Below, in pieces: positions 1-38,814 of a stretch of DNA of 38,814 nucleotides. This DNA is from Candidatus Levybacteria bacterium RIFCSPHIGHO2_01_FULL_36_15b (lineage in GTDB: Bacteria > Patescibacteriota > Microgenomatia > Levybacterales > UBA12049). The first letter of the stretch is position 1. Each line of letters starts with the position of its first letter. Under the pieces are notes generated by a model, which searched no databases, was not told the DNA's origin, and saw nothing but the letters and a program-made list of their open reading frames with translations. Both the position numbers and the translations under genes were made by a program. The stretch lies in contig MFNK01000003.1 in NCBI GenBank assembly GCA_001782045.1, forward strand, positions 165,905-204,718. Direction: 5' to 3'.

Positions 1-8
1 CGAAAAGA

Positions 9-27
9 CCCCGCAAGGGGTTTTTTT
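9..27. terminator. Intrinsic, probably bidirectional terminator downstream of obg
   Basis: CCCC-GCAA-GGGG hairpin (GNRA-type loop) followed by T7 on +; the minus strand reads CCCC-TTGC-GGGG-TCTTTT directly after the obg stop. Confidence 0.8.
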
Positions 28-31
28 GCGG

Positions 32-991
32 CTAAGAAAGCTTCAGTAGTAATTTCTTCAGATCGTCGACGCTTTCATCATTATAAAGAGAAATTAGGAT
101 AACTTCTTTTCTAAACTTCTTGAAAATCCTCATTAAATCTTTTTTCTTCTTCTCGTCTATTAAGTCACTTTTAGTTAGTGCAATAACTTCTTCCTTTTCC
201 AGTAACTTGGAGCTGTAATCTTCTAATTCTTTTCTAACCGTTTTATAGTCCTGGCTTGGGTTTTGAGAACTTGAATCAATGCAGTGAACTAAAAGCTTAG
301 TTCTTTCTATGTGTTTTAAAAATTTATCTCCTAAGCCCTTACCCGCCGATGCTCCTTCTATAAGTCCTGGAATGTCTGCAATTACCAAACCTTCCATAAC
401 GCCTAAGTTCGGCTCAAGAGTAGTAAATGGATAGTCGGCAATTTTAGGATGGGCATTCGTTAAAACAGCAAGAAGGCTACTTTTTCCTGCATTAGGAAGA
501 CCGATAAAACCTATGTCGGCAATCATCTTAAGTTCAAGTTTTATTTTCTTTACTTCTCCACTCTGCCCCAGTTCTCTATATTTGGGCGCTTGTGCTGTAG
601 AAGTTTTAAATTCATTATTGCCTCTTCCACCTTTTCCTCCCTTAGCAATTAAAATCTTATCGGTCTCATTTGTTACCTCGAAGCCTTCTTTGGTTTCTAA
701 ATTAGTAATAACAGTACCTAGTGGCACATTAATAACTAAGTCTTGTCCATTTTTTCCGTATAAATTGTATCTTCCACCATTAACGCCATCTTGAGCTTTT
801 ATTTCTTTCTTATATCTAAATGAGGTAAGGGTGTCGACATCATTTTCTCCTTGAACATATAGGTTTCCGCCATTTCCTCCATTTCCCCCATCCGGGCCGC
901 CTTTTGCGGTTTGCGCATTTCTTTTAAAGCTAATTGCACCATTTCCGCCATTTCCTCCCTTTACCGTAATTATTACTTCATCTATTAACAT
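32..991 (-). CDS. obg: GTPase Obg (ribosome-associated)
   Basis: Gly-rich N-terminal Obg fold (GGNGGNGAISFKR, GGKGGRGN) and G-domain motifs GLPNAGKSSLL, DIPGLIEGAS, TKSD. Confidence 0.96.
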   Translation of the reverse strand: MLIDEVIITVKGGNGGNGAISFKRNAQTAKGGPDGGNGGNGGNLYVQGENDVDTLTSFRYKKEIKAQDGVNGGRYNLYGKNGQDLVINVPLGTVITNLETKEGFEVTNETDKILIAKGGKGGRGNNEFKTSTAQAPKYRELGQSGEVKKIKLELKMIADIGFIGLPNAGKSSLLAVLTNAHPKIADYPFTTLEPNLGVMEGLVIADIPGLIEGASAGKGLGDKFLKHIERTKLLVHCIDSSSQNPSQDYKTVRKELEDYSSKLLEKEEVIALTKSDLIDEKKKKDLMRIFKKFRKEVILISLYNDESVDDLKKLLLKLS

Positions 992-1027
992 GGTCTAATT
1001 TTATCATTTTATGTTAATATTAGCTTT

Positions 1028-1867
1028 GTGAATATACTTTCAACAATTGGATGGTCGGATTACGAACTTTTGGATAGCGGAGATTCAAAAAGAATTGAGC
1101 GTTTCGGCAACTACACTATTTGTCGCCCCGATCCCCAGGCAATATGGAAAACAAACCAAAAAAAATGGGCTTACGACTCTAAATATGAAGAAAACAAAGG
1201 GTGGGACAAAAAATTTAATAATGATTGGATTTTAAATTACAAAAACATAAAGTTACGTGCAAAACAAACTCAGTTTAAGCATACAGGTATTTTTCCGGAG
1301 CAAGTAATTAACTGGGAATTTATCGAAAATAAAATTGCATCACAAGAAAAACAACCCAATGTATTAAACCTTTTTGGATATACCGGCGCAGCTACACTTC
1401 TTTGCGCTTCTAATGGCGCAAAAGTTACACATTTAGACGGATCAAAACCTTCAATAAATTGGGCGAAAGAAAATCAAGAGCTTTCGGGTTTAAAAGATAA
1501 GCCAATACGATGGATATTAGATGATGCATTAGAATTTACAGCAAGAGAGTCAAGGCGAGGAAATTTATATGATGCAGTAATTATGGATCCTCCTGTTTAC
1601 GGTCACGGACCGAATGGCCAAATTTGGAATTTTAACAAAAGTTTTCCGGAGCTACTTAGTAATATTAAAAAAATTATGTCGAAAAATCCAATATTTTTTA
1701 TAGTTAACGCATATGCAATTTCTTCCTCAAGCGTGATGTTAAAAAATATGCTCGAAGATTATTTGGGATTTGAATCTAAGAAGATAGAATATGGAGAACT
1801 TGCTATAAAAGAAAAACAAAGAGATAGACTACTTTCCACCGGTCTTTTTGCCAGGTGGCCTAGCTAA
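1028..1867 (+). CDS. Class I SAM-dependent methyltransferase (RlmI/COG1092-like, without PUA domain)
   Basis: NLFGYTGAATLLCASNGA SAM-binding motif, VIMDPPVYGHG; GTG start. Confidence 0.85.
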   Translation: MNILSTIGWSDYELLDSGDSKRIERFGNYTICRPDPQAIWKTNQKKWAYDSKYEENKGWDKKFNNDWILNYKNIKLRAKQTQFKHTGIFPEQVINWEFIENKIASQEKQPNVLNLFGYTGAATLLCASNGAKVTHLDGSKPSINWAKENQELSGLKDKPIRWILDDALEFTARESRRGNLYDAVIMDPPVYGHGPNGQIWNFNKSFPELLSNIKKIMSKNPIFFIVNAYAISSSSVMLKNMLEDYLGFESKKIEYGELAIKEKQRDRLLSTGLFARWPS

Positions 1868-1920
1868 AACTGCGTAAAATTTCTTGGTTTAAACTATTAA
1901 TTGATGTAAACTATAGTCTC

Positions 1921-3063
1921 ATGAAAAAGTTAATAGTGTACTTAGTTATTTTTGCATTGCTTGCTGTTATTTTACCCAAATCCTTGCTTGCTATATATGA
2001 CCCCCAATCAGTCCCAAACAATAAATTTGGCATTCATATACTTTTTCCGGAAGAGATAGGAGAAGCCGCTGCTTTGGTTAACTCGTCCGGAGGAGACTGG
2101 GGATATGTAACCATTCCGATAAGAGCATCCGATAAAAACCTTAAAAAATGGCAGACTTTTATGGATGAGTGCAAAAAACATCATTTAATTCCAGTAATAA
2201 GAATTGCAACGGAGGGTGATTATTTTATAAATGGTTCGTGGGAGATTCCTAGCAAATATTATGTAATAGATTTTGCAAATTTTTTAAATTCCTTAAATTG
2301 GCCTACAAAAAACAGATATATTGTTATATTTAATGAACAAAATAGAGGTGACGAATGGGGTGGTGTACCCGACCCTGTTGCCTATGCGGATATTCTTAAT
2401 TATGCCGTAGATATTTTTAAATCAAGAAACAGTAATTTCTTTATTATTTTTGGAGGACTTGATAATGCCGCTCCAAATGTTTATGGACAATATATTAATC
2501 AGCTTGATTATATTAGGCAAGTTGAATACGCAATACCCGGAGTTTTATCTAAGATAGACGGAATTGCGGTTCATTCATATCCTAATCCCGGCTTCTCATC
2601 GCCACCTACTTATCAGGGGCAAAACAGTATTCATGCCCATAATTATGTAAAAAATCTGTTGTATCAAATTACAGGAAAGAATGTACCAATATTTATTACG
2701 GAAACCGGATGGAGCAATGCCAGTATTCGCTATCAAACCCAAGCAGGGTATTATAAAACCGCTTTTGAAAATGCATGGAGCGATTCAAGTGTAATTGCCG
2801 TAACTCCGTTTTTACTCTTAGCAAACACAGAGCCTTTCGGACAGTTTTCATTCATAAAAAATGGAACTAAAACAGAATTGTATAAAGCGTATCAGAACTT
2901 TGATAAAACAAAAGGAGCACCAATGCTTGAGCCTTTAATAAAACAGCAAAATAATAATATTGAAATAACTAATATAATCGATTTCAGCGAAAAAATTAAA
3001 AAATCAATTGATATACTAGATAATAATGCAAAATATTTCTTTAAGTGGCTCCTGAATATTTAA
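1921..3063 (+). CDS. Secreted glycoside hydrolase-like TIM-barrel protein (clan GH-A-like)
   Basis: N-terminal signal/TM segment; candidate acid/base Glu in FNEQNRGDEW and nucleophile Glu in FITETGWSN. Confidence 0.7.
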   Translation: MKKLIVYLVIFALLAVILPKSLLAIYDPQSVPNNKFGIHILFPEEIGEAAALVNSSGGDWGYVTIPIRASDKNLKKWQTFMDECKKHHLIPVIRIATEGDYFINGSWEIPSKYYVIDFANFLNSLNWPTKNRYIVIFNEQNRGDEWGGVPDPVAYADILNYAVDIFKSRNSNFFIIFGGLDNAAPNVYGQYINQLDYIRQVEYAIPGVLSKIDGIAVHSYPNPGFSSPPTYQGQNSIHAHNYVKNLLYQITGKNVPIFITETGWSNASIRYQTQAGYYKTAFENAWSDSSVIAVTPFLLLANTEPFGQFSFIKNGTKTELYKAYQNFDKTKGAPMLEPLIKQQNNNIEITNIIDFSEKIKKSIDILDNNAKYFFKWLLNI

Positions 3064-3091
3064 CCCATATGGTATAATTTAGTACCTAAAC

Positions 3092-3610
3092 ATGAATAGT
3101 GACCTAACAGATGAAATTTTTCAAAGCAAAACCCATGGGCTTTTAACAATTGCAGGAATTATAGATAGAATAAAAGTTTTTTTGGAAGAAAAGCCTGATT
3201 CAGAATACAGCCTTGTTATTGGAACAGATTCCCATGAGAAAAAAACTATTGGAAACGGCGGCAGCACAATTAATTTGGTAACTGCAATTCTAATTCACAG
3301 AAAAGGATTTGGAGGAAAATATTTTTGGAGAAAAGAACAGCAAAGAAATATTCATACATTAAGAGATAAAATCTATAGAGAGACCTTAACTTCGTTAACA
3401 TTTGCTTCAATATTTGTTCCCATGTTTAAAAAAGCCTTAAACGGCACGGCTCCTAAATACCATTTGGAAATTCATGTCGATGTAGGCGAGCATGGCGATA
3501 CTAGGGAAATGATAAAAGAAGTGGTAGGAATGGTAACGGGAAATGGATATGTTGCAAAGACAAAACCCGATGCATATGCAGCCTCCTACGTTGCAGACAA
3601 GCATACATAA
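3092..3610 (+). CDS. DUF458/YkuK-like RNase H-fold protein
   Basis: SLVIGTDSHEKK...INLVTAILIHRKGFGGKYFWRKE and HVDVGEHGDTREMIKEVVGMVTGNGY are typical of the family. Confidence 0.75.
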   Translation: MNSDLTDEIFQSKTHGLLTIAGIIDRIKVFLEEKPDSEYSLVIGTDSHEKKTIGNGGSTINLVTAILIHRKGFGGKYFWRKEQQRNIHTLRDKIYRETLTSLTFASIFVPMFKKALNGTAPKYHLEIHVDVGEHGDTREMIKEVVGMVTGNGYVAKTKPDAYAASYVADKHT

Positions 3611-4003
3611 ATGAAAAGCCAAAATCTTGAGTGGGAAGATGCAAAAGACGTTAAGCAAAAAATTACAGAGCTTCTTACGACTCTTGATATGCCACATATT
3701 AAAATAGAAAATATTCATTGTTTCAGAACGACAGGCTCCAAATCAAGAGCTTATGCAAGAATTTGGTCTATGCCAAAGATTTTTCAAAGAGCATTAAATC
3801 TTGAACCCAACTACGTAATTGAAGTTTTATCAAAGTATTATGATAGATTATCAGAAGATGCAAAATCAAAAGTATTAATTCATGAACTCTTGCACATTCC
3901 GCAAAATTTTTCAGGAGCCCTAGTTCCCCACAAAACCAGATCTAGGCATCTTGGAAAAACAGCGAATATACTTTTTGATCTTTTTATGTCTAGAAAGAAA
4001 TGA
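3611..4003 (+). CDS. Putative zinc metallopeptidase (phage-metallopeptidase-like)
   Basis: HELLHIP zinc motif with downstream His (VPHKTRSRHLG); abuts the preceding stop codon. Confidence 0.65.
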   Translation: MKSQNLEWEDAKDVKQKITELLTTLDMPHIKIENIHCFRTTGSKSRAYARIWSMPKIFQRALNLEPNYVIEVLSKYYDRLSEDAKSKVLIHELLHIPQNFSGALVPHKTRSRHLGKTANILFDLFMSRKK

Positions 4004-4680
4004 TTACAATAGTACATGGCAATGATACTGCCTCTTCCAGAAAATTTTATATAGAAGATAAAGCTGGTTCATCCTCACACGTTCTTATTGATAAAATTAA
4101 CTACGATTTTATCTTTCAGTCAATAGAGGGAAATTCTTTGTTCGAAGAAAGCAAAAATATTTATATAGAAAACTTTTTCTCAAATACTAAATCTAACTCA
4201 AATGAGTTTAAAAAAATAGTTGATTATTTAAATTCTATCAAAAAGAATAATATATTCTTTTGGGAAGGAAAAGAACTTTCAAAAACGCAACAATCTGTTT
4301 TTAAAAACGTCTTAATTAAAACTTTTAGCTATCCCTCGACACTTTTTCAGTTTCTTGATTCTTTAGGTCCCCAGAGCAAACGTTCTTTATCCTTATTTAA
4401 AGAGCTTGAAAGGTCTATGGAAACGGAATTAATTTTTTACATGCTTATAAGGCAATTTAGACTTCTTTTATCAGTCCAGGAATCTAGCCATTTAATAGAT
4501 GAAGCAAAAAGATTGCAGACTTGGCAAAGGTCCAAGTTGCAAAAACAGTCAAGTTACTTTGGAAAAGAAAAGTTACAAGAAATCTATAAAAAATTATATA
4601 AAATTGATTACCAAACAAAATTTGGCTTAACTCCCTTTAACTTATCTAGCTCAATTGACATTTTTCTTGTCAATTTATAA
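4000..4680 (+). CDS. holA: DNA polymerase III delta subunit-like (short)
   Basis: N-terminal GNDTASSRKFYIED and C-terminal helical region resemble HolA; only 226 aa; ATGA overlap with the upstream gene. Confidence 0.6.
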   Translation: MITIVHGNDTASSRKFYIEDKAGSSSHVLIDKINYDFIFQSIEGNSLFEESKNIYIENFFSNTKSNSNEFKKIVDYLNSIKKNNIFFWEGKELSKTQQSVFKNVLIKTFSYPSTLFQFLDSLGPQSKRSLSLFKELERSMETELIFYMLIRQFRLLLSVQESSHLIDEAKRLQTWQRSKLQKQSSYFGKEKLQEIYKKLYKIDYQTKFGLTPFNLSSSIDIFLVNL

Positions 4681-4683
4681 TAT
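4655..4683 (+). promoter_or_regulatory. Promoter of the phosphohexomutase operon
   Basis: TTGACA (4655-4660) - 17 bp - TAATAT (4678-4683), 6 nt before the ATG at 4690. Confidence 0.75.
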
Positions 4684-4689
4684 AAACAA

Positions 4690-6072
4690 ATGAGCATTGA
4701 TCCCTCAATCTTTAAATCCTACGACATCCGCGGAATTTATCCCACTCAAATAGATGAAAAAAAAATTGCACAAATCGCTAAAGCCATTTTCGTCTTTTTT
4801 CAAAAAAAACTAAATAAAGAACAACCCACAATACTTCTTGCTTATGATATGCGGCTATCGGGACCTCAGCTTTTTAGTTCTGTAAAAAATGCTTTGATTG
4901 AAATGGGTGCAAATGTTGTTGACGCAGGACAATTGTCCACCCCATCCTTCTACTTTGCCGTATTCCATTACAAATATGATGCAGGCATTCAAGTTACTGC
5001 TTCTCATAACCCAAAAGAATGGAACGGTATAAAATTTGTTATGTCAGGACCGACCGGACTTATAAAAATAGGGAAACCAACCGGTATGGAAGATGTACAA
5101 AAATTATCTATGCAAGATCTAAAGCCTACAGGTATAAAGGGAACCGTGGTTCAAAAATCTGGGATACTTGAAGACGAAGTAGTGGAAGCGAAAAAGTTAG
5201 TCGATACTTCATCTTTGAAAAAATTAAAAATAATTGCAGATCCTGCAAATGCAATGGGCGCTCAGTATATAGAAGCATTGTTTAAAACTGTTCCATCTGA
5301 ATTAATCAGGATGAACTTTGAACTTGACGGCAATTTTCCTGTACACGAGCCCAATCCTCTTAAGTTTGAAACGCTTGTAGATTTGCAAAAAAGAGTCGTT
5401 GAAGAAAAAGCTGATCTAGGTCTCGCAACAGATGGTGATGCAGATAGATTATTCTTTATAGATGAAAAAGGACAGATTGTTCCTTCAACTTGCATTACAG
5501 CAATTGTCGCCAGAGAGCTTTTGAAAAAATATCCAGGAGAACTTATCTATTTTGACATCCGGGATATATTGGGACCGCTAAAACTTATCGAAGAATTTGG
5601 TGGAAAGTCAGAAATCGTAAGAGTTGGACACGCTTATATAACAGAAGCCATGAATAAAACTGGAGGAATTTTTGCCGGTGAATCATCGGGCCATATGTTT
5701 TTCAGGGCAAATGGAAATGCAGAATGGAATCTACCGATAATTCTAATAATTCTAAAAGTAATATCGGACGAGAATAAACCTCTCTCAGAAATCATAAAGG
5801 AAGTTAAAAGAAGCTATGAATTGCCTGAATATAATTTTGAGGTTACAAATTCAAAAGAAATTCTTGAAAAATTAAAAGAAAAATATAAAGACGGAAAATT
5901 TTGGGATATTGACGGAGTATCGATTTCTTATGATGATTGGAGATTTAATGTTAGAACCTCTAATACGGAACCGCTTTTAAGACTTAACGTAGAAGGGTAT
6001 AATGGTGACGAAGTTGAAAAGCGTTATGAAGAATTAAAATCTTTTATAGAAAGCGTAGCAAAGCATGAATGA
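4690..6072 (+). CDS. Phosphomannomutase/phosphoglucomutase
   Basis: SYDIRGIYP, TASHNPKEWNGIKF phosphoserine loop, DGDADRLFFID, GESSGHMFF, RTSNTEPLLRLNVE. Confidence 0.95.
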   Translation: MSIDPSIFKSYDIRGIYPTQIDEKKIAQIAKAIFVFFQKKLNKEQPTILLAYDMRLSGPQLFSSVKNALIEMGANVVDAGQLSTPSFYFAVFHYKYDAGIQVTASHNPKEWNGIKFVMSGPTGLIKIGKPTGMEDVQKLSMQDLKPTGIKGTVVQKSGILEDEVVEAKKLVDTSSLKKLKIIADPANAMGAQYIEALFKTVPSELIRMNFELDGNFPVHEPNPLKFETLVDLQKRVVEEKADLGLATDGDADRLFFIDEKGQIVPSTCITAIVARELLKKYPGELIYFDIRDILGPLKLIEEFGGKSEIVRVGHAYITEAMNKTGGIFAGESSGHMFFRANGNAEWNLPIILIILKVISDENKPLSEIIKEVKRSYELPEYNFEVTNSKEILEKLKEKYKDGKFWDIDGVSISYDDWRFNVRTSNTEPLLRLNVEGYNGDEVEKRYEELKSFIESVAKHE

Positions 6073-6499
6073 TTTCGATAAATCAAAATTCACCAATATA
6101 CCCTTTTCAAAACGTGTTGAAAAACCTTGGGGGTATGAAATTATATTTACCTCCCCAGACCTTCCATACACAGGAAAAGTAATGCATCTTAACGCTGGAA
6201 CACGACAAAGCCTACAAATTCATGACAAAAAACAAGAAACATATTTTCTTGGTTCAGGTAGAGGTGGAGTTATAATTGAAAATTCGAAAGGAGAAATGGA
6301 AACAATCGAGTTTGAAAAAAATAAAGGATATACTACGAACGTTGGTCAAAAACATCGTATATATTCCATAACAGATTGCGACATATGGGAAGTTTCTATG
6401 CCCGAAACGGGAACAACGTATAGACTTGAAGACGACTATAATCGCCCAGACGAAACAGAAGATCTAAGAAAGGACCCAAATAGAGGGTGGAATGAATAA
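6065..6499 (+). CDS. Cupin-domain protein, mannose-6-phosphate isomerase type II-like
   Basis: KPWGYE...LNAGTRQSLQIHDKKQETYFLGSGRGGV cupin motif; overlaps neighbours by 8 nt on each side. Confidence 0.75.
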   Translation: MNDFDKSKFTNIPFSKRVEKPWGYEIIFTSPDLPYTGKVMHLNAGTRQSLQIHDKKQETYFLGSGRGGVIIENSKGEMETIEFEKNKGYTTNVGQKHRIYSITDCDIWEVSMPETGTTYRLEDDYNRPDETEDLRKDPNRGWNE

Positions 6500-7109
6500 G
6501 GATTTTACAGATAAACATTATGCTCCTAGACTTCACGAGAAAATGGTAGATGTTTTAATGGATCCAAGCGCTCCTGGACCAAAAGTTCATTACCATATGG
6601 TTAGAGGCGGAAGTAATCAAAGAAACATTACCATATGGGAACCCGGGTTGGTTGGAAAAGAATATATTAAGACATACGGACATTATCACGTTGGTAAACT
6701 TGACGAAACATATTGGGTAATTTTTGGGGAAGGTATAGTTTTAGTCCAAAAGAGAGTTCTTGATAGTAGTGGTAACCCGATAGACGACGAGATTGAGGAT
6801 GCATATGCCGTACATGTTAAACCGGGTGATGCAATATATATGCCTTCAGAATGGGGACATTTAGTAGTAAACATCTCAAACACTTATTTTGTCACTGCCG
6901 ATGATTCCCCTGTTAACTTTGATGAAGAAAATCCTGTTTCTTTTCCAGGACACGCAGATTACGAGGCTGTGAAAAAAATGCAGGGATTTTGTTACTACAT
7001 AGTAAATGAAAATGGAAAACCAACTTTAGTAAAAAACGAAAAGTATAAAAAAATTCCTGAAATTAAAATAATAGAAATAAATGAATACCCCCTCAAGAAA
7101 TCTGCTTGA
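6492..7109 (+). CDS. Cupin-type glucose-6-phosphate isomerase-like protein
   Basis: KTYGHYHVGKLDETYWVIFGEGIVLVQ and PGDAIYMPSEWGHLVVNIS are typical of archaeal-type cupin PGI. Confidence 0.8.
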   Translation: MNKDFTDKHYAPRLHEKMVDVLMDPSAPGPKVHYHMVRGGSNQRNITIWEPGLVGKEYIKTYGHYHVGKLDETYWVIFGEGIVLVQKRVLDSSGNPIDDEIEDAYAVHVKPGDAIYMPSEWGHLVVNISNTYFVTADDSPVNFDEENPVSFPGHADYEAVKKMQGFCYYIVNENGKPTLVKNEKYKKIPEIKIIEINEYPLKKSA

Positions 7110-7134
7110 TAATTTAAGTAATTAAATTCATAAT
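7106..7134 (+). promoter_or_regulatory. ppsA promoter
   Basis: TTGATA (7106-7111) - 17 bp - CATAAT (7129-7134), 6 nt before the ATG at 7141. Confidence 0.65.
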
Positions 7135-7140
7135 AATCCT

Positions 7141-9414
7141 ATGGCACACTCTGCCCCAAATTTGGTGTGGTTTAGACAAGTAGATAAAGAGGATATTGCA
7201 CTCGTTGGAGGAAAAGGAGCTAATTTAGGAGAAATCACAAGAGCAGGCTTTAATGTACCCCCCGGATTTATTATAATTTCTAAAGCGTATTTTAATTTTG
7301 TTAAAGACAATAGTTTAGAGTTAAAAATAAAACATCTGCTTTCCACCGTCAATCTAAAAAATCAAAAATCTTTGGAGCAGGTCTCTTTGCATATTAAAAC
7401 ACTAATTATCAATTCAAAAATTTCAGAAGAATTAGCATTAGAGATAGTTAATAATTATAGAAAACTAGGAGGTGCAATAAATGAGCCACTTGTGGCCGTC
7501 AGATCTTCAGCTACCGCAGAAGATCTAAAAACAGCTTCTTTTGCAGGACAGCAAGAAACCTTTTTAAATGTTAAAGGAGACTCTGTTTTAATTGAAAAAG
7601 TAAAAGAAGCATGGGCTTCCCTCTACGACGCAAGAGCAATTTTCTATAGACACGAACAGCGGTTTGATAACAAAATAATTGGGATCGCACTGGTTGTTCA
7701 AAAAATGATAGAGTCAGAAAAGTCAGGGGTTATGTTTACTATAGATCCACTTAGTAATGACAAGAGGAAAATTGTAATCGAGGCAATATTGGGACTTGGA
7801 GAAATGATTGTTCAAGGAGAAGAAAAACCCGATAGATACGAAGTTGATAAAGAATCTTTTTCTATTATTAGCAAAAATATTTCAACACAAAAGTTTTTAC
7901 TTTCAAAGAAAGGAACCGAGAACAAAAAAATCAAAATAAGTAGTACAAAAGGAAGCGCTCAGAAGTTATCAGAAAAAGAAATACTGGAATTAGCAAGGGT
8001 TGGCAAAGACATAGAAAAGCATTATTATTTTCCGCAAGACATTGAATGGGCTATTGAGGGGAACAAAGTATATATTGTACAAACAAGATCTGTGACAACT
8101 ACAAAAATAGTTAATAAGTCTAATATAGAAAATACCAGTAAAACTCTAGGTAAATTGCTTTTAAAAGGAGATCCGGCGAGTCCAGGAATATCTTCTGGTC
8201 TTGCCAAGGTTATTAAAAGCTCAAAAGAAATGGATAAAATACTAAACGGCGACGTTTTAGTAGCTCCGCAAACAAATCCGGACTATGTTCCCGCAATGAA
8301 AAGAGCATCTGCAATAGTTACTGATTCGGGAGGAAGAACCTCACATGCAGCAATTGTTTCAAGAGAACTTGGTATTCCTGCAATTGTTGGTACTGAAAAC
8401 GCAACGACTGTTTTAAAAAACGAGAAAATTATAACAGTGAACGGTTCGACAGGCGAAGTATTTAAAGGGGGATTCGTCAAAAGTATTATTCCACAAGAGC
8501 AAATTGATACCGATATTAAAACTGCTACAAAAGTTTACGTAAATTTGGCAGAACCTGAAGCAGCAGAGCGCGTTGCACAAAGAAATGTTGATGGCGTAGG
8601 GCTTTTACGGGCGGAATTTATGATGGCAGAAATTGGCATACATCCCAAAAAACTAATAAAAGACGGCAAAGCAGATTTATTTGTTGACAAACTAAGTGAA
8701 GGATTGACAAAATTTTGCAAAGCATTTAACCCTAGACCTATTATTTACAGAACTTCAGATTTTAAAACTAATGAATATAGAAACCTAACAGGAGGTAAGG
8801 ACTATGAACCATTAGAAGAAAACCCAATGCTTGGGTTTAGAGGAGTATATAGATATATTCAAGATGAAGAAGTTTTTAAACTAGAGCTTAAAGCTATTAA
8901 AAGAGTAAGGGAAAAAGAAGGATTTAAAAACCTTTGGATAATGCTACCTTTTGTAAGAACAGTTGAAGAGTTAGTTAAGGTAAAAAAAATAATAAATGAC
9001 TTTGGGTTAGAAAGGTCCCCACATTTTAAATTATGGATGATGGTTGAAATTCCTTCAAATGTAATAATGCTGGAGCAGTTTATAGATGTTGGAATAGATG
9101 GCATTTCTATTGGCTCAAACGACTTAACTATGCTAATTTTAGGTACAGATAGAGACAACTCGGAACTTGCTCATGAATTCAACGAAATGAATCCTGCTGT
9201 TCTATGGGCGTTTGAACACGTTGTTCGTACTGCAAATAAAAAAGGAATAACTTCATCTATGTGTGGACAGGCGGTTTCAACATATTCAGAGCTAACAAAA
9301 AGATTGGTTAAACTCGGAGTAACAAGTGTGTCGGTGTCACCCGACGCAATTGAGAACACCAGAAAATTAATTATGCATTTTGAAAAGGAGCATTTAAGAA
9401 ATGGCAAAAATTAA
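7141..9414 (+). CDS. ppsA: Phosphoenolpyruvate synthase
   Basis: VGGKGANLGEI, AVRSSATAEDL, TDSGGRTSHAAIVSRELGIPAIVG phosphohistidine motif, C-terminal TIM-barrel motifs. Confidence 0.95.
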   Translation: MAHSAPNLVWFRQVDKEDIALVGGKGANLGEITRAGFNVPPGFIIISKAYFNFVKDNSLELKIKHLLSTVNLKNQKSLEQVSLHIKTLIINSKISEELALEIVNNYRKLGGAINEPLVAVRSSATAEDLKTASFAGQQETFLNVKGDSVLIEKVKEAWASLYDARAIFYRHEQRFDNKIIGIALVVQKMIESEKSGVMFTIDPLSNDKRKIVIEAILGLGEMIVQGEEKPDRYEVDKESFSIISKNISTQKFLLSKKGTENKKIKISSTKGSAQKLSEKEILELARVGKDIEKHYYFPQDIEWAIEGNKVYIVQTRSVTTTKIVNKSNIENTSKTLGKLLLKGDPASPGISSGLAKVIKSSKEMDKILNGDVLVAPQTNPDYVPAMKRASAIVTDSGGRTSHAAIVSRELGIPAIVGTENATTVLKNEKIITVNGSTGEVFKGGFVKSIIPQEQIDTDIKTATKVYVNLAEPEAAERVAQRNVDGVGLLRAEFMMAEIGIHPKKLIKDGKADLFVDKLSEGLTKFCKAFNPRPIIYRTSDFKTNEYRNLTGGKDYEPLEENPMLGFRGVYRYIQDEEVFKLELKAIKRVREKEGFKNLWIMLPFVRTVEELVKVKKIINDFGLERSPHFKLWMMVEIPSNVIMLEQFIDVGIDGISIGSNDLTMLILGTDRDNSELAHEFNEMNPAVLWAFEHVVRTANKKGITSSMCGQAVSTYSELTKRLVKLGVTSVSVSPDAIENTRKLIMHFEKEHLRNGKN

Positions 9415-10657
9415 AACAATATCTGCACGAGAAATATTAAATTCTAAAGGAGAGCCAACAATAGAAACAACAGTTATTCTTTCTGATGGAGCAGTTGGAA
9501 TATCGTCTGTTCCAAGCGGCACATCCATTGGCAAATACGAAGCTCTAGAACTTCGCGATAACGACGAAAAAAGATTTGAGGGAAAAGGAGTGCTGAATGC
9601 GGTTAATAATGTACAAAAATATATTTTTCCTGCAATTTCAGGAATGGAGGCAAGTAATTTATCCGTAGTAGATAAAAAGCTAATAGAACTTGATGGAACA
9701 TCTAATAAACAAAAACTCGGAGCAAACTCAATACTTTCCGTATCAATTGCCGTAGCCAAGGCAGCAGCTAAAAGCTCTGTACTTCCTACCTTTTTATATT
9801 TAAGAGAGTTTACAAAGAAAGAAGCGGAAATAAAAGTTCCGACACCCTCTTTTAATATTTTAAATGGTGGAAAACATGGAGATGGAAATATTGATTTTCA
9901 AGAGTTTTTAGCAATACCTGCAAGTTCTAAAACCTACTCTGAGGGATTAATGCACGGAATAAATGTATATTCTTCCTTAAAAAAGACAATTCAGCAAAAT
10001 AACTTGTCAACGCTAACCGGATTAGAAGGTGGATTTTCACCAAAATTAGCCTCAAATCAAGACGGATTGCTTTTAATTAAGCAAGCAATCGAGGCAATTA
10101 ATTTAAGACTGGGTTTTGACATGTTTATTGGATTAGATCCCGCTGCTAATGAGTTTTATTTAGAAGGAAATTACCGGATAAAAGATAAAGCAACTGCGCT
10201 GTCTTCTAAGGAGTTAATTGAATTTTATACTATGCTAAATTCTCAATACCATCTTTTATACCTTGAAGATGGGTTGGCAGAAGATGATTGGGGCGGATGG
10301 CAGGAATTATATACCACAATGTCAAAAGACACTTTAATAGTTGGAGATGATTTAATTGCTTCAAACCCTTTTAGGCTACAGGAGGCAATTCAAAAAAATA
10401 CGATAGGTGGAGTTGTAATTAAACCAAATCAAATAGGCACAGTAATTGAAGCACTAGCAGTTTGCGAAATGGCAAAGCAAGCAGGCTTAAAAGTTACTGT
10501 TTCACACAGAAGCGGAGAAACTACGGATGATTTTATTGCAGATTTTGCAGTCGCAGCGGGTGCCGATTATGTTAAGTTTGGGGCACCGGTCAGAGGCGAA
10601 AGAGTTGCTAAGTATAACAGGCTTCTTGCCATTGAAAAGCAAATTGCTTCACTTTAG
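9401..10657 (+). CDS. eno: Enolase
   Basis: GANSILSVSIAVAKAAA, NGGKHGDGNIDFQEF, LEDGLAEDDW, VVIKPNQIGT, SHRSGETTDDFIAD. Confidence 0.95.
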   Translation: MAKIKTISAREILNSKGEPTIETTVILSDGAVGISSVPSGTSIGKYEALELRDNDEKRFEGKGVLNAVNNVQKYIFPAISGMEASNLSVVDKKLIELDGTSNKQKLGANSILSVSIAVAKAAAKSSVLPTFLYLREFTKKEAEIKVPTPSFNILNGGKHGDGNIDFQEFLAIPASSKTYSEGLMHGINVYSSLKKTIQQNNLSTLTGLEGGFSPKLASNQDGLLLIKQAIEAINLRLGFDMFIGLDPAANEFYLEGNYRIKDKATALSSKELIEFYTMLNSQYHLLYLEDGLAEDDWGGWQELYTTMSKDTLIVGDDLIASNPFRLQEAIQKNTIGGVVIKPNQIGTVIEALAVCEMAKQAGLKVTVSHRSGETTDDFIADFAVAAGADYVKFGAPVRGERVAKYNRLLAIEKQIASL

Positions 10658-11347
10658 GTTAAATAACACGGTTAATTCCCCTCTTACCTTGGTTTTTGAA
10701 TATATTTGAATGAATTCTTGGATATTTTTTTGCTCAGTATTTTCGTAAATTTTTGTCAGCTCTCTTGAAATTGTAATTTGTATATTTCCGAAAACTTCCA
10801 TTAAGTCTTCCAAGGTCTTTAATATTTTATGAGGAGATTCATAGAAAATAATTGTTGATTTAATAAATTCTTGCGATTTTTTAATATTTTCAAAAAGTTT
10901 AATTCTGTGTCCTCTTTTTAACGGAGGAAATCCTATAAAAAGAAATTTATCCGTAGGTAAGCCACTTGATGAAAGAGCAGTTATTACAGCAGAAGCCCCA
11001 GGAATTGAGATAACTTTTATACCTAAAAGCCTACATTCTCTAACTAATTTAAATCCCGGATCCGAAATTGTAGGGGTACCCGCATCAGACACAAGTGCCA
11101 CGTCCATTTCATTTTTAAGCATATTAATTACCTGAACCATTTTTCCTTGCTCATTCTTCTCGTAAAATGGAAAGAATTTTCCAATTAATTCTTTTTCTTT
11201 GCCTAAAAAATACTTTTTAATAAGTATGGAGGTAGTTCTTGTGTCTTCACACGCAATAAAATCCACTTTCTCAAGAACCTCCAACGCTCTTGAGGTTATG
11301 TCTTGTAAATTTCCTATTGGTGTTGCTACAATGAACAATGTTCCCAT
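10649..11347 (-). CDS. rsmI: 16S rRNA (cytidine-1402-2'-O)-methyltransferase RsmI
   Basis: MGTLFIVATPIGNLQDIT N-terminus, EDTRTT, SDAGTPTISDPG; start moved from 11383 to the conserved MGTL. Confidence 0.93.
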   Translation of the reverse strand: MGTLFIVATPIGNLQDITSRALEVLEKVDFIACEDTRTTSILIKKYFLGKEKELIGKFFPFYEKNEQGKMVQVINMLKNEMDVALVSDAGTPTISDPGFKLVRECRLLGIKVISIPGASAVITALSSSGLPTDKFLFIGFPPLKRGHRIKLFENIKKSQEFIKSTIIFYESPHKILKTLEDLMEVFGNIQITISRELTKIYENTEQKNIQEFIQIYSKTKVRGELTVLFNLK

Positions 11348-11969
11348 GTTAGAGTTTTTAACAGAACCTATTATACATCTCATAGAATCCGGAGGCTACT
11401 TTTCTATCTTTATACTCATGCTTTTGGAATCGGCTTTAATCCCTATACCCTCAGAAATTACAATGCCTTTTGCAGGATTTTTAGTAAGTCAGGGAAAAAT
11501 GAACTTCTGGGTTGTAGTATTCGTAGGCGCTTTGGCAAATTTAGTAGGTTCACTTATTGCTTACGGTCTTGGATACTATCTTGAAGAACATATTATTTTA
11601 AAATTAGTTAGAAAATATGGGAAGTTTTTGCTAATTACAGAACACGAATATACAAAATCCGTAAAATGGCTTAACAAATACGGCGATTTTGTTGCGTTTT
11701 TTTCAAGGGTATTGCCAGCTGTTAGGACCTTTATTTCTCTTCCGGCAGGACTTGCAGAAATGAATATCTGGAAATTTTCCTTCTATACATTTTTGGGCTC
11801 ATTAATATGGTCAACGCTTTTAACTTATGTCGGCGTAAAATTTGGCGCAGAATGGCACGTGCTGGGCCCTTATTTTAAGAAATTTGATGTTTTAATAGTA
11901 ATTTTAGCTGTTATTGTAGGAATTTGGTATATCAACCACAAATTGAAGATTGTCAAGCTCAGGCGCTAG
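11346..11969 (+). CDS. DedA family membrane protein
   Basis: LLESALIPIPSEITMPFAGFL, FFSRVLPAVRTFISLPAGLAEM; likely start MLEFL at 11346 (or 11331), not 11199. Confidence 0.88.
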   Translation: MLEFLTEPIIHLIESGGYFSIFILMLLESALIPIPSEITMPFAGFLVSQGKMNFWVVVFVGALANLVGSLIAYGLGYYLEEHIILKLVRKYGKFLLITEHEYTKSVKWLNKYGDFVAFFSRVLPAVRTFISLPAGLAEMNIWKFSFYTFLGSLIWSTLLTYVGVKFGAEWHVLGPYFKKFDVLIVILAVIVGIWYINHKLKIVKLRR

Positions 11970-12595
11970 TCGAACCTACGGACTAAACCAACAACTTTAC
12001 CCTGAATTGTTAATTTTGTTGGATAAATTGGAGCCATTTCTGAATTTGCCGGTTTTAATACAACTCTTCCGTCTTCCTTATAAAATTTTTTAAGAGTCGC
12101 AAGATTATCATCAACCATTGCAACTACAATGTCGCCATTTATTGCTTCGTTTACTTTCTCTATAACAACAAAATCTCCGTCTAAAATACCCTCTTCAATC
12201 ATAGACTTTCCTTTAACTTGTAATACATAGGCAGTACTTTTACCTGAAAGAAGTGATGCAGATACATAAAAGGTTGCGTTTGGGTCTGTATATGGTTCTA
12301 AAGGTGCTCCTGCAGCAATAAAACCCATTAAAGGAAGCTCTATGGCAGGCTTGCTGCCAAGTAGAGAAAATTGTACTTTCTCGTCTACTATTTTTAAAAC
12401 TCTAGTATTTCCGTCAACCTTTTGGACATAACCTTTTTCCACTAAAGATCTGATAAGCGTATGGACTGTAGAATTACTTCTGTGTCCTGTTCCTTGGGCT
12501 ATTTCGGAGAGCGTTGGAGAATAACCATACTGCCGCTGAAATTGGGCAAGAAATTCTAAAACCTCTCTTTCTTTTCTATAAAGTACTCCGGGCAT
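11966..12595 (-). CDS. lexA: LexA repressor
   Basis: N-terminal wHTH (YSPTLSEIAQGTGHRSNSTVHTLIRSL), Ala-Gly cleavage site FIAAGAP, Ser in GKSMIEEGI, Lys in ATLKKFY. Confidence 0.93.
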   Translation of the reverse strand: MPGVLYRKEREVLEFLAQFQRQYGYSPTLSEIAQGTGHRSNSTVHTLIRSLVEKGYVQKVDGNTRVLKIVDEKVQFSLLGSKPAIELPLMGFIAAGAPLEPYTDPNATFYVSASLLSGKSTAYVLQVKGKSMIEEGILDGDFVVIEKVNEAINGDIVVAMVDDNLATLKKFYKEDGRVVLKPANSEMAPIYPTKLTIQGKVVGLVRRFD

Positions 12596-12600
12596 GGTAT

Positions 12601-12636
12601 GTATAAAATATACGAAAAAAAGTAGAACTTTGTCAA
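12601..12636 (-). promoter_or_regulatory. lexA promoter with candidate palindromic operator
   Basis: Minus strand TTGACA (12631-12636) - 18 bp - TATATT (12607-12612); perfect palindrome GTATA-TTT-TATAC (12601-12613) covers the -10. Confidence 0.6.
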
Positions 12637-12677
12637 GAAGTCAAATGTAATCAAACTATGCTAAAATAAAGTGCTTT

Positions 12678-14666
12678 ATGTTATTTAATTTAAAATCAAA
12701 ATTTAAGCCTACGGGAGATCAGCCTCGTGCTATTGAAAAATTAACAAAAGGACTAAAAAACAATTCTAAACACCAGGTTTTACTCGGTGTAACAGGTAGC
12801 GGTAAGACTTTTACAATGGCAAATGTTATTCAAAACACCCAAAAACCAACCCTAGTAATTTCGCATAATAAAACCCTCGCAGGACAGCTTTATCAAGAAT
12901 TTAGGGATTTTTTTCCAAACAACGCAGTTTCATATTTTGTTTCCTATTACGATTTTTATCAACCGGAGGCATATGTCCCACAAAGTGACACATATATTGA
13001 AAAAGAAGTAGAAATTAATGAAGAAATAGACAAATTAAGACTACTGGCTACTACAAATCTTTTAACTAGAAAAGATGTGATAGTCGTAGCTTCGGTTTCA
13101 TGTATTTACAATCTAGGATCCCCTGTCGAATACGGAAAATTTGTGATGGATTTAAAAAAAGGTACAAGAATAGATCAAAATGATGTTTTATTTAAGCTTT
13201 CAGACTTGCAGTACGAAAGAAACGATTACGGATTTAAACGAGGAACTTTTAGAGTACGAGGTGAAGATATAGATTTGTTTCCTGCCTACTCGGAAAATGC
13301 ACTAAGAATGGAGATAACTAACTCAATTTTAAAAAAAATGTATGAATTTAGTCCCTTAACTGGTGAAATTACTAGACAATTAGAGAAATATGTAATTTAT
13401 CCAGCGAAACATTATATGACAGACCCATCTATTTATCGGGATGTATTTCCAAGAATAAAGAAAGAGATGGAAGAAAGAGTAGGTAAATTTAAAAAAGAAG
13501 GAAAGTTAATCGAGGCACAGCGCATTGAGCAAAGAACAAATTTTGATTTAGATATGATACAGGAGTTAGGCTATGTAAACGGTATAGAAAACTATTCAAG
13601 ATACTTCGATGGAAGAAAGCCGGGAGAACCTCCTTTTACCCTTTTAGATTACATGAAAGAGTGTTCAAATGATTTTTTAACTATAATCGACGAGTCTCAT
13701 ATGACGCTTCCCCAACTTCGAGGAATGTATAACGGAGACAGGGCAAGAAAAGAAACTCTTATTGATTATGGGTTTAGACTCCCTTCCGCATTGGATAATA
13801 GACCCTTGCGTTATGAAGAATTTGCAAGAAGAATTAAAGAAGCTGTCTATGTAAGTGCAACTCCAAATGACTACGAAATTTCATTAGCAAAGGAATATGA
13901 TGCAGTTGCGGAACAGCTTATTAGACCTACAGGTTTAGTTGATCCGGTAGTAAGCGTTAGAAAAACTAAGGGACAAATTGAAGATTTAATTAAAGAGATA
14001 GAAAAGCGCGTATCCAAGAAACAACGTGTACTCGTTACGACATTAACAAAAAGAATGTCAGAAGATTTATCTACATATCTTGCCGAAAGAGACATAAAAG
14101 TTTCCTATTTACATGCGGATATAGAAACTTTGCAAAGGCAGGACGTATTAGACAGGCTAAGAGGCGGCGAATATGACGTTTTGGTAGGAATTAACTTACT
14201 AAGAGAAGGCTTGGATTTACCCGAGGTTGCTTTAGTTGCAATTTTGGATGCTGACAAAGAAGGATTTTTGCGAAGCAGAACGTCTTTAATCCAAACAATG
14301 GGAAGAGCCGCAAGAAATGTTGATAGCGAAGTTATTATGTATGCAGATACTGTTACAGGGTCTATGAATGAAGCCATTAAAGAGGTAGAAAGAAGAAGAA
14401 GTGTTCAGCTTAAATACAACAAAAAGCACCGTATTACTCCAAGATCAATTGAAAAAGTAATAAGAGCAAGGCTAGTTGAGGAAAAGATAGAAGACGAAAA
14501 ACAAGCTAATTACTTATTAACTCTACAAAAGAAAGAAATATTGCTTCCAGATGAAAAAGAAAAGTTAATTAAAAGATTGTCTTTAGAAATGAGAAATGCC
14601 GCAAAAGAGCTAGATTTTGAAACTGCAGCTATATTAAGAGATCAAATTAGATTTCTCAAAAAATAA
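12678..14666 (+). CDS. uvrB: Excinuclease ABC subunit B
   Basis: GVTGSGKTFTMANVI Walker A, DESHMTLPQ, GRAARNVDSEVIMYAD, C-terminal UVR motif. Confidence 0.97.
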   Translation: MLFNLKSKFKPTGDQPRAIEKLTKGLKNNSKHQVLLGVTGSGKTFTMANVIQNTQKPTLVISHNKTLAGQLYQEFRDFFPNNAVSYFVSYYDFYQPEAYVPQSDTYIEKEVEINEEIDKLRLLATTNLLTRKDVIVVASVSCIYNLGSPVEYGKFVMDLKKGTRIDQNDVLFKLSDLQYERNDYGFKRGTFRVRGEDIDLFPAYSENALRMEITNSILKKMYEFSPLTGEITRQLEKYVIYPAKHYMTDPSIYRDVFPRIKKEMEERVGKFKKEGKLIEAQRIEQRTNFDLDMIQELGYVNGIENYSRYFDGRKPGEPPFTLLDYMKECSNDFLTIIDESHMTLPQLRGMYNGDRARKETLIDYGFRLPSALDNRPLRYEEFARRIKEAVYVSATPNDYEISLAKEYDAVAEQLIRPTGLVDPVVSVRKTKGQIEDLIKEIEKRVSKKQRVLVTTLTKRMSEDLSTYLAERDIKVSYLHADIETLQRQDVLDRLRGGEYDVLVGINLLREGLDLPEVALVAILDADKEGFLRSRTSLIQTMGRAARNVDSEVIMYADTVTGSMNEAIKEVERRRSVQLKYNKKHRITPRSIEKVIRARLVEEKIEDEKQANYLLTLQKKEILLPDEKEKLIKRLSLEMRNAAKELDFETAAILRDQIRFLKK

Positions 14667-14669
14667 AAT

Positions 14670-14981
14670 TTATTCAGAAGATGACCCTTCTTCATTTCTT
14701 TTGACAGTCTTTTGCTCAACGAGATCCCAAGCTTTAAGCAAAACCTCAGCGCTTATGCCTACCTCAACAAGAGAAGATATCCAGAATCCTTGGGTTTCCA
14801 TTCTGTATGCATAAATAAGATCTTCTACAGATCTTCTCACATTTTCTCGAGTAAATTGTTGGTCTGAAGAAAAAACTCGTTGATATCTTTGTCCTGCTAA
14901 GACAACTTTGGCATTATGCTCTGCTACTCGTTGTTCTAGTTCTTTTTTGTATTCCCAATCGTATTTGTGTTTTTCTGGCAT
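14670..14981 (-). CDS. Hypothetical protein (103 aa)
   Basis: Intact ORF with its own near-consensus promoter directly upstream; no recognisable family. Confidence 0.6.
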   Translation of the reverse strand: MPEKHKYDWEYKKELEQRVAEHNAKVVLAGQRYQRVFSSDQQFTRENVRRSVEDLIYAYRMETQGFWISSLVEVGISAEVLLKAWDLVEQKTVKRNEEGSSSE

Positions 14982-14987
14982 GGCGGA

Positions 14988-15016
14988 ATTCTATAACCAT
15001 GGTCACGTAATGTCAA
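14988..15016 (-). promoter_or_regulatory. Promoter of the 103-aa hypothetical ORF
   Basis: Minus strand TTGACA (15011-15016) - 17 bp - TAGAAT (14988-14993), 6 nt before the ATG at 14981. Confidence 0.75.
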
Positions 15017-15102
15017 TTATTTTAAAATTATCCTGAAGACTTTGTCTTTTCTATTGGATTTATTTTTTTCAAACCACATATTACAAAATGTTACTTTTTC
15101 TA

Positions 15103-15460
15103 TTATGAATATATGTTTTTAACTAGTTCTATTTTGGGATCTTTTCCAGTACTTAATATAACGCTTACTGCATCTATTCGTAAAGCGTTGGGAAGCTCCG
15201 GGTGTAACTTTTTGTAAAACATTGCTGCGCTCTAAAGCTTTTATTTTAAAAGGTGTTATTGCTTCAAATGGAGTTCCAAATGCGTTAGAAGTTTTAGTTT
15301 TTATCTCTACAAAGACCAAAGTTTTTTTGTCTAGTGCGATTATATCTATCTCACCATATCCTTTGCGGAAATTGCGCTCTATTATTTTATAACCTTGTTT
15401 TTCAAGGAATTCTCCTGCAAGTTTTTCTCCAAGCCTGGCAGTAGGGTTGGGAATATACAT
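15103..15460 (-). pseudogene. yraN: YraN/UPF0102 family endonuclease-like protein, frameshifted
   Basis: ARLGEKLAGEFLEKQGYKIIERNFRKGYGEIDIIALDKKTLVFVEIKTK. The conserved C-terminus ELPNALRIDAVSVILSTGKDPKIELVKNIYS lies in another frame; one extra A in CAAAAAG (15208-15214) explains it. Confidence 0.8.
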
Positions 15461-15745
15461 TTAAGATAATGCTTGTCTTAAGAAGTATAGCTTTGCTCTT
15501 CTGACTTTTTGTTTAATTTTTCCCTTAACTGTAATCTTTTCTATATTTGGTGAATTAAAAGGAAATATGCGCTCTACTGCTACATCCCCTACCATTTTTC
15601 TTACAGTAAACATTTTATTTTCGTTTCTGCCTTTTATAGAAAGAACTACGCCCTCAAAAACCTGAACTCTTGTTTTTTCTCCCTCTTTAATTCTCTGAAA
15701 TACGCGGATTATATCTCCGGTTTTAAAATTAAGTTCTCTTTGCAT
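15461..15745 (-). CDS. rplS: 50S ribosomal protein L19
   Basis: FKTGDIIRVFQRIKEGEKTRVQVFEGVVLSIKGR...FPFNSPNIEKITVKGKIKQKVRRAKLYFLR. Confidence 0.95.
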   Translation of the reverse strand: MQRELNFKTGDIIRVFQRIKEGEKTRVQVFEGVVLSIKGRNENKMFTVRKMVGDVAVERIFPFNSPNIEKITVKGKIKQKVRRAKLYFLRQALS

Positions 15746-15751
15746 GCTTAG

Positions 15752-15780
15752 ATTATATAATAACTCAGCTTACAGCTCAA
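15752..15780 (-). promoter_or_regulatory. rplS promoter
   Basis: Minus strand TTGAGC (15775-15780) - 17 bp - TATAAT (15752-15757), 6 nt before the ATG at 15745. Confidence 0.7.
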
Positions 15781-17450
15781 GAACCTAAACATGAATTTAT
15801 AAATTCTAGAAAAATGGGGTGAGGCCTAAGGGGTCTGCTTTTGTATTCTGGATGCCCTTGTGTCCCAAGATAAAAAGGGTGCATCTTTTTTGGAAGTTCG
15901 ATAATTTCAACCAAATTTTCCTTTACAGATCGAGCAGATATTTTCATACCATTTTTTTCAAATTGTAAAGCATACTTATTGTTAAATTCATACCTATGCC
16001 TGTGTCTTTCTGATGTTAATCCCCTCGATTTATTAATAAAACCATTATGTTTGTCATATATTTCAAACGCTTTCGTTCCGACTTTTACTATCGCTTCCCA
16101 ACCGCCGAGCCTCATAGTTCCGCCATATTCTCTTCTTTTAACAATATCCTGCTGGGATGGTATAAAACAAATAACAGGATTTTTAGTTTTTTTACTGTTT
16201 TCTTGGGTATTTGCATCTTGCAATTTTAAAACATCGCGGGCAAATGCAATTGTTGCAAGCTGCATGCCATAGCAAAGACCAAGATATGGTATTTTATTTA
16301 TCCTTGCGTAACTTGCTGCTTTTATCATTCCTTCTGCCCCTCTTTCGCCCCATCCTATCGGAACAATAATTCCATCAACTTTTTTTAATTCCACAAATAC
16401 GTTTTCGATTCCCTCTTTTTCAATTCTTTCAGCATCAACCCAAATGCTTTTTACTTTTACACCCATTTTCCAGCTAGCATGGTCAATGGCATCAAAAAGA
16501 GCTGCATAAGAATCACGTAACTGATACTCTCCTGTTCCGAAATATTTTCCTATAATCGCAATATGTATCGTTTTGTTAAACTTTTTAGTACTTTCTACAA
16601 ACTTTTCCCAAGCTTTTAAATTTGGTTCCCGAACCTTTAATCCCAATTTCTTTAATATTCTTGAATCCATATTTTGCTTATGTAATACAAAAGGAATTTC
16701 ATACACTGAATCTAAATCCGGACTCGAAATCACATCTTCTTTGTGCATATTGCAAAACAGCGCTAATCTGTCTTTTCTTCTCTGATCCAAATATTTTTCT
16801 CCGCGAGTTACAAGAAAATCTGGCTGTATACCCATTGTATTTAGGGTTCTTACTGAAAGTTGCGTAGGCTTTGTTTTAGGCTCTCCCAAGTGTCCAGGCG
16901 TAGGAACATAGCTAACATGAATATGAATAACATCTTTAGGTCTTTTTAAGGTAAGCATTCTTGATGCTTCATAAAACAATACATTTTGATATTCACCTGC
17001 TGTTCCTCCTAGTTCTACAATAATAATATCGGGGTGGCTCTTTTTTTCTAAAACTTCCATTCTTCTTAAAATTTCATCTGTAATATTTGGAATAGCTTCT
17101 ACGTCTTCGCCGTTATACTCAAATCTTCTTTCTTTATCAATTACAGTTTTATAGATTTTACCCATTGTCACAAAATTATCAGCTCCCATATTTTCATCTA
17201 AATATTTTTCATAGGTTCCTAAATCCATATCGCCTTCGGTCCCGTCTTCGCACAAGAAAGGATCACCATGTTCTATAGGATTAATTGTACCCGCATCTAC
17301 ATTTAAATAGTTTTCAAATTTTATTGGAGAAATTTTATATCCTGAGGCTTTTAAAAGTAGAGCGATGGAAGCAGCGGTGGTACCTTTTCCAATTCCCGAT
17401 ATAACTCCACCCGAAACAAAAATATACTTTGTGCTTTTTCTACTGGGCAC
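15777..17450 (-). CDS. pyrG: CTP synthase
   Basis: KYIFVSGGVISGIGKGTTAASIA, glutaminase GLCYGMQLATIAFAR, C-terminal GTQGHPEYKSRP; GTG start. Confidence 0.97.
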   Translation of the reverse strand: MPSRKSTKYIFVSGGVISGIGKGTTAASIALLLKASGYKISPIKFENYLNVDAGTINPIEHGDPFLCEDGTEGDMDLGTYEKYLDENMGADNFVTMGKIYKTVIDKERRFEYNGEDVEAIPNITDEILRRMEVLEKKSHPDIIIVELGGTAGEYQNVLFYEASRMLTLKRPKDVIHIHVSYVPTPGHLGEPKTKPTQLSVRTLNTMGIQPDFLVTRGEKYLDQRRKDRLALFCNMHKEDVISSPDLDSVYEIPFVLHKQNMDSRILKKLGLKVREPNLKAWEKFVESTKKFNKTIHIAIIGKYFGTGEYQLRDSYAALFDAIDHASWKMGVKVKSIWVDAERIEKEGIENVFVELKKVDGIIVPIGWGERGAEGMIKAASYARINKIPYLGLCYGMQLATIAFARDVLKLQDANTQENSKKTKNPVICFIPSQQDIVKRREYGGTMRLGGWEAIVKVGTKAFEIYDKHNGFINKSRGLTSERHRHRYEFNNKYALQFEKNGMKISARSVKENLVEIIELPKKMHPFYLGTQGHPEYKSRPLRPHPIFLEFINSCLGS

Positions 17451-17455
17451 AATTT

Positions 17456-17484
17456 ACTATATCAGAAGAATAATCAGGGGTCAA
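17456..17484 (-). promoter_or_regulatory. pyrG promoter
   Basis: Minus strand TTGACC - 17 bp - TATAGT (17456-17461), 5 nt before the GTG at 17450. Confidence 0.65.
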
Positions 17485-17499
17485 GAAGAAAAAGAGAGC

Positions 17500-17796
17500 T
17501 TATAAAAGTATGTCCCTAAGAAATGGATCTGTCATATCTGGACCTCGTTTGCTCTTTGCGACTACTTTCATGCCAGTCTCAACCTGCTTTACCATGCTTA
17601 CAATGCTTTTTAGTACATCACTTGGAACAGAAACCGTAGAGCCAGGGGTATTTGGAACATAGAATTCTACCGTTACAGCTCCATCATGCAAATTTATAAG
17701 ACCAATTTGCTCATCGCCTCTTCTAATCTCTAAGGAATGAGGGTCTATTGTCGGAAAAAATTCTGTTGCTGTTGGCTGTTTTTCTATTCTACTCAT
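17500..17796 (-). CDS. Hypothetical protein (98 aa)
   Basis: Intact ORF directly behind a perfect consensus promoter; family not recognised. Confidence 0.65.
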   Translation of the reverse strand: MSRIEKQPTATEFFPTIDPHSLEIRRGDEQIGLINLHDGAVTVEFYVPNTPGSTVSVPSDVLKSIVSMVKQVETGMKVVAKSKRGPDMTDPFLRDILL

Positions 17797-17802
17797 TGGA
17801 GC

Positions 17803-17831
17803 ATTATAAGATAAGCGTGAAGGAATGTCAA
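17803..17831 (-). promoter_or_regulatory. Perfect-consensus sigma70 promoter of the 98-aa ORF
   Basis: Minus strand TTGACA (17826-17831) - 17 bp - TATAAT (17803-17808), 6 nt before the ATG. Confidence 0.85.
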
Positions 17832-17846
17832 TACTATAAGATTATG

Positions 17847-17917
17847 AGCGGAGTACGAGAATCGAACTCGCTTCTCCACCTTGGGAAGGTGGCATACTGC
17901 CAGTGTACTAACCCCGC
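17847..17917 (-). tRNA. tRNA-Gly (anticodon CCC)
   Basis: Acceptor GCGGGGT/ACTCCGC, anticodon arm CCACC-TTCCCAA-GGTGG, T-arm GTTCGATTC; CCA not encoded. Confidence 0.93.
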
Positions 17918-17961
17918 AATGTTATCTTGGAAGATTTAATTTAGTTCCTGTATATATTAAA

Positions 17962-18474
17962 TCAGGGTTTTGCAAAATTATTAAGCTTTGCGATTTCAGT
18001 CCATTTATACCCGTCGCCATAGGCTCTTAATGCTATGTCCCAAAGATAATCTCCTTCCGCTACAGTATAAACTGTTCCCGTAATTTTATTTCCTGCGGTA
18101 ACTAAGTCCTCTACTGTTTTCTCTTTAGGTGAAACCTGTGGAACTGTCAATTTCGTTCCCGGTTCAATAATATCCGGATTGGAAATTTTATTTGCTTTTG
18201 CTAAGTCTTGCCAATTATATCCGGAACCGTATAGGTTTTCCGATATGTGCCATAAGTCTTCTCCTTCTTTTACTACATATGTTTTATTTTCGCTCGTAGA
18301 TGTAGATCCTGTATCTAGATTTTTACTATTAATATTTTTAAAAAGTAATACTAAGAGTACAACAGCAACAAGTACCACAACTACGCCTAAAATAAGACTT
18401 GTATATGATTCTCCCCATTTAATTTGAGACAAGAAATCATTAAAAATGTTTGTATTTTTATTAGGTTTTGCCAT
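17962..18474 (-). CDS. Membrane-anchored protein with LysM domain(s)
   Basis: TM helix followed by YVVKEGEDLWHISENLYGSGYNWQDLAKANKISNPDIIEPGTKLTVP; second LysM-like YTVAEGDYLWDIALRAYGDGYKWTEIAKLN. SD AAAGGAGGA upstream. Confidence 0.9.
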   Translation of the reverse strand: MAKPNKNTNIFNDFLSQIKWGESYTSLILGVVVVLVAVVLLVLLFKNINSKNLDTGSTSTSENKTYVVKEGEDLWHISENLYGSGYNWQDLAKANKISNPDIIEPGTKLTVPQVSPKEKTVEDLVTAGNKITGTVYTVAEGDYLWDIALRAYGDGYKWTEIAKLNNFAKP

Positions 18475-18523
18475 TTATTTATTCCTCCTTTCGGACAGAA
18501 AGATAACGGACAGCTGCGGCAGT

Positions 18524-18600
18524 TGGCGGGCTCGGCCGGATTCGAACCGGTGATCTCCTCCGTGACAGGGAGGCGTGATAGGCCTCTTCACTACGAGCCC
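18524..18600 (-). tRNA. tRNA-Asp (anticodon GTC), CCA apparently encoded
   Basis: Acceptor GGGCTCG/CGAGCCC, anticodon arm CCTCC-CTGTCAC-GGAGG, T-arm GGTTCGAATCC, 3' G-CCA. Confidence 0.93.
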
Positions 18601-18611
18601 TTGCTTTTGGT

Positions 18612-18640
18612 ATTTTAAACAATATTTGAACTTGAGTCAA
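18612..18640 (-). promoter_or_regulatory. tRNA-Asp promoter
   Basis: Minus strand TTGACT (18635-18640) - 17 bp - TAAAAT (18612-18617). Confidence 0.7.
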
Positions 18641-18661
18641 TCTGTATGGTAATATTTTGTC

Positions 18662-20431
18662 ATGTCTAACCTTGAGATTTCAAAACTTTTAAAAAATATT
18701 GCCACTGCATACACAATAAAGAACGAAAAAAAATATAGGTTTCAAATAATAGCCTATCAAAAGGCTTCAGAGTCGATTGCAAATTTAAACGGAGAAGTAT
18801 CTGACTATTTTAAAGAAGGATCACTGGAACTTTTACCGGGCATAGGACCTTCTATTCGTTCTCATTTAGAAGAACTATTCGAAAAAGGAGAAGTAAAGCG
18901 TTTTAATTGGGTACTAAAAGGGATCCCGAAGTCTGTTTTTGTATTAACGGATATACCAACTTTTGGTCCTAAGAAAGCCTTTAGGCTTGTTATGGAATTT
19001 AAATTGGAAAACGAAAATACAGCAATTAATGACCTATCGACAATTGCCAAGCAAGGAAAAATTTCACATCTTGAGGGCTTTGGCGAAAAAAGCGAAAAAG
19101 ATATTCTACTCTCAATTGAGGAATTCAAAGCAGGAAAAGGGAAAACAACGCGCATGATTCTTCCATATGCATTCGAAACCGCAGAAAAGGTAAAAAATTA
19201 CTTGCAAAAAGAAAGTGCTGTAAAACAAGTAGAGGCATTGGGCAGCTTAAGAAGAAGGGTCTCTACTGTTGGAGATATTGATTTTGCGGTTGCTACGGAT
19301 AATCCCAGTAAGGTTATTGAACACTTTATTAATTATCCTTTTAAGGAAAGAGTAATAGAAAAAGGAGAGGTATCGGCATCAATTTTGATTTCTGGTGGTA
19401 AACAAATTGATCTTTTAGTTCAACCCGTAGAAGCCTTTGGTTCATTACTTCAGCACTTTACGGGAAGCAAAAATCATAATGTTCATTTAAGAGAATACGC
19501 ATTAAGCAAGGGACTTTCTCTTTCAGAATATGGTATAAAAAATACTAAAACTAAAAATAAAGTTTTAAAAAAATATTCAAGCGAAAAGGATTTCTATGAA
19601 GCTCTTGGAATGAAATGGATTCCGCCAGAACTTAGAGAAGATAATGGAGAAATAGAGCTTTCAATTGGCAGCAAGCTTCCAAAAATTGTTGAACTTAGTG
19701 ATATTAAGGGAGATTTTCATATTCATTCCAGCTTTCCAATTGAACCAAGTCATGATTCCGGGTTAAATTCTATGGAGGAAATGCTTAAAAAAGCGACTTT
19801 ACTAGGGTATGAATATTTAGGATTTTCAGAGCATAATCCAAGTTTGAATAACCATACAAGTTCACAAATCTACGAAATATTAAAAAAAAGAGATAAAAAA
19901 ATTGAACAACTTAAATCTAACAAGAAAAATGTTCGGATATTCAAATTACTCGAAGTTGATATTTTACCAAACGGAGATCTTGCATTAGACGATAAATCCC
20001 TAGAGCTTTTAGATGCTGCTATTGTTTCAATTCATAGCATATTTAATATGAATAGAGACGAAATGACTAGAAGAGTATTAAAAGGACTTTCAAGCAAAAA
20101 AGCAAAAATACTAGCGCATCCTACGGGTAGGCTTTTAAATAACAGAAACGGTTACGATTTAGATTTTGAAATAATATTTAATTATTGTAAAGAAAATAAT
20201 AAAGCTCTTGAGATAAATAGCTGGCCACAAAGATTGGATTTACCGGATACACTCGTAAAACGAGCTGTTGAAAAAGGCATAAAACTTGTTATAAATAGCG
20301 ACAGTCATGCTGCAAATCAAATGGAATTGCTAAAATATGGAGTCTTCGTTGCGAGAAGAGGTTGGGCAACGCCGAATGACATTCTTAATACAATGACGTA
20401 TAATAATGTAGCTAATTGGTTTAATTCTTAA
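18662..20431 (+). CDS. polX: DNA polymerase/3'-5' exonuclease PolX (X-family polymerase + PHP domain)
   Basis: HhH motifs LLPGIGPSIRSHLEELF, polymerase GSLRRRVSTVGDIDFAV, PHP domain GDFHIHSSF. Confidence 0.93.
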   Translation: MSNLEISKLLKNIATAYTIKNEKKYRFQIIAYQKASESIANLNGEVSDYFKEGSLELLPGIGPSIRSHLEELFEKGEVKRFNWVLKGIPKSVFVLTDIPTFGPKKAFRLVMEFKLENENTAINDLSTIAKQGKISHLEGFGEKSEKDILLSIEEFKAGKGKTTRMILPYAFETAEKVKNYLQKESAVKQVEALGSLRRRVSTVGDIDFAVATDNPSKVIEHFINYPFKERVIEKGEVSASILISGGKQIDLLVQPVEAFGSLLQHFTGSKNHNVHLREYALSKGLSLSEYGIKNTKTKNKVLKKYSSEKDFYEALGMKWIPPELREDNGEIELSIGSKLPKIVELSDIKGDFHIHSSFPIEPSHDSGLNSMEEMLKKATLLGYEYLGFSEHNPSLNNHTSSQIYEILKKRDKKIEQLKSNKKNVRIFKLLEVDILPNGDLALDDKSLELLDAAIVSIHSIFNMNRDEMTRRVLKGLSSKKAKILAHPTGRLLNNRNGYDLDFEIIFNYCKENNKALEINSWPQRLDLPDTLVKRAVEKGIKLVINSDSHAANQMELLKYGVFVARRGWATPNDILNTMTYNNVANWFNS

Positions 20432-20443
20432 GGAGGTGAGATT

Positions 20444-20989
20444 ATGAATATTTGGATAATAATTGCCCTTATCGCAGTAGCAGCTTTCATTTGGTTTTTG
20501 TACAACAGTATAATTGTTGCAAAACTAAGAATTTCAGAGGCTCTTTCTCAAATTGACGTTCAACTTAAACGAAGAACAGACTTAATACCCAATCTTGTTG
20601 AAACAGTAAAGGGGTATGCAAAACACGAAAAAGATTTATTTGAGAAAGTTACAAAAGAAAGAGCAAGCTTGGTTTCAGCAAAGAGCCCAGCACAAAAAGC
20701 CGAAGCAAATAATATGCTGTCGGAAACTCTTAAATCGATATTCGCTGTTGCAGAGGCTTACCCTGACTTAAAAGCTAGCCAAAATTTCTTAGAACTTCAA
20801 GAAGAAATTTCAGATACGGAAAATAAAATTGCTTATGCAAGACAGTTCTATAATTCAAACGTTTTGGACTATAATACAAAATTGAAAGTGTTTCCTAACG
20901 TTTTTATAGCTGGACTTTTTAACTTTAAAGAGGCTGAGTTTTTTGCGGCTTCAGATGAAGAAAAAAAAGAAGTTAAAGTTAAATTTTAA
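20444..20989 (+). CDS. lemA: LemA family protein
   Basis: [44 protein letters not shown]; strong SD AAGGAGGTGAG at 20430-20440. Confidence 0.95.
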
Positions 20990-20991
20990 CG

Positions 20992-21879
20992 ATGAATATC
21001 TATTCTGCTATTTCTTCCAATAAATACAAGACTTGGATAATAATGGTATTGTTTGTGCTTATAATCACAACTTTAGTATACGTTTTTTCTAAGGCGATGG
21101 GTTTTAGCAGTTTGGGTTTAGCAGGATTTGCTCTTATTATCGCAGGCTTTACAAGTATTGGGAGCTACTACTTTTCTGACAAATTAGTCCTTGCAACTAC
21201 CGGTGCAAAGCAAATCAGAAAACAAGACTATCCTGAGTATTTCAGAATAGTAGAGAATCTCTGCATCGGCGCAGGACTTCCTGCTCCAAAAATATACGTA
21301 ATTAATGACCCATCACCAAATGCATTTGCAACCGGCCGAGATCCAAAGCACGCTGTAGTATGCGCAACGACTGGTTTACTTTCTATTATGAGTGAATCCG
21401 AGCTTGAAGGAGTTATTGCCCATGAATTGTCCCACATTAAAAATTACGACATAAGACTTATGGGAGTTGTTGCAGTACTTGTTGGATTTGTTGCAATTTT
21501 ATCTGATATTTTTATACGGATGACTTTCTACTCGGATGACAGAGATAGCAAGGGTAATCAAATTTTTTTAATTTTAGCCATATTTTTTGCAATTATATCT
21601 CCTATTGCTGCTACTTTAATTCAGCTTGCAATTTCAAGAAAAAGAGAATTTCTTGCAGACGCTTCGGGAGTACTTTTAACAAGATATCCCGAAGGGCTTG
21701 CTTCGGCGTTAGAAAAACTTGCAAGAGATCATACGGCACCCAAAACTGCAAGTAATGCTACTGCTCATTTATTTATAGAAAATCCGTTTGATAATAAAAA
21801 GGTCAAAAACTTTTTTACGAGTCTATTTAATACTCACCCTCCGCTTGAAGAAAGAATAAAAATCCTGCGATCAATGTAA
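20992..21879 (+). CDS. htpX: M48 family zinc metalloprotease HtpX
   Basis: IAHELSHIKNYDIRLM zinc motif, REFLADASGVLLTRYPEGLASALEKLA. Confidence 0.93.
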   Translation: MNIYSAISSNKYKTWIIMVLFVLIITTLVYVFSKAMGFSSLGLAGFALIIAGFTSIGSYYFSDKLVLATTGAKQIRKQDYPEYFRIVENLCIGAGLPAPKIYVINDPSPNAFATGRDPKHAVVCATTGLLSIMSESELEGVIAHELSHIKNYDIRLMGVVAVLVGFVAILSDIFIRMTFYSDDRDSKGNQIFLILAIFFAIISPIAATLIQLAISRKREFLADASGVLLTRYPEGLASALEKLARDHTAPKTASNATAHLFIENPFDNKKVKNFFTSLFNTHPPLEERIKILRSM

Positions 21880-21884
21880 TCTAA

Positions 21885-23171
21885 ATGAGATTAGTCAACG
21901 TTTTTTTAATTGTATTTGGAAAATTTTTTATATTTTTAAGCAAGTTTACAAACTTAGGTTCCGGCTCTACTTGGCCTGGGCATATTGCACTGAAAATAAA
22001 CCCCAATTTTAATAAACAACTACTTAAAAGTACAAATGCAGTAAAGATTGTAATAGCAGGCACAAACGGAAAGACCACTACAGGAAGCCTTATTAATAGA
22101 GTTTTAATATCAAATAAAAAAACAGTTGCGCATAATCAGGCAGGCGCAAACCTTTTAAATGGGCTTGCATCATCCTTAATTCATAATTCAAATACATTAG
22201 GATTAATTAAAAAAAACTACATAATTTTTGAAAGCGACGAATTTGCGCTGCCACAAATACTTGAAAATATTAACCCCGATTACCTAATTTGTCTAAATTT
22301 ATTTAGGGATCAACTAGATAGATATGGAGAGCTAGATGAAATTGCAAAAAAATGGAAAGAAACAATTAAGAAACTTAGTAAAAACACTACGCTAATACTT
22401 AATGCTGATGACCCGTTAGTTTCATATTTGGGAGACGGTAGAAAAAATACCTTATATTTTGGGCTAAGCGAAAAAGAAAATTTAAAAAGAATTAAACATG
22501 GAGCAGATTCATTACGATGTCCAAAATGCTCATACATGCTTACTTTTAACAAGGTTTACTTTTCTCATTTAGGAGATTGGCATTGTGAAAAGTGTGGCTT
22601 AAAAAGACCAAAACTGTCAATTTCAAATTTTAAGTATTATCCGCTTCCCGGAATATACAATAGATACAACATCCTAGCTGCTTCGCTGCTTCTATTAAAA
22701 GAGAGGTATAACGAGAGGCAAATTATAAACGGATTAAAATTGTTTACCCCTGTTTTTGGAAGACAGGAAAAAATAAGATATAAAAATCACGACATAATTA
22801 TTTTCCTTTCAAAAAATCCCACCAGCTTTAATGAATCACTGTCAACAATTAAGGATTTAAACGAAAAAAATCTAATGTTTGTAATTAATGATAGAATTCC
22901 GGACGGATTAGATGTTTCCTGGATATGGGATATAGGGATAGAGCGGATAATAGACAAAAGCTATAACATATCCGTATCTGGAGATAGGTGTTATGACATG
23001 GGAATAAGACTAAAATACGCAGAATTGTTTACGCATATCGAGCAAGATCTTAAAACCGCAATAGATAAAATGATTTCGGGACTTGAAAAAGACGAAAAGC
23101 TATATATTCTTCCTAACTATTCCGCGATGCTTGATATTCGGAAAATTCTTTTAGGAAGAAAGCTCTTATGA
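21885..23171 (+). CDS. murT: Lipid II isoglutaminyl synthase subunit MurT (Mur ligase-like)
   Basis: AGTNGKTTTGSLI P-loop, CPKCSYML...CEKCGLKRP zinc ribbon typical of MurT, C-terminal DUF1727 region. Confidence 0.88.
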   Translation: MRLVNVFLIVFGKFFIFLSKFTNLGSGSTWPGHIALKINPNFNKQLLKSTNAVKIVIAGTNGKTTTGSLINRVLISNKKTVAHNQAGANLLNGLASSLIHNSNTLGLIKKNYIIFESDEFALPQILENINPDYLICLNLFRDQLDRYGELDEIAKKWKETIKKLSKNTTLILNADDPLVSYLGDGRKNTLYFGLSEKENLKRIKHGADSLRCPKCSYMLTFNKVYFSHLGDWHCEKCGLKRPKLSISNFKYYPLPGIYNRYNILAASLLLLKERYNERQIINGLKLFTPVFGRQEKIRYKNHDIIIFLSKNPTSFNESLSTIKDLNEKNLMFVINDRIPDGLDVSWIWDIGIERIIDKSYNISVSGDRCYDMGIRLKYAELFTHIEQDLKTAIDKMISGLEKDEKLYILPNYSAMLDIRKILLGRKLL

Positions 23172-23923
23172 AATACTCTTTAACTATTGGCTGGCTATAT
23201 CCTGAACTCATGAACATATATGGAGATATAGGCAATATTACAACTTTGATAAAAAGATGTGAGTGGAGAAATATTAATTCAGAGGTAAAAATGCTAAACC
23301 CCGGATTTAAATCTGAAGAACTTGTTAATTGTAATTTATTAATTATGGGTGGGGCTCAAGATAAGCAACAAACAGTAGTTAATAAAGATCTAAAAAGGGT
23401 AAAGAAAGAACTGTGCCAAATGATTGAAAAGGGAATTCCTGGACTTTATGTATGCGGAGGATTTCAATTTTTAGGAAAGTACTACAAGGAAGCAGACGGT
23501 ACTATTATAGATGGGCTTGGGGTGCTTGATTTATATACTGAAAATTCCGGCGAAAACATTGATAGGCTTATTGGGAATATGGTATTCATGCCTGAAGTTA
23601 AAGAATTAAATAAACCTATTGTTGGTTTTGAAAACCATGGTGGAAGAACTTATTTGGGAAGGAAAATTAAGCCGTTTGGAAAAGTTATTAAAGGGTTCGG
23701 GAATAATGGAAAAGACTTAACAGAAGGAGCTATTTACAAAGAAACTTTTGGAACATATTCGCATGGACCTATTTTGCCTAAAAACCCGGAATTTGCCGAT
23801 TATTTAATAACAAAGGCTTTAGAAAAAAAATATAATTCAAGAATTACCTTAAAATCCCTGGATGGTTCCTTGGAGGATAATGCAAGACTAGTAATTGCTA
23901 AAAGCCTTGACATTGAAATATAA
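23168..23923 (+). CDS. gatD: Lipid II isoglutaminyl synthase glutaminase subunit GatD
   Basis: MNIYGDIGNITTL, catalytic Cys in GLYVCGGFQFLG, GFENHGGRT, SHGPILPKNPEFAD; ATGA overlap with murT. Confidence 0.9.
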   Translation: MKYSLTIGWLYPELMNIYGDIGNITTLIKRCEWRNINSEVKMLNPGFKSEELVNCNLLIMGGAQDKQQTVVNKDLKRVKKELCQMIEKGIPGLYVCGGFQFLGKYYKEADGTIIDGLGVLDLYTENSGENIDRLIGNMVFMPEVKELNKPIVGFENHGGRTYLGRKIKPFGKVIKGFGNNGKDLTEGAIYKETFGTYSHGPILPKNPEFADYLITKALEKKYNSRITLKSLDGSLEDNARLVIAKSLDIEI

Positions 23924-23931
23924 TAATTTTG

Positions 23932-24216
23932 ATGAAATTCGATGTTTCCCACATTGCCAAACTGGCAAATCTTACTTTAAATCCCTCAGAAAAAAATAAG
24001 TTGGAAAAGGAATTAGAAGAAACTCTTAAGTTTATTAATAACTTAAACGAAATTGATACCACGGGAATTGAGCCTACTTCTCAAGTAACTGGATTGGAAA
24101 ACATAACAAGAGAAGACGAGGCAATTCCTTCTTTTCCGCAAGATGATGCACTTAAAAATGCGAAATTAACACACAACGGATTTTTTAAAGTTAAAGCAAT
24201 TTTGAATAATGAATAA
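23932..24216 (+). CDS. gatC: Asp-tRNA(Asn)/Glu-tRNA(Gln) amidotransferase subunit C
   Basis: VSHIAKLANLTL...FINNLNEIDTTGIEPTSQVTGLENITREDE; ATG at 23932 preferred over the TTG at 23929. Confidence 0.9.
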   Translation: MKFDVSHIAKLANLTLNPSEKNKLEKELEETLKFINNLNEIDTTGIEPTSQVTGLENITREDEAIPSFPQDDALKNAKLTHNGFFKVKAILNNE

Positions 24217-25630
24217 GCTAAATGAGCATACTATTAAACAAGCGAGGGAAGGTTTAAGAAGGAAAGATTTTAGTTCTGTTGAATTAACCAAAGCCTGTCT
24301 TGAGCAAATTAATAAAGCTGAGCCTAGTATAAATGCCTTTGTCACAATCTGCAAAAAAGAAGCGCTAGTGCAAGCAAAAGAAGCGGACAAATTAATTTCT
24401 AGTAACCAAGATTTACCTCTGTTGGGGATTCCTATTGCAGTAAAAGATAATTTGTCTACTCTGGGAATAAGAACAACTGCATCAAGTAAGGTTTTAGACG
24501 ATTATATCCCACCTTATGATGCAACTGTAATAAAAAAATTAAAAGACGCAGGCGCTGTGCTACTTGGAAAAACTAACATGGATGCTTGGGCTCATGGCTC
24601 CTCAACGGAAACTTCAGATTATGGAACAACTAAAAACCCATGGAATACCAATCACTTACCCGGAGGTTCATCCGGCGGATCTGCTGCGGCCGTAGCAGCA
24701 GACGAGGCTATTGCGGCAATTGGAACCGAAACTGCAGGCTCTATTAGACAACCTGCTTCGTGGTGTGGAGTTGTAGGCCTTAAGCCAACATATGGAAGAG
24801 TTTCGCGCTACGGAGTTATTGCAATGGCATCGTCACTAGATTCTCCTGGCCCTATTACTAAAACTGTTGAAGATTCTGCTTCCCTGTTACAGGTTTTGGC
24901 TGGAAAAGATGAATATGATGCCACTACTTCCCCACTACCGATAGGGGACTATACACTACCCATAGAGAGCAAATTAAATAATTTAAAAATTGGAATTTCA
25001 GACGAATATTTTATCGAAGGAATAGATGTAGAAGTTAAACGAGAAGTTCTGGATTCAATTAAGAAGTTTGAAGAAATGGGTGCAAAAATAGAAAAAATTA
25101 AACTTTTTGACCCGCGTTACGCAATAGATGTATATACAATAATCCAGCGTTCTGAAGTAAGCTCTAATCTAGCTCGATATGATGGTATTCGTTATGGCTC
25201 TGAAAGAGAAAAATTTGGAGATGAAGCAAAAAGAAGAATTATATTAGGAACATATGCATTATCTTCCGGATATTATGATCAATATTATAATAAAGCCTCC
25301 AAAGTCAGGTCTGTAATTATTGAGGATTTTAAGAAGGCTTTTGAAAAAATAGACGTAATACTTACTCCTACTTCCCCATCGCTTCCCCTTCCGATCGGAG
25401 CAACTAATAAATCTATAATGTTTGGAGAAATTGCTGATGTATTAGTTGAACCATCTTCAATTGCAGGATTGCCTGGAATAAGTATTCCCATTGGGTTTGC
25501 AAAAAAACTTCCAATTGGTATGCAGATAATTGGCCCACAGTTTGCTGAAGAACTAATTTTACAAGTTGCTGGAACATACGAGAAAAAGACTGAAAAGGAA
25601 GAATGGAGAAAAATAAAACCTAATTTATGA
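24209..25630 (+). CDS. gatA: Asp-tRNA(Asn)/Glu-tRNA(Gln) amidotransferase subunit A
   Basis: Amidase signature GGSSGGSAAAVAADEAIAAIGTETAGSIRQPASWCGVVGLKPTYGRVSRYG. Confidence 0.96.
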   Translation: MNKLNEHTIKQAREGLRRKDFSSVELTKACLEQINKAEPSINAFVTICKKEALVQAKEADKLISSNQDLPLLGIPIAVKDNLSTLGIRTTASSKVLDDYIPPYDATVIKKLKDAGAVLLGKTNMDAWAHGSSTETSDYGTTKNPWNTNHLPGGSSGGSAAAVAADEAIAAIGTETAGSIRQPASWCGVVGLKPTYGRVSRYGVIAMASSLDSPGPITKTVEDSASLLQVLAGKDEYDATTSPLPIGDYTLPIESKLNNLKIGISDEYFIEGIDVEVKREVLDSIKKFEEMGAKIEKIKLFDPRYAIDVYTIIQRSEVSSNLARYDGIRYGSEREKFGDEAKRRIILGTYALSSGYYDQYYNKASKVRSVIIEDFKKAFEKIDVILTPTSPSLPLPIGATNKSIMFGEIADVLVEPSSIAGLPGISIPIGFAKKLPIGMQIIGPQFAEELILQVAGTYEKKTEKEEWRKIKPNL

Positions 25631-26949
25631 AATACACGCCAGTTATTGGATTAGAAGTACACGTAGAACTAAAAACAAATTCAAAAATGTTTTGCAGATG
25701 TTCCGCAGATTACTTTGGTAAAAAACCAAACACTCACACTTGTCCCGTTTGCCTAGGGCTTCCCGGAGCACTTCCCTACCCGAATAAAAAAGCAATTGAA
25801 TGGTGCTTAATGATTGGCCTTGCACTGAATTGCGAGATTTCTTTATTTTCTAAATTTGATAGAAAAAATTACTTTTATCCAGACCTTCCTAAGGGATATC
25901 AGATTTCTCAATACGATGAGCCTTTTTGTAAAAACGGCTTTATTGATCTTTCAAATAAGAAAAGAGTTGGGATTCGAAGAGTTCACATGGAGGAAGATAC
26001 GGGAAAGTTAATTCACGAGGGAAACTCTACTTTAATTGATTTTAATCGTTCAGGAGTTCCCCTTGTGGAAATTGTAACTGACCCAGATTTTGAAAGTGCA
26101 GGTGAAGTTGTTGAATATTTAAAAAAAATACAGCAAATTGTTAGAACACTAGGCGTTTCAAATGCTGATTTAGAACGTGGAGACATGAGAATGGAGCCTA
26201 ATATATCACTGAAAAACGAAGGGCAAAAAGAATTACCAAAGTACAGAATAGAGGTTAAGAATATAAATTCCTTTAAATTAGTAGATAAAGCAATTGAGGC
26301 AGAGATTGATAGGCAAACACAAAATCCAGGACAAAGATTTCAAGCAACGATGAGATATGATGAAAAAACAAATACTACGGTAACAATGCGCTTGAAGGAA
26401 GAAGCCGCAGATTACAGGTATTTTCCCGAACCAGATATTCCCCCATTCCATTGGCAACAGGCTTACATTGAAAAACTAAAAAAGGATGCCAAAGTCATGA
26501 TGGATAAACCCTCTGAAGAAGAAGAAAGAACTCAGGAGTTACTTATCAAATTTTCACCCATCTCACCAGTAAGCGCAGCTACCATAGCAAGAGATCCCAA
26601 GTTTTATAGCTCATATGGTGGAACGGCTTCAATAGGAAAAGATGAGTTTGGAACACCATATCAAGGAACTGCAAATGCCATAATAAATCAAAAAGTACCC
26701 TTGGTAGGCATTTCTGACGAAGAAAGAGCCAAAATAATTGCAGATTTAAATAGGGTCTCTGATGTAGACGAAGACGAGTTAAATAAAACAATAGACGAGG
26801 TTTTAAAAGAAAATAAAAGTGCAGTTGAGGACTACAAAAAAGGTAAGGAAAACGCTATAATGTTTCTAGTGGGACAGGTGATGCGTATGTTTCCACAAAA
26901 AATAGACGTATCAAAAGTTAAGGCGAGTTTACTCGCGAAAATTAAGTAA
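25627..26949 (+). CDS. gatB: Asp-tRNA(Asn)/Glu-tRNA(Gln) amidotransferase subunit B
   Basis: VIGLEVHVELKTNSKMFCRCS...HTCPVCLGLPGALP, DFNRSGVPLVEIVTDPD. Confidence 0.96.
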   Translation: MKYTPVIGLEVHVELKTNSKMFCRCSADYFGKKPNTHTCPVCLGLPGALPYPNKKAIEWCLMIGLALNCEISLFSKFDRKNYFYPDLPKGYQISQYDEPFCKNGFIDLSNKKRVGIRRVHMEEDTGKLIHEGNSTLIDFNRSGVPLVEIVTDPDFESAGEVVEYLKKIQQIVRTLGVSNADLERGDMRMEPNISLKNEGQKELPKYRIEVKNINSFKLVDKAIEAEIDRQTQNPGQRFQATMRYDEKTNTTVTMRLKEEAADYRYFPEPDIPPFHWQQAYIEKLKKDAKVMMDKPSEEEERTQELLIKFSPISPVSAATIARDPKFYSSYGGTASIGKDEFGTPYQGTANAIINQKVPLVGISDEERAKIIADLNRVSDVDEDELNKTIDEVLKENKSAVEDYKKGKENAIMFLVGQVMRMFPQKIDVSKVKASLLAKIK

Positions 26950-26950
26950 A

Positions 26951-29900
26951 ATGGCAGATTTCGTACATCTTCACAACCACAGCGAATATTCACTGCTTGA
27001 TGGTCTTTCTAAAATCGAAGAGATGGTAAGACGTGTTAAAGAACTAGGAATGAAAGCTATCGCCATCACAGATCATGGAAATATGTACGGAACAATAACT
27101 TTTTATAAAACTTGCATGGCGGAAGGAATTAAACCAATTATAGGTGCGGAAATCTATGTCGCCAAGAGATCTAGAACAGATAAAGAAGCTGGAATAGATT
27201 CGGATTCTAATCACTTAATTCTTCTTGCTAAAGATTTAACAGGCTATAAGAATCTAATGAAAATAATATCTATCGCAAGCCTAGAGGGTTACTATTATAG
27301 ACCGAGAACTGATATGGACTTGCTAAAGCAATATTCCGAAGGACTAATTTGCTTAAGCGCTTGTCTTAACGGATTTGTATCAGAACCTTTAATGAAAAAT
27401 GAAGTAAAAATTGCAAGAGAAAGGGCTATTAAATTATCTGAAATTTTTGGAAAAGATAATTTTTACTTAGAGCTACAAAAACACCCAAATATAAAAGACC
27501 AAGATGTATTGAATGCTAAATTAATTGAGCTCTCTCAAAGCTTAGGTATTCCATTAGTAGCCACAAATGATAATCATTATGTAAATGCTGACGATGCCCC
27601 AGCCCAAGAAGCTCTACTTTGTATACAAACCCAAACAACTCTAGATACGAAAGGTAGAAAACTATCCATGATTGACTCTCCCGATTTTTATATAAAATCT
27701 TCAGAAGAAATGACAGGACTTTTTATTCAAACTCCTGAAGCGCTGGAAAATACGGTAAAAATTGCAGAAATGTGTAGTTTAGAAATACCTATGGATAAAT
27801 GGATTCTTCCTAATTTTGAGGTGCCTGGTGGGAAAGCCCCAAGTGAATTTATTGTAGAAAAGGTTAACGAGGGGCTTTTAAAAAGATATAAAAAGGTTAC
27901 CAAGGAAATGAAAGAAAGAGCGGATTATGAATTATCTGTTATTCTAAAAAAAGGATACGAAACCTATATTCTTATAGTCGCAGATTTTGTCAATTGGGCA
28001 AAGGGGCAAGGAATAACTGTTGGACCCGGTAGGGGCTCTAACGCAGGTTCTATTGTTTCTTACGCTTTGGAAATATCAGACATTGACCCATTATTTTTCA
28101 AATTACCCTTTGAGAGGTTTTTAAATCCCATGAGGCCTTCACCGCCTGACATAGATCTAGACTTTGCAGATAATAGAAGAGACGAAGTTATAGAATATGT
28201 TAGACAAAAATATGGAAGGGACAAGGTAGCACAAATTATAACCTTCGGAACTATGGAAGCAAGGGGTTCTGTAAGGGATATTGGAAGAGTAATGGGATAT
28301 CCATATTCGATTCCAGACAGAATATCAAAAATGATTCCACCCGGCTGGCAAGGTCACGCAATGACAATAGATAAAGCCTTAGAACAAAGCCCTGAGCTTT
28401 CTATTGCATATAACATGGAGGAGGATACAAAAAAAATACTGACTCTTGCTAGAAAAGTAGAAGGAGTCGCAAGACACGCCTCGGTTCATGCAGCAGGAGT
28501 GGTTATAGCAGATAAAGATATAACTGAATATAGTCCATTACAACGTGAAACAAATGGAGAAAAAATAATTACACAGTATGATATGTACTCCATTGGCGCA
28601 GATTATAACGGCGTAGGGCTTCTAAAAATGGACTTTTTGGGTCTTAGAAATTTAACAATCATTCAAGAAGCTCTTTTGTTTATTAGTGTCAACAAAAAAA
28701 TAAACGTTGATTTTTCAAAAATATCTTTTGAAGATAAAAAAACATATGACTTACTTTCATCGGGAGAAACAACCGGCATTTTCCAGCTTGAGTCTGCTGG
28801 CATGAGAAGATATGTAAAAGAGCTTAAACCGACTACAATTTTTGATCTTCAGGCTATGGTAGCACTATATAGACCTGGACCCATGGCCAACATTCCAGAG
28901 TTTATAAAAAGAAAGAACAACCCTAAATTAATTACGTATCCTGATCCTAGATTAAAAGACATACTAAAAGAATCATATGGAATTATCACATTTCAAGACG
29001 ATCTGCTTCTTACTGCAATTAGCGTAGCCGGGTACTCATGGCTTGAAGCGGATAAGCTTCGAAAAGCAGTAGGTAAAAAAATTCCTGCTGAAATGAAAAA
29101 AGAACATGATAATTTTGTTTCAGGATGTATTAAAAACGGAATGGAGAAAAACAAGGCAGAGTCTTTATGGAAGCTATTTGAACCATTTGCGGGATACGGT
29201 TTTGGGAAAGCTCATGCTGCGTGCTATGCAACAATTGCATTCAGAACTGCTTATTTAAAAGCGAATTACCCTGTAGAATTTATGACCGCACTATTAACTG
29301 CAGAATCAAGGGGAACAACCGGTCCTGTTAAGAATGAAAAAATTGCACAAGCTATAGCGGAATGCAAAAGACTTGGGGTAGAGGTAAAACCGCCCGACAT
29401 AAATTTTTCTGAATCAGATTTTTCAATTGAGAATGAAAATAAAATTAGATTCGGTCTTTCAGCAATAAAAAACGTCGGGGATGCGGCTATTAAAGAAATA
29501 TTGGAACAAAGAAATAAAGCTCACTTTACAAGCTTTGAAGATTTTTGTAAAAGAATTGATCTTTCAACGGTCAATAAAAAAACTATCGAGAGCTTAATTA
29601 AAGCAGGGTCCATGGATAAGTTTGGAAACAGAGCTAAACTTTTAATGATATATCCTGAATTAGTTGAAAAAGCAAACAAGAAAAAAAGAGATACTCATGG
29701 AGGGCAAACAAGTCTTTTCGGCGACGAAACAGAAAACGAGAGACAATCTTCTTCACCATCATCGGATGAAATTGCGGATTTTTCTTCAAATGAAAAACTT
29801 GCGTTTGAGAAAGAATTTTTGGGTTTTTACCTTACCGCTCATCCACAAATGGAAAATTTAATAAAAATAAAGTCTGAAATAACTCATGAAATAAACTTGC

Positions 29901-30184
29901 TTAATGAAGAAAGCGAAAGGACAAATGTTGTAGTTGGTGGAATAATAGAAACAATAAAAAGAATTTTTACAAAAAAAAATGGAAAAGAAATGGCATTTAT
30001 TACATTGGGAAATGAAAATGGTGTATTGGTAGAGTGTGTAATTTTTCCTAAAATTTTTGATTTGTATAAATCAGTAATTACCAAAGAGAATGTAGTTTTA
30101 ATTCAAGGCAAAATTGATTCTAAAAATGATAAACCAGTAATAATTGCTGAAAAAATAAATGTTTTTAACTCTTTTCCCGCTTGA
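26951..30184 (+). CDS. dnaE: DNA polymerase III subunit alpha
   Basis: PHP domain HLHNHSEYSLLDG, GPGRGSNAGSIVSYAL, PDIDLDFADNRRDEVIEYV, C-terminal OB region. Confidence 0.97.
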   Translation: MADFVHLHNHSEYSLLDGLSKIEEMVRRVKELGMKAIAITDHGNMYGTITFYKTCMAEGIKPIIGAEIYVAKRSRTDKEAGIDSDSNHLILLAKDLTGYKNLMKIISIASLEGYYYRPRTDMDLLKQYSEGLICLSACLNGFVSEPLMKNEVKIARERAIKLSEIFGKDNFYLELQKHPNIKDQDVLNAKLIELSQSLGIPLVATNDNHYVNADDAPAQEALLCIQTQTTLDTKGRKLSMIDSPDFYIKSSEEMTGLFIQTPEALENTVKIAEMCSLEIPMDKWILPNFEVPGGKAPSEFIVEKVNEGLLKRYKKVTKEMKERADYELSVILKKGYETYILIVADFVNWAKGQGITVGPGRGSNAGSIVSYALEISDIDPLFFKLPFERFLNPMRPSPPDIDLDFADNRRDEVIEYVRQKYGRDKVAQIITFGTMEARGSVRDIGRVMGYPYSIPDRISKMIPPGWQGHAMTIDKALEQSPELSIAYNMEEDTKKILTLARKVEGVARHASVHAAGVVIADKDITEYSPLQRETNGEKIITQYDMYSIGADYNGVGLLKMDFLGLRNLTIIQEALLFISVNKKINVDFSKISFEDKKTYDLLSSGETTGIFQLESAGMRRYVKELKPTTIFDLQAMVALYRPGPMANIPEFIKRKNNPKLITYPDPRLKDILKESYGIITFQDDLLLTAISVAGYSWLEADKLRKAVGKKIPAEMKKEHDNFVSGCIKNGMEKNKAESLWKLFEPFAGYGFGKAHAACYATIAFRTAYLKANYPVEFMTALLTAESRGTTGPVKNEKIAQAIAECKRLGVEVKPPDINFSESDFSIENENKIRFGLSAIKNVGDAAIKEILEQRNKAHFTSFEDFCKRIDLSTVNKKTIESLIKAGSMDKFGNRAKLLMIYPELVEKANKKKRDTHGGQTSLFGDETENERQSSSPSSDEIADFSSNEKLAFEKEFLGFYLTAHPQMENLIKIKSEITHEINLLNEESERTNVVVGGIIETIKRIFTKKNGKEMAFITLGNENGVLVECVIFPKIFDLYKSVITKENVVLIQGKIDSKNDKPVIIAEKINVFNSFPA

Positions 30185-30209
30185 CTTTGAGGCTAATTAT
30201 CCATAGAAT
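30181..30209 (+). promoter_or_regulatory. Promoter of the ATP synthase operon
   Basis: TTGACT (30181-30186) - 17 bp - TAGAAT (30204-30209), 6 nt before the ATG at 30216. Confidence 0.75.
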
Positions 30210-30215
30210 TAATTT

Positions 30216-30953
30216 ATGGTTTCATTCGCTGCAGAACCTATATTTTTTTTGGGCAATTTCGCCGTTACTAATGCATTCTTAGATACTCTACTTGTAGACT
30301 TTATATTAATTTTAGTTGTTATTTTTATCAATAAAAAGATGTCTTTACTTCCAGGTTTTTTTCAAAATTTAATTGAAGTAATGATTGATGGATTTTATAA
30401 CCTGACTAAATCAGTCGCAGAAAAAAGAGCGGATATGATTTTCCCATTTTTTGTCACATTTTTCTTGTTTATTCTTCTTGCAAATTGGACAGGACTAATT
30501 CCTGGCTTGACTGCAATCGGTATTCGAGAGGAAGACCACTTAATTCCTTTTTTTAGACCGGCGACAAGTGATTTTAATGTTACTTTTGGACTTGCGCTAG
30601 TATCGGCAGTAGCAACACATGGTTTAAGCATTAAAACGTTAGGCATTAAAGAATACTTAGGTCGGTACTTTTCTTTAAACCCTATTTTTCTCTTTGTTGG
30701 TTTTTTAGAGATCATTTCCGAAATTACTAAAGTAATTTCTTTGTCTTTTAGACTTTTTGGAAACATTTTTGCAGGAGAAGTCGTTCTTGGTACGATATCC
30801 ACGCTTTTTGCATTTTTGTTTCCTTTACCTTTTTTGATGCTAGAAACAATAGTTGGACTGGTACAAGCTTTAGTATTTGCAATGCTTACTATGGCTTTTA
30901 TGACAATTCTTACAACACCCCATAGCGAAGGGTCTAAGGAGGTGAGTCACTAG
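30216..30953 (+). CDS. atpB: F0F1 ATP synthase subunit a
   Basis: ANWTGLIPG, FRPATSDFNVTFGLAL, LSFRLFGNIFAGEVVL with the essential Arg. Confidence 0.94.
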   Translation: MVSFAAEPIFFLGNFAVTNAFLDTLLVDFILILVVIFINKKMSLLPGFFQNLIEVMIDGFYNLTKSVAEKRADMIFPFFVTFFLFILLANWTGLIPGLTAIGIREEDHLIPFFRPATSDFNVTFGLALVSAVATHGLSIKTLGIKEYLGRYFSLNPIFLFVGFLEIISEITKVISLSFRLFGNIFAGEVVLGTISTLFAFLFPLPFLMLETIVGLVQALVFAMLTMAFMTILTTPHSEGSKEVSH

Positions 30954-30954
30954 T

Positions 30955-31161
30955 ATGACATTTAGCGTATCTGGAGGATTAATAATTGCAATTGGAGGAC
31001 AAATGGCAGCGCTTGCCATTGGATTAATAGGAATGAAGGCTATGGAAGCCATAGGTAGAAATCCAGAAGCTTTCGGGCGAATTCTTCCCGCAATGCTTTT
31101 AGGAATGGCTTTTGCTGAAGCAATAGCAATTTATTCTTTAATATTTGCCTTTTTAAAGTAA
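30955..31161 (+). CDS. atpE: F0F1 ATP synthase subunit c
   Basis: 68-aa two-helix hairpin, EAIGRNPEA loop, essential Glu in GMAFAEAIAIY; SD AAGGAGGTGAG at 30936-30946. Confidence 0.94.
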   Translation: MTFSVSGGLIIAIGGQMAALAIGLIGMKAMEAIGRNPEAFGRILPAMLLGMAFAEAIAIYSLIFAFLK

Positions 31162-31164
31162 AAT

Positions 31165-31665
31165 ATGGAAATTCTTAATAAGTTTGGGTTTGATCCAATA
31201 ATGTTGGCAGCCCAAATAGTAAATTTTTTAATAATCCTTTATCTACTTAAGCGGTTTTTATATAAACCTGTCTTTAAGATTCTTAAAGAAAGACAGGATA
31301 AAATTGAGGAAGGGATAAAGCAGACAGAAAAGGCACAAAAAACTTTAGAAGAGGCCATTGGAAAAGAAACAAGAATTTTGGCCAACGCAAAAAAAGAAGC
31401 ACAAATGCTAATTGAAAATGCAAAGAGTGATTCACTAGAGCTTGCAAGACAAATTGAAGAAAATGCAAAAACTGAAGTAGAGGGATTAATTAATGAAGCA
31501 AAAGCTAAAATTTCCTTAGAATCAGAAATAGCGGAAAAAAAACTTTCAGAACATGCATCAGCACTTGCAACCAGTTTACTTAAAAAAACATTACAGGACG
31601 AAATAGATAAACATGGACAAAGAAAAATAATGGAAAATGCGTTTAAAAAAATAAATAAAAAATGA
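31165..31665 (+). CDS. atpF: F0F1 ATP synthase subunit b
   Basis: N-terminal TM followed by a long charged helix; operon position. Confidence 0.9.
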   Translation: MEILNKFGFDPIMLAAQIVNFLIILYLLKRFLYKPVFKILKERQDKIEEGIKQTEKAQKTLEEAIGKETRILANAKKEAQMLIENAKSDSLELARQIEENAKTEVEGLINEAKAKISLESEIAEKKLSEHASALATSLLKKTLQDEIDKHGQRKIMENAFKKINKK

Positions 31666-32006
31666 AGAAAATAAAAAATCTGGCACTCGCAAGCTACAAA
31701 AATGGTAATTTAGACAGCTTATTGGTATCTAAATTTATAAAACAGTTAAGCAGAAAGGATCTTAAAATATATATTAAAATTCTTAAGTCTATAGAAAGCA
31801 AAAAAAATGTTGTTTTAACTGTTGCAGATACTAATATCTCTGGTGAATTTTTAAAGAAAACAAAAAACCTTTTTCCAGGAAAAGAGATAATAGTAAAAGA
31901 AGATAAATCGCTAATAGCTGGATTAAAAATTGTTGATTTTGATATGGTTTACGAGTTTAATTTAAAAAATAAGATTGAGAAAATATCTGAATTTATAAAT
32001 AATTAA
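31662..32006 (+). CDS. atpH: F0F1 ATP synthase subunit delta (short)
   Basis: C-terminal half (KEDKSLIAGLKIVDFDMVYEFNLKNKIEKISEFI) matches the delta C-terminal domain; 114 aa only; operon position. Confidence 0.82.
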   Translation: MKKIKNLALASYKNGNLDSLLVSKFIKQLSRKDLKIYIKILKSIESKKNVVLTVADTNISGEFLKKTKNLFPGKEIIVKEDKSLIAGLKIVDFDMVYEFNLKNKIEKISEFINN

Positions 32007-32007
32007 T

Positions 32008-33510
32008 ATGAAAAGCGCGGAACATATACTAAAAGACCTAGAAAACAAGTTAAATAATTTTGATAATAAGCCAAGTATTTCAAACATTGGAATTGTTGAG
32101 AAAAATACAGATGGAGTTATAACTGTCTCTGGCTTAACGCAAGCGCAAATGGGTGAAATAGTTGAATTTGAAGAAAAGGAAAAAGGGGTAATTTTAAACC
32201 TAGATGAAGACAGCGTATCTATTATACTGCTAGGAAAATCAGATAGAATAAAAGAGGGGGACAGCGTAAAAAGCACTGGAAAACTATTAAATATCAACGT
32301 TTCTGAAAAAATACTGGGAAGAATTGTAGACCCTCTTGGTAACCCTCTGGATGACAAGCCAAAAATTATAAATGGTAAGGATATGCCGCTTGAGAAAGTT
32401 GCGGCAGGAGTTGTGGAAAGAGAACCTGTAAATACCCCCTTAAAGACGGGTATTAAAGCAATTGACGCTATGATTCCGATAGGAAGGGGACAAAGGGAAT
32501 TAATTATTGGAGATAGAGGCACAGGAAAAACAGCAGTGGCAATTGACACAATTATTAATCAAAAAGGAAATGTGCTGTGTATATACGTTGCTATTGGCCA
32601 GAAACGAAGTACAACTGCTCAAGTAATTGAAAAACTAAGAGAAACTAAAGCGCTTGACTATACAACAGTAGTCAATGCTTCAGCATCAGATCCGGCTTCC
32701 CTACTCTATCTAGCTCCATACGCGGGAGTTGCAATAGCAGAATATTTCATGCAAAAAGGAAAAGATGTACTTGTTATATACGATGATCTGACAAAACACG
32801 CGTGGGCATATAGACAAATATCGCTTGTTTTAAGGCGTCCTGCAGGTCGAGAAGCATACCCTGGAGATATATTTTACCTGCACTCAAGACTTTTAGAAAG
32901 AGCTGTAAAAATGAATAAAGATAATGGAGGAGGCTCAATCACAGCCTTACCAATTATTGAAACACAAGCGAATGATTTATCTGCATATATTCCCACAAAC
33001 GTTATTTCAATTACAGACGGGCAGATATTTTTCTTGACTGATTTATTTTACAGTGGAGTAAGACCTGCAATTGATGCAGGAAACTCTGTTTCGCGGGTAG
33101 GAGGAGCAGCGCAGACTCCGGCAATTAAATCTATAGCTGGTAAAATGAGACTTGAGCTCGCTCAGTATAATAATCTTGCTGCTTTCGCTCAGTTCGGAAG
33201 CGAATTAGATGAAGCAACTGCAAAGCAACTTGAAAGAGGAAAAAGAACTATTGAAATACTTAAACAGCCACAGTACCAGCCTTTATCTGATGCATTTGAG
33301 TTCTTAAGTATTTGGCTTGTAACAAGTGGCAGTATTGACGATATTGAATTTTCGCAAATTTCTAATTTTGAAAACGAATATCATCAGTTTATGAAACGTA
33401 AGTATGAAAAGCTTCTTAACGCGCTTTCTAAAGGTGGAAAACCAGATGAAAAAACCTTATCTGATTTAGAAAAAACAGTATCTGAGTTTAAAAAAATATT
33501 TAAAGTATAA
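32008..33510 (+). CDS. atpA: F0F1 ATP synthase subunit alpha
   Basis: GDRGTGKTAVAIDTI, YDDLTKHAWAYRQISLVLRRPAGREAYPGDIFYLHSRLLERA. Confidence 0.97.
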   Translation: MKSAEHILKDLENKLNNFDNKPSISNIGIVEKNTDGVITVSGLTQAQMGEIVEFEEKEKGVILNLDEDSVSIILLGKSDRIKEGDSVKSTGKLLNINVSEKILGRIVDPLGNPLDDKPKIINGKDMPLEKVAAGVVEREPVNTPLKTGIKAIDAMIPIGRGQRELIIGDRGTGKTAVAIDTIINQKGNVLCIYVAIGQKRSTTAQVIEKLRETKALDYTTVVNASASDPASLLYLAPYAGVAIAEYFMQKGKDVLVIYDDLTKHAWAYRQISLVLRRPAGREAYPGDIFYLHSRLLERAVKMNKDNGGGSITALPIIETQANDLSAYIPTNVISITDGQIFFLTDLFYSGVRPAIDAGNSVSRVGGAAQTPAIKSIAGKMRLELAQYNNLAAFAQFGSELDEATAKQLERGKRTIEILKQPQYQPLSDAFEFLSIWLVTSGSIDDIEFSQISNFENEYHQFMKRKYEKLLNALSKGGKPDEKTLSDLEKTVSEFKKIFKV

Positions 33511-33511
33511 T

Positions 33512-36148
<2,637 letters not shown>

Positions 36149-36151
36149 AGT

Positions 36152-36180
36152 TTGATAAAAACCTCTGAATCTTTTAAAAT
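36152..36180 (+). promoter_or_regulatory. tRNA-Thr promoter
   Basis: TTGATA (36152-36157) - 17 bp - TAAAAT (36175-36180), 8 nt before the mature tRNA 5' end. Confidence 0.7.
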
Positions 36181-36188
36181 AATCTCAC

Positions 36189-36260
36189 GCCGAAGTAACT
36201 CAGTGGTAGAGTAGCTCTTTCGTAAAGAGCAAGTCGTGAGTTCAAATCTCACCTTCGGCT
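36189..36260 (+). tRNA. tRNA-Thr (anticodon CGT)
   Basis: Acceptor GCCGAAG/CTTCGGC, anticodon arm GCTCT-TTCGTAA-AGAGC, T-arm GTGAG-TTCAAAT-CTCAC; CCA not encoded. Confidence 0.95.
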
Positions 36261-36264
36261 CTGT

Positions 36265-36975
36265 ATGAGAAGAAAAACAAGGTTAAGTAGATATAGTGAA
36301 AAGAAACAAAAGAAAACTTTTTTCTTGAGTATTTTAGGAATTATCGTTTTGCTCTTCTTATTATTTAGATATGGACTGCCAACATTAATCAACTTTAGTC
36401 TTTTTTTAGCAGGAAATAGAGAACCAGCTAACCTAGTGGACAAAAAAGATCCTTTATATATTGCCCCTCCTGTTTTTGACTCTATGCCTGTTGCAACCAA
36501 TAGCTCCCGAATAGAAATCAAGGGAATTGGAGAAAAAAATTCTAAAATAGAATTATATATTAATGGTAAAAAAAATAGTGAAATATTAACTAATGAGGAT
36601 GGAAAATTTTCATTGGATGTAATATTAAAAAGCGGAGAAAATATTTTTACAGTAAGGCAACTTATAAAAGACAACAAAAGTGAATTTTCTTCTGCGTCCA
36701 CTATATATTTCAAAGACACTCCCCCAATGCTAGGCATTACTTTTCCATCTGATGGAGCAAACTTTAAAAAAGAGGATAGATTTATTGAAGTTAAAGGAAA
36801 TACAGATGTAAATGTTACGGTTACGGTTAATGGATTTTACTCAGTTATTAGTGAATCAAATATATTTTCATATACACTAGGATTGCATGATGGGGAAAAT
36901 GAAATTAAGGCAATTGCAGAGGATATTGCTGGAAATAGAACTGAAAAGTCTGTAAAAGTTAACTATTCTCCGTAA
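36265..36975 (+). CDS. Membrane-anchored surface protein with repeated Ig-like domains
   Basis: Basic N-terminus plus TM helix; two Ig-like beta modules (IEIKGIGEKNSKIELYINGK..., FIEVKGNTDVNVTVTVNG...IKAIAEDIAGNRTEKSVKV). Confidence 0.7.
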   Translation: MRRKTRLSRYSEKKQKKTFFLSILGIIVLLFLLFRYGLPTLINFSLFLAGNREPANLVDKKDPLYIAPPVFDSMPVATNSSRIEIKGIGEKNSKIELYINGKKNSEILTNEDGKFSLDVILKSGENIFTVRQLIKDNKSEFSSASTIYFKDTPPMLGITFPSDGANFKKEDRFIEVKGNTDVNVTVTVNGFYSVISESNIFSYTLGLHDGENEIKAIAEDIAGNRTEKSVKVNYSP

Positions 36976-38143
36976 ATGCTACTATAATCCAAATCCACTC
37001 CATTATATATACAAAAAAAAGACTGTTAATAAATAAGCTATTTATCAGCAAGCCGGTAACTGATGCAATTAACACTTTAGACATTAAATTATTTTTTGTT
37101 TTTGATATATATAAAATTCTATAGATCAAATAAATATATGTAATCAACCCAACAATCCCAGTTGTTGCAAGAATAAAAAGATAACTATTGTCAGTACCTG
37201 CGCCAGAATGGGTAGTCGTCCAACCTTCATCTTTTAAATAACCATACTTATGTTGGGCAAATCTGTATGAATTAAAACCTATACCTATAATTGGATTTTT
37301 AACAAATATGTCTGTAGCCACCTTAGCAGAATCTAGCCTAGCCTCAATAGATGCAATTCTTAAAATATTTGTTCCTTCTGTTATAAACGCTTTCGGAGCT
37401 ACAAATATTAACAGCAAGAGAATAATCAAAGTCACAAACAATATTTTCCTTTTATTTAGCAAAATTAGAAAAACAACTAAAGAAGTACCCAACATAATAA
37501 GTGCGCTTCTTGAGTAAGTAAGATATATAGCAAACAAATTTAAGGCGGCAATTAAAGTAAGAGGAACAAAAATTTTAGATTTCTTAATATTTTGGATTGA
37601 CAAATACAAAAGATATATAAAAGTTAGTACAAGAAAAGCACCTGCAAAGTTGGGATCAAAAAAAGTGGAAAACAACCTGTAAAGATGCTCATCCCATCCT
37701 AAATAATATAAATTCCTTAAATTCTGGTAAAAAATGAACTGGACATATCCAAAAAAAAGAAATATTGTTATCGGAATAACCAAGATATTTTTAAACCTAG
37801 TTAAAAATTCTTTATCTAGAGAAAGAATTATAAAGTAAAGCGATGAATAAGCTACCCATCTCAATAAATACAAAAATGATATCAAAAATTCAGAAAAACT
37901 TAACCACGTTAGATTAATAATTAGAGAAAAAACTGAGACACCGATAAAAAAGATTATCGGCCTTGTTAATTTTGGTTTTTGTTTTTTTATATTTTGTTTA
38001 TTTTTAATTATCCAAATCGCAAAAACAAACCCCATAAAAATATCGTTGAGAGACAATGATATTGCTCCAATTTGAATTTTCCCAAGCTCTGCAATTGGAA
38101 AGATTAATATTTGTATAATTAGTAGAATCTTTAATATGTACAT
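36959..38143 (-). CDS. O-antigen ligase/polymerase-like polytopic membrane protein
   Basis: Multiple TM helices; Wzy/WaaL-like motifs (FDPNFAGAFLVL, YSRSALIMLGTSL, NPIIGIGFNSYRFA, HSGAGTDNSYLFILATTGIVGL). Confidence 0.78.
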   Translation of the reverse strand: MYILKILLIIQILIFPIAELGKIQIGAISLSLNDIFMGFVFAIWIIKNKQNIKKQKPKLTRPIIFFIGVSVFSLIINLTWLSFSEFLISFLYLLRWVAYSSLYFIILSLDKEFLTRFKNILVIPITIFLFFGYVQFIFYQNLRNLYYLGWDEHLYRLFSTFFDPNFAGAFLVLTFIYLLYLSIQNIKKSKIFVPLTLIAALNLFAIYLTYSRSALIMLGTSLVVFLILLNKRKILFVTLIILLLLIFVAPKAFITEGTNILRIASIEARLDSAKVATDIFVKNPIIGIGFNSYRFAQHKYGYLKDEGWTTTHSGAGTDNSYLFILATTGIVGLITYIYLIYRILYISKTKNNLMSKVLIASVTGLLINSLFINSLFFVYIMEWIWIIVAFTENS

Positions 38144-38814
38144 AATTGCTTCTTGTTGCTGTAAGGCTTAACGCCTGTGATCTTATTATAGTAAACTAGT
38201 TCCCAACTTAAAAATCTTTTAGGAAGTTTTGAATCTTGGAACGCAATATAATTGAATTTATCTCCCTTTTTAATCCAAGAGGAGTGAATAAAAGGAAAGT
38301 TTACATAATACAGATTATGAAATCCATATAGTAAAACTTTATCAGACTTATAAATATTGTTTTTAAAAAAACTGTCTGTATCGTAAAAATCTCCAAACTT
38401 AAAGTTTAAGTGGTTAGATAAAAATTCAGCCTTTGTTTCGTTGCCAACGATTACTGGAACAAATTTAAAATTAGCTAAAAACCTATAACCAATACTTGAA
38501 AATATTATTAAAAAAATAATAAGAAGCAATATGCTTTTAGCTAGGTTAATCTGTATTCTTAAAGCATATATTGCGAGAATAGAAAACACCGGTAAATAAG
38601 CAAGTATAAATCTTCCTCCACCAATATTTGGGGTAAGTAACAGAATTATTAAGGCTCCGAGTGAATAGATATATAGAAGCCTAACCTTAGCAGAAGCATT
38701 TTTAAAAAGAAAAAAAAGAATTGGCAAGACAATTAAATAAACTGGGGAAATCGGATCAGATGAAAATAAAAATATATTTAAAATTTTTTCTATTAAATTA
38801 CTTGAATCTTGTAA
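38131..38814 (-). CDS. C-terminal part of a polytopic membrane protein (possibly GT-C glycosyltransferase), cut by the window edge
   Basis: The frame stays open upstream of the listed TTG start (38727) to the edge: LQDSSNLIEKILNIFLFSSDPISPVYLIVLPILFF...; hydrophobic helices, NIGGGRFILAYLPVF. Confidence 0.6.
   Translation of the reverse strand, partial: LQDSSNLIEKILNIFLFSSDPISPVYLIVLPILFFLFKNASAKVRLLYIYSLGALIILLLTPNIGGGRFILAYLPVFSILAIYALRIQINLAKSILLLIIFLIIFSSIGYRFLANFKFVPVIVGNETKAEFLSNHLNFKFGDFYDTDSFFKNNIYKSDKVLLYGFHNLYYVNFPFIHSSWIKKGDKFNYIAFQDSKLPKRFLSWELVYYNKITGVKPYSNKKQLCTY

Follow-up and report, generated by a model that had tools for sequence, protein, structure and literature searches.

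In the genome of Candidatus Levybacteria bacterium RIFCSPHIGHO2_01_FULL_36_15b, a tRNA-Thr(CGU) gene ends four nucleotides before the ATG of an ORF encoding a 236-aa membrane-anchored protein. Judging from sequence, we put a probability of roughly 0.55 on the two being co-transcribed from the tRNA promoter, with the transcript cut at the tRNA 3' end and the released mRNA translated in a near-leaderless fashion. The window analyzed is a stretch of 38,814 nt from this genome (G000; 798,884 bases, rated 99.9% complete, with about 800 ORFs and 42 tRNAs, a size and gene content that point to Patescibacteria), and it contains the following features at the locus, numbered from its first base.

35738..36148, + strand: atpC, last gene of the atp operon, encoding the ATP synthase epsilon subunit (PF02823, 7.8e-25; PF00401, 5.8e-8)
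36152..36157, + strand: -35 element TTGATA (TTGATT is equivalently placed in the sister genome G001)
36175..36180, + strand: -10 element TAAAAT, kept in relatives and giving a predicted transcription start at ~36187
36189..36260, + strand: tRNA-Thr(CGU) with discriminator T36260, CCA not encoded (ARAGORN, Rfam RF00005)
36261, + strand: C74, directly following the discriminator; 42/42 tRNA genes of G000 and 43/43 of G001 have it
36261..36264, + strand: CTGT, by sequence the entire tRNA-to-ATG spacer, predicted to remain as 5' leader on the released mRNA
36265..36975, + strand: ORF for the 236-aa membrane-anchored protein, ATG at 36265 (PF09136, 7.1e-18)

The tRNA (anticodon CGT) matches RF00005 at 36189-36260 with 70.2 bits, and ARAGORN places it at 36189-36261 with C74 counted in. 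An initial annotation of this DNA had described a promoter of the form TTGATA-17-TAAAAT (36152-36180) ending 8 nt before G1 of the tRNA, which a sequence scan reproduces exactly, and an ATG at 36265 lying 4 nt past the discriminator at 36260, which is correct to the base. Its statement that the ORF lacks a Shine-Dalgarno (SD) sequence also holds, with nothing SD-like upstream of the ATG. The scan found no terminator-like site between atpC and the tRNA promoter. The tRNA and the ORF lie on the same strand with no visible promoter between them, as is the case for bacterial tRNA-mRNA operons.

A match to a promoter of the TTGATA/TAAAAT type is, on its own, not above chance (15 found versus 16.2 expected in shuffled sequence). 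What supports the tRNA-Thr promoter is the fact that G001 keeps its geometry and position, that similar -10 elements (AATTTCATANAAT type) precede tRNA-Thr in many family members, and that the -10 hexamer begins at -14 from the tRNA, the commonest position for the tRNA genes of G000. This geometry predicts a 5' leader of about 2 nt on the tRNA, in agreement with the near-absent leader proposed earlier, and gives no support to a long one.

The 236-aa protein has a basic N-terminus with an SRL-like motif, one apparent transmembrane segment, and a Glucodextranase-B/Ig-like domain (PF09136), and orthologues were found in 55 of the 60 relatives searched. When the homologues are aligned, the start methionine falls within a few residues of the SRL-like motif in nearly all of them and no conserved methionine appears further in, which rules out a downstream start codon; by this alignment, ATG 36265 is the correct start. 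No -10 box is found about 12 nt before this ATG, where the sequence is CTTCGG of the tRNA acceptor stem, and on this ground we rejected the idea that the ORF has a leaderless promoter of its own. The absence of a separate ORF promoter had been part of the original claim and is borne out here, and of the three observations named at the time as telling against the proposal, namely an independent ORF promoter, a conserved start further downstream and a long tRNA leader, none was found.

The junction at tRNA-Thr(CGU) has counterparts elsewhere in the genome. In 5 of the 42 G000 tRNAs, namely Ile(GAU), Leu(CAG), Lys(CUU), Val(CAC) and Ser(GGA), an ORF of 143-788 codons has its ATG one base past the discriminator, i.e., directly after C74 (gap of 1 nt; p~2e-8, based on a random-site rate of 0.00185). 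Other tight gaps follow Lys(UUU) (2 nt), Thr(CGU) (4 nt), Leu(UAG) (9 nt) and Trp (10 nt), so that an ORF starts no more than 9 nt after the tRNA at 8/42 tRNAs in G000; the corresponding count in G001 is 7/43. The genes behind the tight G000 tRNAs are unrelated to one another, including a glycosyltransferase, a NUDIX protein, GSDH, a DUF2079 membrane protein, trigger factor and a DNA alkylation repair protein. In G001, the spacing differs by no more than one base at Val(CAC), Thr(CGU) and Leu(UAG), and most of the other junctions are not conserved.

Across 76 genomes of the class, surveyed with a tRNA pattern that captures roughly half of tRNAs, an ORF of at least 79 codons begins at 14 of some 24 genuine tRNA-C-ATG sites, and among sites with a gap of 2-9 nt, 10 of the 22 sampled open at least 100 codons. 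The outside control, a single Heyndrickxia genome and thus a thin one, gave 0/9. Enrichment of ATG after C74 by pattern alone is weak class-wide because chance ATGs are frequent; the opening of a long ORF is the informative measure, and a reversed-pattern search is unsuitable as an ATG control. The single case of tRNA-Thr is thus less special than was first held, and the genome-wide pattern is more so.

Leaderless initiation is probably a common, normal mode in G000, because -10 boxes cluster about 12 nt before ATGs without any enrichment of SD motifs. Strict -10 hexamers lie at -14..-11 from the ATG in 68 of 247 promoter-proximal ORFs in G000 (about 10 per equal window otherwise) and in 61 of 215 in G001 (versus about 9), counts which take the first ATG of each long frame as its start and do not give the true leaderless share. 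Genome-wide scans of G000 and G001 showed no enrichment of SD-like motifs in promoter-proximal ORFs, and the 3' end of the G000 16S rRNA (start of contig C3) retains the anti-SD. A search of the open-licence literature found no reports of leaderless use or of tRNA-delimited mRNAs in these bacteria. With tRNA|ORF junctions recurring and leaderless initiation probably normal, the organelle-like punctuation that the initial annotation had suggested is plausible on sequence grounds and partly supported; what speaks against it is that no RNase Z was found and that spacing and orientation vary among relatives.

From this sequence evidence we infer that tRNA-Thr(CGU) and the 236-aa ORF would form one transcription unit read from the tRNA promoter, possibly joined by read-through from the atp operon. 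Transcription would begin some 2 nt ahead of the tRNA and continue into the ORF, and a nuclease probably other than canonical RNase Z would cut the RNA after T73 or C74, at or just past the 3' end of the tRNA. The freed tRNA would then have its CCA completed by the nucleotidyltransferase, and the released mRNA, with a leader of 3-4 nt, would be translated by the ribosomes of this lineage in leaderless or near-leaderless mode. A point against this mechanism is that a leader of 3-4 nt is not strictly leaderless.

As for the processing enzymes, G000 has a candidate RNase P RNA (RF00010 at G000:C2:68239-68594, E 1.1e-18, 61 bits, below the gathering score), with RF00010 matches in 34 of 36 relatives, and a homologue of the CCA-adding enzyme. 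A canonical RNase Z was not found in G000 or G001 by profile, six-frame motif or tblastn searches, and the enzyme was rejected as the tRNA 3' cutter for this reason. The TIGR02651 profile gave only a weak RNase J-like match, and the six-frame search for H-x-[HD]-x-DH returned RNase J-like and ComEC-like frames in G000 and an RNase J-like frame alone in G001. Clear RNase Z matches occur in only about 6 of the 36 relatives. The identity of the punctuation enzyme is therefore in doubt, and if tRNA 3' ends were instead trimmed by exonucleases, tRNA maturation would destroy the mRNA.

RNase Z normally cuts CCA-less tRNA after the discriminator and disfavours C74 in such tRNAs. In G000 and G001 a C follows the discriminator in 85/85 tRNA genes (42 and 43, respectively), with the full CCA encoded in 7 of each, which would fit another route. 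Other members of the class likewise have tRNAs with an encoded C74, and most family genomes are without a detected canonical RNase Z, though CCA is mostly not encoded in them. A bolder proposal, which we regard as unlikely, is that this lineage routinely makes leaderless mRNAs by tRNA 3'-end formation, with an endonuclease other than RNase Z cutting after the encoded C74; at an N73-C-ATG junction, a single cut might then, with the same low probability, yield both an mRNA starting exactly at AUG and a tRNA to which only CA must be added.

We compared the Thr-ORF neighbourhood in 56 loci. The tRNA-Thr(CGU) lies upstream of the ORF on the same strand in 41 of these. Three of the 41 have a gap of 1 nt between discriminator and ORF, six have 3-4 nt, another 12 have at most 30 nt, and the remaining 20 have longer gaps, the longest exceeding 1000 nt. 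In four loci (L019, L021, L053 and L055) it lies beside the ORF on the opposite strand, and in the remaining 11 no tRNA-Thr(CGU) adjoining the ORF was found; in 5 of these 11, all from family f2, the ORF directly follows atpC and has no SD. The 4-nt gap recurs in G001 (CAAT) and G033 (CACT), and G001 keeps both promoter and gap though the spacer sequence and 42% of the protein residues differ. The expectation that the spacing would be conserved in relatives is thus borne out among near relatives and fails elsewhere, where gaps run from 1 to >1000 nt; conserved in near relatives only, the exact 4-nt spacing was set aside as evidence of function. Separately, the shown stretches of loci L052 (G041:C9) and L056 (G051:C15) are identical, while their genomes belong to different families, possibly reflecting a misbinned contig.

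Within -15..-9 of the ATG, none of the 21 loci with a gap of at most 30 nt has a -10 box, compared with 7/20 loci with longer gaps and 2/4 with an inverted tRNA. At the 13 tightest loci the tRNA sequence itself partly dictates this absence, because a promoter would have to fall inside the tRNA. The distribution suggests that the ORF is expressed leaderlessly where it has a promoter to itself, and that it depends on transcription from upstream where the tRNA lies nearby. The tRNA is not essential to the ORF, as far as these sequences tell, given the variable gaps, own promoters at longer gaps, four inversions, and the f2 loci with the ORF behind atpC.

The alternative that survives best, which we consider somewhat unlikely, keeps co-transcription and does away with punctuation. 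Exonucleases or a distant cut would make the tRNA 3' end, so that each transcript yields either tRNA or mRNA, the ORF would be translated from uncut dicistronic RNA or from atp read-through, and the short gap would reflect compaction only. Small gaps are indeed common in this compact genome, where 313 of 560 classified ORFs lie no more than 30 nt behind a same-strand neighbour, and the failure to find RNase Z, the SD-less f2 ORFs directly behind atpC, and a predicted fold that would put the AUG just outside the tRNA cloverleaf all point the same way. Nevertheless, with a folded tRNA no more than 5 nt from an SD-less AUG, the 30S subunit would have little room to bind, and compaction alone would hardly produce five exact C74|ATG junctions at genes unrelated to one another. 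A second alternative, that the tRNA and the ORF have merely been adjacent for a long time, with the ORF using an unrecognised promoter (in atpC, in the tRNA, or for another sigma factor), draws on their linkage surviving both inversion of the tRNA (in the four loci named above) and gaps >1000 nt, so that linkage does not need co-transcription, but we find it distinctly improbable, as no -10-like hexamer sits at the position usual for G000 and a -10 box occurs in a good share of long-gap and inverted loci and never in tight ones.

Formation of mRNA 5' ends by tRNA processing is known from organelles, and the co-transcription and cleavage that we favour resembles tRNA punctuation in animal mitochondria in having a tRNA flush with an ORF (4 nt at Thr(CGU), 1 nt at five other tRNAs), no SD, an expected near-leaderless product, several such tRNAs per genome, and an RNase P candidate (the RF00010 match). 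In contrast to animal mitochondria, only a minority of tRNAs are involved in G000 and bacterial promoters stand directly before tRNAs. The 3' cutter in mitochondria is RNase Z, which was not found in G000, where the cut itself is one that we infer. Tight junctions at 8 of 42 tRNAs, set against about 800 ORFs, also mean that most mRNAs are not tRNA-delimited. Because of these last two differences, the Thr-ORF junction cannot be classed as mitochondrial-type punctuation; it may work similarly.

The E. coli thrU-tyrU-glyT-thrT-tufB unit likewise has a tRNA promoter upstream of tRNAs and a coding gene on one strand, but 114 nt separate the end of thrT from tufB, enough for a normal leader, as opposed to 4 nt at Thr(CGU) and 1 nt at five tRNAs in G000. 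Mycobacterial leaderless mRNAs, in which a start codon at +1 is favoured, share with G000 a -10 box shortly ahead of the ATG and sparing use of SD sequences (PMC4633059). Their 5' ends are transcription starts (PMC4633059), whereas those at the G000 tRNA junctions would need RNA cleavage.

If the favoured reading is true, tRNA processing and not transcription start makes some mRNA 5' ends in a large uncultured group of small-genome bacteria, and gene expression there would be tied to tRNA maturation. Leaderless translation would be expected as a major mode in the group, an unrecognised route of tRNA 3' processing would be indicated, and start-site annotation and operon prediction would change for these genomes.

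Nested tRNA genes were also seen in 10 relatives (L011, L013, L049 (=L211), L212, L213 and L215-L219). In such a case an insert splits the anticodon of an outer tRNA between positions 35 and 36; this insert holds a complete tRNA with the same anticodon and often has CCCGCCTGCC...GGGCAGG ends. The anticodons concerned are Thr-CGU, Thr-GGU, Ile-UAU, Ile-GAU and CAU, with inner and outer copies agreeing in 10/10 and all having U36, and a strict form of the pattern occurs in 9/281 genomes and 0 times in a reversed control. Because the outer copies range from intact to decayed, this suggests, from sequence comparison, that tRNA genes may repeatedly have given way to a similar tRNA borne by a REP-like element. 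In L043, L052, L056, L213, L215 and L218, the D-loops or T-loops of tRNA remnants likewise contain REP-like palindromes or other insertions, as if the element favours the hairpin loops of tRNA genes.
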